DNA of 64,000 bases from Deltaproteobacteria bacterium (GTDB lineage: Bacteria > Desulfobacterota > Desulfarculia > Adiutricales > Adiutricaceae), in assembly GCA_031273455.1 (NCBI GenBank), contig JAISRZ010000069.1:34579-98578 (forward strand), read 5' to 3'. A program made the translations under genes and the position numbers. Below the pieces are notes generated by a model, which saw only the letters and a list, made by a program, of their open reading frames with translations, made no database searches and was not told where the DNA came from. Position 1 is the stretch's first letter. Each line of letters begins with the position of its first letter. This document shows positions 1-64,000 of this stretch, piece after piece.

Positions 1-1297
1 AATACTGAGCCTCCGCGTTCCCTTGCTCCGCCGCTAAACGATACCATTTACAAGCCTCAGCGTAGTTTAGCGGACAGCCAAGACCCTCGTGATAACAGAC
101 GCCCAGTTTCATTTGCGAGAGCGCGTCCCCCGCCTCCGCCGCTTGACGAAACCATTTAGCGGCTTTCTTCGGGTTTTGGGGCGCGCCTTCGCCTCTCCAA
201 TACATATTCCCCAGATTAAATTTCGCGTGGACATGCCCTTTTTCCGCCGCTTTAAGAAACCACTTAAAGGCTTCTTGAGGATCTTTTTTGACCCCTTCGC
301 CAAAGAGGAAACAGGCCCCCAACTGAAATAACGCGTCAGGGTCTCCGATCTCAGCCGCTTGACGAATCCATTTAAGTCCTTCGATTTCATTTCCCTCAAC
401 GCCCTGGCCCTGGAAAAACATGACGCCAAGGCCTAATTGGGCCTCAGAGAGCCCCGCCTCGGCCGCGAGACGGAACCATTTTAAGGCTTCCTTTTCATCT
501 TGGGCCACGCCTTCGCCCCGCGCGTACATTAAGCCGACGTTATATTGCGCTTCCGCGTACCCTTGCTCGGCCGCGAGACGAAACCATTTGAAGGCTTCCT
601 TTTCATCTGGGGCCACGACTTCGCCCCGCGAATACATTACGCCGACGTTATGTTGCGCTACCGCGTTCCCTCGCTCGGCCGCGAGACGAAACCATTTATA
701 GGCTTCCTTTTTGTTTGGCTTAAGCCATTGGCCCTCGTAATACACTTCGCCAAGTCGAACTTCAGCTTCCACTACGCCCTGTTCCGCCGCGTTCCGCAAC
801 AGTTTCAGCGCTTCCTTAACGTCCGCCTCCACCCCCTCGCCCAGAAGATATAAAACGCCTAACTCATATTCCGCGTCCGCGATTCCGCCCTCGATCGCCA
901 GACGCAACCATTTAACGGCTTCTAGAGGGTCTGCCGCCTCAATTTCGCCATAAGCGATCATCGACCCTAAGTAGTATTGAGCCAGAGGCTCTCCCTGCTC
1001 CGCCGCGAAGCGAAACCAGCGGGCGGCTTTAACCAAGTCTCGTTCTGGCCCTTTTTGATCGTACATCAGGCCTAGATTAAATTGAGCCTCCGGGTGCCCT
1101 TTTTCCGCGGCTTTCAATAAGCAATTAAAGGCCTGGTCGTCATCTTTGGGAACGCCTTCGCCTGAAGAATACTTTTCAGCCAATTGGAACAGAGCCTCGG
1201 CCTCAGCCGAAACCGGGGCTTTTTCGTCCACCCCCGCCGCCTTTAGAGGAACCGCGAACATTAAACCAATAACAACCAAGAGAAATATCAATTCCAC
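1..1297 (-). CDS. Sel1-repeat (SLR/TPR-like) secreted protein, truncated at window start
   Basis: Not in the ORF track (runs off the edge). Minus-strand frame from GTG at 1297 gives MELIFLLVVIGLMFAVPLKAAGVDEKAPVSAE... (signal peptide), and the same frame reads ...KWYRLAAEQGNAEAQY at the window edge; Sel1-type repeats in between. Confidence 0.85.
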   Translation of the reverse strand, partial: MELIFLLVVIGLMFAVPLKAAGVDEKAPVSAEAEALFQLAEKYSSGEGVPKDDDQAFNCLLKAAEKGHPEAQFNLGLMYDQKGPERDLVKAARWFRFAAEQGEPLAQYYLGSMIAYGEIEAADPLEAVKWLRLAIEGGIADAEYELGVLYLLGEGVEADVKEALKLLRNAAEQGVVEAEVRLGEVYYEGQWLKPNKKEAYKWFRLAAERGNAVAQHNVGVMYSRGEVVAPDEKEAFKWFRLAAEQGYAEAQYNVGLMYARGEGVAQDEKEALKWFRLAAEAGLSEAQLGLGVMFFQGQGVEGNEIEGLKWIRQAAEIGDPDALFQLGACFLFGEGVKKDPQEAFKWFLKAAEKGHVHAKFNLGNMYWRGEGAPQNPKKAAKWFRQAAEAGDALSQMKLGVCYHEGLGCPLNYAEACKWYRLAAEQGNAEAQY

Positions 1298-1423
1298 GAA
1301 AAGCCACCTGCAATTTGTTATCAAAGAATAATCTTTTTTTATGTTACTTTATAGTTTTAATCACTGACAATCGCGCGAATTTCGCCATAAAGGTCTTTTA
1401 AAACCCTATTTTAAACGATTACG

Positions 1424-3040
1424 CTAGTCCTTGACGCCCGCTTGTTCAGCCAAGCTCCGCCATTTGGCTCCTTCCGCCGGATCTTTAGCCACGCCCAACC
1501 CCTCTTCGTACATCACCGCCAGAGCCAGTTGGGCTTTAGGGTGGCCCTTACCCGCGGCCAAAAGAAACCATTTAAGGGCTTCCTTATAATCCACGGCTAG
1601 GCCCTCGCCATTAGCCAACATGGCCCCCAGATGGAATTGGGCGTCAGGGTCCCCTTCTTTGGCCACCAAGCGGAACCATTTAGCGGCTTCCTTATAGTCT
1701 TTAGGGCCCCCCTCGCCATTAAAACGCATGGCCCCTAAGTTGTATTGCGCGTCCACATTCCCGTCATTGGCCGCGAGCGATAACCATTTAATGGCTTCCG
1801 CGAAATCTTGGGCCACGCCATCCCCATTGGCGAGAGCGGCGCCTAAAGAACCTCTCGCTAGCGAGTCGCCGTCCTCAGCCGCCAGACGAAACCATTTAAC
1901 GGCTTCCTTATGATCGAGCGCGACCCCAAGGCCCTCGTAATACATATCGCCCAGTAACGTTTGGGCCTCAGAGAGGCCTTGGGCCGCCGCCTGGCTAATC
2001 CATTTAGCCGCCTCTTTAGGGTCTTTGGCCACGCCTTGCCCTTCAAGATAAAGTAAACCCAAATTGTATTGAGACTCTACATTCCCTTTCTCAGCCGCCT
2101 CCCGAAACAATTTCGCGGCTTCCGCTGGATCCTTTTCCAAGCCCACGCCCAAAAAGCGCATCACCCCCAAGCCAAATCGCGCCTCCGGGCGCTTCCAATC
2201 CGAGGCGAGCAAAAACCATTTAGCCGCCTCCTCATAATTAAGGTCCACCCCTACGCCGCCAAAGTACATTTCGCCTAAGCGCGTTTGGGCGTCTAGGTCG
2301 CCGTCTTCCGCCGCTAGACGAAACCAACGGACCGCTTCCTTAGGGTCCTCCGCCACGCCTTCGCCGTATAAATACATTAGGCCTAACTCATATCGCGCTG
2401 GCGTGTCCCCGCTCTCGGCCGCCAGAAGGAACCATTTAACCGCTTCTTGGGGATCCGCCGCCACCCCCTCGCCCTCGACCAGCGTCATTCCAAAATTGTA
2501 TTGCCCAGCCAGATCGCCCAGCTCCGCCGCTAAGCGATACCATTTAGCGGCTTCGGCTAAGTTTTGGCCCGGCCCCTCTTGGTCATAAATAAGGCCTATT
2601 CCCACGTGGGCTCTAGGATGACCTTGGGCCACGGCCTTTTTATACCACTTTAAGGCTTCGTCATTATTGGCCGGAACGCCTTCGCCGTTAAAGTAAGCTT
2701 CGCCCACCCGGAACTGGGCCTCCGCGTCGCCTTGATCCGCGGCTTTTTGAAACCACTCCAAAGACTTGGCGTAGTTAAGGACCACCCCCTCGCTATCGTA
2801 GTAAGCTTGGCCTAAAGCCACTTGGGCCTTAACGTGCCCTTTTTCCGCGGCTTTCCGGTACCACTCGAGGGCCTTGGCTTTATCGCCTGGGCCGCCTTCA
2901 GCTTTAGAATACTGTAAACCCAAATTGTACTGCGCCTCAACGTCTCCCGCCGCCGCGGTTTTCTCGTCCACTTCCGCGGCCCATAATGAGGTTGAGAACA
3001 TTAGGCCAATGAAAATTAAGAGGAATATTTTCTTCATCAT
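1424..3040 (-). CDS. Sel1-repeat secreted protein
   Basis: 538 aa; signal peptide MMKKIFLLIFIGLMFSTSLWA; many ~36-aa repeats of the type A..YNLG.MY..GEGV..D..EA.KW...AA..G. Confidence 0.93.
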   Translation of the reverse strand: MMKKIFLLIFIGLMFSTSLWAAEVDEKTAAAGDVEAQYNLGLQYSKAEGGPGDKAKALEWYRKAAEKGHVKAQVALGQAYYDSEGVVLNYAKSLEWFQKAADQGDAEAQFRVGEAYFNGEGVPANNDEALKWYKKAVAQGHPRAHVGIGLIYDQEGPGQNLAEAAKWYRLAAELGDLAGQYNFGMTLVEGEGVAADPQEAVKWFLLAAESGDTPARYELGLMYLYGEGVAEDPKEAVRWFRLAAEDGDLDAQTRLGEMYFGGVGVDLNYEEAAKWFLLASDWKRPEARFGLGVMRFLGVGLEKDPAEAAKLFREAAEKGNVESQYNLGLLYLEGQGVAKDPKEAAKWISQAAAQGLSEAQTLLGDMYYEGLGVALDHKEAVKWFRLAAEDGDSLARGSLGAALANGDGVAQDFAEAIKWLSLAANDGNVDAQYNLGAMRFNGEGGPKDYKEAAKWFRLVAKEGDPDAQFHLGAMLANGEGLAVDYKEALKWFLLAAGKGHPKAQLALAVMYEEGLGVAKDPAEGAKWRSLAEQAGVKD

Positions 3041-3417
3041 ATTAACACCAAACGCTATTTATGTTTATAAAACAATAATATTTTATTGTTTCTATTGAAG
3101 CCAGTTACGCCCGGCCCAAAAAGACTGGCCCGAACCATTGAGCCTTGATAATAACCTCTATTCGCTTGATCTCCCCAAGTTCCCATCGACGCGGGACGCT
3201 CCCAAACGCCAAAAACCCTTAGCTAATAAGCGGAAATTGATTTTTATAGGAATTCGATTATCTTTTAAGAGGCTTTAGGCGCCCTGTTTCATATAGTTTA
3301 GCACATTTAACCAGCTCTAAAAAGACGAGCGCGGAAGAGCCGCATACCTAAACGCCAAGCTTAAAAGGCGTCTATTTCCAGAAAATAACGAAACTAAGAG
3401 TCACTAGCGATAACTAC

Positions 3418-3446
3418 TTGACAAATATGAGGAAGAGTTGTTTAAT
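3418..3446 (+). promoter_or_regulatory. sigma70-like promoter
   Basis: TTGACA (3418-3423), 17-nt spacer, TTTAAT (3441-3446), upstream of the PDDEXK gene. Confidence 0.55.
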
Positions 3447-3499
3447 AAAAAATATTTCGTTTATCCCAGTGTTGTTATCTAGGCTCCGACTAGAACGCG

Positions 3500-4465
3500 T
3501 TGGTTAAAGATATTTTTAAGGCCGCAGACGGTCTTTGGGCCAATGATTTTATGTCAGAAAATACTCAAGAAAACATTCAAAACATTCAAGATATCATTGG
3601 CCAAGTGGATATATTTTTTGAAAATTTAAGTGAATATCGCCAAAAATTATTTTCTGACAATATCACACGATCAGAAAAATTTTTTAGTGAATCAAAAGAA
3701 TACAATCAACAATTTATACAACCTAATATAGCGAAAATAGATAGTTTTTTAAAAGAATATAGTTTTTTATTTAGCGTAACTCACCAAACCAACCAGATTC
3801 TTGAACGCGCTTTAGCTCCAAGATTTTCTGTGTTTAATTATTTTTCATCTGACGAGATGGTGATATCATACATCATCTCAGATTTATTAAACCCAAACGG
3901 CTCTCATGGTCAAGGAATATTGTTTTTAGAATTATTTATTAATATTTTAAACAATGAATTGTCTAAACTAGACAATAACAATGATAAACTCTTATCCATT
4001 AACGATTTGGACAAAACCGCGGTCGCGACTGAAGAAGCCACCTATACCCTCTCGAACAGTCAAAGGCGCGTTGATATAACCTTAAAAAACACCGACTGGG
4101 CTATAGGAATTGAGAATAAACCCTGGACCTGGGAGCAACCAGACCAGCTAAAAGATTACCGGACCCACTTGGAAAGGGCTTATCCTAATCGCCCTTGCCA
4201 CATTATCTTTTTGTCCGGTAGTTGCGCTAAAGCCACCACTGACCGCGAACGCGCGCTAACAATCCACCTGGGCTATCGCTGGTCACCAGAAATTTGTGGT
4301 TTAGACACTGAGCGAGTTCACCTAAATCACTGGTTAAAGGAGTGCCATAATACCTGTAAAGTTGAAAAAATACGTGTTTTTTTAGACGATTTTATCAATT
4401 GGATCGATAGATCTTTTCAGTATTATTCAGACAATTTAGCTCATGGTGCGGTATATGCAAGCTAG
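3500..4465 (+). CDS. PD-(D/E)XK nuclease superfamily protein (PDDEXK_4-like), N-terminal/catalytic part
   Basis: FNYFSSDEMVISYIISDLLNPNGSHGQG...RRVDITLKNTDWAIGIENKPWTWEQPDQLKDYRTHL; D-(x)n-E-x-K core present. ATG at 3551 is an alternative start. Confidence 0.7.
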   Translation: MVKDIFKAADGLWANDFMSENTQENIQNIQDIIGQVDIFFENLSEYRQKLFSDNITRSEKFFSESKEYNQQFIQPNIAKIDSFLKEYSFLFSVTHQTNQILERALAPRFSVFNYFSSDEMVISYIISDLLNPNGSHGQGILFLELFINILNNELSKLDNNNDKLLSINDLDKTAVATEEATYTLSNSQRRVDITLKNTDWAIGIENKPWTWEQPDQLKDYRTHLERAYPNRPCHIIFLSGSCAKATTDRERALTIHLGYRWSPEICGLDTERVHLNHWLKECHNTCKVEKIRVFLDDFINWIDRSFQYYSDNLAHGAVYAS

Positions 4466-5114
4466 CGATGTTATATTCGATCATTTAATTGAAGATAGCG
4501 TTGATAACGATGATAATTTAAAGATGTTTTTAGATCTTTATGATAATTATTATTCTTATTACCGCAGTTTATGTTGTGAGTTTCATGATAAAGTTCTTTT
4601 TAACAGCGCAAAAAATATAATTACAGACTATAACAATAAGAATAGTAAAAATTTAACAATTTTCAATCTTGATAATCATGGAGATCCTTATCCTCAATGG
4701 CGTCAATTTTATATTAAAGATGAAAATTCATGGCTTAAAGACATATTTATATCTTTATTAAGCGATAAATATGATTTTAAATCTATGTATTACACTATTC
4801 AACTTGGCCCTAATTTACAATTAACAGAAGAAGGTCAGTCTTTTTTAAGAGATAATTCTCCTCTTTTGTATCCAAATGTTAGCGCTAAATTCGCTAATTA
4901 TGTATTTACCAATAAGCCGCAAAGTTTTTGGGACGCGAGTATTCGTCTGGCGATAATAAAAGATGTCGCTACTTTCAGAAAAACTCAAAATGTCGATAAC
5001 TGTGATGGATGCAAAATCTATACTTCCATTATCCCTGTTATACTAGATCTTATTTATAAATTAGTGGAAGATAAAACTAAGTATATTATCGAAAACCCTG
5101 AATCAGCTTCTTAA
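4443..5114 (+). CDS. Probable C-terminal part of the PDDEXK_4-like protein or a translationally coupled partner
   Basis: 223 aa; overlaps the previous ORF by 23 nt in another frame; helical sequence similar in style to the C-terminal part of PDDEXK_4 proteins. Confidence 0.5.
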   Translation: MVRYMQASDVIFDHLIEDSVDNDDNLKMFLDLYDNYYSYYRSLCCEFHDKVLFNSAKNIITDYNNKNSKNLTIFNLDNHGDPYPQWRQFYIKDENSWLKDIFISLLSDKYDFKSMYYTIQLGPNLQLTEEGQSFLRDNSPLLYPNVSAKFANYVFTNKPQSFWDASIRLAIIKDVATFRKTQNVDNCDGCKIYTSIIPVILDLIYKLVEDKTKYIIENPESAS

Positions 5115-5224
5115 CGCCCCCTTAACCTAGCCTCTGGCCCTAAAGGCTAACTTCAGGCCCCAACTTTTCGCCAACCTCTATGGGCGCGGTCTCGCTTTAA
5201 TTATCTTTCTAATCTTTCGGCCTG

Positions 5225-5250
5225 GCCGCTCTTATGGGGCGGCTTTTTTT
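5225..5250 (+). terminator. Rho-independent terminator
   Basis: GCCGC-TCTTATGGG-GCGGC followed by TTTTTTT. Confidence 0.6.
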
Positions 5251-5918
5251 CTTTTAAAATTCGGTCACTCCCTTACCCTGGCCCTACGGTTTAACGGCAA
5301 CCATATCGTTCTGGCTATACCTTTCGGTTTGCCGCCTGGTTCTTGAGCCGCCCTAGAAGATAACTGTTGAAAGCAGACGGCGCAAGTCCGTTCAGCGGCC
5401 AATAGCCCCCAAATCCTTGATAACCACCCAAAACCCTTCCTTGTCCCTGGAAAGGCTCAGAGATGTCGGTTTTCCCGCGTTTTTACGTCTATTAACCCGA
5501 CAATCCGCCGCCACCAAAGTGTCTTCCCTTTGTTAAACGACAATCACCCAGGGCTATATCGCTTGGAGCGTCCCAAAAGCGTCCCAGAACTATACCCCCA
5601 TACAGACGAGGTTCAACGGCGCTGTTTTCCCCCTGGCCCATATTGTTCAGCGCCTGGCCACCCTAGCGGTAGTGGTGGGACGGACCCAGCCCCATTTATA
5701 AGCGAATCCCCAGGGGGTGGTTGGGGTAACGACCTAAGGCGAACCACTCAAAAAGCCTCCAACCCCTCTTTATCGCTCTATAAACTCTAAAAAATCTCTA
5801 AAAAACAGTTTAGTGTTTCAATGAACTCCAAATATATCGTAAACTTCAGCGAAAATCGCCCAGTATTTTAACGGGACCTGCCCTTAAACCTATTAAAATA
5901 GTTGTTGCGGGCGAAAAA

Positions 5919-5937
5919 ATCACCCATTACGGGTGAT
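5919..5937 (-). terminator. Hairpin with T-tract on the minus strand
   Basis: ATCACCC-ATTAC-GGGTGAT perfect stem; minus strand continues into TTTTT. Confidence 0.35.
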
Positions 5938-6276
5938 TAGAAAAAGAATTCAAACTGATATTATTTTCTCGCGAAACACCGATTTTATGGATTTTTGGTT
6001 GATTCTGGAACAAAAAAGTCAAAGCCAATCTGACCTATTTGGCTCTGGCCTTTACAAGGTGGCTCGCTGTATTGAGCCGCTGAAGTGGGCGTGTCACCCG
6101 GGTTGGTGGCTCGCGAACGTTCTGGATCATCAAGCTAGACAAAATGGAGGGGTCAAGAGGAGTAAATTTAGGCGTATCATTATATAGATAGCGTATTGTA
6201 TATCATATAGCTATGCCATAATTTATGAGTAAATGTTTTGAGATTGATAAATAAATAAGTTTAAGGCGCCCCAAAT

Positions 6277-7584
6277 ATGCATTTTAACAACGCGGCCAGG
6301 TCGCGAGCCAATGGCTATCACCGGTTTTTAGCATTATTTTTACTGGGTTTTTTAGCGATAACCGCCAGGGTAAATCAAGCCCAAGCTGAGGGTTTTTCTC
6401 TCTATGATTATGGGGCTCGAGGGTCATCCTTGGGCGGGGCGATGATGGCTCGTAAACCTGACCCCTCAGCGGTGGCCCATAACCCGGCGTTAATCACCCA
6501 ACTGCCAGGCTCAACGATTATGGCCGGATTCACGGCTATTGGTATCTCGGGCGACATTTTGTGGAGCGAGGGCGGACGGTCCGGGCGAACTAGCGTCCAT
6601 CACTCGATCTACACCATTCCGCACGCCTATTTCACTCGTCAATTGAGTCAAGACTGGTTTTTGGGTATTGGCGAGTTCAGTCGTTTTGGCTTAGGCAACG
6701 AGTACCCCAGCGATTGGCCAGGCCGGTTCAACGTTTACGAGGTCTATCTTCTAAGCGCCTCTCTGAACCCGGTTATCGCCTATAAAGCGACTGATAAGCT
6801 TTCCCTGGCCGCTGGGGTGGAACTCCTTTACGCCTCTTTATCTATGAAAAACCGGATATCTCTCGTCCCAGGAGTGGCCGAGGTGGACGCGCGCATTGAG
6901 AAAGCCGATGACCTCGGGATAGGCTTTAATCTGGCGGCCCATTACCGTTTTAATGACCAGTGGTCCATCGGCCTCCACTACCGCTCCCCGGTCAGAATTG
7001 AGGCTAAAGGGAAGATGTATTTTAGTTACCTCGGCCCGGACATTTCCCAAATAACGGATTCCTACGCGGCCAGGTTTAAAGACGGGATAGTTAAGGGAAC
7101 GGTCACCTTGCCGGAGTCGATCGCTTTAGGGGTAGCCTACAACTTGTCTGAAAAGACCTCCCTGGAGCTTGGGCTCACTTGGACTAGGTGGAGCCGTTAT
7201 CAGTCTTTAAATTTTGAGTTGCCTGGGAACCTTCCCCCGTCCATTAACCCGAAACATTGGCAAGACACTTGGCGGGTGACTTTTGGCGTGGAAAGAGTTT
7301 TAAACGACTGGCTCGATCTTCGGGTGGGCTTCAATTGGACTGAATCGCCCATGACGACCAATAACGCCGATTACACCGTGCCGACCAATGATCGTCTGAC
7401 TTACACCTTAGGCCTTGGCTTTCATAACGATAGTTTTAGCCTGGATGTGGCCTATATCCTGGTGGACTGCCGCTCGCGGAGTTTTAATTCTAGCCCACTA
7501 CCCAACGGCAATGGAACGCTTAAGTCCAAAAGCCAAAGTTATATGGCCCATGAGGGAGCTTTAAGTTTGACCTATCATTTTTAA
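6277..7584 (+). CDS. Outer membrane protein transport protein, OmpP1/FadL/TodX family
   Basis: Signal peptide, then AEGFSLYDYGARGSSLGGAMMARKPDPSAVAHNPALITQLPG, the typical FadL N-terminus; C-terminal aromatic strand ...GALSLTYHF. Confidence 0.9.
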   Translation: MHFNNAARSRANGYHRFLALFLLGFLAITARVNQAQAEGFSLYDYGARGSSLGGAMMARKPDPSAVAHNPALITQLPGSTIMAGFTAIGISGDILWSEGGRSGRTSVHHSIYTIPHAYFTRQLSQDWFLGIGEFSRFGLGNEYPSDWPGRFNVYEVYLLSASLNPVIAYKATDKLSLAAGVELLYASLSMKNRISLVPGVAEVDARIEKADDLGIGFNLAAHYRFNDQWSIGLHYRSPVRIEAKGKMYFSYLGPDISQITDSYAARFKDGIVKGTVTLPESIALGVAYNLSEKTSLELGLTWTRWSRYQSLNFELPGNLPPSINPKHWQDTWRVTFGVERVLNDWLDLRVGFNWTESPMTTNNADYTVPTNDRLTYTLGLGFHNDSFSLDVAYILVDCRSRSFNSSPLPNGNGTLKSKSQSYMAHEGALSLTYHF

Positions 7585-7627
7585 TTTAGCCTTAAATATA
7601 AAAACAACAAAATACATGAGCATTTAA

Positions 7628-10198
7628 GTGTATTTACAGTCAGAAAATAGTAATTCATATTTTGCTAGACTTATATCAATTATTATAATATGTAATATTG
7701 TAGTTATATCTATATATCTGCCAAGATTTTTTACATTTGTTGATTTAAAAATAGTTGTAACCGCAATTTTATCAATCTTATTGATTAGCTATGTTGATAT
7801 TAAAATTCTGTTATTAGCGGATAAAATCAGCCAGAAAAATGGAGACTCCCTTTATTATCGGGCTGGCAATTTAGGCGTTCTGTCTTCAATAGTTATTATT
7901 TTTTATCTACAAGCGCCTATATTTATTACTGAATTTAAATTTAACGAAATTGTAAAATTAATTGCTTTATATATTTTTAGCATAATATATATTTTTATTA
8001 TAATATTATTTTTAAAAAATAGAAAATATATTCCGCTATATATTAGTAACGCCTTAAATATTATTAATATTTTTTCATGCGTAATCCATGACAATATAAT
8101 ATTATTTTACCTTTTAAATACCGTATCAATTATTACTTGCGTTGTTTACAGAGAATATAAACAATCAGTTTTATTTTTAATAATAATAAATATTTGTATT
8201 TTAAGTTTATATTTTCTTTCAATAATAACATTTAATAATGAAATCTTTTTCGTTAAATACGGAATATTTAACTATATCGCGATTATCATTCTGACGCTGG
8301 CCAAATTCCTAGCGGACAAGAAGAATCGGGTGGAACTGGCGGAAGCCACCCTTAACGCTTTAATGAGCTCCACCCCCAACTTAATCGTTATCGTGGATGA
8401 GCTCAACCGGATAACTCATATCAGTAAACCCATGGCGGATTTAGCCCATATCGAGCGACATGAGATGAGTATTGGGCGGCCCATTATCGACTTATTCCGA
8501 GAAATGGAGATGAAGCTCATGATTAGCGACATCATCTCCTCTTCGGTCGCCTTTAACGACATCCGCCTATTGAACCTAGGGGGCGGCGCCCCTAGGCACT
8601 TTAAAATCATTTCCGAAAGGTTAAAGGGCGCGACTAAAGGCCGGTTTATCGATTTAAATAACGTTAGCCAGATAATGGAAGCCAAACTGGAGGCGGAAAA
8701 ATCCAATCAAGCCAAAAGTATTTTCTTGGCCCGGATGTCCCACGAGATCCGGACGCCCATGAATTCCATATTAGGCATGACCGATTTGATTTTAAGAACG
8801 GACTTAGCCCCTAAAGTTAGGGAAAACGCCCTCGTGGTCAAACAGGCTGGTTTAAATTTATTGTCCCTTATAAACGATATTTTGGATATCTCAAAAATAG
8901 AATCAGGGAAATTTGAAGTTATCGAAGAAAATTATGAGTTTATCCCGTTTTTAAAGGATATAATTGATGTAATAAACGTTAAAGTAGCTGAGAAACATCT
9001 TGTTTTAAATACATACATAAATAATATGATTCCCAGCGTTTTAAAAGGAAGTCCGGTTCACATAAGACAAATAACCATAAATTTACTTAGTAACGCCATA
9101 AAATACACACATAAAGGTTATATTAACCTATATATTGACTACGTTAAAATAAACAAAGATTTAATAAATTTACGAATTAATGTTACAGACACTGGAATTG
9201 GCATTTCCAAAGAAGATTTAAAAAATATATTTACGGAATTCACTCAATTCGATCAACAGGCCAATAGGGGGATAGAAGGCACGGGCTTAGGATTATCCAT
9301 TGTGAAGAATTTGACCCAAGCTTTAGGGGGCCTCATAACCGTAGATAGCGTTTATGGAGCCGGGAGTGATTTTAAAGTCACTATACCTCAAAAAATAGTT
9401 AATAACGCTCCAATAGCGATATTGACAAACGAAAATTATATTAAAGTATTAATTTACGAATTAAACACTGAAGTTACTAAATCTATCACTTATATTTTAG
9501 ATAATTTAAAAGTTGAATATACGTTTATAAATACAGCGAGCAATTTATTTAACGCAATAGAAGTTAATACTTATGATTATATATTTATTAATTACAAAGC
9601 ATATCAAATACTTGAGCATATAATTAATGATAATTACTCAGCGATGAATATTATTGTCATGACAGATATTAATAGTCAAGTGAAAAATTATGACCTAATG
9701 GTTACCTTACCATTAACGCCTGATAAAGTGGCGGATATTTTAAATAATGTCAAAACAGAGCCTATAGATGACCAGGCTATTGAATTATACAATACTTTTA
9801 CCGCGCCCGAGGCGGTGATTATGGTGGTCGATGACCTCTTTTCCAATTTAATGGTCGCCGAAGGACTCCTGGAACCTTATGAATGCGAGGTGGTTCTTTG
9901 CCAAAGCGGCTTGGAGGCCATTAAGTCGCTGGAAGAGAGAAAATTTGATCTTATCTTAATGGACCATATGATGCCCGGAATGGATGGCATAGAGGCCACC
10001 GGTCGAATCCGGGCGATGGAGGACGCGGAGTTAAGCCAAACGCCCATCATCGCTTTAACCGCCAACGCGGTTTACGGAATGCAAGAGAAATTTATTCAAG
10101 CCGGATTTAATGATTTTTTAGCTAAACCCATTGATTTATCGAAGCTAGATATTATATTAAGGAAATGGTTAAAAAAAATTAAGTTTAGTTCAAATTAA
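7628..10198 (+). CDS. Hybrid histidine kinase (multi-TM, PAS, HisKA, HATPase_c, pseudo-REC, REC)
   Basis: [24 protein letters not shown]; HATPase G1/G2 motifs ([15 protein letters not shown]); REC VDDLFSN...[13 protein letters not shown]...ALTANAV...AKPI. GTG start. Confidence 0.93.
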
Positions 10199-10241
10199 AC
10201 TTAATTTTTATATACTATAATAATTAAATAATAAATAAAAT

Positions 10242-11288
10242 ATGATATATAATAATAAAAAACATATGTTTATTATAAATCCAGTGTCGTTGAATAGAGA
10301 AAGCAATATTAACAATTTTATAAATATGTTAATAAGTCATTTTAAAGGTAATGAATCAAATTTATCTATCTATATTTCCAAATATCCGCGGGACGCCATT
10401 TCCGCGATCCAGAAACGCGCCGCCACCCTTCCGCCGGGGCAAGGTCTTAGAGTTTACGCGGTCGGGGGCGATGGAATCCTCTTTGATTGCTTAAACGGGG
10501 TGGTGGGTCTAAACGACGTGGAGCTGGGGGCCATTCCCTATGGTAATTCCAATGATTTTATCCGGTCTTTTGGCGAGGGGTTATTAGAGCGATTTCGCGA
10601 TATTGAAAAACAAATTAATGGCGATTCCCTCCTGACCGATGTCATCTATTGTGGCAATAACTATGTGCTAAATTGCTGTTCTGTCGGGATGGAATCTTAT
10701 GCTATTTTAAAATTTTTGGATATTAAAAGTCAATATAGCAACGTTATTGAAAAATTTCCAAGGCCTATAGCCCGATTTCTTTATAATTTAGGTTTCTTTT
10801 TAAGCGGTATATTATCTATTAAAAACAAAACTATTATTAATCAATATTATCAAATAACAATTGATAACCATGATTTGAGCGGTCAATACGGGATGATCAA
10901 CATCGCCAATGGGTCTTGCTATGGCGGGGATAAATGCTCCACCCCTTTCGCCGCCCCTAACGATGGCTATTTAGACATTGTATTGTTTAAAAGCACTGAT
11001 ATCTTTGAGTTTATTAGTAAAGGCTTAGATTATCTATATGGTAAATTTTTTAAATATCCTGAATTAATTTCATATTACCGGTTTAAAGAGGCGACGGTTA
11101 GATCTGAACTACCGTTAGTACTACAGCTTGATGGCGAAGTTTTTATTGACACTAATATTTCAGTTAAAATTATTCCCCAAGCTATTAAATTTATTACGGT
11201 TAATGGTTATCAATTCAAAAAAAGGATTGTCGCCCATTATGATGAAAATCGTATAAAAACTGTCAATCAGGAATTTATTGGAAAATAA
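10242..11288 (+). CDS. Diacylglycerol/lipid kinase family protein (DAGK_cat, YegS/BmrU-like)
   Basis: FIINPVS...; VGGDGILFDCLNGV; GAIPYGNSNDFIRSFG; CSVGMESYA; DGYLDIVLF. Confidence 0.9.
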   Translation: MIYNNKKHMFIINPVSLNRESNINNFINMLISHFKGNESNLSIYISKYPRDAISAIQKRAATLPPGQGLRVYAVGGDGILFDCLNGVVGLNDVELGAIPYGNSNDFIRSFGEGLLERFRDIEKQINGDSLLTDVIYCGNNYVLNCCSVGMESYAILKFLDIKSQYSNVIEKFPRPIARFLYNLGFFLSGILSIKNKTIINQYYQITIDNHDLSGQYGMINIANGSCYGGDKCSTPFAAPNDGYLDIVLFKSTDIFEFISKGLDYLYGKFFKYPELISYYRFKEATVRSELPLVLQLDGEVFIDTNISVKIIPQAIKFITVNGYQFKKRIVAHYDENRIKTVNQEFIGK

Positions 11289-11307
11289 TAATTAATTATA
11301 ACTAACT

Positions 11308-11922
11308 ATGGAAAACACAACTACCATTCACGAGGCTAGCTGGCTAAATATAGCCGAAGGCGTCAAAAGAGTCGGCGGCTCCCAAAAGCGGTATCTGTTG
11401 GTTTTAGCGGCTTTCCTCAAAGATTTGGATTCCAGTTGGCCAATCTCCGCCGCGGAGCTTGATCTAGCGTCTTTACCTAATTGGACCACCATGGCTCACG
11501 GCCTTAAGACCGCCTTAAGGAATATCGGCTGCGATAGTTTAGCCAACGAGGCTCTGGCCTTAGAGGAGTTCGGTCGCGCGGGCGATTTGGCCAATTTTAA
11601 GGGCCAGCTCCCTTTGTTTCGGAAAAACTTGGCTGACCTAAAGACCCAAGTCCAAACGCTGACTAAAAACGCCGCGGCTGATGCGGCCCTTGGGGCCCAA
11701 GAAGTCGATCCCATGGCCGTTAAGGCCCTTAACCGCTTAAAGGCGGGGCTATTAAGCAAAAGTCTCGACGATATTGACGCGGCTTTAGCGGCGCTTCAGG
11801 ACCTTTCTCTGCCTTTAAGCGCCCGAAAGTCTATCAACGATATCGCCGATTACGTTTTAACGGCTGATTTTTCCTCAGCCGAAAGAATCGCTTGCGACCT
11901 ATTGAAGGGGTCTATAAAGTGA
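11308..11922 (+). CDS. Stand-alone Hpt domain protein
   Basis: LNIAEGVKRVGGSQKRYLLVLAAFLKDL...MAHGLKTALRNIGCDSLANEA: Hpt domain with active-site His; homologous to the C-termini of the hybrid kinases in this window. Confidence 0.85.
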   Translation: MENTTTIHEASWLNIAEGVKRVGGSQKRYLLVLAAFLKDLDSSWPISAAELDLASLPNWTTMAHGLKTALRNIGCDSLANEALALEEFGRAGDLANFKGQLPLFRKNLADLKTQVQTLTKNAAADAALGAQEVDPMAVKALNRLKAGLLSKSLDDIDAALAALQDLSLPLSARKSINDIADYVLTADFSSAERIACDLLKGSIK

Positions 11923-12136
11923 TAAAGGATCTCCCCAACTTTAGACCGTTGTAGCGTCTCGCGCTCAGGTTAGCGATAAGGTCTAGCCAATTTTGGCCAG
12001 AATCTTATAGCCAACATAATTGAGTAGCGCGCCTTGGCGAAACGTTAGCTACTAGGCGATGCGTAATAACTACCCCGTTTGTGGAACAGAAAACTTTAGT
12101 AAAAAATTGAGCGAAGGATAAACCCTAGGGACTTTT

Positions 12137-14713
12137 ATGGCGCGCCCAAGACAAAATGATATCGTTTACTTCTCCGGTCGGCTTAAAGCGAGGCTGAAAG
12201 AAGCCCTTTCCGCTCGGACCGCGCTTATTGAGGCCCCTAGCGGCTATGGCAAAACGACCGCCGCGCAAATTTATATGCGAGAGAGATTACCGGAAGGCGC
12301 GATCTGGACGCGCCATGTGGCCTCGGAAGAATCCCCCCGAGCGGCTTGGCGGCGTTTTTGTCAGTCTCTGCAAACCATTGACGCGACCAATGGGGAAAAG
12401 CTATTGACCTTGGGCCCGCCCGATGAGGATAGCGCCGGCGACGCGGCCGCGCTTTTGCGGGGGCTGCGCTCAACTGAGCCCGCTTGGTTAGCCATAGACG
12501 ATTTTCACCATTTGGCCCCCATCGCCCCGATGTCCGTTTGGAAAGCCCTTTTAGAGCGTGACTTTCCTTTTCCGCGGGTGATAATCGTCACCCGTCCCTT
12601 AAAGAAAAGCGTCATGCCTTATGAGAAGGCGGGTTATGTCCGCCTAACCGTGGGCGACTTAAGGTTAACCAAAGAAGAGTCCCTAGAGTATTTCACCAAG
12701 ATCGGGCTCAGCCTTAATCATCATGAGTTGGATGAGCTCCACCGCCTGGCTGGCGGGTGGATAATCGCCCTATCCCTCTACTCGCGCCACTGGCGCGAAA
12801 AGGGGAACCTCGCGCCCTACAATGGCCGAGGGCCCAAAGGAGGGTCACCAGTCGGCTCCTCGATATCCGCCTTAGAGGGTCTATTAAGGGAAATTGTCTG
12901 GGATGATCTCGACGAGGCGGGCCGGGATTTTTTGATCCGCCTTTCGCCGTTTGAGGCTTTTTCTTTAAAACAGGCCTCATTTATCCTGGGCGGCGCGACC
13001 CCGCCCCAGAACGTTTTGGAGACCTTAACCGGTAGCGCTTTATCCCGTTATGATCCCACCTCGGGCCTCTACTACCCGCACAGCGCTCTACTCGAGTTTG
13101 TGCGAGCCATCTTTGGTGGGCTACCGGAAAGCGCCCGCCGCCAGATCCTGCGCGTCGCCGGGGATTGGAGCGCTGGCCAGAAAGAAAGGGAAGCGGCGGC
13201 CGCCTTTTATTACCGGTCAAGGGATTTTGAGAAATTGATGTCCTTGGATTTTTATGGCGCGGATGATAACCGCTGGTTGGATATGCCTGGTCTGGACTAT
13301 CCCGAAGCCTTAAAGGATATCGCCGCCAATTGCGATAAGTCCATGAAAGCGCGCCATCCTTTAGCGGCCATCCGCTTGGCCTTTGAGTTGTTTGGCCACG
13401 GTTTAGGTCAGGAGTTCGCCGCCTTAAAGAATGAAATGAGCGAGATCGTGGAAAATTCGCTTTCTTTGGATGTTTCTGAGGAGGAGAGAAATTACCTGCG
13501 CGGGGAACTCCTTCTTTTAGAATCGTTCACCCGGTTTAACAACATCTCGGAAATGGGCGGGCTCATGCGCCGCTCCGCCGAGCTGACTGGTTATAAAACC
13601 GTTTTGGTGACTTCGGACAACTCTTGGACTTTTTCGTGCCCCTCGGTTCTTTTAATTTTTCATAGCGTCACCGGGCGGCTCAATGGCGAACTGGAGGATA
13701 TGCGGACCTATTGCCCGTATTACACCGCCATGAGTAACGGGCATGGGGCCGGCGGCCCCGAGCTAATGGAGGCTGAGGCTCATTTTTACCGCGGCGATTT
13801 GGAGTTAGCCGGGATTCACTGTCGGAAAGCCCGTCATGAGGCCGCCGCCCGCGGTCAAGCCAGCGTTTTAATTGGCTCCGCCCTGCTAGCTGGGCGGTTA
13901 GCCATCATAACGGGCGATAGCTTAGCTTTGACCGCCTCCTTAGATGACTTAAACCTTTTAAACTCGGTCTTTCCCGTCAACTCCAACCGGTATGAGGTGG
14001 ATTTGGCTCAAAGCTATCTTTTAGGCCTATTGGGCCGACCTGAGTCCATGATCGCTTGGTTAAGGGAAGCCACGCCTGGGTCATTCACCAAACGCATCTT
14101 TATCCAGGCCGCGCCCTTCGCTGATCTCTGTCGAGCCACTTACCTCAATTTAAAAGGCGAGTCCGAGACCCTCTTGGGCGAGAGCGGGGCCGTTATTAGC
14201 TTAGCTGAGGCTCTCCGTTATCCCCTGGCCCAAATTCACGCCCTAGTCCATATCGCCGCGGCCTGGCATAAAATCGGTCAACGTCAAAAAGCCTTGGAGG
14301 CCTTGCGCGAGGCTTTGGATTTGGCCACCCCGGATTTACTGGTTTTACCCTTTGTGGAAAACCACCGCTTAATTAGCCCCTTACTGGAAGAGGTCTTTCA
14401 CCGGGCTCCCACCAATTTCTCCAATTTAATTAAATCCTTGGCCGCGCGGTGGACCATGGGAGCCCAGAAGATCGCCTCGCGACTTTTCTCGTCCATCGAG
14501 TATTTAGGCCTATCCGCCAGAGAGCTGGAGGTGGCTAGTTTAGCCATTGAAGGGCTCATCATCGCGGAAATCTCCTCCAAGCTCCATATCAGCCAAAACA
14601 CGGTCAAAACTCACTTAAAAACCATCTACCGGAAGACCGGAGTCTCTTCCAGGCGCGGTTTAAAAAATAAATTGGGGGCCCTAAACCGACCAGTCGCCCT
14701 GGCCGTGAGCTAA
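12137..14713 (+). CDS. LuxR family transcriptional regulator, MalT-like (STAND ATPase + LuxR HTH)
   Basis: N-terminal P-loop IEAPSGYGKTTAA; C-terminal HTH LSARELEVASLAIEGLIIAEISSKLHISQNTVKTHLKTIYRKTGVSSRRGLKNK. Confidence 0.9.
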   Translation: MARPRQNDIVYFSGRLKARLKEALSARTALIEAPSGYGKTTAAQIYMRERLPEGAIWTRHVASEESPRAAWRRFCQSLQTIDATNGEKLLTLGPPDEDSAGDAAALLRGLRSTEPAWLAIDDFHHLAPIAPMSVWKALLERDFPFPRVIIVTRPLKKSVMPYEKAGYVRLTVGDLRLTKEESLEYFTKIGLSLNHHELDELHRLAGGWIIALSLYSRHWREKGNLAPYNGRGPKGGSPVGSSISALEGLLREIVWDDLDEAGRDFLIRLSPFEAFSLKQASFILGGATPPQNVLETLTGSALSRYDPTSGLYYPHSALLEFVRAIFGGLPESARRQILRVAGDWSAGQKEREAAAAFYYRSRDFEKLMSLDFYGADDNRWLDMPGLDYPEALKDIAANCDKSMKARHPLAAIRLAFELFGHGLGQEFAALKNEMSEIVENSLSLDVSEEERNYLRGELLLLESFTRFNNISEMGGLMRRSAELTGYKTVLVTSDNSWTFSCPSVLLIFHSVTGRLNGELEDMRTYCPYYTAMSNGHGAGGPELMEAEAHFYRGDLELAGIHCRKARHEAAARGQASVLIGSALLAGRLAIITGDSLALTASLDDLNLLNSVFPVNSNRYEVDLAQSYLLGLLGRPESMIAWLREATPGSFTKRIFIQAAPFADLCRATYLNLKGESETLLGESGAVISLAEALRYPLAQIHALVHIAAAWHKIGQRQKALEALREALDLATPDLLVLPFVENHRLISPLLEEVFHRAPTNFSNLIKSLAARWTMGAQKIASRLFSSIEYLGLSARELEVASLAIEGLIIAEISSKLHISQNTVKTHLKTIYRKTGVSSRRGLKNKLGALNRPVALAVS

Positions 14714-14828
14714 ATAACGATCTAAGCGCTAAGCGCTTATTAAAGATATTGGATAAAACTATATTAATTTATATATTAAGTAATGTATTAACCACAGCGT
14801 AAAGTTAATGATTTAAAGAAGGTCAAGC

Positions 14829-15899
14829 ATGGCCCAGGATAATAAACGTCAGTTAATCATGCTCGTGGATGATAGCCGGACCAACCTTCTGACGGGCAAA
14901 ACGGCCCTTTCGGAAGACTACACCGTCATGACCATCCCCTCGGGGGCCAAAATGTTTGAGGCTTTGGAATGGCGGAAACCGGATCTGATCCTTCTGGACG
15001 TTGATATGCCGGAAATGAACGGGTTTGAGGCCATTAAAATCTTGAAAAGCCGCCAAGAGACCGAGGATATCCCGGTCATTTTCCTAACCGCCTTGACCGA
15101 GGCTGACAATGAGCTGGAGGGATTGCAACTAGGGGCGGTCGATTATGTGACCAAGCCATTTTCGCGGTCGCTTCTAAAACAAAGAATAACGCTCCATCTC
15201 ATGCTCAAGGACCAGAAGCTAAAACTTCAGGAATTTAACGATAATTTACAGGATATGGTCAAGGAAAAGACCAAAACTATAGTTAAATTAAAGAATAAAA
15301 TTATCACCGCGATGGCGGAAATGGTGGAGGGTCGGGATGGTATAACCGGCAATCATATAGAAAACACTCAATATTATTTAAAAATAATGTTAACCGCGGT
15401 CAAAGCGGACGCGCGATTCGCCGCGGACGCGCTGGATTGGGATATTGAGGCCCTGACCCAATCATCGCAACTTCATGACGTGGGTAAGATTTCCATTAGG
15501 GACACAATTTTAAAAAAACCTGGGAAATTGACCGACGAGGAATTTCTGGAAATGAAAGAGCATGTCTCCATAGGCGTTGGTTTTATCGAAAAAATGGATG
15601 ATGGGGATGAAGATAACTATTTTTTAATGTACGCCAAAATATTCGCCGCCTACCACCATGAGAAATGGGATGGCTCAGGTTATCCCCAAGGTTTAGCCGG
15701 CGAAAATATTCCTCTTTTAGGCCGAGTCATGGCCATCGCCGATGTCTACGACGCTCTGACCTCGGTTAGGCCATATAAGAAACGCTTTAGCCACGAGGAC
15801 GCGGTCAAAATTATCGTTGAAGGTCAAGGGAGCCATTTTGACCCCCGCCTAGTGGAACTGTTCACGCGGGTCGCGGACTCATTTAAAGATAATTTATAA
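14829..15899 (+). CDS. Response regulator with HD-GYP c-di-GMP phosphodiesterase domain (RpfG-like)
   Basis: REC: MLVDDSRTN...LILLDVDMPEMNGFE...VTKPF; HD-GYP: LHDVGKISIRDTIL...YHHEKWDGSGYPQGL...IADVYDALTS. Confidence 0.95.
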   Translation: MAQDNKRQLIMLVDDSRTNLLTGKTALSEDYTVMTIPSGAKMFEALEWRKPDLILLDVDMPEMNGFEAIKILKSRQETEDIPVIFLTALTEADNELEGLQLGAVDYVTKPFSRSLLKQRITLHLMLKDQKLKLQEFNDNLQDMVKEKTKTIVKLKNKIITAMAEMVEGRDGITGNHIENTQYYLKIMLTAVKADARFAADALDWDIEALTQSSQLHDVGKISIRDTILKKPGKLTDEEFLEMKEHVSIGVGFIEKMDDGDEDNYFLMYAKIFAAYHHEKWDGSGYPQGLAGENIPLLGRVMAIADVYDALTSVRPYKKRFSHEDAVKIIVEGQGSHFDPRLVELFTRVADSFKDNL

Positions 15900-16052
15900 C
15901 CAATAAGGCGATAGATCAATTTCTTAAACCGGGTCAGGTCGATATGGCCGATCCGCTGGAAGTCAAAAAAGGAGCCGCGGCTATAAATTTTACCCCAAAC
16001 CCTAAAACGATAAAAATGACCTAATAGAAGCGAAAAAGGGACAATTAGATTT

Positions 16053-18623
16053 ATGTATAAGTTTTCCAATGATAGAAAAAAATTGTTAACTAAAATTAAT
16101 ATTATTGCAATATTTTTTCTATTATCTATAGCTACAATACTATTGCTTACTATATATACGCGCAATCTACTAAATACCTACATGACTGCGGAGTCCCATT
16201 ACATAATAGAACGATTGAAAGCGGTTAGTTTAAGCGCCTCCACCTTTGTTAACGCTGATGAGCTGGAAAAATTTCAAACTATTGAAGATATGAAACTTGA
16301 GTCATATCAAGATATAAAGAAAAAATTATATTATTTTTCAAAACAAGTAGATGTATTTTATGTATATTATATGCGAATAATTGATGGAAAAATACAATAT
16401 ATAATAGACAATGATTACGATGAAAAAACCCGAGTTGGCCTGGACACCCCCTTAACCGACATCGCGATTGAAGAGGGCGCCGATGACGCTTATCTAACGG
16501 GTGAAGTGAATTGCGAGGACATCGGCTCGTACACCGAGGGTTGGGAAGGGTTAATGTCGGCTTACGCCCCAGTTTTCAACTCCCAAGGAAAAATCGTCGG
16601 GGTCGTGGGCGTGGACATCAAGGACGCGGAAATAATGGACTCCCGCCTAAAAATGTCCAGGCTTACGGGAATAGAAATATTTTCGGTCATTTTGGTTATG
16701 GTCAGTGGAACGATTTGCCTTATGGGCTTTAAGAACGCCGCTAAAAGAGCGGAGGCCTCCAACCAGAGCAAGTCCACTTTTTTAGCCATGATCAGCCATG
16801 AGATTAGAACGCCCATGAACGCGATTATTGGGCTAAGCGAACTGACGCAACGGGAATATGGCAAGCCCAAAGGGTTGGAGTATATCAGCGGCATAAAAAA
16901 CGCTGGCGCGGGTTTGCTGGCTATTATCAACGATATCCTAGATTTTTCCAAGTTTGAGTCGGGCAACCTGACGATAAACATAGCTCCTTATAATATATCT
17001 TCATTGTTAAATGACGTTTTAACAGTTATTAAAGTTAAAATGTCCGAAAAATCGCTGAAATTAATTTTAGATATATCGCCTAAGATTCCGAGCGTCCTTT
17101 TTGGCGACGCCGGACGCATAAAACAAATACTCCTCAATCTATTGGGCAACTCCGTCAAATACACGGAAAATGGTTTTATCAAATTTTCCGCGTCTTGTGA
17201 GCCTTTAAGCGTGGTTAGCTTGCGTCTGACTTTTGTGGTGGAGGACAGCGGAATCGGCATTAAACCAGAAGACATGCCAAAATTGTTTAGAGAATTTATT
17301 AGACTGGACGTTAAACGGAATATCAAAGTGGAAGGCACTGGCTTAGGGCTCCCGATAGCCAATTTTCTTTGCGAAGCCATGGATGGCGGCATAAAGGTGA
17401 CTAGCGAATACGGCGCGGGCTCCACCTTTACCGCGACAATTAATCAAACCTTGGAAGACTGGACCTCCATTGGCGAATTTTCTGAGGTCTTAGTTAAAAA
17501 CTTAGAGCCGCAATCCATCAGCTTCACCGCTCCCGAGGCTAACGCGCTATTGGTGGATGATCTGCCCAGTAATCTTTTGGTGGCCGAAGGTTTGCTCATT
17601 CCCTATGGCATGCGAGTCTTTACCTGCTTAAATGGGCTAGAGGCCTTGGAGCTTATTAAGTCGCGGCCTTTTGACATTGTCCTTATGGATCACATGATGC
17701 CGGAGATGGATGGCCTTGAGGCCACCAGGGAGATCAGGTCCTTAACCGGCAAAAGGTTTCAATCCATGCCCATTATCGCTTTAACCGCCAACGCGGTGGC
17801 TGGCATGAAGGAAATGTATTTAGAGAACGGCTTCAATGATTTTCTCTCCAAACCTATAGAAGTATCAAAATTAGACGCGATCTTAAAAAAATGGATCCCT
17901 GACAATAAACGTCAGTCTCAAGAGCATTTAAAGTTTAATAAAGATAATGACTCAATCTCTGAAACAGCTTTAATACCTGAAATTGATGGTTTAAACGCTA
18001 ATATTGGTATTGAAAGGATTGGTGGATCGAGTAAACGTTACTTTGAATTGCTTAAAATGTTTACCAGCGATGTCCAGGCTGGCTGGGGCCATTTGGCCAA
18101 AAAGCCTGACAAATATTCCATAATTCCATTCACTACATTTGTTCACTCTATGAAAAGCGCTTTAAATAATATTGGTTCAATAAATCTAGCGAAAGACGCT
18201 GAAAACTTAGAAATAGCTGGTCGCGATGTTGATTTTAAACTAATTCATAGTTTATTATGTCCTTTTCGAGATAAACTATCGATATTAACGGAGCGAATCA
18301 AAGACTTTTTAGAGAGCCATCAAGCCGCTGATGGGGGCGGCGCGGCTGGGGGGAGCGGCGGCTTAGGGCCAGAGCTACAAACCGCTCTCTCCCATCTTTT
18401 GGCGGCTTTAAAGCGAAAGGATGTCGATACAATCGATCATATCATTATCGAGCTCCGTTCCATGACCCTGCGGTTAAAAATCAGCGATCTGGTCGCGGAA
18501 ATTGACGAGCTAGTTTTAACGGCGGACTTTGAGCTAGCCTCGGAAAAACTGGCTCAGTTAATTAGCTGGGATAAAGCTGAGTCGAAAGACCATGAGGATG
18601 TGGACCGGGGCTTAAACGGTTAG
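16053..18623 (+). CDS. Hybrid histidine kinase (Cache-like sensor, HisKA, HATPase_c, REC, Hpt)
   Basis: [40 protein letters not shown]...LMDHMMPEMDG...LSKPI; Hpt FVHSMKSALNNIGS. Confidence 0.94.
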   Translation: MYKFSNDRKKLLTKINIIAIFFLLSIATILLLTIYTRNLLNTYMTAESHYIIERLKAVSLSASTFVNADELEKFQTIEDMKLESYQDIKKKLYYFSKQVDVFYVYYMRIIDGKIQYIIDNDYDEKTRVGLDTPLTDIAIEEGADDAYLTGEVNCEDIGSYTEGWEGLMSAYAPVFNSQGKIVGVVGVDIKDAEIMDSRLKMSRLTGIEIFSVILVMVSGTICLMGFKNAAKRAEASNQSKSTFLAMISHEIRTPMNAIIGLSELTQREYGKPKGLEYISGIKNAGAGLLAIINDILDFSKFESGNLTINIAPYNISSLLNDVLTVIKVKMSEKSLKLILDISPKIPSVLFGDAGRIKQILLNLLGNSVKYTENGFIKFSASCEPLSVVSLRLTFVVEDSGIGIKPEDMPKLFREFIRLDVKRNIKVEGTGLGLPIANFLCEAMDGGIKVTSEYGAGSTFTATINQTLEDWTSIGEFSEVLVKNLEPQSISFTAPEANALLVDDLPSNLLVAEGLLIPYGMRVFTCLNGLEALELIKSRPFDIVLMDHMMPEMDGLEATREIRSLTGKRFQSMPIIALTANAVAGMKEMYLENGFNDFLSKPIEVSKLDAILKKWIPDNKRQSQEHLKFNKDNDSISETALIPEIDGLNANIGIERIGGSSKRYFELLKMFTSDVQAGWGHLAKKPDKYSIIPFTTFVHSMKSALNNIGSINLAKDAENLEIAGRDVDFKLIHSLLCPFRDKLSILTERIKDFLESHQAADGGGAAGGSGGLGPELQTALSHLLAALKRKDVDTIDHIIIELRSMTLRLKISDLVAEIDELVLTADFELASEKLAQLISWDKAESKDHEDVDRGLNG

Positions 18624-18752
18624 CCGGTTAAACCCGCGATTTATAGCGCCTTGGCCTTAAAGGAGGCTATAAAACGCGATTATCAAACATTAGCGTCGCT
18701 AGCCAGGGCGATCTAAAGGTCAGGCTTACCAGCTCTTATTTGACTAACCACT

Positions 18753-21700
18753 ATGGAAATTAATATGTTTAAGCTATTTATGGCTTTAATTTTCGCTTTA
18801 ACGCCTCTAATCTTGTTTCCAAAGTTGTCCATAGGCGCCGAAGAAACCTTCGCCTACCAATCTTATCGTGATATCCCTGGCGTCACCAAAGAGGAAATAG
18901 AGGCTATCGAGCGGATTATAAAACAAAAACCTCGTTTTATCTTGGGGGCTGAGCCCAGCGTGGAATTGTTTCGCCAGATTGACGGCTCGCTCGGCGGCTA
19001 TAACGTTCTTCTGTGTAATTGGCTAAGCTCGCTTTTTGGGGCTAAGTTTACACCAGTTATATATGATTGGGATCTATTGACCGCAGGCCTCGATCGTCAG
19101 GATATTGACTTCACTGGCGATCTGACGCCCACCCCCGAGCGAGTGGCCCGATATTTTATGACCTCGCCCATGTTGGAGCGACCGATTAAATATATGCGCC
19201 TTCCAGACAGCCTTAGTCTAGCGGAAATCGCCAAATCCCGGCCCCCCCGTTACGGGTTTTTAGCTAAGACCTCAACATTTGATCAAGTCAGCGCCTCTTT
19301 AGAGAAATCTTACGCGGTTATTATGGTCGATAATCATAAGGAGGCCTACCAAAAGCTTTTAAATGGCGATATTGACGCCTTTGTCGATGAGGCGCCTTAT
19401 GAGGCCGCTTTCGACTCCTTTGGCGATATCGTGACCGAAGATATGTTGCCCATGGTCTTCGGCCCAGTCTCTTTGGCCACCGCTAACCCCGAATTCGAGC
19501 CCATCATTAAGGTCGTCCAGAAAGCTTTGGATAACGGGGGCGTGGAATACTTAACCATATTGCTTAAAAGGGGCCAGGCGGAATATCGAAGCCATAAATT
19601 TTTTTCGTGGCTGACCCCGGAGGAACGTCAGTACGTTTTTGAGCACAGCGCCTCTGGACAGAATAAGCCTATCCCAGTGGGCCTGGAGTACGATAATTAC
19701 CCCATCGCTTTTTATAATGATCGGGAAAAGGCTTGGCAAGGTTGCGCTTGGGATGTTTTAGAGGAGATTAGAGCCATTAGCGGACTCAATTTCGCCAACG
19801 CGTTTCCCGAGCCAGTTATCTTTCCAGAAATGGTGCGGAAGCTGGAAAGCGGCGAAATAGCCGTCATTTCCGAGCTTATTAAGACCACGGAAAGGGAAGG
19901 CCGATTTATTTGGCCAGATAAACCCTTCACCACTGACAACTACGCTCTCGTGTCCCTCATTGATTTTCCTAACATTGAGCTGTCCGACGTGCGCCGATAC
20001 ACCATTGGCTTATCCGAGGGCACCGCCTATACGGAGCTATTTTGGACCTTATTTCCGCGTCATACGCGGACTAAAGAATATATTGACGTGCTTTTGCCGC
20101 TGTACGCTTTGGAGCGCGGCGAAGTGGATCTGGTCATGAGCACCCAAAACCAACTCCTTAGCATGACCAATTTTTTGGAAAAGCCATATTTTAAAATAAA
20201 TGTATTTTTAAATAGAACATACGAATCATATTTCGGCATTAATAAATCTGAAACAATTCTGCGCTCCATAATCAGTAAAGGCATGAAGCTGATTAACGTC
20301 AATAACATCGCTGAGCAATGGAAACGCCGCGTGTTTGACTATAACAGCGCCGTGGCCCGGGAACGGACGCCTTTTTTGGTCGCCGGGATCTTTCTTTTCC
20401 TTTGCGTCATTGTCCTTCTTTTGATCATGTACTTTAAAGGTAAATCCACGGAAAAATATCTGGAGTCTTTAGTTGAGACCCGGACGAGAGAGCTTAAACG
20501 ACAAACAGAGGTCGCTAATCTGGCCGCCAAGGCTAAAACTGAGTTTTTAGCCCGCACCAGCCATGAGATCCGGACCCCCATGAACGCCATCTTAGGCTTA
20601 AGCGAACTGGCCCAAAGGGAGTATGGCCAGCCGAAAGCTTTGGAGTATATTATTGGCATCAAAAACGCCGGTAAAATTCTTCTGTCCATCATCAACGATA
20701 TCTTGGATTTTTCCAAAATCGAGTCGGGCGGCCTTTTGATCCATCCCGAGTCCTATCAGACCGCCTCCCTTTTAAACGACGCTTTGGCGGTCATTCGCGT
20801 CAGGATGACGGAAACCGCCCTCAACCTTTTTCTGACCATCTCCCCGAACATCCCCGCTAACCTCATTGGCGACTCGGTCCGGATCAAACAGATACTATTG
20901 AACCTTTTGAGTAACGCCGTTAAATACACTAACCAAGGCTTCATTAAGTTCACCGCCAAAGGGGAACCCATTGACCCCAAGGCCATCCGGCTAACCTTTG
21001 TGGTTGAGGACTCTGGCGTTGGCGTTAAACCCGAGGATTTAGCCAAACTCTTTGTGGAGTTCACGCGGGTGGACGATAGTAACTCTTCGCGTATTGAGGG
21101 CACTGGCTTAGGGTTAGTCATAGCTCGGAGCCTATGCCGGGCCATGGGCGGCGATATCACGGTCGAAAGCCAATACGGTCGCGGCTCCACCTTTACGGCC
21201 ACCTTGATTCAAAACGTTGACGATTGGGCCCCCATGGGGGATTTATCGACCATAACCGAGACGCGCGCCGAGACCCAGATCGTCACCTTCACCGCCCCCG
21301 AAGCGGAGCTTTTGATTGTGGATGACTTTCCCAGTAACCTTTTGGTGGCCGAAGGTCTGCTCGTCCCTTACGGCGCCCGGGTTCTGACCTGCCTTAATGG
21401 CCGGGAGGCCGTGGAGCTAGTCCAACGGCGCCCCTTTGATCTGGTGTTAATGGATCACATGATGCCGGAAATGGACGGCGTGGCGGCGACTTTAGCCATT
21501 AGAGCCATGAGCGAGGAACGTTGCCAGACCATGCCCATTATCGCCTTAACGGCCAACGCCGTCTCCGGCATGAAGGAACTTTTCCTCGAAAACGGCTTTA
21601 ACGACTTTATTTCTAAACCCATTGACACGGTCAAACTGGATGAGGTCTTAAAAAGATGGATCCCCGCTTCTAAGCGGCGAAAAATCGCCCGACCAGAGCC

Positions 21701-22355
21701 CCAAGAACCCGCCCCCAAGGCCCCCAAGGCCCCCAACGGATCGGAGGAGCTCCCGCGAATCCCTGGGGTGAAGGCCGCGGCCGGGTTAGCTCGGCTCGGG
21801 GGAAACCGTCGCCTCTACCTAAAACTCTTGGGAATGTTCCGCCAGGATCTAACGACCGGTTTTATTTATCTGGAGAACCCGCCCACGGAAACCACCTTAG
21901 CCGACTTTACGACCAAGGTTCACGCTTTTAAAAGCGGTTTGGCTAACATCGGGGCCGAGGAGCTCTCTAAATCCGCCGCCCTTTTGGAAAGCGCGGGCCG
22001 GAAGGCCGATTGGCCGACCATTAACGAGCGACTCCCTGGGTTTCGCGAGGAAATAGCCTTACTTTCCGCGCGGATTGGGGCCTTTTTGGGTCGGACCGAG
22101 GAGGCCAAGGCTAAAACCCCAAAAGCCCAAATGGAGCCGGAAATTGGGCGGGCTTTGGAGCGGTTAAAGGAAACTTTAAAAGCCCAGGATTTAACGGCCA
22201 TTGAGGTCGCCTTAACCCAGCTACAAGCTTTACCGCTTAACGTTAAGACTAGAGAAGTTGTGTCCACGATCGAGGAGCGGATCTTAACGGCGGACTATCA
22301 AATAGCCTTAAATGACGTCATCTCCTTACAAAATAAAGGAAATTATTATGAATGA
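18753..22355 (+). CDS. BvgS/EvgS-like hybrid histidine kinase (two SBP_bac_3 domains, HisKA, HATPase_c, REC, Hpt)
   Basis: Signal peptide; two periplasmic SBP_bac_3-like modules; [38 protein letters not shown]; Hpt KVHAFKSGLANIGAEEL. Confidence 0.94.
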   Translation: MEINMFKLFMALIFALTPLILFPKLSIGAEETFAYQSYRDIPGVTKEEIEAIERIIKQKPRFILGAEPSVELFRQIDGSLGGYNVLLCNWLSSLFGAKFTPVIYDWDLLTAGLDRQDIDFTGDLTPTPERVARYFMTSPMLERPIKYMRLPDSLSLAEIAKSRPPRYGFLAKTSTFDQVSASLEKSYAVIMVDNHKEAYQKLLNGDIDAFVDEAPYEAAFDSFGDIVTEDMLPMVFGPVSLATANPEFEPIIKVVQKALDNGGVEYLTILLKRGQAEYRSHKFFSWLTPEERQYVFEHSASGQNKPIPVGLEYDNYPIAFYNDREKAWQGCAWDVLEEIRAISGLNFANAFPEPVIFPEMVRKLESGEIAVISELIKTTEREGRFIWPDKPFTTDNYALVSLIDFPNIELSDVRRYTIGLSEGTAYTELFWTLFPRHTRTKEYIDVLLPLYALERGEVDLVMSTQNQLLSMTNFLEKPYFKINVFLNRTYESYFGINKSETILRSIISKGMKLINVNNIAEQWKRRVFDYNSAVARERTPFLVAGIFLFLCVIVLLLIMYFKGKSTEKYLESLVETRTRELKRQTEVANLAAKAKTEFLARTSHEIRTPMNAILGLSELAQREYGQPKALEYIIGIKNAGKILLSIINDILDFSKIESGGLLIHPESYQTASLLNDALAVIRVRMTETALNLFLTISPNIPANLIGDSVRIKQILLNLLSNAVKYTNQGFIKFTAKGEPIDPKAIRLTFVVEDSGVGVKPEDLAKLFVEFTRVDDSNSSRIEGTGLGLVIARSLCRAMGGDITVESQYGRGSTFTATLIQNVDDWAPMGDLSTITETRAETQIVTFTAPEAELLIVDDFPSNLLVAEGLLVPYGARVLTCLNGREAVELVQRRPFDLVLMDHMMPEMDGVAATLAIRAMSEERCQTMPIIALTANAVSGMKELFLENGFNDFISKPIDTVKLDEVLKRWIPASKRRKIARPEPQEPAPKAPKAPNGSEELPRIPGVKAAAGLARLGGNRRLYLKLLGMFRQDLTTGFIYLENPPTETTLADFTTKVHAFKSGLANIGAEELSKSAALLESAGRKADWPTINERLPGFREEIALLSARIGAFLGRTEEAKAKTPKAQMEPEIGRALERLKETLKAQDLTAIEVALTQLQALPLNVKTREVVSTIEERILTADYQIALNDVISLQNKGNYYE

Positions 22356-25239
22356 CGTGGTTTCAGGCGATTTTTCTGATCAGCTTTCCCCCACTTCATC
22401 GGTCAAAACCAAGTTCAGGGTGTTTTCTTGCGTTTTACTCCTGGGCGTTTTTGTGTTCGGCTTGGGGGCGTTTTTTGTCTCCGTGCGGAAACTGGGCTAT
22501 GTGTCCTTACAGGATAATCTCTCGCTCGTCGCGGAAACCATGCGCCTTAAGTTAGCCACCGAGGTTAACAGTGAGCTGGCCTTGGTCAGCAAAATGGCTG
22601 ACTCGCCTTTAATCCTGAGGTATTTTCTGGATCCAGCCAATCCAGAGTTAAAACAAATCGCCGATGAGGAATTCGCGGTCTATAGGAGAATTTTTAAAAA
22701 TAAATCCGTATTTTGGATTAATGATATTGATAAATTGTTTTATTCTAATGAACAATCGCCATATCATGTTGACCCATCATTACCGGAAAATTATTGGTAC
22801 GAAATGACTCTTTACGAGACTGAGCTTTACAACTTCAATATCAACTATAATCCTGATCTTCACGAAACCAATCTTTGGGTCAACGCCCCAGTTTTTTTAT
22901 GGTCAGCCGATGGGACTAAAACGCCGGTGGGCATGCTGGGGACAGGTATTAACCTAACCACTTTTCTCGAATCCATCTTAACCATCGACTCCAACATCTC
23001 GTTGTATATGTTCAACCGTTTTGGGGAAATCACCGCCACTAAGGACACGTCTTTAGTGTTCGACAAAGTTTTACTCTCGAAGCGTCTGGGGATAGCTGGC
23101 GACAAAATCATCGCTGTGGCCAAAGAGCTTAATGACTCTAAAATGCGCATATTTATTTACGAAGACGTTATGTACGGAGTCTGCGACGTTCCCCAGATGG
23201 GCTGGTTTCTGGTTGACAGTATTCCCATCACTTTTTCCACTTTGTTCGATCCGTTTTTGACGGGGGTGTTTTTCTCCATCCTGGCCTTGATCACGCTCAT
23301 TGTCATCGCTTTTAACGTCTTTGTTTCCCATATGTCCAATACCCTGGAAAACCAGAACCGACGACTAATTCTTCTCCATCAGCAAGCTATGGCCGCCTCT
23401 AAAGCCAAAAGCGATTTTTTGGCTCGCACCAGCCATGAGATCCGCACCCCCATGAACGCTATAATTGGCCTTAGCGAAATCGCTTTGCGCGAACATGGGA
23501 CCGATAAAATCTTAGAGTATATCAATGGCATCAAGGTCGCTGGGGTTAATCTTCTGGCCATCATTAACGATATTCTTGATTTTTCCAAAATCGAGTCCGG
23601 TAATCTCCCTTTACACGTTAGCCCGTACGAAACAGCCTCTTTTTTAAATGATTTATTGTCTATCATTCGCGTTAGGCTGACAGAAACGCCTTTAGAGCTT
23701 ATTCTGGACATTTCCCCCCAGATCCCTTGCGCCCTAATTGGCGACTCCGGGCGGGTTCGACAAATTCTCCTCAATCTTCTAAGCAACGCCGTTAAATACA
23801 CCCATAAAGGGTTCATTAAGTTTAGGGCCACTGGCGAGCCTTTAACCAACGAGGCCATTCGCCTAACCTTCGCCGTGGAGGATAGCGGCGTGGGCATTAG
23901 ACAAGAGGATTTGCCCAAGCTCTTCGGGGAGTTTATCCGGATCGATGAGAAGCGGAATATCAACATTGAGGGCGCTGGTCTAGGTTTGGTCATCGCCCGC
24001 AACTTGTGCCGGTCCATGGAGGGCGATATCACGGTCCAAAGCCAATACGGTCAGGGCTCGCTCTTTACGGCCACCTTGACCCAAGGCGTCAGCGACTGGA
24101 CGCCCCTGGGGGATTTACCGGCCATCTCGGAGATGAATGAGGACATCCAGACCGTCACCTTCACCGCCCCCGAGGCGAACATCTTAATCGTCGATGACTT
24201 TCCCAGTAACCTTTTAGTGGCTGAGGGTTTGCTGTCTCCTTACTTAGCCCGGGTCCACACCCGCCTTAACGGTCGAGAGGCGGTGGAGTTGGTCAAAAGT
24301 CGCCCCTTTGATCTCGTCTTAATGGACCATATGATGCCGGAAATGGATGGCGTGGAGGCCACTTTAGCCATTAGAGCCTTAAGCGAGGAACGCTGTCGGA
24401 CCATGCCCATTATCGCCTTAACGGCCAACGCCGTCTCCGGCATGCGGGAACTATTCCTTACGAACGGCTTTAACGACTTTATTTCTAAACCCATTGAGAC
24501 GAGCAAGTTGGACGCGGTCTTAAAAACCTGGATTCCCGCGGGCCTACGGCGTGACCTGGGTGAGCCGGGCCAAGCGGAGCCCCAAGCCCTTATTCCCCCG
24601 GAAACGGATCCCCCAGAAACGATTCCCCCGGAAACGGTTACTAATGACGCCCCGCCGCCCCAAATCCCGGGCCTTAACGCCGCCGCCGGACTGGCCCGGC
24701 TCGGTGGGAACCTTCGTCTTTACCGAAAATTGCTCCAAGCCTTCCAAAAGGACCTGGAAACCGGTTTAGGGCCGCTAGAGAACGCTCCCCTTGAGGCGAC
24801 TTTAAGCGACTTCACCACTAAGGTTCACGCCTTTAAAAGCGGCCTCGCCAACATCGGGGCCGACGAGCTAGCGAAGACCGCCGCTCTTTTGGAAAACGCG
24901 GGCCGGAAAATAGACTTCCCCACCATTAACGACCTTCTCCCCCGCTTTCGGGAGGAGTTGGCCTTACTGTCAACGCGGATTGGCGAGGTTATGGGCGAAG
25001 TCAGCTTCAAAAGAGACCAAAAGGTGGAGCCAGATATCGGGCGAGCCGTGGAACGGTTACGGGCGACCTTGGAGGCCAGGAATCTAGAGGAGTTGGATTC
25101 CGCCATGGCCAACTTAAGCTCTCTCCCTCTAAACGCGAAAAGACGGGATTTGGTGGCGGAAGTGGCCGACGCTATTTTGCTGGCGGACTTTAAGAAAGCT
25201 TTGGCCACTCTGATGGCCTTTCCGAAAAACGATAATTAA
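22348..25239 (+). CDS. Hybrid histidine kinase (dCache-like sensor, HisKA, HATPase_c, REC, Hpt)
   Basis: ORF track starts at 22312, but AAAGGA (22335-22340) followed by ATG at 22348 is a better start (MNDVVSGDF...). [38 protein letters not shown]; Hpt KVHAFKSGLANIGADEL. Confidence 0.93.
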   Translation: MNDVVSGDFSDQLSPTSSVKTKFRVFSCVLLLGVFVFGLGAFFVSVRKLGYVSLQDNLSLVAETMRLKLATEVNSELALVSKMADSPLILRYFLDPANPELKQIADEEFAVYRRIFKNKSVFWINDIDKLFYSNEQSPYHVDPSLPENYWYEMTLYETELYNFNINYNPDLHETNLWVNAPVFLWSADGTKTPVGMLGTGINLTTFLESILTIDSNISLYMFNRFGEITATKDTSLVFDKVLLSKRLGIAGDKIIAVAKELNDSKMRIFIYEDVMYGVCDVPQMGWFLVDSIPITFSTLFDPFLTGVFFSILALITLIVIAFNVFVSHMSNTLENQNRRLILLHQQAMAASKAKSDFLARTSHEIRTPMNAIIGLSEIALREHGTDKILEYINGIKVAGVNLLAIINDILDFSKIESGNLPLHVSPYETASFLNDLLSIIRVRLTETPLELILDISPQIPCALIGDSGRVRQILLNLLSNAVKYTHKGFIKFRATGEPLTNEAIRLTFAVEDSGVGIRQEDLPKLFGEFIRIDEKRNINIEGAGLGLVIARNLCRSMEGDITVQSQYGQGSLFTATLTQGVSDWTPLGDLPAISEMNEDIQTVTFTAPEANILIVDDFPSNLLVAEGLLSPYLARVHTRLNGREAVELVKSRPFDLVLMDHMMPEMDGVEATLAIRALSEERCRTMPIIALTANAVSGMRELFLTNGFNDFISKPIETSKLDAVLKTWIPAGLRRDLGEPGQAEPQALIPPETDPPETIPPETVTNDAPPPQIPGLNAAAGLARLGGNLRLYRKLLQAFQKDLETGLGPLENAPLEATLSDFTTKVHAFKSGLANIGADELAKTAALLENAGRKIDFPTINDLLPRFREELALLSTRIGEVMGEVSFKRDQKVEPDIGRAVERLRATLEARNLEELDSAMANLSSLPLNAKRRDLVAEVADAILLADFKKALATLMAFPKNDN

Positions 25240-25683
25240 GAATTTTTTATCTAAAATATACCTATATTAACTAACGAATATCTAACCTAAACTCCAAAAA
25301 AAATAGCGAAGACAATGGATCTTTTTTTGGAAATATTTCTAGCGTAACCAAAGAAAGCCTTTACTATATATAGGATACAGGCTGGAAAAAATTTTTTTGA
25401 TCCCCTAATGGCGCCCATCCTTTTACGCGCTATTATTAGCGTATACAAGGCGTTGAGCGACATGGCGAACCAGTCAAGATTATTGGTAGACATTCCCTCT
25501 GACAAAGTGGTTCACAGCAAATCGGCTGGCGTGAAAGGTGAAAAGCGCGTCTATAAGCGCGCCAGATATTTTCGAAACACAAACGGAGACCCCAGAAATG
25601 AGGCCAAAGTTGGAGCGAAAATTGGGTTCCAGACCCTTAATAAGCGTTAACCGCGAGACTAAGCGCTAGAGGAGTGACCTGTT

Positions 25684-28407
25684 TTGTTAAAAAAGCTTCA
25701 TAATATTACGCTAGTTTTGCGGTTTATACTGTTATCTCTCGTTATTATAGTGGCTTTCACGGTAATTTCCTTCTTAGCGGTCGCCACGATCATTAAATGC
25801 CACCACGCCTGTTCCATTCTGTTGGACAGCACTATAAAAACCCACAACCTCACGGAAAGAGCGCGAGCTGATTTCTATCGCGCCGCGCATATCGCCGATA
25901 GCGTGATCCTAAATTCGCTCATAGGCGACCATGGCGAGGCGGAATCGCTTTTTAAAGAATTCAATGTTTCCACCGAGGCGCTGGGCCGGGATTTTGACGA
26001 AATTATCGCCCTAATTGAAAAAGACCCATTTGTCGACAAATCCATCGCCAAAGAATTGCTTGACAAGATGAGCGCCGCCAAAAAACAGATGATTAGCCAA
26101 TATTTTCCCGAAATCGCCCAGATTTATTTCGAGATAAAGGTCGACCGCGACGCTGACGTTTCCAGCGCGGCTAAAGTCGCTAGAACCCGGCTTTCGGAGA
26201 TCGCGGAAACCGTCCTGACCGTCGCCTCAGGCATAGAAACAGCCGGAGCCGAGGCTTACGCGAATTACGTTGACTATCTCTTGGCCCAGATCCGCCAACT
26301 TAGAAATTTTATTATCGCCTCAATTATAGCCTCCTTTATTTTACTTCTGCCGCTTCTCATTCTTATCAAAAAACCCATCAAAGACGCGCAACTTATCCTC
26401 CAAAAAGTCAAAGAAGGACAATTCATTGACCTCCGCTCACCCTATAAAAACGAGATCGCCATTTTGCTCAACGATGTCGCCGAGATCATAGATCGCTACA
26501 AAGAGGCTCTGGACGAAAAAGAAACCATGCGCCTGGAGGCGGTTAAAGCTAACGAGTCGAAATCCCGTTTTTTGGCGACTATGTCTCACGAGATTCGCAC
26601 CCCGATGAACGCCGTAATCGGTATAACCGAGATGGAGCTTATCCGCGAAAACGTCCCGAAGAGCCTGGCCGACTCATTGGGCAAGATACGGGCCAGCGGT
26701 CATGTTTTACTGGGCATAATCAACGATTTGCTCGATCTTTCCAAAATAGAGACCGGTAAGCTCGAGCTAATCCCGGGCGAGTACGATTTGCCCAGCCTCA
26801 TTAACGACACCGCCCAGCTTAACATTATCCGCATTGGCTCAAAGCCGCTTGAGTTCGCCCTGGAAGTGGATCCTTCCGTGCCCGCGTCGCTCATCGGCGA
26901 CTCCCTTCGCATAAAGCAGATTCTAAATAACATTCTTTCCAACGCTTTCAAGTACACTGAACGTGGCCAAGTGACCATGGCGGTCGCCTTTACCCCTAAC
27001 GAGTCGGGCGATAATGGCCTTCTAACTTTCCGGGTGACCGACACGGGCCAAGGCATGAGCCAAGAGGACGTGGCCCGCTTATTTGAGGAGTATTCGCGTT
27101 TTAACCAGGGCCTAAACCGCGACACCGAAGGAACCGGGCTGGGCATGGCCATAACTCAAAAACTGACTTCCATGATGAAAGGCTCCATCGCGGTCAAAAG
27201 CCAGCCCGGTCGCGGCAGCGAGTTTACCGTCTCGCTACCGCAGCTGACCGTTCGCGACTCAAATGTTATAGGTCAGGAACTGGCCGAGCGACTTAGTAAG
27301 TTTACATATTTAGACAATAATTTTGATAAAAACCTCCTCTTTAAAAGAAATTATATGCCATACGGCTCCGTGCTCGTGGTGGACGACCTGGAAAGCAACC
27401 TATTCGTGGCCCAAGGGCTGATGGCGCCCTATGGTTTAAAAATTGAGGCGGTCACTAACGGGCGCTCCGCCTTGGATAGGGTCCGGGCTGGCGAAGTGTA
27501 CGATGTCATATTTCTTGACCATATGATGCCCGAAATGGACGGCCTAGAAACCATTGGCCGGATTCGAGAGCTGGGGTACACCGCGCCGATTATCGCCCTG
27601 ACCGCTAACGCCATCTCGGGCAACGACAAAATGTTTCGCGAGCATGGCTTCGATGGCTTTATCTCCAAGCCCATTGATCTGCGCCTTTTAGACGCCACGC
27701 TAAACGCTTACGTGGCCCATCGGCGTCCTCATGAGGCTAAGCTCCCTGAAAGCCCCGGAACGACCGAGTTGGCTAGCGAGGCCCTCGCCCCGGATTCCAC
27801 CCCCTTACCCGAGATCGAGGGCCTGGACGTCGCCGTTGGCCTGGCCCGGATTGGTGGGTCCCGGAGCCGATACCTGGATTTGCTGGAAGTCTTCCTCCGC
27901 GACGCGAATGGCGACTTAGCCATTTTGGCGACCGTTCCAGACGATCCTTCGCTGACCTTTTTCACCACGCGGGTCCACGCGTTAAAAAGCGCCCTGGCCA
28001 ACATTGGCGCGGAGGCCCTTTCGGAAAGCTCGGCCTTATTGGAGAAAGCCGGTCGCGAAAGCGACTTTTTGACGCTCAAAGGAAAACTCCCGCCGTTCCA
28101 CGCGGAGCTGACGGCGCTTTTAGGCCGGATTTCTGAAAACGTGGCCCAGTTCCGGGCCGGGGGTTCCGAGCCTCCTTTCGAGCCAGGCGTCGCCGATTCT
28201 TTAACGCGTTTGCTGGAGGCCCTAAAGGAGAAGGACACGGAAGCGATAGACGATAACCTAGCCCAACTGCGAGCCTGGCCTCTGGCCCCCAAAGACAGCC
28301 AAGTCGTCTCGGAAATCGCGGACTCTATTTTGGTCGCCGATTTTCAGCGGGCCATGGACAGTCTTCTCGCCTGGCGTAGTTCTTTTAATGGGAAAAACGC
28401 TCAATAA
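25684..28407 (+). CDS. Hybrid histidine kinase (four-helix-bundle MCP-like sensor, HisKA, HATPase_c, REC, Hpt)
   Basis: Two TM segments flanking a helical periplasmic domain; [43 protein letters not shown]; Hpt RVHALKSALANIGAEAL. TTG start. Confidence 0.93.
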   Translation: MLKKLHNITLVLRFILLSLVIIVAFTVISFLAVATIIKCHHACSILLDSTIKTHNLTERARADFYRAAHIADSVILNSLIGDHGEAESLFKEFNVSTEALGRDFDEIIALIEKDPFVDKSIAKELLDKMSAAKKQMISQYFPEIAQIYFEIKVDRDADVSSAAKVARTRLSEIAETVLTVASGIETAGAEAYANYVDYLLAQIRQLRNFIIASIIASFILLLPLLILIKKPIKDAQLILQKVKEGQFIDLRSPYKNEIAILLNDVAEIIDRYKEALDEKETMRLEAVKANESKSRFLATMSHEIRTPMNAVIGITEMELIRENVPKSLADSLGKIRASGHVLLGIINDLLDLSKIETGKLELIPGEYDLPSLINDTAQLNIIRIGSKPLEFALEVDPSVPASLIGDSLRIKQILNNILSNAFKYTERGQVTMAVAFTPNESGDNGLLTFRVTDTGQGMSQEDVARLFEEYSRFNQGLNRDTEGTGLGMAITQKLTSMMKGSIAVKSQPGRGSEFTVSLPQLTVRDSNVIGQELAERLSKFTYLDNNFDKNLLFKRNYMPYGSVLVVDDLESNLFVAQGLMAPYGLKIEAVTNGRSALDRVRAGEVYDVIFLDHMMPEMDGLETIGRIRELGYTAPIIALTANAISGNDKMFREHGFDGFISKPIDLRLLDATLNAYVAHRRPHEAKLPESPGTTELASEALAPDSTPLPEIEGLDVAVGLARIGGSRSRYLDLLEVFLRDANGDLAILATVPDDPSLTFFTTRVHALKSALANIGAEALSESSALLEKAGRESDFLTLKGKLPPFHAELTALLGRISENVAQFRAGGSEPPFEPGVADSLTRLLEALKEKDTEAIDDNLAQLRAWPLAPKDSQVVSEIADSILVADFQRAMDSLLAWRSSFNGKNAQ

Positions 28408-29032
28408 TTAAACTATTATAACTATTCAGGTGGCTAGACCGGGAGATTCACTGGCCAAACTCCAGTTCAGACTGTCTTGACTAAAATGAATGGCGATAAC
28501 CCCGTCAATCACTTTCGGGGGCTTGGGATCTAACGCCATCTGAGGCTATCGGCCAAAGCCTTTGGTCTTAATGATTTTTTTGGGCGAGATATAGAGACCT
28601 TTCGCCCCAAAGACCTGGCCCGCTTGACACCGCCCCTTAGCCCGGACCAGCCCTGAGGCCTAAAATTTAGGCCCTTGAACCACCTTCCGTCAATAACGCT
28701 TCAAAAATCGCTATTAAAAGACAAAAACAAAAAAACAGCTTATAACAAAAAAATTAACGCTTTATTATTGAAAATAGTCTTAGGAAGGCGACTGGAAAGG
28801 AGTTTAAATAGACTAAGGTAGATAGGTAGCGCGGTGGCTAAGGCGAGCTTAAAGAAACCTTCAGAAGGGTTTAGGACCTTCAGGAGCTTAAAGAAGGGGC
28901 CAGAGGATAGGGCGGCGATAACCCGTAAAAACGGCTCTTTAGCCCGCGAAACCCTGGGTAAGGGATTTAACAGCCTCCCAGCCCGAGAAAAGGCCAGGGC
29001 CCCGGGTTTTCCCGCGTTTTTCCGGCTATTAA

Positions 29033-29596
29033 TCAGACATTTTCCCGGCGCCGCCGGATCTCTTCCCGCTGTTTAGTGAAGATCCACTGGACTATCTCGT
29101 TCTGGTCGCTCCAGAGGATGTCCGTGAACTCAAACCCATACATGTGGGGCTCGCCCGAGGTGTTCTCATCCTGGCCCAATATCCGGACGATCCGACCGAG
29201 GATGTCCATCATCCGGCCATCCGAGTAGGGTAGGCACAGCCCGATCTCCAGGTAAGTCCCAATGGGGTAGTCGATGTAATGGCCAAAGGCTAAGCCAAAC
29301 TCCGAGATGTCCTGGACCATGGCCTGGTTAAGATAGTTCTTGCGGGCGCTGGTCTCGGCCATGATGCTTAAGATCAAGGAGAGCTTCCGGTCTATCCTGG
29401 CCAGGAGGATCTGGGACTCGCTTTTGAGGTTAGGCACCGGCTCAGCGTCGACCGCCGCCAGCTTTTTGACGGTGGAGTCTTGGCCCCGGATATAATCCCC
29501 GGGCTTATCCAAGACATTAAAAAGCATCTGGGTCGGCATAACCGCCCGTAAGCCTTTCCTCTTCTCATCACTGGACGACATAGCGCTGGTCCTCAA
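29033..29596 (-). CDS. PilZ domain protein (long-insert variant)
   Basis: RKGLR (RxxxR) and DISEFGL (DxSxxG) separated by about 80 aa including helix LARIDRKLSLILSIMAE. Confidence 0.75.
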   Translation of the reverse strand: MRTSAMSSSDEKRKGLRAVMPTQMLFNVLDKPGDYIRGQDSTVKKLAAVDAEPVPNLKSESQILLARIDRKLSLILSIMAETSARKNYLNQAMVQDISEFGLAFGHYIDYPIGTYLEIGLCLPYSDGRMMDILGRIVRILGQDENTSGEPHMYGFEFTDILWSDQNEIVQWIFTKQREEIRRRRENV

Positions 29597-30884
29597 CTTT
29601 GCTTGTTCCCGGCAGATCAGCTAATGACTTAATAGTGTCCCGCCCAGAGCGTTTAGCTAGATACATAGCCTGGTCGCTCCAGTATACCAAATCAGCCGGG
29701 CTTTTGATCAAAAAATGCCCAATATCGGCGATTCCCTGACTAATTGTTAGCCGAACCCCCGGCAAACCCTCGGGGATGAGGCTGGCGGCCAAGGCTTCCT
29801 TTAAGCGGTCGGCCAGGACCAAAGCCTGCTCCAGCTCGGTCCGGGGCAGAAGGATAGCGAACTCCTCCCCGCCGATCCGGGCGGACACGTCCCCAGCCCG
29901 GGTGACCGAGACAATGGTGTCGGCCAGCCACTTTAAAAACCCGTCCCCAGTCTGGTGGCCAAAGGTGTCATTGACCTTCTTGAAGTGGTCCAGATCCAGG
30001 ATGATTAAGGACAAAGGGCTGGAGTGGCGCTGGCTTAACCGGAACTCCCGGTCTAGCTGCTCCATAAAAATCCGGCGGTTAAAGAGCCCAGTTAAGGGGT
30101 CTCTGGAGGCCATCCGCACCGCTTGCTCGTAATTTAAGACTTGGCTCAAAAACATCGATCCCACCCATTGTAGCTCATGAAGAATTAGAGGATCGAGCTC
30201 CTCTAAGGCCTTCTGGCTGGAAAAACATAACCTTAAGGAGGCCAAAGACCGGCCCCGCCAGGGCATCTCCAAGGTCACCTCAAACCCGCCGGGCTTGGGG
30301 TCCGGCCCCGAGGTCTGTCGAACGGCTTGGGAAAAAGGATCCCCCGCCCAGATTTCCGAATGCGTGGCCCCGGTTAAAGCCCTAGCCGTTCGGGCCAAGG
30401 ACTCCAATAAGGGTCCGAGCCCTTGGTGACCAGCCAGGTTCCGGTATAGAACCAGACTCTTTTCCTCTGGGGTCCCCGTTAGCCCGGGGAAATACTTCGA
30501 GGAGTCGCCAGCCCCAATCAACCGGCCCACGGCTAGCCGTAAGCGGTCGGGGTTAACCGGCCGAGCCAAGACCGTGTAAACCCCTTGGGCCACCCAGTCC
30601 AAAGCCTCGTCCAAAGCCGGGCGATCGGCTAAGACAATGACCCGGGCCGCGAGGTTAGTGAGCTCCACGCTCTCCAAAAGTTTGACCGGGCTCTCTAAGC
30701 CCTTAAGGTCGTTGGCTAAGATGATTAAAAAAGGCCGAGCCTCAGCGATTAAGGCCAGTCCGTCCTCTAAACTCTCGGCCCACAGGATGCCAAAGCCAAA
30801 GGGCCGTAAAGCCCGAGCCACCCGAGGCAGGTTTTTGGGATCCTCATCCAGAACGACTACGTTAGTTTGTCTCATTGGCCTCAC
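29568..30884 (-). CDS. REC-GGDEF diguanylate cyclase with degenerate receiver
   Basis: DPLTGLFNRRIFMEQLDREF...DLDHFKKVNDTFGHQTGD...RAGDVSARIGGEEFAILLP; I-site RxxD (RAGD) five residues before GGEEF. Confidence 0.93.
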   Translation of the reverse strand: MRPMRQTNVVVLDEDPKNLPRVARALRPFGFGILWAESLEDGLALIAEARPFLIILANDLKGLESPVKLLESVELTNLAARVIVLADRPALDEALDWVAQGVYTVLARPVNPDRLRLAVGRLIGAGDSSKYFPGLTGTPEEKSLVLYRNLAGHQGLGPLLESLARTARALTGATHSEIWAGDPFSQAVRQTSGPDPKPGGFEVTLEMPWRGRSLASLRLCFSSQKALEELDPLILHELQWVGSMFLSQVLNYEQAVRMASRDPLTGLFNRRIFMEQLDREFRLSQRHSSPLSLIILDLDHFKKVNDTFGHQTGDGFLKWLADTIVSVTRAGDVSARIGGEEFAILLPRTELEQALVLADRLKEALAASLIPEGLPGVRLTISQGIADIGHFLIKSPADLVYWSDQAMYLAKRSGRDTIKSLADLPGTSKVEDQRYVVQ

Positions 30885-31408
30885 CGCCCTTGTGAAATAG
30901 GTTTACTCAAAACCGCGAGCTTAGTTTAAGCACGTTCCATGCCAAATTTCTGAGGGTTTTATGAATACTCGTTTAGGTTTTGAAACTAACCGTTTTATAT
31001 ATATCTAAACAACAAAAACACCATACCCCGACCCCTTGGGGAGCGGGATTTGCCGAGCGGCTTAGGGTCTTAGGCGGCTTAATTTTCCGTAAAAACCCCA
31101 ACGGCCTAAAGCCCCAAAACTCACCTCGCCCTTAGGTCGCCCTTAAGGGATTCTCTAACCCTAACCTACGGATTTTATTAGATATCCCGCGGTCAGCTTA
31201 ACCAAATCCAAGGAGATCTATCAGCTCTATCCGTCCCTAACTTTAAGGTTTTTGGCGTTTGGGGCCGAAGCGGTTAAAATGGCCCCCTGCGCAAAGGCTC
31301 GCTCTAAAACTTTATCGGCTCAAAAGAGCTAACATCTTAATTTCACTAGGTATTTTTCTAGGATAAGCTAAAATTAGGCGATCATAACGCCCTTAAGGCG
31401 GGTAAATT

Positions 31409-31873
31409 GTGAAAGTTCTTATACAGAGAGTGACTGAAGCCAAGGTGGTCGTGGACGAAAAAACCGTGGGGGCCATCAATTTAGGGCTCTTGGTTTTACT
31501 GGGCGTGGGTCAAGGGGATGGGCCGAAAGAGGCGGATTGGTTGGCGGAGAAGATCGTTAACTTAAGGATCTTTGGCGACGCTAAGGGGCGCATGAACCTT
31601 AGTTTACTCGACGTTAAAGGCGGCGTCCTTTTGGTCAGCCAGTTCACCTTGGAGGGCGACTGCCAAAAGGGGCGGCGGCCGAGCTATGGGAAAGCCGCCC
31701 CCCCGGAGATAGCCGAAAAACTGTATCAATACTTGGGCCAGAAGTTAAGCGAGTCCGTCCCGGTGGAGTACGGGGTCTTTGGGGCCCATATGATGGTTAC
31801 CTTAGTTAACGATGGCCCAGTGACCTTTATGGTGGAAAAGAACCCCACCTTAGGTCCATTCGCCGCTAACTAA
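31409..31873 (+). CDS. dtd: D-aminoacyl-tRNA deacylase
   Basis: [23 protein letters not shown]...[18 protein letters not shown]...[19 protein letters not shown]. Confidence 0.95.
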
Positions 31874-32160
31874 AATTGCATTCTCATGATCTCTTGGTAG
31901 GCGTTTAAGACCTTGTTCCGGACCTGGGTTAGCATCTTAAAGGAGGTCTCGGCCTTACTCATGGACAATAGGGTCTCATGGATGTTGCCGTTCCGACCGG
32001 TGGCCAGCTCCTCCATGGCGGTCTTGGCCTTAAATTGCAGATTATTGGTGTTTAAAACCGTGGCCTTTAAGTGATCCTCAAAACCCGGCCGGGGGTCATT
32101 TTTTTTGACCCCGGTCATTTCCAAGGGGACGGAATTACTTGGTTTAATTGACTCAATCAT
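31870..32160 (-). CDS. fliE: Flagellar hook-basal body complex protein FliE
   Basis: 96 aa; [40 protein letters not shown] is a canonical FliE C-terminus. Confidence 0.95.
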
Positions 32161-32203
32161 AAGCTAACCTATACGCCATTAGAGGGTAATGGGTCCATTA
32201 ACC

Positions 32204-32638
32204 CTAACGGAGAAGATCCAAGGACTTTAGGGCCATGTTCTGGGCGGCGGTGGCGGCGGTGATATTGGCCTCGTAACTCCGTTTGGCCGAGATCATGTCC
32301 ACCATTTCCTGGACCACGTTGATGTTGGGGTTTAAGACGTAGCCAAACTCATCGGCGTCCGGGTGACTGGGGTCGAAGACCAGTTTAAAATCCCGGCGGT
32401 CCTCCATGATCTCCCGCACTTGGCAATCCTGAAGCTGGCTATCCAAACGGGGCCTAGAGCCCCTAGCCCCGCTAAAGTAGGAGGCCGTCTCAAAAATCGG
32501 GACTTTCCGGCGGTAAGGGCCGCCATCCGGGGTCCTAGTGGTGTTCATGTGGCTTAGGTTCATGGCCACGAGATTCATTCTTTGGCGCTGGCTAGTCAAA
32601 CCGGACTGGCTAATGTCCATGGAGTTCAGAAAATCCAT
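32204..32638 (-). CDS. flgC: Flagellar basal-body rod protein FlgC
   Basis: MDFLNSMDISQSGLTSQRQRMNLVAMNLSHMNTTRTPDGGPYRRKVPIFE...MVDMISAKRSYEANITAATAAQNMALKSLDLLR. ORF track start is 32662; MDFLNS start preferred. Confidence 0.95.
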   Translation of the reverse strand: MDFLNSMDISQSGLTSQRQRMNLVAMNLSHMNTTRTPDGGPYRRKVPIFETASYFSGARGSRPRLDSQLQDCQVREIMEDRRDFKLVFDPSHPDADEFGYVLNPNINVVQEMVDMISAKRSYEANITAATAAQNMALKSLDLLR

Positions 32639-32642
32639 AATC

Positions 32643-33083
32643 TTACCTCGAGCCGCCTTCACCGATGGCGTACTTTAAAGTGTCAAATTCCTTGGCCAGC
32701 ATCTGGACCGTGGCGTTGTAGATGAGCTGGTTCTTGGTCAGTAAGGTCATTTCCTGATCAATGTCCAGTTTATCGTCGTTATACTCATCCCAACCGTAGG
32801 GGGACATCCGCACGGCTTGGGCGGCCTTTTTAAAGGCGCTCTCACTGTCGCGGGTGGGAATGTGGGCTTGATTGGTTTGGCGAACGTCGAGCTGGTTGGG
32901 CCCCGCGGCCAAGTTTTGGGCTAAGACCTTCTCAAAATCCAAGTGCCGGGCCCGAAAGCCGGGGGTGTCCATGTTGGCGAGGTTAGTGGAGCTAAAGTCA
33001 TGGCGGGCTAGCCTTAGGCCTAAAGAGCCGCCCATGACGCCAAACTGGCTGGAAAAAAGGTTATGGTCAAATCCTTTAATCAT
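32643..33083 (-). CDS. flgB: Flagellar basal-body rod protein FlgB
   Basis: LGLRLARHDFSSTNLANMDTPGFRARHLDFEKVL...LDIDQEMTLLTKNQLIYNATVQMLAKEFDTLKYAIGEGG. Confidence 0.95.
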   Translation of the reverse strand: MIKGFDHNLFSSQFGVMGGSLGLRLARHDFSSTNLANMDTPGFRARHLDFEKVLAQNLAAGPNQLDVRQTNQAHIPTRDSESAFKKAAQAVRMSPYGWDEYNDDKLDIDQEMTLLTKNQLIYNATVQMLAKEFDTLKYAIGEGGSR

Positions 33084-33174
33084 AAGGTCCTCCAGTCATT
33101 CCCCTTCGGGGAATCGACCGCGAACCAAAGGAAGCAAGAAATAGGCCAAGTTTTTAGGGGATTTTAAATTGAGG

Positions 33175-33957
33175 CTATTGGTCGCTTAAGGCCGGGTCGT
33201 CCCCGGCCGCTAAAAAGCTTTCTAAAAGGGTTTTAACGGTCAAATCCTTTTTTTCTTGGCCGGAGAACACCTTTAAGATCCGGCCCTCTTTCAGCATGAC
33301 CAGCCTTTGGCCGTATTCCACGGCCTGGGCCATGTTGTGGGTGATCATTAAAGTGGTGAGCCGCTCTTTTTCCACTAAATCCTGGGTTAAGCGCATGGTT
33401 AAGCTAGCGGTCCGAGGGTCTTGGGCCGCGGTGTGCTCATCTAGTAGCAAGAGCGAGGGTTTAACCAAGGTGGCCATGATTAAGGTTAAGGCTTGCCTTT
33501 GGCCCCCGGACAATAACCCCACTGGATCGTTTAACCGCTCCTCCAAGCTTAAACCCAAAGGAGCTAAGGCGGCCCGAAAGAGCTCTTTTTCCCCTGGGGC
33601 TATACCCCGCCGTAACCCCCTAACCTTCCCCCGACGGTGGGCCAAAGCCAAGTTTTCGGCCACTGACATGCTGGCGCAAGAGCCTAAAAGGGGATCTTGA
33701 AAGACCCGGCTGATTAATTTAGCCCGTTTATACTCTGGCCAAGAAGTGATGTCCTTCCCGTCTAAAACAATACTCCCGGCGTCCGGGATATAAGCCCCAG
33801 CCAAGCAACCAATCAAAGTGGATTTGCCCGACCCATTGGCCCCAATGATGGAGACCATCTCCCCCGGGTTAACCGTGAGATCCACCCCGGCCAAGGCTTG
33901 AACCTCGTTGGCGGCCCCTAAGCTAAAGGCTTTTTTTAAGCCAGTTATTTTAAGCAT
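33175..33957 (-). CDS. ABC transporter ATP-binding protein (TrpXYZ/ABC_sub_bind system type)
   Basis: Walker A GANGSGKST, signature LLSGGQRQAL, Walker B LLLLDEHTAAQDP. Confidence 0.93.
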   Translation of the reverse strand: MLKITGLKKAFSLGAANEVQALAGVDLTVNPGEMVSIIGANGSGKSTLIGCLAGAYIPDAGSIVLDGKDITSWPEYKRAKLISRVFQDPLLGSCASMSVAENLALAHRRGKVRGLRRGIAPGEKELFRAALAPLGLSLEERLNDPVGLLSGGQRQALTLIMATLVKPSLLLLDEHTAAQDPRTASLTMRLTQDLVEKERLTTLMITHNMAQAVEYGQRLVMLKEGRILKVFSGQEKKDLTVKTLLESFLAAGDDPALSDQ

Positions 33958-34846
33958 GGGCCCGACGGGATTTTTTTAGTTTAGGGAACATTAAGGCCCC
34001 GACCACCAAGACCGCGGTGATAAGGTTTAGATCCGAAGGGGTGAAGGAAAAAGAGCCTAGCTTTAAGCTTAAAGCCAAGGCCGTGGCTAAAAAGTAAACC
34101 ACTGACCCCAAAACCACGCCCACGATCCGGATGCCCAATGACCTTCGAGCGCCGATTAAAGTTTCCCCCACCACCACCGCGGCCAAGCCCTTGACAATGG
34201 TCCCCACGCCTAAACTAACGTCGGCGAGCCCCTGGCTTTGGGCGGCTAAGGCCCCGGCTAAGGCCACTAAAGCGTTGGAGAGCCCCACCCCCAAGATGAC
34301 GGTTAACCGGGTGTCCACCCCTTGACTCGCGCTCATCTTGGGGTTATCGCCGGTTGCCACCAAGGCTTGGCCAAACTCGGTCCGTAAGAGCCAGACTAAA
34401 AAGAGCCCAACAATAACTATGGCCGCGAAAAAAACGATTAAGCTAGCCCCAGTGGCCGAAAAACCCATATTTTTGAAAAACGAAAAGACCGAGGGCTGAC
34501 CGATTAAGCTGACGTTGGGCCGATGGCCCATGACCCGTAAGTTAATGGAGTAAAGGGCGGTCATGGTGAGGATGGAGGCTAACAGATGGAGAACGCCTAG
34601 TTTCGCGGTTAAAAAACCGGTGAGCGTCCCAGCCAAAAAACCGGCTATTAAAGCCGGGATTAAGGACAAATAAGGGTCCAGCCCGTTAACCACGCCCATG
34701 GCCGAGACCGCGGCCCCCAAGGGCAAACTCCCATCCACGGTCAAATCCGGAAAATCCAATATCCGAAAAGTTAAAAAGACCCCCAAAGCCATGAGGCCAT
34801 AGACTAGACCCTGGCTAATGGCCCCGGTGAAAGCGTAATAGCTCAC
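33950..34846 (-). CDS. ABC transporter permease (BPD_transp_2 type)
   Basis: Multi-TM protein GLVYGLMALGVFLTFRILDFPDLTVDGSLPLGAAVSA...; between SBP and ATPase genes. Confidence 0.92.
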   Translation of the reverse strand: MSYYAFTGAISQGLVYGLMALGVFLTFRILDFPDLTVDGSLPLGAAVSAMGVVNGLDPYLSLIPALIAGFLAGTLTGFLTAKLGVLHLLASILTMTALYSINLRVMGHRPNVSLIGQPSVFSFFKNMGFSATGASLIVFFAAIVIVGLFLVWLLRTEFGQALVATGDNPKMSASQGVDTRLTVILGVGLSNALVALAGALAAQSQGLADVSLGVGTIVKGLAAVVVGETLIGARRSLGIRIVGVVLGSVVYFLATALALSLKLGSFSFTPSDLNLITAVLVVGALMFPKLKKSRRAHA

Positions 34847-35796
34847 TTAAAGACTATCTGGGCGCGTTCCATGACCGAAGGCGCGACCACTAAAGAAATG
34901 GCCGTGGCGAACCGCTCGTTGACCACTAAGGCCAACTTTTTTAAGGCCTCCACCGGCGTCTCGCTGGGGATGGCCTCGCCCTTTAAAAGCCGGGCAGCCA
35001 TCCGCCCAGTCAACCGACCGAGCTCATAGTAGTTAATAGACAAAGTGGCCACCCCGCCCTTTCGCACGGAGTTGTTCTCCGAGGGGTAAATCGGGATCCT
35101 CTGGTCCAGGGCGATGTTGACGATGGTGTCCATGCCCGCGATAACCGAGTTGTCCGTGGGCAAAAAGATGGCCTCCACCTGGCCCACTAAACTCTGGGCC
35201 GCTTGGAGAATGGCCGCTGGGTTGGGGGCCGGGGCCTCAATGATTTCAAAGCCGTGTTTTTTAGCCGCCTCCCGCAAGATCTCCACTTGGACCACCGAGT
35301 TAGTTTCCCCGGGGTTAAAGATGACCCCCAATTTACTGGCGTGGGGTTGGATCTCCCGAATGAGGGCCACCTGCTCCAAAATGGGGTTCATGTCGGTGGT
35401 CCCGGTGACGTTGGCCCCGGGTTTATCCATGGTTTTGACCAACCCGGCGCTCACCGGGTCGGTCACGGCGGTGAAGAGAATGGGGATATCGCTAATGTTT
35501 TGGGCCGTGGTCTGGGCGGAGGGCGTGGACACGGCCAGAATCAGATCCGGTCGCTCGTCTTTCATCTGATGAGCGATTTGCAAAACCGTGGACATGGAGC
35601 CTTGAGCGTTATGCTCCAAGTAGGTCACTTCTAGGCCCATCTCGGCCAGTTGCTCTTTAAACCCCAAGACGGCCTCGTCTAAAGAGGTGTGCTCCACAAA
35701 CTGGTTGATGGAGATAACGTAAGCCAAAGCCCCACCGGCTTGACCGATAATTAATAATAAGGCTATAGACAAAAGACCAGTTTTTATTCCGCGCAT
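34843..35796 (-). CDS. ABC transporter substrate-binding protein (ABC_sub_bind / TrpX-like)
   Basis: Signal peptide; ILAVSTPSAQTTAQNISDIPILFTAVTDPVSAGLVKTMDKPGANVTGTTD; IFLPTDNSVIAGMDTIV. Confidence 0.92.
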   Translation of the reverse strand: MRGIKTGLLSIALLLIIGQAGGALAYVISINQFVEHTSLDEAVLGFKEQLAEMGLEVTYLEHNAQGSMSTVLQIAHQMKDERPDLILAVSTPSAQTTAQNISDIPILFTAVTDPVSAGLVKTMDKPGANVTGTTDMNPILEQVALIREIQPHASKLGVIFNPGETNSVVQVEILREAAKKHGFEIIEAPAPNPAAILQAAQSLVGQVEAIFLPTDNSVIAGMDTIVNIALDQRIPIYPSENNSVRKGGVATLSINYYELGRLTGRMAARLLKGEAIPSETPVEALKKLALVVNERFATAISLVVAPSVMERAQIVFK

Positions 35797-36704
35797 AATC
35801 GCCTCGACAAGGAGCCGTTAAAAGCCCTAGAGGATGGCTTAAAGGAAACTTGGGGTTAACCCTTTCAGGGCTAGCCAAGGTTTTAGCGGGAGCCCACAGC
35901 CGCGACCTTTAGGCCATTTTCGCCGTTTATGATGATTGGGGAGAAATTAAAGACGAAAACCATTCTAAAAGGGGTCAACTCCGATAGAATGGGACTTTCG
36001 CTTTTATCGAATAATTACAGCACATTCGCCCTAAAAAGGCAAATACTTTACAAAGCGGATTTCACTCCCCCTAACTTTCGCGGGTCTTAATGGCTAAAGG
36101 GCGCCTTTTTAAGCCCCCTCAAGTTTTAGCCTTTAAAGGCCAGTTCCCGATAGAGTCAAACCGTAAAATCGCTTTGATCCGTTTATAAACAAATAATAAG
36201 CGTTCGCGAATAGCTATAAATTTTATTTTTAAATAAGTTAATACCCACCTTCTTAATCATTCAAAAAAATTAATACTCTAAAGTTAAAACTTAAACTTTA
36301 TAGATCCGCTTTTTTCGGGTCGGATTGGGCCATATTTTTTGACGCTAACTAAGGTTTTTTGGTATACTTATTAACCTAGCCACCGGAAGCGTTTGTAATC
36401 CTAGCCTTCCATCAAGACTCCTGGCTACGCTTCAAGATTGTTTTTTAGGGAAGCTATATTAACGATCAATCTTTATTATTAACGCTTTATTATTAACGAT
36501 TGTTCTTCCCTGTTTGAGGCCTTAAAAGTCGGGAGCGCCTTAAAGGAGCGGTCCTTCTATTATTATCCCCTCCTACCTAAAAGACTATATTTTAGGTTAT
36601 TTTGACCTTTTAATATTTATTTGGCCAAATTTACCTGGCGACATTACGTTTTACTCTGTCTTGTCGTAAAATATCGTTATCCGTTTATAACTTTATAAAG
36701 GATA

Positions 36705-38540
36705 TTGAGTTCAAAAATGAGTCTATACACAAAACTGTTAATCTCATTTGTCGGCCCTATTCTCATAATATTCACCGTCATCACCACTGTCGACTACTTC
36801 ACCGAACGGGAAAAAGCCATCACCCTGGTCACGCGGCAGCTTAATCAACAAGCCGCCCACAAGGCCGCCGCGGTCAATGGCTTTTTTGAGGCCATGGAGC
36901 CAGCGGTCCGCATGATGGCCGCTTACTTGGACGTGGCTAAGCTAGAAACTGACCAGGAGTATTTTGACCTTTTAAAGCTCTCTTTATCGGTTCGGCCCGA
37001 GGCTTACGGGGCGGCGGTGGCTTATGGGGTGGGTAAATACTCGCCGGATAAACCCCTTTACGCCCCTTACGCCACCAAAAAAGGGGAAACGACTTTAATC
37101 GACCCTAATCACGGGGCTTATGACTACACAACCGACGCGGAAAATGGCTCCTGGTTTATCGTCCCCTACCAAACTGGCCAAAACCTGTGGACTGAGCCCT
37201 ACTTTGACCAGGGGGCCGGGGATATCTGGATGTGCTCCTACGCCGTGCCTTTCACCTACCATAACGAAAAGGCCGGGGTGGCCACGGTGGACGTTTCCAT
37301 TAGCGGTTTGGGGGCTATTTTTCAGGAGGGCCAAGCCGAGCTCGATCAGTTGGCCGAAGGCGGGTATTACTTTATCATTAGCCCCACCGGGCGTTTTATC
37401 TACCACCCTAACCAAGATTTAATCGCTAGTGAGGCTAATTTAATCAATTTAAACCTCAATTCCACTTTAAGCGAAGAAGATAAGCGGCTCTGGCGGGACT
37501 TCGCTAGTCAAGCCGCGGCTAAAGGGCCCTTTACGGCCCGGCTCAAAAACGCCTTAGACCAAGAAGGGACCACTTATAAGCTCATTAACCTGGCGAGCTT
37601 ACCGGCCACCGGCTGGCTATTGGGCGTGGTCTGCGATGAGGCCAAGGTCATGGACCCGGTCTTTAAGTCCTTAATGAAAGACATCGCCTTTTTCGTGGCC
37701 TGTTTATTAATCTTAACCTTCGCCGTCTGGATTCCGACCTCCCGCTTAACCAAGACCTTGAGCCGGATGGCCGAGGTCTTAAGGCGGCAGTTTGACGCGG
37801 TTTACGACATCTCCAACAACATCCACGCCGACACCACCAGCATGTCCGAATCAGCCCAAGCCGAGTCCCAACGGTTTGACGAGATCAGTCAGAATTTAGA
37901 GGATATCTCCAAAAACTCTTTGGATAACCAACAGACGGCCCAGAAAGGGGCCCAAATCGGGGAAAACGCCTCCCAGCAGGTCTCCTTTGGCCAAGACGCG
38001 GTCACCAACATGCTGGAGGCCATGCGGACCATTAGCGAGTCGTCCTCATCCATTGGGAACATCTTAAAGAACATTGAGAGCGTCTCCTTTCAGACCAACC
38101 TTTTGGCTTTAAACGCCTCCGTGGAGGCCGCTAGAGCCGGGGAGGCGGGGAGCGGCTTCGCCGTGGTGGCCGAGGAAGTGCGGAACCTCGCCCAAAGATC
38201 CTCGGACTCGGTGCGGAACACCAACGCTTTTATGGACAATAACCAACGGCAGATCGTTAATGGCGAGAACATCTCCCAAAAGTTGGCCGATAGTTTTAAG
38301 TCTTTAACCCAGACCTCCAAGGAGACCACCGAAACCTTACGGACTATCACCCGGGAAGTGGATAAAGAGGTGGAGAAGATCAATTCCTTAAACCAAGAGA
38401 TCGCCAAGATGCGCTCGGTGACCCAAGAGACCATTGGCAATTCGCAAAGGGTTTTAACCCAGTCGGAAAACCTGAAAAAGCAGAACACCGAGTTAAGGCT
38501 AATCATTGAGGAGCTGGAGACTTTATTGCGAAAAAAGTAG
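36705..38540 (+). CDS. Methyl-accepting chemotaxis protein with dCache_1-like sensor
   Basis: Two TM segments flanking a periplasmic dCache-like domain; signalling tip [51 protein letters not shown] 36717 is an alternative start. Confidence 0.94.
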
Positions 38541-38572
38541 CCTTTAACCCTTTTTAAGTCCCAAAAACCAAT

Positions 38573-38617
38573 AGGCGCGGTTAGCTAAAGATCAAAGCTA
38601 ACCGCGCCTTTAAGTTT
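38573..38617 (+). terminator. Rho-independent terminator downstream of the MCP gene
   Basis: Perfect 14-bp stem AGGCGCGGTTAGCT / AGCTAACCGCGCCT (loop AAAGATCAA), then TTAAGTTTT. Confidence 0.75.
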
Positions 38618-38635
38618 TGTCTAGAACCCGTAAGG

Positions 38636-38795
38636 CCCTATGAAGAGGGAAAAATCACTCGAATCTAGGCCTTCTTTTTATAGAATACTTAAAGCGTTGG
38701 ATGAGTAAATATCTTTTATTTATATCACCGGTATCGCCAAAAAACTCCAATTTAAGATTTTTCCGCCCTAAATCTTATTAAGAACCACTCGCCAC
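38636..38795 (+). pseudogene. Remnant of an AAA-ATPase-like/PDDEXK_9 gene
   Basis: Reads K-S-L-E-S-R-P-S-F-Y-R-I-L-K-A-L-D-E-*-I-S-F-I-Y-I-T-G-I-A-K-K-L-Q-F, aligning without gaps to KLVESLRNFFKILKSLDEYISFIFITGITRSLQF of the intact gene at 39158, with an in-frame TAA where the intact copy has TAT. Confidence 0.8.
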
Positions 38796-39157
38796 TTATT
38801 TACTCGCTAAAAGCTTAAACTTTGACGAACCTTAATAGATGTGATAAATATAATTTACTTCGCCACCGGCCTTTGGCCTCTATTGCGCTCGGGCTGGCGT
38901 TCAAGCGTTCCTAAACCTTTTGACCGCCACGACTTTCTGAGGCCGCCATGGCCGTAAACTCCAAAAAGGCTGAAACATTCGCCGCCTTAAAGGATTGTTT
39001 CGGGAGAAGACCTAAGCGCGATGAAACTAATTTTTATTTTAGCGTTAAGGCTGGCCCCAGTCTTTGGCGCTGATTAACGATTTTTTAGCCTTCAAAAAAC
39101 GTTATTTAACCAATAAAATCAATATTATAGCGTTATTTAATTAAAAGGATTTTTAGT

Positions 39158-40909
39158 ATGGCAGAGTTGAATAAAGGCCCAGCCTCAAGCGCCCAAACGT
39201 TTGAAATAATCATTCGTAAAAAAGCCATTTACGTGGATAAGACCTCCTATCTGGCCAATTTATTATCGGACGATAACAAAGTCTGGTTTCTGGCCCGGCC
39301 CCATCGTTTCGGGAAATCTTTAACCGTGTCTACCTTAAAAGCCGTGTTTTCCGAAGAGAAACGGGAGCTTTTTAAAGGGCTGGACATTGAAAGTCGCCTC
39401 AGTGAGGCCAGGTTCGCCCCTCGCCCGGTCATTCATCTGGATATGAGTGGACCAACCGATGACGACACCTTGGAAGTTCTTAAGCGGACTTTGGGGGAAA
39501 TGATCATTGATATCGCTGAAAACCAAGACATCACGTTGGACCCAACCCTCCCGCCTAAGAGTCTTTTAGCTAAATTGATCAAGCGATCCGTCAAAAATTC
39601 CAAGCGTAAAGTGGCCATCCTGATAGACGAGTATGACTCCCCCTTAATCGCTTTTAAGAGGAGAAGCGAAGAGGAGTATGATAAATTAGTCGAATCTTTG
39701 CGCAATTTTTTTAAAATACTTAAGTCGTTAGATGAGTATATATCTTTTATTTTTATCACCGGTATCACTAGAAGCCTTCAATTTGACCTTTTTTCTGTCT
39801 TAAACACATTTAGTGATATATCCGCCAATCCTCAATTTGGAGCTATGTGTGGTTTCACCCAGGAGGAACTGGAGGATAAATTCGCTCATCATATTAAACG
39901 GACCGCCACGACCCTCAAGATGTCCGAGAAGGAACTAGTGACCAAGATGGCGGACTACTACAATGGCTTCTCTTTTGATGGGATAACCCGCCTATATAAC
40001 CCTTTTTCCACTTTGCGGTTTTTTCAAGACCAAATATTTTCAAACTACTGGTTTGACACTGGGACTTCAATATTACCGCTTAATTTACTGAAAAAACAAC
40101 CTCTGACGGTGGAAGCGTTTCGTGGACTCGAAGTTAGCGCGGATTTCCCGAGAATACCAGGCAAATTAACCCCAAATAATCCCGTAAGTTTTCTTTACCA
40201 GACTGGTTACCTGGCTTTGCGGCCTGGAGCGGAGGCTGGCGAATTCACCTTAGATTTTCCCAATCACGAGGTTCTGACGTCTATGTCAATACTGGTGGTT
40301 GAAGATATTCTCGGTGAATTAGCGATTTCCGCGGTATTCCAAGACACGAAAAAAGCCTTAATCAACGGGGACGCCGCCGCGCTCATTAAGGCGTTCAACC
40401 AATTCTTCGCCAAATTCCCTTATGATGATTATGGGGCCGCTAAAACCAAATCCGAAAAGAAGTCAAATGGGGAGAAGGAAGAAGAAGCCAATGAGAAGAA
40501 AGAAGATGTGTCAGACGCGGAAAAAATTACTAATAGGGAATCGTTATTCCGATCGCGTTTATTAAGTCTTCTCTATTGCGCGATTGACTTGGTTTTCGCC
40601 GAGATTCACAGTAGTCGTGGCCGATCGGACATTGTGGCGCAAAGCGGAAAGTGGACCTGGGTCATGGAATTAAAAGTTTGCCTCAAGAAATCTGAAGAAC
40701 AAACGACTCTTAATAAAGCTCGGACCCAGATGATTGAAAAACGTTACGCCGCGGGTTTTGAAAATCCTATTTGCCTGGGGATAGTCATCAATAACGAAAC
40801 GAGAGCTATCGCCCGTTGGGATAACTTTGGGGATTTAGCGAAAGAATATGAGGCCAAACAAAACCGTTCGCCCAAAAAGCGCTTAAAAAGCGAATCCCCC
40901 AAAGATTAA
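39158..40909 (+). CDS. AAA-ATPase-like domain + PD-(D/E)XK (PDDEXK_9) protein, DUF1703-type
   Basis: FEIIIRKKAIYVDKTSYLANLLSDDNKVWFLARPHRFGKSLTVSTLKAVF...; ILIDEYDSPLI; C-terminal nuclease core GRSDIVAQ...WVMELKV. Confidence 0.92.
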   Translation: MAELNKGPASSAQTFEIIIRKKAIYVDKTSYLANLLSDDNKVWFLARPHRFGKSLTVSTLKAVFSEEKRELFKGLDIESRLSEARFAPRPVIHLDMSGPTDDDTLEVLKRTLGEMIIDIAENQDITLDPTLPPKSLLAKLIKRSVKNSKRKVAILIDEYDSPLIAFKRRSEEEYDKLVESLRNFFKILKSLDEYISFIFITGITRSLQFDLFSVLNTFSDISANPQFGAMCGFTQEELEDKFAHHIKRTATTLKMSEKELVTKMADYYNGFSFDGITRLYNPFSTLRFFQDQIFSNYWFDTGTSILPLNLLKKQPLTVEAFRGLEVSADFPRIPGKLTPNNPVSFLYQTGYLALRPGAEAGEFTLDFPNHEVLTSMSILVVEDILGELAISAVFQDTKKALINGDAAALIKAFNQFFAKFPYDDYGAAKTKSEKKSNGEKEEEANEKKEDVSDAEKITNRESLFRSRLLSLLYCAIDLVFAEIHSSRGRSDIVAQSGKWTWVMELKVCLKKSEEQTTLNKARTQMIEKRYAAGFENPICLGIVINNETRAIARWDNFGDLAKEYEAKQNRSPKKRLKSESPKD

Positions 40910-41095
40910 AGCCCTAACCGTCTTCATGGGCCTGGTTACGGCTTACTAGCGGGTGGCCCATCGGGCTTGGCTTCGATCGTCACCTTCTGGCCCTAGGTTC
41001 GTCACCAGACTTACGCTAAGCCGGGAATAAACTTCGGATTAGAGAACGCCTTTAAGGCGAACCAAGCCTCCAGCCAAACCGCTCGAAACCCCCCA

Positions 41096-41150
41096 AATCC
41101 AGTCCAATCCAATCCAATCCAATCCAGGCCAGTCCAGGCCAATCCAGGCG
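41096..41150. repeat. Degenerate pentanucleotide tandem repeat (AATCC/AGTCC/AGGCC, 11 units)
   Basis: aatcc agtcc aatcc aatcc aatcc aatcc aggcc agtcc aggcc aatcc aggcg read directly. Confidence 0.85.
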
Positions 41151-41225
41151 ACAGGTTTACTTAACGACCCCTTTGGGGCTAGGAACCTTTTAGCGACCGC
41201 CAACGATAATTTATCAGATGGATGT

Positions 41226-42329
41226 TTATTGCCGGACGTAGGTGAAAAGGTAGAGGCCAATGAGCCCAAAAAAACAATTGGGGGCCCAAGCCGCCAAAAA
41301 GGGGGGCAATAACCCGGTGTAACCCACCGAGCGGGAAAGCTCCAAGGAGATTAAGTAGACAAAGGAAATGGTTAGGCCAATGACTAACCCCAAAGCCACG
41401 GAGCCGCCCTTTTCCCGCCAGAAGCCAATGGGTAAACCCACTAAGACCATGATAAGGGGGATAAAGGGCCGGGAAAACTTAAACTGGAAGTCCACCAGCT
41501 GCCGGATGGGATAGAACCCCTCGGCGTACAGCCGGGCCACCACCTCGCGTAAGCCCATGACGCTTAACTCATCGCTATTGGCCACCCCGTGCCGACCCAA
41601 ACCTTTAGGGGGCATGGGCCAATCCGGTAAAGTTAAGGTGTCCGAGCGGACCAACTGGAAGGACCTTTGCCCGTCCTCGCCGTAGTGGTAGATCTTTTCT
41701 TGGGCCTCGATTAACGTCAAGCCCTCCGGGCTAAAGAGCCCCTTAGCCGCTTCCATCCGCCGAGAGAGGTTAAAGTTCTCGTCCAAGACCAATAAAGAGA
41801 TGGATAAAGCCTCGCCGCTACTTTCTTTATAGGAGCCCAAGTGGGTTAAAAGGCGTAATTCCTTAAACCAGACGTCCTCCACCGTTAAAGCCGAGGCCTC
41901 AGCCCGGCGGTTCCGAACCTGGCCTTCCCAGATCTCGTTAACCACCCTTTGGGTCATGGGGGTTAAAAGGTTGTTTAAAAGGAAAACAAATAAACTTAAA
42001 CCCACCCCAATAACCACAAATGGGGCTGAGAGCCGATAAAGGCTAACCCCGCTCCCTTTAAAGGCCACAATTTCCGAGTTGCGCGAAAGAAGGACCAAAG
42101 AGATGAGAATGGAGGCTAAGGTGGCCACCGGGATGAGTAAGACCAGGACATTGGGGATCTGGGCCAAGAAGTAGGTTAAAACCGACTTTAAGGGAATGTT
42201 GTGGCTAACGAACTCGGAGATTTTCTCCACAAAGTCCACGGTTAAAAAGAGGGCCAAAAAGCCAGCTAAACATAAGCCCAAGTGGCGAAAGAAGAGCCCA
42301 GCCATGTAGCGATCAATGACGCTAATCAT
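41226..42329 (-). CDS. lptG: LptG-like YjgP/YjgQ family LPS export permease
   Basis: MISVIDRYMAGLFFRHLGLCLAGFLALFLTVDFVEKISEFV...VLLIPVATLASILISLVLLSRNSEIVAFKGSGVSLYRL. Confidence 0.88.
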   Translation of the reverse strand: MISVIDRYMAGLFFRHLGLCLAGFLALFLTVDFVEKISEFVSHNIPLKSVLTYFLAQIPNVLVLLIPVATLASILISLVLLSRNSEIVAFKGSGVSLYRLSAPFVVIGVGLSLFVFLLNNLLTPMTQRVVNEIWEGQVRNRRAEASALTVEDVWFKELRLLTHLGSYKESSGEALSISLLVLDENFNLSRRMEAAKGLFSPEGLTLIEAQEKIYHYGEDGQRSFQLVRSDTLTLPDWPMPPKGLGRHGVANSDELSVMGLREVVARLYAEGFYPIRQLVDFQFKFSRPFIPLIMVLVGLPIGFWREKGGSVALGLVIGLTISFVYLISLELSRSVGYTGLLPPFLAAWAPNCFFGLIGLYLFTYVRQ

Positions 42330-43516
42330 CTTAGCCGCCTTCCGGCTCGCCGACGCTTAAGCCACCTGGCCCAGACCTCGGCCGGGTCAATGGGTTGGAC
42401 GCTATTGACGCCCTTTAACAACCAAACGACCATTAACAAGGACAAAAAGACCGGGGTCCAAATGGCCACGACTGGCGGGATAGCCCCAGTCTCCCCTAAG
42501 GTCCAGCCTAAGGAGAACAAAGAGTAGTACAGAATAAAGATGGACAGCCCAATGACCAAACCAAAGTTCCGGCCCTTGGCCCGAAAGCTGGCCCCTAAAG
42601 GCACCCCAGCTAAGGCCATTAAAAAGGCGGCCACCGGAAAAGAGAACCGCCGGTGCCACTCCAATAGATAGACCTGGTAACTGGAGCTACCGCTCGCCCG
42701 TTGCTTATTGGCCGTTGGCCTTAGCTCCCCCGTGGGCATCTCCGAGCGGCCCAAAGCCAAAAACTCGCTATTCCCCTCAAACTCCGGGCCCGGGGAGATT
42801 TTGAGCTCATAGGTGTCAAAGAAGATACTGTCCACGGACTGGCGATCCTGAAACATCCGGTCAATAACCCCATCGTGTAAGCGAAAAAGGAGCATCTGTT
42901 GCAAAAGATCGATGTCCAGTAAACCGGTCCTGGCCACCACCAAGGTGTTTTCCCCCGGGGACCTTCGGTCATTAATGACAATATTAGCCATGGTCTCGGA
43001 GTGGGCCGGTAGTTGCCCGACGTAAATGGTTAGCCCCGGAAACTCCCGCACAAAAACCTGCTCTTTAATGGCCAAATCCGCCCGGGCTTTGGCTAGGGCC
43101 ATAATTTCCGAACGGAAGCGGGTGTTGGCCGCCGGGGTGAGCCAGACGTTAAAAAGTCCGGTGATTAAAGCCGCGGCCAAGCCAAAGACAATGACCGGCG
43201 GGGTCAACTGGAGTAAGGAGACGCCCGAGGCCTTTAAGACGGTGATCTCCGAATCGGCCGACATCCGTAAGAAGGTGGTTAAAGAGGCTAGCATGGCGGC
43301 CATGGGGATGGACATGGACAGCATTTTGGGGAGGATCAAAAAAAAGACCCGAAAAATGACCCTAGCCTCCACCCCTTTGCCCACCACCAGATCCGTTAAG
43401 GACATGACCCTAGCCATGAGCAAAATAAAGGTGAAGACCAAAAGATTGACTAAAAAAGCCGGGATGGTCTCGCCAATGACGCAGACGTTTATAAGATGGG
43501 GGCGCGATAAGGCCAC
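42326..43516 (-). CDS. lptF: LptF-like YjgP/YjgQ family LPS export permease
   Basis: LPKMLSMSIPMAAMLASLTTFLRMSADSEITVLKASGVSLLQLTPPV...; overlaps lptG by 4 nt. Confidence 0.87.
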   Translation of the reverse strand: MALSRPHLINVCVIGETIPAFLVNLLVFTFILLMARVMSLTDLVVGKGVEARVIFRVFFLILPKMLSMSIPMAAMLASLTTFLRMSADSEITVLKASGVSLLQLTPPVIVFGLAAALITGLFNVWLTPAANTRFRSEIMALAKARADLAIKEQVFVREFPGLTIYVGQLPAHSETMANIVINDRRSPGENTLVVARTGLLDIDLLQQMLLFRLHDGVIDRMFQDRQSVDSIFFDTYELKISPGPEFEGNSEFLALGRSEMPTGELRPTANKQRASGSSSYQVYLLEWHRRFSFPVAAFLMALAGVPLGASFRAKGRNFGLVIGLSIFILYYSLFSLGWTLGETGAIPPVVAIWTPVFLSLLMVVWLLKGVNSVQPIDPAEVWARWLKRRRAGRRLR

Positions 43517-43529
43517 TTTCTGACCCGTC

Positions 43530-44621
43530 TTAGGAGCCCCGGTTAGGGGACCTTTGGTAACGGTTCACCATCCGGTTATGCTCGGCTAGCGTCTCGGAAA
43601 AGTGGTGGGTGCCATCGTTGCGGGAAACAAAGTATAAAAAAGGACCCGGGGCCGGGTTTAAGACGGCCTTAATGGACTCCTCCCCCGGGCTAGCGATAGG
43701 CCCTGGGGGCAAACCGTCAATGACGTAGGTGTTGTAGGGGTGCGGGGTCTCTAAGTGCGACCTTTTTAAGTTCCCGTCAAAGTTATCCAAACCATAGATA
43801 ACCGTGGGGTCGGTCTGGAGGCGCATGCCCTTTTCCAAGCGGTTCAAGAAAACGCCGGCGATTAAGGGCCGCTCCTCGGGTTTGGCCGTCTCCTTTTCCA
43901 CAATGGAGGCTAAAGTGACCACCTCGGTTTGGCTCATGCCCTTCATGGCGGCGGTGGCCCCGTGCTTGTTCCAGACCTTTAAAAACTGCCCGGTCATGGC
44001 GGTGATAATGGCTTTTAACGAGGTCCCCCGGGGAAAGCTATAGGTCTCCGGGAAAAGGTAACCCTCCAAGGTGGCCCCTTTAAGCCCTAAGGAGGCGATA
44101 AATTCGGGGTCCCGGCACAGAGCCAGAAAATCGCTAGCCCGCCCTAAACCGGCGTCCTCCACGGCTTTAGCGATCTCGACCATGGTCCGGCCCTCGGGCA
44201 CGGTGAAGGGGTAAAGCTTAAAATTGCCCTTATGGAGAGCGGCGATGGTCCCCCAGACGTCCAAAGAAGGGTCCATAGCTTGCTCGCCAGCCTTTAAGCT
44301 AGTGGGTTTACCGAGTAAAGAGCGGATCTTTAAGGCCCAAGCGAAGGCCTCGGGCGAGCGGATAATCCCCTTTTGTTTTAGAAGCTGAGCGATCTGGGCT
44401 GAGCTCGCCCCTGGGGGGATGGAGACCACCACTTCCCGGCTATGGGTTTCGGGGGCTAAAAAGTTCTGGGAGTAAACCAAAAGCTTAATAAACCCGGCGA
44501 TGAGGATCCCCAGGACGATAACCCCGGTGAAACCAATGAACCGGCTAAAAAAGCTGGGCCCAGTCTTAATTTTCGGTCGGGGGTTCACCGGCGCGGAGCC
44601 TGGCAGTTTAAGGGCGCTCAT
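43530..44621 (-). CDS. mltG: Endolytic transglycosylase MltG
   Basis: TLEGYLFPETYSFPRGTS...VTLASIVEKETAKPEERPLIAGVFLNRLEKGMRLQTDPTVIYGL...YNTYVIDGLPPGPIASPG. Confidence 0.96.
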   Translation of the reverse strand: MSALKLPGSAPVNPRPKIKTGPSFFSRFIGFTGVIVLGILIAGFIKLLVYSQNFLAPETHSREVVVSIPPGASSAQIAQLLKQKGIIRSPEAFAWALKIRSLLGKPTSLKAGEQAMDPSLDVWGTIAALHKGNFKLYPFTVPEGRTMVEIAKAVEDAGLGRASDFLALCRDPEFIASLGLKGATLEGYLFPETYSFPRGTSLKAIITAMTGQFLKVWNKHGATAAMKGMSQTEVVTLASIVEKETAKPEERPLIAGVFLNRLEKGMRLQTDPTVIYGLDNFDGNLKRSHLETPHPYNTYVIDGLPPGPIASPGEESIKAVLNPAPGPFLYFVSRNDGTHHFSETLAEHNRMVNRYQRSPNRGS

Positions 44622-45055
44622 AGATCTTGGGCCTTTATCGTCGAGCCATGACGGGCCAGATAGCCATCTAAAATTAAAGTGGCCGCGGTTTTGTCGACCA
44701 CGGCCCGCCTTTGGCGAGCGTCTAGCCCGCCTTCTTTTAAAACCCGCTCCGCCTCAACCGTGGTCAGCCACTCTTCCCAGGTGGCCACGGTGGCCCCGAG
44801 CTTGGCTCGGAATTCATAAGCCAGGGCCATAACCCTTTGGGCCTCGGGGCCTAAACGGCCATCCGTCCGCCGGGGCAACCCTAAAACCAAAAAATTGGTT
44901 TGGTATTCTTTGAGTAAGCCCGCGACCTTATCTAAAAAGGCCTTATGCGGTCGCCGGTCTAAAACCGTTAAGGGCTGAGCCGTTAAACCCAAAGGGTCAG
45001 TGACCGCCACTCCGACTCGTTTTTCGCCCACGTCCAGGGCCAGAACTCTCGGCAA
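44618..45055 (-). CDS. ruvX: Holliday junction resolvase-like YqgF/RuvX
   Basis: MPRVLALDVGEKRVGVAVTDPLGLTAQPLTVL...LGLPRRTDGRLGPEAQ...WEEWLTTVEAER...DKTAATLILDGYL. Confidence 0.95.
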   Translation of the reverse strand: MPRVLALDVGEKRVGVAVTDPLGLTAQPLTVLDRRPHKAFLDKVAGLLKEYQTNFLVLGLPRRTDGRLGPEAQRVMALAYEFRAKLGATVATWEEWLTTVEAERVLKEGGLDARQRRAVVDKTAATLILDGYLARHGSTIKAQDL

Positions 45056-45749
45056 TTAAATATCCTTTCCCCTTCTTGGAGATTCACTTAGGGGATTTTA
45101 GCGCTTTGGTCTTCTTAAAACAAGGGTTGACCTTGGTGAAAGTTTTAAGTAGTTTCAGTTCAAAAGCCTATATTAATTGGAATAATTTAGTTAAAACAAT
45201 TTCTTTAGATTGTTATTTAAAGCTATTAGCAAGTTTATACAAATACGATACAATAAATAATGTATAAAAAATCTTAAATTTAGTTTATAAAATAATTAAA
45301 ATATTTTTAAGAATTAAACAGCAAAATTAACTATCTTTTAAAAGACTTAATTATGTTGTTAAGCGGTAAATAAATAGATAACTAACAATTATTAACTATA
45401 TTAATCTTAATTACGTTCCATAACTTATTTTTTGACAAAAAGAAGTTTTTTTAAGGTCTAAAATTCCCAAGGAACCCGACGAGGCTTAGTCTTTTCGCTC
45501 GGCCCGGCTTAAAAGATTTTCCCGGGTTTTAGGGGCGTTATTTTCCATTTTTTTAACTTTTTTATAACCCAAAGACTAATTTCACGCCCTAAAGCGTCTT
45601 TAAAGAGCGGCTACCCGCCTAAGGTCAGTTTTCGATTGATTTTTTCTGACGGTCTGTTTAGAATTAAGGGATAAGATAACCGGTCAACTTATAGGTCCGG
45701 CTATTATCTATTGATTTTAGGGATCCACCATTCCTTTAGGAGAATAACC

Positions 45750-46460
45750 ATGCCTTTTCCAGTGGACCTGACTAAACCCAACGCCTCCCAAGTGGCCGTC
45801 TCGGAACTGGCCTTTTTCCAAAAAGTGTACCTCTGGATGTGTGGGGGCCTAGTGGTCTCAGCCTTTATGACCTACGCCCTACTCCATTCCGAAAGTTGGC
45901 TGACCTTTTTGTTCGCCCAAAAGTCCACGGCCATAATCGTCATCTGCGCGGTCCAACTGGGGATAGTCTTGGGGTTTGGCGTTTTACGGAATCGGGTCTC
46001 AGCCACGGCCTTAAAAGGCCTCTTTTTGGCCTACTCGGCCTCCATGGGCATGACTTTCTCCATTGTCTGCCTAGTGTACCCCTCGACCGTCATTTTTAAG
46101 GCCTTTATCTGCGCCGCCGCCATTTACGGGGGCATGGCCGCTTATGGGCTTTTAACCAAAAAATCTCTCCAGGCTTGGGGCTCCTTTCTTTTCATGGCCC
46201 TCTTAGGCCTCTTTGTGGTTTCGCTGGTTAATATGTTCACCCGGAGCCCCATGGTGGACTACGTCATCTGCTTTGTGGGCGTCCTCCTCTTCGCGGGGCT
46301 CACGGCCTATGACCACCAAAAGTTACGGGTCATCCACGCCGGTGGTTTCGCCAACCAAGATATGGAGGAAAAGTGCGTTATCCAAGGGTCATTGGAACTG
46401 TACTTAGACTTTGTTAACCTCTTCTTGTTCTTGGTTAGAATCTTAGGCAACCGCCGCTAA
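45750..46460 (+). CDS. Bax inhibitor-1/YccA family membrane protein
   Basis: Start re-assigned from 45711 to ATG 45750 behind AGGAG; multi-TM; AYDHQKLRVIHAGG... near the C-terminus is typical of the family. Confidence 0.92.
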   Translation: MPFPVDLTKPNASQVAVSELAFFQKVYLWMCGGLVVSAFMTYALLHSESWLTFLFAQKSTAIIVICAVQLGIVLGFGVLRNRVSATALKGLFLAYSASMGMTFSIVCLVYPSTVIFKAFICAAAIYGGMAAYGLLTKKSLQAWGSFLFMALLGLFVVSLVNMFTRSPMVDYVICFVGVLLFAGLTAYDHQKLRVIHAGGFANQDMEEKCVIQGSLELYLDFVNLFLFLVRILGNRR

Positions 46461-46479
46461 ATAGTTTATCGCTAGCCCC

Positions 46480-46689
46480 ATGGCGGCCCTCGCTTTTGTC
46501 TGGTTTTTAGTTAGCTTAACCCTCATCTTGGTGGGGTTATTGTCCACTCTCATGGGCCTGGCCTACGCTGGCCAGGCCGGGGCTTTGGTGGCCTTAGGGA
46601 CCGGGTTTATCGTCACGATTTTCGGCGCGAAGTTATTTCTAGCTTTCTGGCGGCGGGTCACCCAAGGGCCCGCTCCCAAAAAGACCTAA
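46480..46689 (+). CDS. Small hypothetical membrane protein
   Basis: 69 aa, two predicted TM segments, 20 nt downstream of the BI-1 gene on the same strand. Confidence 0.5.
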   Translation: MAALAFVWFLVSLTLILVGLLSTLMGLAYAGQAGALVALGTGFIVTIFGAKLFLAFWRRVTQGPAPKKT

Positions 46690-46713
46690 AACTAAAAGAC
46701 CTAAAACCAGTTC

Positions 46714-46750
46714 GGGCCATAATAAGGTTAAACCTTATTATGGCCCTTTT
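46714..46750. terminator. Bidirectional Rho-independent terminator
   Basis: Perfect 15-bp stem GGGCCATAATAAGGT-TAA-ACCTTATTATGGCCC followed by TTTT, between convergent genes. Confidence 0.85.
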
Positions 46751-46787
46751 GGTTATTTATTAAGCTTTTAAACTTTTAGCGCCTATC

Positions 46788-47357
46788 TTAGGCTAAAAGG
46801 CCTTTAACCTTTTCCTCCACCTCTTTAACTAGATCTAACCGCCCCAAGGTCACGTCCGCGGCCTCCAAGCCTGAAGCCAAAACCCCAGCCGTCTTAAAGC
46901 CCAGCCAACTAAAATAAGCCAAAAAACTCTCGTAAACCCCCTGGTAAACCGCTGGATCCGGGTTGCCTTGGGTCATGATAAAAAGACACTTTTTACCCGG
47001 GCTTAAGCGACCGGCGATGGCCGAAGTCTTAAAGTCCGGCTTCATCCAGGAAAAGGTCCGGTCAATGAAGATCTTGGCTTGGGCCGAGACTGAGCCAATG
47101 TAGACCGGGGCGGTGACTATCAAAAAGTCGGCCGCCGCCGCCGTCGATAAAACCAGGGAGAGATCATCGGTTAAAACGCAAAACTCGCTTTTAGTTTTGC
47201 AAGTGTAGCAAGACTGGCAACCGAGGGCCCTAAGCTCGTTCACCACGAACCGTTTAGACTCAGTTCCCGTGGGGTCGATAACGTCGATGGCGATCTCGGC
47301 TAATTTAGAGGAATTGGAGGTCATACTCGGGCTACCTAAAACGGCGACAACGGTCAT
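46788..47357 (-). CDS. NADPH-dependent FMN reductase / iron-sulfur flavoprotein-like
   Basis: VLGSPSMTSNSSKLAEIAI...LGCQSCYTCKTKSEFCVLTDDLSLVLSTAAAADFLIVTAPVYIGSVSAQAKIFIDRT. Confidence 0.9.
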   Translation of the reverse strand: MTVVAVLGSPSMTSNSSKLAEIAIDVIDPTGTESKRFVVNELRALGCQSCYTCKTKSEFCVLTDDLSLVLSTAAAADFLIVTAPVYIGSVSAQAKIFIDRTFSWMKPDFKTSAIAGRLSPGKKCLFIMTQGNPDPAVYQGVYESFLAYFSWLGFKTAGVLASGLEAADVTLGRLDLVKEVEEKVKGLLA

Positions 47358-47394
47358 GATATATTCTCCCTAAAATAGACTAACTTAAGTTAAT

Positions 47395-48519
47395 CTATAG
47401 AGACTTTAATAAGCTATCCACCACATACTCTTGAGCCTCTAAGGTTAGACCCGGCCAAATGGGTAGACAGATCTGCCGACGGGCGATCCCCTCGGCCACT
47501 GGGGCCGAGCCCTTAGGGTTAACTAGGGTTTCCGGGTGAGATCGAAAGAAAGGTTGCTCAGTTAAAGCCGTGGCGTAAACCTCCCCAGCTAAACTGACCT
47601 TAAACTCCTCTTTGAGGCGCTCTTTTAGCTTAGCCCGGTCAACTTCGTTGGGTAGTAGAGCCAGGTACTTATAATAAGCCGGTTTTTCGTCTGGGCTAGC
47701 TAAAACCGGTCGTAGGGGGCTATTTTTTAGTAAACCATCGTAAATGGCCGCGGCGGCCCGCCTTTGGCTTAAAATCCAGTTAGCCTTCCGCATGACTCGT
47801 AAACCCAAAAGGGCGTGGATCTCTGAAGGCCGGTAGTTTAAGCCAAAAGATTGGTGGAGGTTGGAGCCGGGGTCCATTTGGCCGTGGGACCTTAAGGTTA
47901 GAAGAGCCTGATAAAGCGGCTCCGAGTTGGTGGTGACCATCCCCCCTTCGGCGGTGGTTAAAACTTTGGTGGGATAAAAGGAAAAGGCCCCGGCCAAACC
48001 TAAGTTCCCAGCCTTCAGCCCCGCGATCTCAGCCCCATGGGCGTGGGCCGCGTCCTCTAAAAAAAAGAGCCCCTTAGCTGCGGCTAAGGTTTTTATTTTC
48101 CGCCAGTTAGGGGCGATGAACCCGCCTAAGTGGACTAAGATAACGGCCCCAGTCTCCGGGGTAATCTTTCTAGCCAGATCCTCATAGTCCATTTGAAAGG
48201 AGACTGGGTCCACGTCCACTATAATAATCCGGGCCCCCGCGGCGATGGGGGCTAAAGCCGTGGCCATGAAGGTTAAGGCCGGAACCGCCACGGCCTTATT
48301 CTCTAACTTTAAGGCCCGAGCCAACATTTCCAAGGCGGCGGTCCCGCTCTGACAACCCACCGCGAACTTGGCCCCAATAAAGGCGGCGAAAACTTCCTCG
48401 AACCGCCGGGCGTTTTGGCCCATGGCCAAGCGCCCGGACAGAAGGGCTTGGCTCAGCTCTTCCCCAAGGGCTTTAGCGTCTTCCTCGTCAAAGGGCAGTT
48501 TTAAAATGGGCACTTCCAT
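47395..48519 (-). CDS. DegT/DnrJ/EryC1/StrS family aminotransferase
   Basis: FAVGCQSGTAALEMLARAL...FLEDAAHAHGAEIAGLKAGNLGLAGAFSFYPTKVLTTAEGGMVTTN...LNYRPSEIHALLGL. Confidence 0.94.
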   Translation of the reverse strand: MEVPILKLPFDEEDAKALGEELSQALLSGRLAMGQNARRFEEVFAAFIGAKFAVGCQSGTAALEMLARALKLENKAVAVPALTFMATALAPIAAGARIIIVDVDPVSFQMDYEDLARKITPETGAVILVHLGGFIAPNWRKIKTLAAAKGLFFLEDAAHAHGAEIAGLKAGNLGLAGAFSFYPTKVLTTAEGGMVTTNSEPLYQALLTLRSHGQMDPGSNLHQSFGLNYRPSEIHALLGLRVMRKANWILSQRRAAAAIYDGLLKNSPLRPVLASPDEKPAYYKYLALLPNEVDRAKLKERLKEEFKVSLAGEVYATALTEQPFFRSHPETLVNPKGSAPVAEGIARRQICLPIWPGLTLEAQEYVVDSLLKSL

Positions 48520-48995
48520 AGGGGCGAAAAACCTTTCCCCCTAAAAGGCCAGAGACGCGGCTTTTAGGGTTATTTAGCGGTTTTAATCATATCTTTAATC
48601 GCGACTTTGGGCAAGATGGGCCTTTAGGCTGAGCCGCGAAAAACGACTATTACCATAACCGTATTTAAGGATATTTATCTTATCTTTAAATATTTTATAT
48701 TCATTTAAAATATGTTTTTCTATACATACAGTCATTATTTTTTAATTTTTTTCTTCTAGCCGAATTTTTAAACGCAATCGATTTTATTTTTTTTCCGGTT
48801 TGACATCTTCCAAGCGATAATATAATATGCCTTTTTTCGCGAGGGAAATCTATTTTGGCCAAAACTTTTCGGCTCCCCAATTAAGAGCGTCTTCCTTTAA
48901 GACATCCCTAATTTCCCGTTAATTCTAGCCCATTGACCTAAAATGGGTTTCTGGCCTTTAGTTAAGGTCAATTTTTTCTGGTTTTCGATTTGTCC

Positions 48996-49664
48996 ATGAC
49001 CATCATCGCCCCCTCCATTCTTTCCGCGGATCCAGCTCGTTTGGCCGCGGAAATTGAAGCCATTGAGGCCGCTGGGGCTGATTGGCTCCATATTGACATT
49101 ATGGACGGTCACTTCGTCCCCAACCTCACCTTTGGCCCGTGGGCGGTGGAGATGGCCAGAAAGCTAACCAAGATGACCTTAGACGTCCATCTGATGGTGG
49201 CCGACCCCTTAACCTATGGCCCAGTCTTCGCCCGCGCTGGAGCCGATTACGTCTCCGCCCACGTGGAAACCACCCCGCATCTCCATTTAACCCTGGACTC
49301 CATTAAAAAAGCCGGGGCCAAAGTAGGTCTAGCCTTTAACCCCTTAACCCCCTTAAATCACTTAGATGACGCTCTAGAGCTCCTGGATCTTATCGTCTTA
49401 ATGGGCGTTAACCCGGGTTGGCCGGGTCAAACCTTTATCCCCGGGACTTTAGAGCGGATTAAGAAAACTTCGCAGATAATCCAAGCGAACGGTCTATCCC
49501 CTAAAGTTTTGATTGAGGTGGATGGCGGCGTGGCCCCAAGTAACGCTTTTGCCTTACAAAAGGCCGGGGCCACGGTTTTAGTCAGCGGCTCTTATTTGTT
49601 TAAATCCCCTGATTATGGTAAAGCCATAGCCAGCTTACGCTTAAATAGCGACTCTAAGGCTTAA
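48996..49664 (+). CDS. rpe: Ribulose-phosphate 3-epimerase
   Basis: MTIIAPSILSADPARLAAEIEAIEAAGADWLHIDIMDGHFVPNLTFGP...LMGVNPGWPGQTFIPGTLERI...VDGGVAPSN. ORF track start 48990 is TTG. Confidence 0.97.
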   Translation: MTIIAPSILSADPARLAAEIEAIEAAGADWLHIDIMDGHFVPNLTFGPWAVEMARKLTKMTLDVHLMVADPLTYGPVFARAGADYVSAHVETTPHLHLTLDSIKKAGAKVGLAFNPLTPLNHLDDALELLDLIVLMGVNPGWPGQTFIPGTLERIKKTSQIIQANGLSPKVLIEVDGGVAPSNAFALQKAGATVLVSGSYLFKSPDYGKAIASLRLNSDSKA

Positions 49665-49683
49665 GGCCCAAAAGGAGACAACC

Positions 49684-50676
49684 ATGGCCGAATGGCCGGT
49701 GTATAAAAATCCCCAAGAATTAGCCCAAGCGGTCGATAGCTGGCGTAAGGCCTATCACAGTCAATTTTTGGTCATGTTTTCCAGTTACTGGGGCGGATTC
49801 GTCACGGATCCAGCTCTTTGGGGCGTGCCCCCGGACGATCATATGGTCCACCGGGGCGACGCGGTCTTTGAGGCTTTTAAGTGCGTTAACGGGCGGGTCT
49901 ATTGCTTAGAGCCCCACTTGGAGCGCTTAAAGAACTCGGCCTTAGGTTTAGAGCTGCCTTTGCCCGAAGTCTTTAACCAAACTTTAGAGATTATTAAAAA
50001 GGCTTACGAGCTGGGCGGGGTGGAGAACTTACTCATCCGGATCAACGTCTCCCGGGGCCCGGGGAGCTTTACGGTTAACCCCTACGACTCCCAAGGGAGC
50101 CAGTTCTACTTAACCACGGCTCATCTGAAGCTACCTAAAGAGGAAACTTATTTAAAGGGCGTTACCGCCCACACCGCCCCCTTTCCGGCCCAAACCTCCT
50201 TCGCCGCCATTAAAAGCTGTAATTACCTCCAGCAAGTCTTGGCCAAAAAAGCGGCCCTGGACGCGGGGGCCGATTATCCCATTAGCTTTGACGCGGACGG
50301 CTTACTGACCGAGGGGGCCACGGAAAACGCGGTGGCGGTCACCAAAAGCGGCGAGCTCATCGCCCCGTCCTATAAGCGCATCTTAAAGGGCGTGACCTTA
50401 GGCCGGGTCTTAGCCCACGCCCAAGACTTGGTTAAAGAGGGTCTTTTAAAGTCCGCTGGCTTACGGGACATCACGAAAGAGGACTTGGAAAAAGAGGCCC
50501 AAGAGCTCTTCTTCACGGCCACCACCTTTGACGTTTTACCCATCACCGCCTGGGATGGGCGGAAGGTGGGGACCGGCGAGCCGGGGCCAGTGGCGAAAGA
50601 GCTTAATAAGCGCCTTCATAAGGAAATTAATGGCGATAACCCTTTTACCATTGACTTAAAGGGCGGCCAGCGCTAA
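49684..50676 (+). CDS. Class IV aminotransferase (branched-chain aminotransferase-like)
   Basis: DHMVHRGDAVFEAFKCVNGRVYCLEPHLERLKNSA...KSCNYLQQVLAKKAALDAGADYPISFDADGLLTEGATENAVAV. Confidence 0.9.
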   Translation: MAEWPVYKNPQELAQAVDSWRKAYHSQFLVMFSSYWGGFVTDPALWGVPPDDHMVHRGDAVFEAFKCVNGRVYCLEPHLERLKNSALGLELPLPEVFNQTLEIIKKAYELGGVENLLIRINVSRGPGSFTVNPYDSQGSQFYLTTAHLKLPKEETYLKGVTAHTAPFPAQTSFAAIKSCNYLQQVLAKKAALDAGADYPISFDADGLLTEGATENAVAVTKSGELIAPSYKRILKGVTLGRVLAHAQDLVKEGLLKSAGLRDITKEDLEKEAQELFFTATTFDVLPITAWDGRKVGTGEPGPVAKELNKRLHKEINGDNPFTIDLKGGQR

Positions 50677-50680
50677 AACC

Positions 50681-51634
50681 GTGGCCAACAAAAAACGCCA
50701 AGCCATCTTCAGTCTGGCCTTAACCTTGGCTTTAGCCATTTTGGCCGGTCTCTACGCCAAAAACCATTGGGCTGAGTTTAAAACTCTTTTAGCCACGCCC
50801 ATTTGGCTCGGTCAGTGGGTGGCCATCTTCGCCAGTATGCTTTTGACTTTAGTCATTAATAGCGAGCTCCTTCGAACTGGCGTTCGAGTCATGGGCGTCC
50901 CTTTAGGTTTCAAAGAAGGCTTAGCCTTAGCCATGTCGACCATGGGGGCCAATTATTTTATTCCCTTAAAGGGCGGAGCCGGGTTACGGGCTTATTACTT
51001 AAAAGCCCGCTGGAAGATGCCTTTCACCGACTTTATCGCCCAGTTATTCGCCATCAGCGTGGTGGCTTTAGCGGTGGGCTCGTTTTTGGCTTTTTGGGGT
51101 TTGTGGTTTATGGCGGGGACCGAGGCCACTAAACCTTTATTAGGTTACTTTGGGGGGACCTTTATCCTCGGCTTGGCCTCTATAATGTTCCTGGGCCGGA
51201 TTCCTTTAACCGATAAAGTTCCCCGTTTGGCCGCCTTAGCCCGCGGCTGGGACGTTTTTCGGGCCAACCCCAAAGTCTCTTTGTGGCTCGCCTTATTACA
51301 AGTGGCTTACTACTTGGTTTTGGCTTTAGTCAATCGTCTTTGTTTTGAGGCTTTTGGCGTCTCGCTCGGTTGGGGCCAAGCCCTTTTTTACTCGGCCGTC
51401 CAACTCCACTCCACCATTATTAACTTAACCCCCGCGGGTCTAGGGGTGGTGGAGGCTTTTGGGGTCTTAGCGGGCCAGGTGTTAAACTTCACCCCAGCCG
51501 TGGCCCTTTTAGCCCAAGGCTTGTACCGGCTCTCGCAGTTAACCCTTTTAATCTTAATCGGTCTGTGGGGTTGGCGGTTTTTGGCTCGGGGGAAAACCTT
51601 GAATAGCGTGACGATTGACGGGGAGAAAGCTTGA
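50681..51634 (+). CDS. Lysylphosphatidylglycerol synthase TM region / UPF0104 flippase-like membrane protein
   Basis: Multi-TM; YFIPLKGGAGLRAYYLKARWKMPFTDFIAQLFAISVVALAVG...NLTPAGLGVVEAFGVLAGQVL. Confidence 0.85.
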   Translation: MANKKRQAIFSLALTLALAILAGLYAKNHWAEFKTLLATPIWLGQWVAIFASMLLTLVINSELLRTGVRVMGVPLGFKEGLALAMSTMGANYFIPLKGGAGLRAYYLKARWKMPFTDFIAQLFAISVVALAVGSFLAFWGLWFMAGTEATKPLLGYFGGTFILGLASIMFLGRIPLTDKVPRLAALARGWDVFRANPKVSLWLALLQVAYYLVLALVNRLCFEAFGVSLGWGQALFYSAVQLHSTIINLTPAGLGVVEAFGVLAGQVLNFTPAVALLAQGLYRLSQLTLLILIGLWGWRFLARGKTLNSVTIDGEKA

Positions 51635-52269
51635 TCGCCATCATTGACTACGAGGCTGGCAACCAAACCAGCGTTCAAAGGGCTTTGGGCTCTTTAGGGG
51701 CTCAAAGCTTAGTTACGAGCGATCTAGCGGTTTTGCGGCGAGCTAAAGGTTTAATCTTCCCCGGGGTTGGGGCCGCTGGCCAAGCCATGGAGCGGTTAAC
51801 TCAGTCGGGCCTGGGCCAAGAGATCGTTAGTTTAGCTAAATCCGGGCGGCCTTTTTTAGGCATCTGCTTAGGTTGCCAGATCATGCTGGAAAGAAGCGAG
51901 GAAAATAACGCTAAAACTTTAGGCGTCTTACCGGGCCAAGTCGCGCGTTTTGATCCCACGGTTAAAGACGAGGCCGGGATCCCCATTCGCGTCCCCCACA
52001 TGGGTTGGAACGAGGTCCAGTTGGTTAAACCCTCCCTTCTATTTGAAGGCGTGGGGGAAAAAGACCAGTTCTACTTTGTCCATAGTTACTATCCGGCCCC
52101 CCCAGAAGATCTGGTTATTGGCCTGACCCAGCATGGGCGGAAGTTCGCCTCCTTTTTGGGCCGAGACGGCCTTTGGGCCCTCCAGTTTCACCCGGAAAAA
52201 AGTGGGCCCCCTGGGTTAAAGATTTTGGAGAACTTTGTCCACTACTGCCATCGAGCCGCCGCATGCTAA
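51631..52269 (+). CDS. hisH: Imidazole glycerol phosphate synthase subunit HisH
   Basis: [24 protein letters not shown]...[13 protein letters not shown]...[21 protein letters not shown]...[20 protein letters not shown]. Confidence 0.95.
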
Positions 52270-53042
52270 GTAAAAGACTCATACCTTGCTTAGACGTTCG
52301 AGACGGGCTTTTGACCAAGGGCGTTAAGTTTCTGGACAACCAGAACTTAGGCGATCCCGTGGAGGCGGCCCGGCGGTATTACTTGGAGGGGGCCGATGAG
52401 ATCGTTTTCTACGACATCACGGCCTCCGCTGAGGGGCGGGGCATTTTCTTAAAGGTCGTGGAAAAGGTGGCCGCCGCTATATTTATCCCTTTTTCCGTGG
52501 GCGGGGGGCTTTCCACGGTCCCCCAGATGCGCGATGTCCTCTTGGCTGGGGCGGAAAAGATCTCCCTTAACTCGGCCGCGGTCAAGAACCCTAACTTAAT
52601 CGCCGAGGCCGCGGCGGCTTTTGGCTCCCAGGCCGTGGTCTTAGGCTTGGACGCCCGGAAATCCGCCCTCCCCTCTTGCCCCAGCGGCTATGAGGTGGTC
52701 ATTAACGGCGGCCGGGTCCCCACCGGTAAAGACGCCCTAGCCTGGGCCCAAGAGGCTGAGCGGTTAGGGGTGGGGGAAATCTGCCTTAACTCCATTGACG
52801 CGGACGGCACCAAGGACGGTTACGAACTGACGATAACCAGTTTGATCGCGCGAAACGTCATTGTCCCGGTCATCGCCTCGGGCGGGGCTGGGGAGCCGAA
52901 ACATTTATTGGCGGCTTTAACCAGCGGCGGGGCTTCGGCGGCTTTGGTGGCCTCCATTGTCCACTTTCGGGAATACTCGATTTTGGAGCTCAAAAACTAC
53001 CTAAAAGAGCGCGGCTGCCCGGTTAGGCCCATCAACTGGTAG
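52263..53042 (+). CDS. hisF: Imidazole glycerol phosphate synthase subunit HisF
   Basis: [55 protein letters not shown]...GTKDGYEL...[14 protein letters not shown]. Start re-assigned from 52173 to ATG 52263; overlaps hisH stop (ATGCTAA). Confidence 0.96.
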
Positions 53043-53737
53043 GTATTAAAGTAGTTTTTAGAGAATTATTGGCGTTAAAATAAGTCTTATATATCATACT
53101 TTAACCGAGACAATCTTTTTGGCGCCATTATTGCAGACTACTCGAGCCAACTTCCCTCCCCCTAGGGGAAGGGAGGTTTAAACCGTCTGGAGCCTTGGCT
53201 GGTTAGGTTCAGGAAGAACTTTTGTTAAGCCAAAAAACAAAAATTTTCCTTGATTTTCCCTTTTTTTTATGTGAAGATACATTTGTGAAAAGTATGTTTT
53301 AGAAATTTTCACTGTTTTTTTTCGAGGCTTTTTAGCCTGGCCTTTAAACGGTTTTTAGATGGTTGACCCAGCTGGTCTGGGGTTTTTTCCAGCATTATTT
53401 GTTTGTGTCCGATCCCGCCTCCGACCCCGGGATTTTGAGACTGTTCCGGTTCCGGGTCCCCCTATTGTTAGGCTTAAATTTGTCTTTACTCAGATTGATT
53501 CTGACAAATTTTCACACATTTAAAACTAAAGCCGTCACGTTGGCAGTTTTAATGCCCAAGAATTCTCCAAACCGCCCCCTTATTGGCTCTGACCTCTGGG
53601 GATTGGGCGCTCAGGATTTACGGGTCATTGGATAATTGTCTTTTTATATATACGATTATGACCTTCCTGGAGGTCTCGCTAGGTTTTTTTAGGGCCGCGT
53701 GTAGCCGCGGCGACATAGCTTTACGGAGTAGTTGATA

Positions 53738-54022
53738 ATGAAAACGATTTATGTTGGGAATTTACCTTTCAGCTCGACCCAGGCCGAGATTAGCGACCTT
53801 TTTGGCCGCTACGGGACTGTTCACTCGGTCAATTTGATCAGCGACCGGGAGACTGGGCGTCCCCGGGGGTTCGGATTCGTGGAAATGGATCCCGAACAAG
53901 CCCTCTTGGCCATCGAGGCCCTGAACGGCATTGAGCTTGGCGGTCGCAGCCTACGGGTTAATGAAGCCCGGGGCCGGGAAGAAAGGGGCGGGAACCGCTC
54001 TAACTTTCGCCGAAACGAATGA
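53738..54022 (+). CDS. RRM-domain RNA-binding protein
   Basis: MKTIYVGNLPFSSTQAEISDLFGRYGTVHSVNLISDRETGRPRGFGFVEM (RNP2/RNP1) with Arg/Gly-rich tail REERGGNRSNFRRNE. Confidence 0.95.
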   Translation: MKTIYVGNLPFSSTQAEISDLFGRYGTVHSVNLISDRETGRPRGFGFVEMDPEQALLAIEALNGIELGGRSLRVNEARGREERGGNRSNFRRNE

Positions 54023-54389
54023 TCACTAACGATCTTAGATTGGCCCAGCCTAAGGGTTTTAACCCCAGACTGGCCATAGCTGAAATAAAACCAGGCGTTG
54101 GCCTTTTTGGCTAGTTTAGCCGCTTTGGCCCTCGCGGACGCGTCACGCGTTATTCTGGAGGCTCACTGAAATACGTCGTTCTTCGGCGCGATTGACATAA
54201 GGGCGAAACGGTCCATTCCCACCAAGCTCGAAGTCCATAGACTGAGCGGGAACTCCACAACGCGGCTTGGCGGCTGGTTCCTCCAAGCGTCAATGGTCCC
54301 CTTATAGCGTTAGGGGGCAATCACTGTCCGGCCTCATATTTCTGGTATCTACTGGTTTTTTTCGGGCTTGTGTTATTTTTTCCTTTTTA

Positions 54390-54433
54390 GGGCTATTGGG
54401 TTTTTCGCGCCTACCCAATAGCCCTTTTTTTTT
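54390..54433 (+). terminator. Rho-independent terminator
   Basis: GGGCTATTGGGT / ACCCAATAGCCC 12-bp stem followed by TTTTTTTTT. Confidence 0.85.
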
Positions 54434-54468
54434 CTCTAGCCCCTTATGGGGCTAGTCCGCCAAAACTC

Positions 54469-54498
54469 TTGACAACTATCGAAAAATATGACTATATT
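54469..54498 (+). promoter_or_regulatory. sigma70-like promoter of the DUF3696 ATPase gene
   Basis: TTGACA (54469-54474), 18-nt spacer, TATATT (54493-54498). Confidence 0.55.
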
Positions 54499-54683
54499 TA
54501 TAAAAAACTAGATAATAAAAATATGGAGCGAATCAGCCTGATGAATGATAATAGTTATTATAAAAACTTACCTATTGAGATAAAAAATTAATAATTTATT
54601 GCTAAATATTAATTTATATATTTAAGAATTTATTTAAATTGATTACATAATCAAGTAATATATCAATCATAAAGGACCCATAC

Positions 54684-56543
54684 ATGATTAATAAGTGGAC
54701 ATTAGCGAATTTTAAATCTGTTAAATCAGAGACAGAGCTAACTTTTGCGCCATTAACTATTTTAACAGGTCAGAATAATAGTGGAAAGAGTACTATATTG
54801 CAATCAATTTTGCTAATTAGCCAAACTCTTTCTAATAAAATAGGAAGTCCGCCCATTGTTTTAAACGGATCCTTGGCCAGGCTTGGACAGTTCTCCGATC
54901 TCCGCTCATTTGGCAGTGAGTCTGACCATATAACAATTGGCTGGGAACAAAGAGCTCAATCACTTACCGGTTTTCAAAAAAATGGCTTCTTTGATTCTAA
55001 TACTCATCAAAAACACTTTTTTACGAATAAAAATAACAATTTTACCATCAAATGTTCTCTTTCATTTGACGCCGATATCAATTGCCCAGAAAGTGATTTA
55101 TATCAGCTTCAACCACAACTTTTAGAATTTAATATGTCTCTTTATGATTCGAATACATACAATAAAAATACAATATTTAAACTTAATGTCATACGTAACA
55201 ATGACTCTACATCTAAAATCGCTAATATAGATAACAAATCGCGAATAAGTTCGAATTATGATATCAGTCTTGATCAAATTTTATTAGATGAAATTCTTGA
55301 AAATTTTATCTCCGCTGAACTTATTGGCTGCAAATTAAGACATTTTCAACCAGATAAATTTATTATTAAGATTAATTTGATAGATGAGATTGCCTATATA
55401 TTGAAAAAAGCATTAATTGGTGATTTAAGATTATCTTCTTATAATTATTTTTATGATTTTCCTATTTCAACATCTGTCATTCAGCAGTTAAAGGACACAT
55501 TACATCTAGAAAAATTTCTATGGGAGAATTTAACGAATAGACTCTTCCAAAATATAACTATTGGTAAATTAATAGACGAAATAAATAAATTATCTCATAT
55601 TAAAATACGTAATTTATACCGTTTTACATGTAAGATTGATGAATTAGATAAAATTATATTCGATATTGTCAAAAATGAATTTGAAACAAATGAATTATCA
55701 TGTCAAATAGAAGGATATTGTAGACCTCCCTTGCGTTTTAGAAAAGCTTATCATTATATTGAAGAATATTTTTCAACTTCAGTAAAATATCTTAGTCCTC
55801 TGCGGTGTGAAACAAAGCCTTTATATCCAATATTCACTCACACGGATCCAACTGACATTGGACTTAAAGGTGAAATGACAGCGGCTGTCCTTAATATTCA
55901 CCGCCAAAGAAATATACTTTATATTCCTTCAGCGTCTTTTAGTCAAACGCCCTTTGACCTAACTCCTAAATCTGGCGATCTTAATGAGGCGGTTAACGAT
56001 TGGCTGAATTATCTTGGAATCGCCAAGGCCGTTGTTAGCGTGGATAAAGGAAAATTGGGGTCTGAGCTGAAAATTTCCCTAATCAATGGCGGACCGAGTC
56101 ATGACTTAACCCAGGCGGGAGTTGGCGTTAGTCAAGCGTTGCCAATCCTGGTAATGTCTTTGCTCGCTGACAAAGAAACTACGCTCATTTTCGAGCGGCC
56201 AGAACTACATCTTCACCCAATGGTTCAAGCTAAATTGGCTGATTTCTTCCTGTCAATTGTATTTTCAGGCAAACAATGTCTTATTGAGACACATAGTGAG
56301 TATCTAATCAATAGGATTCGCTATCGAGCCGCGGCTGAAGATTCAAACAATCGTGTAATTAAAAATTTGAAACTCTACTTTGTTGAAAACACTAAAGGCT
56401 CGTCTTTTTTTCGCCAAGTTGTCGTTAACGAATACGGCGCCATTTTGGCTTGGCCTAAAGGATTCTTTGACCAAAGTCCAGACGAAGCCGAGTCAATAAT
56501 TAGCGCGGCTATCGCCAAAAGGAAGCGGCCAAGAGTTATTTAG
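54684..56543 (+). CDS. DUF3696-type AAA family (SMC/OLD-like) ATPase
   Basis: MINKWTLANFKSVKSETELTFAPLTILTGQNNSGKSTILQSILL; TLIFERPELHLHPMVQAKLADF; CLIETHSEYLINRIRYR; GFFDQSPDEAESI. Confidence 0.88.
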   Translation: MINKWTLANFKSVKSETELTFAPLTILTGQNNSGKSTILQSILLISQTLSNKIGSPPIVLNGSLARLGQFSDLRSFGSESDHITIGWEQRAQSLTGFQKNGFFDSNTHQKHFFTNKNNNFTIKCSLSFDADINCPESDLYQLQPQLLEFNMSLYDSNTYNKNTIFKLNVIRNNDSTSKIANIDNKSRISSNYDISLDQILLDEILENFISAELIGCKLRHFQPDKFIIKINLIDEIAYILKKALIGDLRLSSYNYFYDFPISTSVIQQLKDTLHLEKFLWENLTNRLFQNITIGKLIDEINKLSHIKIRNLYRFTCKIDELDKIIFDIVKNEFETNELSCQIEGYCRPPLRFRKAYHYIEEYFSTSVKYLSPLRCETKPLYPIFTHTDPTDIGLKGEMTAAVLNIHRQRNILYIPSASFSQTPFDLTPKSGDLNEAVNDWLNYLGIAKAVVSVDKGKLGSELKISLINGGPSHDLTQAGVGVSQALPILVMSLLADKETTLIFERPELHLHPMVQAKLADFFLSIVFSGKQCLIETHSEYLINRIRYRAAAEDSNNRVIKNLKLYFVENTKGSSFFRQVVVNEYGAILAWPKGFFDQSPDEAESIISAAIAKRKRPRVI

Positions 56544-57299
56544 ACCATGTTTGGCGTTACCATTGGCGCTGATGTTTTCAGACCGCCGGGACCATCAAGG
56601 TTCAGATCCAGGTTCAGAGAGCGATGTTATTCGATTCCTTGATTATCTGACTCTTTTATATAAATTTTTAACAATGACTCAAGTTCCCACCTTCAGGAGC
56701 GTCGGCTGACAAGTCGCGAGTATCCTGGAAAATGATCCCTACCAATGGTCTAAGCTGGTGGTCGTAGGCGGAGCGTTCCAGGACAAGGCCAAGTTCATAT
56801 CCCAGAGCTTATCAGGCTGGCCAGCTGGACAACGGGGCCCATTTGGGCCATCGGAAACCAGATATTTCAGGCGGTCTTCCTCCGTCATGAGCGGATCATC
56901 GAGTTCTTTGTCGTTTTTAGGATATGGTTTCATATGTTTAGAGCAATCTTTAATAATGTTCAGTACTAGTTAATGGTATCTAGGTTGATATGGTTAAACA
57001 TGGTCAATTGTCATGATTCTATCAAATTTAATAGTATTGAGCGAAATTTGCGCCATCCCCAAACGCCCCAAAAATCTTTACCACCAGGAAACCCTTAAAT
57101 ATTAAGCTCCTCCGCTAATCGCTAAAAAGTGTCAGCGAAATAAATTTCCTCCGGTAATCCTTATACCCAGGAGTCCGGCCTTCCTCCTTGCCCCTGGGCT
57201 TAAAATAACCTATAATCAATAGGAACTTTTGTTTTAATAGCGTCCCCTAGGGGCGAATGGTAAGCCTATTTATCGCGGGATCAATTCTGGAGACCAATA

Positions 57300-57797
57300 A
57301 TGAGCGAAGTTGAGCCGAAAATTGACTATCCCCAGGTCTCTTCGGAAAACGATGGCAAATACCTGACTTTTCAACTGATCGATGAGGGTTACGGCATTGG
57401 CATCCTGAAGGTCCGGGAGATCATTGGCATGCTGCCAGTCACCCCGGTGCCCCAAACGCCCTCCTTTTTAAAAGGGGTCATTAACTTACGGGGCCAAGTC
57501 ATCCCGGTGGTGGATTTACGGTTAAAGTTCGGTCTGCCCGAAGAGGAGTACACCGAAAGAACCAGCATCATCGTGGTGGAGGTTAAGGGCCTGACCAATA
57601 ACATCCCCATTGGCATCGTGGTGGACACGGTCTCCGAGGTCATTAACATCCAAGCCCACGAGATCGAGCCGGCCCCGTCCTTTGGCTCGACCATTGACAT
57701 GAACTTTATCCTCGGCATGGCCAAAACCAGCGATGGGGTCAAAATCCTTTTAAACATCGATTTAGTCTTGTCCGCCGAGGAGCTGGGGGCCATGTGA
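57300..57797 (+). CDS. cheW: Chemotaxis coupling protein CheW
   Basis: YLTFQLIDEGYGIGILKVREIIGMLPVTPVPQTPSFLKGVINLRGQVIPVVDLRLKFGL. Confidence 0.95.
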   Translation: MSEVEPKIDYPQVSSENDGKYLTFQLIDEGYGIGILKVREIIGMLPVTPVPQTPSFLKGVINLRGQVIPVVDLRLKFGLPEEEYTERTSIIVVEVKGLTNNIPIGIVVDTVSEVINIQAHEIEPAPSFGSTIDMNFILGMAKTSDGVKILLNIDLVLSAEELGAM

Positions 57798-57959
57798 CTC
57801 TGACCGCCCCTGGCTCTTTACACAAAATTCCTGGCTTAATGGGGTGAATTAGGGCCAGGACCGTTTATTATAGTTATCTATTTGATTCAATAAGCGTCCC
57901 CATATTCCACTTAAATTCAATTTTACTGATTTATTGTAAATTGAGATAGTTGGTGTTCT

Positions 57960-58682
57960 ATGCCTTTTTCCGCCACTAAAAAACTTTTTTTAACCCTCAC
58001 CGCTTGTCTATTTTTATTGGCTTGCGGTCAAAAGCACGAGTATAAACCCGTGCCCTTTCGGGCCCCGGAAGCTTACTCCAACCACATTGACACCGGCGAG
58101 GCCACCTACGCCGCCGAGTACTTTCCCGATGAGAAAGCCTTAACCGACCGCTTTGGCTATAATTTATACAAAGCCGGCGTTCTCCCCATTAACCTGGTCC
58201 TCCAAAACCACGGGGAAGACAATTTAGTCATCCTCCCTGGGCCCACGGTCACCGACTCCAAAGGCCAAATCTGGGAGCTCTTGCCCCAGGACGTGGTTTT
58301 GCAAAGGATTAACGATTACACTAGCGGCGTCACCCCAGGCGAAGGCGTCGCCCGGACGGCCAAAGGGGCGGTGGTTGGGGCCATCTTAGGGGCCGCGGTG
58401 GGCATCGCCACCGGCACCAACGTGGGCTCGGCCGCGGGCAAAGGGGCGGCCATTGGCGGGGCCATTGGGGTTAGCTCGGCCATTTTAGGCCAAGGTAAGG
58501 ACCAGTCCGGCGATATCGCCAAAGACTACACTAACCTTTCCTTGCAACAGAGCTCTTTAGGCCCCGATGAGATCGCCCACGGGCTTTTGTTCTTCCCAGC
58601 CGAGGTCGAGCGTCCGGTCCGCCTCACGCTTAGAGTGAAGATTGGTGAGGAAAAACCCAAAACCGTGGCGCTCCCACTCTAG
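57960..58682 (+). CDS. Lipoprotein with glycine-zipper segment
   Basis: Lipobox FLLACG; Gly-rich hydrophobic stretch GAVVGAILGAAVGIATGTNVGSAAGKGAAIGGAIG. Confidence 0.8.
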   Translation: MPFSATKKLFLTLTACLFLLACGQKHEYKPVPFRAPEAYSNHIDTGEATYAAEYFPDEKALTDRFGYNLYKAGVLPINLVLQNHGEDNLVILPGPTVTDSKGQIWELLPQDVVLQRINDYTSGVTPGEGVARTAKGAVVGAILGAAVGIATGTNVGSAAGKGAAIGGAIGVSSAILGQGKDQSGDIAKDYTNLSLQQSSLGPDEIAHGLLFFPAEVERPVRLTLRVKIGEEKPKTVALPL

Positions 58683-59514
58683 AGCCCGGGCGGTCGCTAG
58701 CTCGCCTTTGTCCTTAGCCGGCTTTGTTGGTCGGCGGGCCAAAATTGGTTTAAAGTTATTTTTTTATCGAACTTTTGACCAGCTAGCTTTCGCGGGGCGC
58801 TTATTATTAGCCGGCCTTTGGGGCGATGAGCGCCTTAAGGGCCGGTCTACCGCCCGTTGGAAGCTTTTTTTAACGGAAACCTGGCTCATCCTTTTAACCA
58901 CTGGGGGCCTCATAGTCCTCATGGGTCTTTTGACCGGTTTTTTATGGGACGTTATCTGGTTTGGGGTCTTAGCCAACATTGGCGGCGCGGAAAACCTGGT
59001 CGCCCTAACCTTTTCCATCCAACTCCAGGAAGTCTCCCCCATCTTAGCCACCGCGGTCATCACCATGGGCCATGGGGTGCCCATGACCGTGGATCTAGCT
59101 TTGCGGAAAGCCCATGGCGAGTTCACGACCCTCTCGTCTTTAGGGGTGGCCCCAGAGCTTTTCTTGGCCTGGCCTAGGCTAACCGCTGGGCTCATTAGCT
59201 TTCCCGTCCTTTTCTTCGCTTTAGCCGTGGCCAACCTGGTGGGGCTCTACATTGGCGTCCGGAGTTCCATCGCTTTGCCTTTGGTGGATTACATGGCTAG
59301 CGTCCACTCCAGTTTAGTGGGCTTCGCCTTTTTAAAAACCGGGGTCAAGTGTTTAATGGTCGGGTTTTGCCTCAACTTTTTCTGTTTGTACGGTAGCTTC
59401 CAGATCGCCGAGGGCGACATCCGGTCCATCCCGAGGCTAGCTCGCTGGGCCATGGTCGAGACCTTTATTTACTCGACCATTTGCGTGGTCCTCATCACGG
59501 CTTTGTATGACTAA
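58642..59514 (+). CDS. Divergent MlaE-family ABC permease
   Basis: Multi-TM with MlaE-like order (TWLILLTTGGLIVLMGLLTG...LQEVSPILATAVITMG...LGVAPELFLAWPRLTAGLISFPVLFFALAVANLVGLYIG). N-terminal start uncertain (overlaps the lipoprotein gene). Confidence 0.82.
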   Translation: MVRKNPKPWRSHSRARAVASSPLSLAGFVGRRAKIGLKLFFYRTFDQLAFAGRLLLAGLWGDERLKGRSTARWKLFLTETWLILLTTGGLIVLMGLLTGFLWDVIWFGVLANIGGAENLVALTFSIQLQEVSPILATAVITMGHGVPMTVDLALRKAHGEFTTLSSLGVAPELFLAWPRLTAGLISFPVLFFALAVANLVGLYIGVRSSIALPLVDYMASVHSSLVGFAFLKTGVKCLMVGFCLNFFCLYGSFQIAEGDIRSIPRLARWAMVETFIYSTICVVLITALYD

Positions 59515-60220
59515 CCAAACCGTTTGGGCTTTACGGTTCGTTGAGGTGGGGGTAGGGCCTTTAAAGTCCGACCTTCGCCGGCTTAACTATAAACTGCCCT
59601 TAGGGGAATGGGCCTTATGGATCGAGCCGGACCCCTTTGACGCGGCCCTTTACCGGGATCTGGCCATTGGGGCCATCGCCCCGACTTGGGGCGAGGTTTT
59701 GTGGTTTGGCCGCGGGAAACCCAAGCCCTCGGATCTCCTCGCCACCTCGCTTTTTAACCGGCGCTTGGGCTTCACCCCGAAAAACGGGCGACTCTTTTCC
59801 GGCTGTAGCTTACTGGCCAACTTACTGATCCACTATGTCCACGTGGTCGGGTTAGATGAGGCTACGGCTGAGGAGGAGGCTCGAGCCTGGCTGGAGCGAT
59901 TAAAACTGACCCGGGAGGCTCGGACCTTAGGGGAAAAAATCGGGGATAAGGCTCACTTAGCCCTTTTAGCCTTAGCCTTGGTTAAAGAGCCGGATCTATT
60001 GGTCTTGGATCGGCCCCGGAGCTTATTTGAGCGCGATTTTCCCTTAGTGCTGGACGTTCTAAAAAACGAGCGCCAAAGACGGGAGTTCGCGGCCCTCATT
60101 ATTGACGATGACTATAGCCCTTGGCGTTCCCAAGAGGGCTTACCGCGGTTCAACCTTTGGGCCAGTCCCCCTGATAATATGGAGGCGGCGGAATGCGTTA
60201 CTCCTGGTCGGAAAAAATAG
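59507..60220 (+). CDS. MlaF-like ABC ATPase homologue with degenerate catalytic motifs
   Basis: Position and collinearity with MlaF; GEWALWIEPDPFDAALYRDLAIG in the Walker A position, PDLLVLDRP in the Walker B position. Intact 237-aa ORF overlapping both neighbours. Confidence 0.72.
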   Translation: MTNQTVWALRFVEVGVGPLKSDLRRLNYKLPLGEWALWIEPDPFDAALYRDLAIGAIAPTWGEVLWFGRGKPKPSDLLATSLFNRRLGFTPKNGRLFSGCSLLANLLIHYVHVVGLDEATAEEEARAWLERLKLTREARTLGEKIGDKAHLALLALALVKEPDLLVLDRPRSLFERDFPLVLDVLKNERQRREFAALIIDDDYSPWRSQEGLPRFNLWASPPDNMEAAECVTPGRKK

Positions 60221-61095
60221 CGGGCTTTATCCTCTTACTCGGCTTCGCCTTCATCGCTTTAGCCATGGTTTTAGTCGGGGCCGGTCGGGACTGGCTCTCT
60301 AGCTACCAAAACTACTTCCTTCTCCTCCAAGATGGGCATGGGCTACTCCCGGGGGTTAAAGTTAAGTTCTTGCGCTTAGACATTGGCCGAGTCACCAACT
60401 TGGAATTGACCGACAACAACATGGTGAAGATCCATTTAACCATCCTCTCCGAGTACGCATCCAAACTAAAGGGCGATAGCTTAGCCAGCGTCTCTAGCCC
60501 GACCATCATTGGCAGCGAGTATATTGAGATTGTCCCGGGCGGCCCGGAAAGTCAGCCCATCCCCCCGGGTGGGCAAATCCCGGCCCGGGATCCCCAGACC
60601 ATTGACGACATCATCGCCTCCATCCAGATCGAGCGGAAGCTGGAGCAGTTGGACACTATCATGCGGAACGTCGTGGCCATCACCGACCGCTTAAAAGAGC
60701 CCAATGGGCCCCTTTTTGGGACCATGGAGAACTTAAAGCGGGTCACCGGCCAAGTGGCCGCTGGCGGCGGCACGGTGGGCTCTTTGGTCATGCGCGATGT
60801 GGCCCACGAGGAGTTGGTGGCCACTTTGCAGGAATTGAAAGAGGCCAGCGAAAGTATCGCCAAATCGGCCAAAGGGTTGCAAAAGGATCTACCGGTTATC
60901 ACCGCTAAGATTGAGGCCATCTTACGGCAAGTGGAGGCCGGGACTCGCTCCTTTCCCGAGGTGGCTCGAGGGGCCCGAGAAGGGGTTAGGGAAGTCGATC
61001 AAATCTTAGACTCGGTTAAACGGAATTTTCTGATCCGCGGGAACTTGTCGCCCGACACGCCCCCGGAAAGCTTAACCAGACCGGCTCGGGAATGA
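60193..61095 (+). CDS. MCE-domain (MlaD family) protein
   Basis: N-terminal TM; YFLLLQDGHGLLPGVKVKFLRLDIGRVTNLELTDNNMVKIHLTI...SSPTIIGSEYIEIVPGG, then a helical tail. Confidence 0.9.
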   Translation: MRYSWSEKIAGFILLLGFAFIALAMVLVGAGRDWLSSYQNYFLLLQDGHGLLPGVKVKFLRLDIGRVTNLELTDNNMVKIHLTILSEYASKLKGDSLASVSSPTIIGSEYIEIVPGGPESQPIPPGGQIPARDPQTIDDIIASIQIERKLEQLDTIMRNVVAITDRLKEPNGPLFGTMENLKRVTGQVAAGGGTVGSLVMRDVAHEELVATLQELKEASESIAKSAKGLQKDLPVITAKIEAILRQVEAGTRSFPEVARGAREGVREVDQILDSVKRNFLIRGNLSPDTPPESLTRPARE

Positions 61096-62045
61096 TGACC
61101 GTGGCTAAAGGCTCTATTATCGCCCGCTTAATTTTATTGGCTCTTTTGATCGGGGCGCCTTTGGCCTGTGGGGGGCCTTTACCGCCCAATGACCCCTTTA
61201 ACCTGGGGCAAGCCAAGGACAGTTTAGCTAAAGGGAACCACTGGTACCTTCGGGGGTGCCACAAAGAAGCGGCCCGGTTCTTCACTGAGGGCTTAATCTT
61301 CGCCCGGTTAGCCGATAACGCCCCTTTAATGGTCATGGCCCATAACTCTTTAGGAACCGCCCTTTTAGCCCAAGGCCAGCTAAACGCAGCGGCCAACCAA
61401 CTGGCTAAAGCCTTGGATTTAACCGAGACCTTGCCCAATAAACCGGAGCTGGATAGCGTCTTAGGCAACTTGGGGACCTTAGCCTTTAAGGCCCAAAGGC
61501 CGCTAGACGCCGCCGAGTTCTGGGAGGCGGCCTTAGTCGCCGCCCCCCCCAGCCGGAAAGCCATTTACCTGGCTAACTTAGCTCGCCTCCAGCAAAACGA
61601 TCCATCGTCCCCGAAATTTATGGAGTACGTGGCCGCGGCTAACGCCGCCGCCACTGACCAAGACACCCCTTTACCGGCTAAGGCCGACGCCTGGTCTTTA
61701 GCCGCCCTTTTGGCCTTCACCCAAGGGGATATCCCCGAGGCCAGCGAGCGCTTGGCGGCGGCCTTGGCTTTGGATCGCCAAACGGAAAACGTCTCGGGTC
61801 TAGCCCAAAACTTAGAGCTGGCCGGAAAAATCCAAATCAAGCAAGAGGCTTACCCCCAAGCGGCCCAGAGCTTTGACCGGGCCTTTTACCTTTACGCGGC
61901 TTTAGGCGAGCGGACGGCTTTAGGCCGGATCGTGGAGTTATTGAAAACCACCCACCAAAAAGGGTTTCCTAAAGATCTAAGCCCGTACCAAAAGATTCTC
62001 CATAACCCAACCAACTTCCAACCTCTAACCGACTCTTGCCCCTAA
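61092..62045 (+). CDS. TPR-repeat lipoprotein
   Basis: Signal peptide with lipobox PLACGG; TPR-like motifs (AHNSLGTALLAQGQLNAAANQLAKAL; LELAGKIQIKQEAYPQAAQSFDRAFYLY). Confidence 0.82.
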   Translation: MMTVAKGSIIARLILLALLIGAPLACGGPLPPNDPFNLGQAKDSLAKGNHWYLRGCHKEAARFFTEGLIFARLADNAPLMVMAHNSLGTALLAQGQLNAAANQLAKALDLTETLPNKPELDSVLGNLGTLAFKAQRPLDAAEFWEAALVAAPPSRKAIYLANLARLQQNDPSSPKFMEYVAAANAAATDQDTPLPAKADAWSLAALLAFTQGDIPEASERLAAALALDRQTENVSGLAQNLELAGKIQIKQEAYPQAAQSFDRAFYLYAALGERTALGRIVELLKTTHQKGFPKDLSPYQKILHNPTNFQPLTDSCP

Positions 62046-62683
62046 CCTCTGGCTCAACCGCCTCTAGCCAAAAACCAGCCCGTAAAACGGCCAAAAACCG
62101 CCCGAGAGGGCTCTTAATCCCCTTAAGCCTACCATGGGGCTTGGGGGGCCTTGCCCTTAAATGGGCGTAAGCCCTGGAAATAGAAAACTTGTTAGACATC
62201 TTCTTAGCGTTCATGAAGGCTAACAATCACAATGAGGGGCTTGGTCAAAGATCTTATGGCCATAGAGACGCTAACCGCCCCCCAAAGCGCGTCCCCGGGT
62301 GGCTTTCGGCCTAATAAAAAAAGATAAAGGGACAATTAAACGGCCATAAGGGGGCCTAAGGTTGAGCCAGACGCTTAAAACCGGAATCCGTACACAAGGG
62401 GGTTAACAGGGCGGCCCTTTTTGTCTTGACGCCCACTTTTGGTAGGGCCTTACGGCCAATCGCTCTTCCCATTAAACCCCCCAAAGAATTTCCCTAAACG
62501 CCTATTGCGCCTTAACTATTCTGGCTAGGGATATCCCCACTCCCGGTAAGTTTTTTAGCTGAGCGATAGTTGAGGGCGATTAGCGAGAAGGTCTTTATAA
62601 TCTAATTTTCTAGCCCCTAAATGAAAAAAACTCTATAATTTTATAGGGTGACGTTAAAAACGACATTATTTTTTGTAGAGGGC

Positions 62684-62713
62684 TTGACTTTCTATTCCGC
62701 GCTGGGGTAAAAT
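62684..62713 (+). promoter_or_regulatory. sigma70-like promoter
   Basis: TTGACT (62684-62689), 18-nt spacer, TAAAAT (62708-62713). Confidence 0.5.
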
Positions 62714-63065
62714 GCCTTCATAAGTTAAAGGGCATCGGTTTTCGGGACTAACCTCTCAGCCAAGGGTTGATTTTAGGAAATATTAATTTCTAATAATTTT
62801 ATGATAATTATACCATAAGATTGCAAAAATTGCTATCATTTCGGCGATAAATAACCTAAGACAACGACTTTTTGGGCCGCTTTAATCATTCCGGTCAACC
62901 GTAGACCGCAGGGTCTAGACTTATCGGTCCTAGGGCCTCATCGAGGCCCTGGCGACCCTGGCCCTATCATAAACGCCCGACTCAGAGAAATTTTAGTTTA
63001 TTTGGCTTTTTTCCTAACGGTTTATAGCGCTTTCGCGCTATTCTAAACGCCAGGGAGGCGTTATC

Positions 63066-63482
63066 ATGAAAGTTCGTCAAGGCTTTGTGACCAACAGCTC
63101 ATCCACTAGTTTTGTCATCTCGCTGAAAGGCGATTTTACGCGGGATAATTTTTTTAAGGCCTTAGGCCTAAAAAAAGACTTCCCTTTAGCCAATGTCATA
63201 ACTAGTTTATTTAAAACTATTCAGTCCAGGGCTGAAGATTTTGAGGAAATTATTCCTAAAGGCAAATCATTTGAAGATTTAACGCCTGAATGGCTAGCCG
63301 AAACGGACCACTGCGGTCTCGAAGAAGAACTGGACACCATCAAAAAGCTTTTGGCTGAAAAGCGAAAAGTTTATTTTGGAGAATTTTGGGATGATAATGG
63401 CGACGCGGCTGAAGCTTTTTTACGCTTTAGCTATTGTAGCGTTTCCACCGATGATCTGTATTTTGAGACCCTAAATGATTGA
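63066..63482 (+). CDS. Small protein with N-terminal (K/R)QGFVTNSSSTSF motif, function unknown
   Basis: 138 aa, RBS-like GGGAGG 5' of the ATG; N-terminus MKVRQGFVTNSSSTSFVISLKGD resembles the recurrent RxGFVSNSSSxSF N-terminus seen in many uncharacterised bacterial and phage proteins. Confidence 0.75.
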   Translation: MKVRQGFVTNSSSTSFVISLKGDFTRDNFFKALGLKKDFPLANVITSLFKTIQSRAEDFEEIIPKGKSFEDLTPEWLAETDHCGLEEELDTIKKLLAEKRKVYFGEFWDDNGDAAEAFLRFSYCSVSTDDLYFETLND

Positions 63483-63867
63483 CAACTCTTGATTATTCGG
63501 GTCGATCATTATTTCGCGCTTTTAATCATAAAAATGGCCCGGCTATTTTTGGTAATGAAATATCATAAATAAATGGTTAAATATCATAAATCACAAGATT
63601 TTATAGGTTAATCCAGGGCCAAACGCTCGTACCTTTAAGATCGTAGCCAATGTTCTTAAGCTAAAAGGGCGCGAAACTTGCCTGGCCCTTGACGTTTTTA
63701 CGCGGTATTTGTTATTAAAATACCAATATTATGGCCTAGTTAACCAAAAGAGATCGAACTAAGTTTTTTGGCTTTTTTCTTATACTAAAAGTTTTACCCA
63801 CGTTCCGCCCATTCGTAGGTCTTAAGGGGGATTTACCAAGGTTCTAAGTCCTAAGGGAGAAGTAAAG

Positions 63868-64000
63868 ATGACCCTAAAAAGATTACCATTAGGCGATAGG
63901 TCATTCCCGCAAATTATAGACGAGAACTTTTTATACGCGGACAAAACCAGATATATCTATGAGACCCTGAACGGCGACTCCAATCGTTATTTTTTGTCCC
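63868..64000 (+). CDS. AAA-ATPase-like/PDDEXK_9 (DUF1703-type) protein, truncated by window end
   Basis: MTLKRLPLGDRSFPQIIDENFLYADKTRYIYETLNGDSNRYFLS..., the canonical N-terminus of this family; not in the ORF track because it runs off the edge. Confidence 0.88.
   Translation, partial: MTLKRLPLGDRSFPQIIDENFLYADKTRYIYETLNGDSNRYFLS

Follow-up and report, generated by a model that had tools for sequence, protein, structure and literature searches.

The window, by which we mean the whole 64,000-nt stretch analysed, comes from contig JAISRZ010000069.1 of a Deltaproteobacteria bacterium and contains an operon with the conserved order Gly-zipper lipoprotein, MlaE, MlaF-like protein (hereafter pseudo-MlaF), MlaD and TPR lipoprotein (Table 1). 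The lipoprotein status of the first and last products was judged by eye from their lipobox-like N-termini. Pfam searches identified an MlaE-family permease, which matched PF02405 at 75 bits (cut-off 22.5) versus 215–270 bits for its canonical paralogues, and an MCE domain in MlaD (PF02470, 52–55 bits, cut-off 25.1). Between them, the pseudo-MlaF ORF is uninterrupted and shares 8 nt with MlaE and 28 nt with MlaD, exactly as the initial annotation, made from the letters alone, had described. A search of the operon for direct and inverted repeats gave only weak matches, such as chance alone would produce. In most Ca. Adiutricaceae members the CheW-domain gene immediately precedes the operon, and a 619-aa ORF further upstream (window positions 54684–56543) has, by eye, the look of an AAA-type ATPase (GQNNSGKST motif).

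Table 1. Genes and former catalytic motifs of the pseudo-MlaF operon (positions in the window)
Feature	Position	Strand	Basis
CheW-domain protein	57300..57797	+	domain search, synteny
Lipoprotein-like Gly-zipper protein, lipobox LLACG, conserved upstream gene	57960..58682	+	domain search, synteny
MlaE-family permease, strongly diverged, coupling-helix motif eroded; start codon uncertain	58642..59514	+	PF02405
Pseudo-MlaF, 237 aa, ABC-ATPase fold (predicted) without nucleotide-handling motifs	59507..60220	+	searches, AlphaFold, residue scoring
Former Walker A / P-loop: EPDPFDAA, residues 40–47	59624..59647	+	alignment to canonical MlaFs
Former Q-loop: TPKNGRLF, residues 90–97	59774..59797	+	alignment to canonical MlaFs
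Former ABC signature: IGDKA, residues 145–149	59939..59953	+	alignment to canonical MlaFs
Walker B strand LLVLDRP, residues 164–170; Arg169 at catalytic Glu site	59996..60016	+	alignment
Former H-loop: DDD (within IIDDD), residues 200–202	60104..60112	+	alignment to canonical MlaFs
MlaD-like MCE protein, 300 aa: one MCE domain + long C-terminal region	60193..61095	+	PF02470
TPR-repeat protein, lipobox-like N-terminus (LACG), conserved operon partner	61092..62045	+	domain search, synteny

Sequence searches, profile searches and structure prediction all place pseudo-MlaF among the ABC nucleotide-binding domains, with MlaF as the best match of the single sequence and of the predicted fold. A single-sequence phmmer search returned MlaF as the best PDB match (E 8.5e-5), and a profile built from the family matched 333 PDB sequences at E<=1e-3, the 60 that were listed all being ABC ATPases. 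The AlphaFold model adopts an ABC fold with high confidence (pLDDT 90.0, pTM 0.85), and its top Foldseek match was E. coli MlaF (6xgz, E 3.3e-15, TM 0.75/0.69). The possibility that the protein is not an ABC protein at all was thus rejected. Pfam ABC_tran scores pseudo-MlaF at 16 bits against a curated cut-off of 25, so that the protein would go unnamed in ordinary annotation; just 8 of 33 Ca. Adiutricaceae pseudo-MlaFs match this model at E<=0.01.

Alignment to canonical MlaFs bore out every motif replacement that had been proposed by eye (EPDPFDAA, TPKNGRLF, IGDKA, LDRP and DDD), and at the seven scored catalytic positions pseudo-MlaF agrees with the canonical proteins only at the Walker B Asp. 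Judged by these residues, none of Walker A, Q-loop, signature, catalytic Glu and H-loop is usable in this protein. In E. coli, the K47A and E170Q variants of MlaF fail to complement the loss of mlaF (PMC7367683), so ATP-driven transport should fail once these residues are gone; by analogy, an MlaF without the equivalents of K47 and E170 is not expected to drive transport. The operon thus retains the MlaE-family permease and the MCE protein of an MlaEFD-type MCE system and, by its sequence, no working ABC ATPase, and we therefore treat it as a variant rather than a standard Mla system.

Searches for MlaD orthologues recovered them from 38 to 40 of 63 genomes of the class, two weaker matches (1e-37 and below) being less certain, and others were detected elsewhere in the phylum. 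The ABC proteins adjoining these orthologues were extracted and seven catalytic residues were scored over 78 proteins, which divided into 9 canonical (7/7), 11 partial and 58 dead. All 33 Ca. Adiutricaceae orthologues examined were dead, many further families of the phylum also had dead proteins, and no orthologue of the family or class carried intact motifs. A pseudogene confined to a single genome was rejected, as every orthologue is dead and dN/dS is below 1. None of the 58 dead proteins keeps the full catalytic set: the catalytic Glu is absent from all of them and gives way to Arg in 35. Three (G037, G206 and G295) still have the Walker Lys and five have a His where the H-loop residue lies, in each case without the rest. 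The 11 partial proteins (L132-L139, L143, L144, L149) all retain the Walker Lys, the Ser/Thr and the Q-loop Gln, and none has the H-loop His or an SGG signature, a pattern that would be compatible with ATP binding without turnover. One contig labelled Planctomycetota (L190, 3625-7267) shows the order MlaE, ABC, MlaD, TPR, with an ABC protein that by eye has no motifs; the case for spread beyond the phylum consists of this one MAG contig, which could be misbinned. The window genome belongs to Thermodesulfobacteriota, and its close relatives are presumably termite-gut MAGs, going by isolate names and by Ca. Adiutrix. The endosymbiont Ca. Adiutrix intracellularis (G023), placed by NCBI in Ca. Adiutricaceae, Desulfarculia, the same family as the window genome, also carries an orthologous MlaD.

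The history of the loss was read from a quick IQ-TREE phylogeny of MlaE (78 rows). Canonical systems fall outside a 69-row clade (SH-aLRT 99). Within it, four rows at the base are dead, 8 rows form a single partial clade, and the other 57 form a clade (SH-aLRT 99) in which every system is dead or ABC-less; the Ca. Adiutricaceae MlaE proteins sit on a long branch (2.33). From this topology, a single event of complete loss probably accounts for the large clade, and an independent one for the basal four. Alignments and tree together demonstrate that the dead state is old and common to a clade spanning many families. With the partial clade placed as sister, the series from intact through partial to dead compares relatives and is not a proven ancestor-descendant order.

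The MlaE coupling motif followed a different course in different families. In dead families outside Adiutricaceae the coupling residues are kept in 83–97% of rows (R97 97%, R111 83%, E119 93%, M123 97%, E128 97%), whereas in Adiutricaceae they are eroded, with R111 not conserved, E119 at 56% and M123 at 38%; catalysis therefore appears to have been lost before the coupling motif. Moreover, in some genomes the ABC gene itself could not be located. Ca. Adiutrix intracellularis carries MlaE and MlaD-TPR at separate loci (L179 5989-7924; L201 1829-2641), and in its 91%-complete genome the best match to the pseudo-MlaF profile reached 73 bits, no more than ordinary ABC proteins score, so that the gene was not found, although at this completeness a missing contig is possible; its near relatives keep the gene, and with the same profile one of them, G026, gave a dead ABC at 221 bits. 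Three genomes of one genus of family f56 (G266, G137 and G435, the first a single contig) likewise have MlaE without an adjoining ABC gene. Since the dead ABCs of their sister genomes score just 69–82 bits with the profile used, a distant dead ABC may lie elsewhere in these three. At the three loci (L204, L209, L210), an intact-looking MlaE coupling region is followed by a ParB-like gene and, in two of them, by a thioredoxin-like (DUF255-type) gene, as seen by eye. MlaD-TPR loci without MlaE or ABC in 7 genomes of 2 families were discarded as further cases, because MlaE and a dead ABC were present at a second locus, and systems without an ABC beside MlaE are thus just a minority. In any case, outright loss of the ABC gene appears to have happened repeatedly, and the gene would therefore not always be needed.

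If the local ATPase is dead, the diverged MlaE could be energised by a canonical MlaF encoded elsewhere, with pseudo-MlaF only occupying the site, assembling the complex or regulating it, much as in mycobacteria one MceG serves several Mce systems. We regard this as unlikely, even though candidate donors are at hand. The window genome (G000, 94% complete) encodes three MlaE and three MCE proteins, and the search for a canonical mlaFED elsewhere in it, suggested with the initial annotation, retrieved a second and a third set, both with canonical MlaF: C3, comprising MlaE-MlaF-MlaD, and C67, comprising STAS-MlaE, MlaF and an MCE protein (L081, L216). At least one canonical-type MlaE is present in 27 of the 27 family genomes scanned, nearly all of which also have one diverged copy. 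No match to MlaA or MlaC (PF04333, PF05494) was obtained in G000, whose sets therefore do not amount to the six-component Mla system of E. coli; with MCE proteins and no such match, its two canonical MlaEF sets resemble the minimal MlaEFD type. In dead families outside Adiutricaceae, the intact coupling residues make borrowing of a canonical MlaF possible, and the three genomes that have these residues in MlaE and no adjoining ABC gene point the same way. Against it, the coupling helix of Adiutricaceae MlaE is unrecognisable and offers no discernible docking motif, which argues against canonical MlaF docking there, and the local pseudo-MlaF has been retained.

The retention of the gene was examined through dN/dS, calculated by NG86 for pairs within close groups. 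Values for the dead gene were 0.20–0.32 in family f22, 0.14–0.34 in family f55 and, within the window's family, 0.19–0.50 in genus g10 and 0.59–0.73 in genus g7, with dS saturated in the window's own genus so that values there are weak; MlaD in the f22, f55, g10 and g7 groups gave 0.04–0.28. The ratio was below 1 in every scorable pair, and this demonstrates, at the level of sequence, purifying selection on the pseudo-MlaF gene, as had been argued from its intact reading frame. The constraint is nevertheless loose, as follows from the g7 values and from faster divergence: between G000 and G004 the dead MlaF is 44% identical versus 74% for canonical MlaF, and its divergence is about twice that of the canonical MlaF of the same genomes. 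Several features have become fixed in spite of this. Arg occupies the catalytic Glu site in 26 of 33 Ca. Adiutricaceae pseudo-MlaFs, Phe stands at E. coli position 180 in 31 of 33 (Ser in canonical proteins), and Tyr at position 112 is nearly fixed (31 of 33; mixed Phe/Tyr in canonical proteins). We read these newly fixed residues, set against the looser constraint, as selection for a structural role.

The fast evolution, the sub-threshold Pfam scores of most members, the g7 ratios and the outright loss in Ca. Adiutrix intracellularis, apparently repeated in the separate three-genome clade, could also be expected if the ABC gene were a slowly decaying relic under relaxed selection, with function resting on MlaE, MlaD and the lipoproteins alone. 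We consider this improbable, as a relic would not keep its reading frame open across distances from family to phylum level and the ORFs are intact in tens of genomes of many families, with dN/dS well below 1 outside g7, clade-specific residues fixed and the 8-nt MlaE/pseudo-MlaF overlap kept at 23 of 34 loci. That pseudo-MlaF is the degenerate half of a heterodimer with a canonical nucleotide-binding domain (NBD), an arrangement with one degenerate site that is common among ABC exporters (PMC7756269), is very improbable, because with Walker A and signature both lost neither composite site could be complete, and the operon has no second NBD gene.

The reading that we prefer, and hold to be somewhat probable, is that this MCE system is not driven by its own ATPase and keeps the pseudo-ABC protein as a structural subunit. 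Motif loss, orthologues, dN/dS and predicted fold all support the catalytically dead pseudo-enzyme of the initial annotation, and each of the outcomes that it had named as refuting (intact motifs in orthologues, dN/dS near 1, no predicted ABC fold) was looked for, with results in its favour. The operon would encode an MCE lipid-transport complex of MlaE, the MlaF-like protein, MlaD and lipoproteins in which the pseudo-ATPase is retained; assuming that docking occurs as in canonical complexes, a pseudo-MlaF dimer would sit beneath MlaE as a structural or assembly subunit. Lipid may then pass through an MlaE-MlaD conduit without ATP hydrolysis by pseudo-MlaF, either passively along a gradient or by means of another power source. 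Any of the three mechanisms originally put forward, namely scaffold, passive transport and borrowed ATPase, may apply. Borrowing is disfavoured in Adiutricaceae by the coupling erosion in MlaE, while the intact coupling motifs of the other families would allow it there.

A broader and more tentative proposal, which we judge possible but rather less than even in probability, is that a whole MlaE-type MCE lineage has turned into an ATP-independent lipid conduit. Its motor would have died in the ancestor of the phylum-wide clade and then served as a structural subunit without catalysis, acquiring new fixed residues, until some descendants dropped it and retained MlaE and MlaD-TPR. The need of MCE systems for ATP and the direction in which they move lipid are open questions, and here catalysis has been lost from an MlaFED-like machine. 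With intact, partly lost, fully lost and absent genes, the lineage offers a natural comparison for roles of MlaF beyond ATP hydrolysis. MCE surveys in which MlaF is tallied from synteny and domain names may mistake such dead subunits for motors. Among the open-access papers searched, none described a dead MlaF or an ATPase-dead MCE operon.

We compared the operon with known systems. Like E. coli MlaFEDB, it combines an MlaE-family permease, an ABC-fold MlaF homologue and an MCE-domain MlaD; unlike it, pseudo-MlaF has lost the catalytic residues and aligns with the C-terminal extension of E. coli MlaF at about 1 of 25 positions, the genome has no MlaA or MlaC match, and the operon adds a long extra MlaD region and two lipoprotein-like partners. 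The three-gene core without MlaA/MlaC and the long MlaD recall the minimal MlaEFD of Veillonella parvula, whose elongated MlaD is proposed to bridge the envelope and whose MlaF is close to those of model diderms (PMC10665443), whereas this operon has a dead MlaF, a TPR lipoprotein-like gene after MlaD and, in Adiutricaceae, a diverged MlaE. As in the degenerate-site ABC exporters TAP, Pdr5 and TM287/288, an NBD that lost catalytic residues has been kept by selection, but those proteins retain one competent dimer site, whereas the sole NBD of this operon is dead at every motif. Finally, PqiABC and LetAB of E. coli are examples of MCE systems that have no ATPase subunit (PMC10897342, PMC12436622), and for PqiABC the authors consider transport that is passive, driven by an unidentified ATPase or driven by PMF (PMC10897342). 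The present operon resembles them in having no competent ATPase, but it differs in that the inner-membrane partner belongs to the MlaE family and not to PqiA/LetA, so that the MlaE-MlaF framework is kept with the ATPase dead in place. If the MlaE lineage is indeed ATP-independent, it would be convergent with PqiABC/LetAB, and the MlaE/MlaD path would carry lipid without MlaF catalysis.
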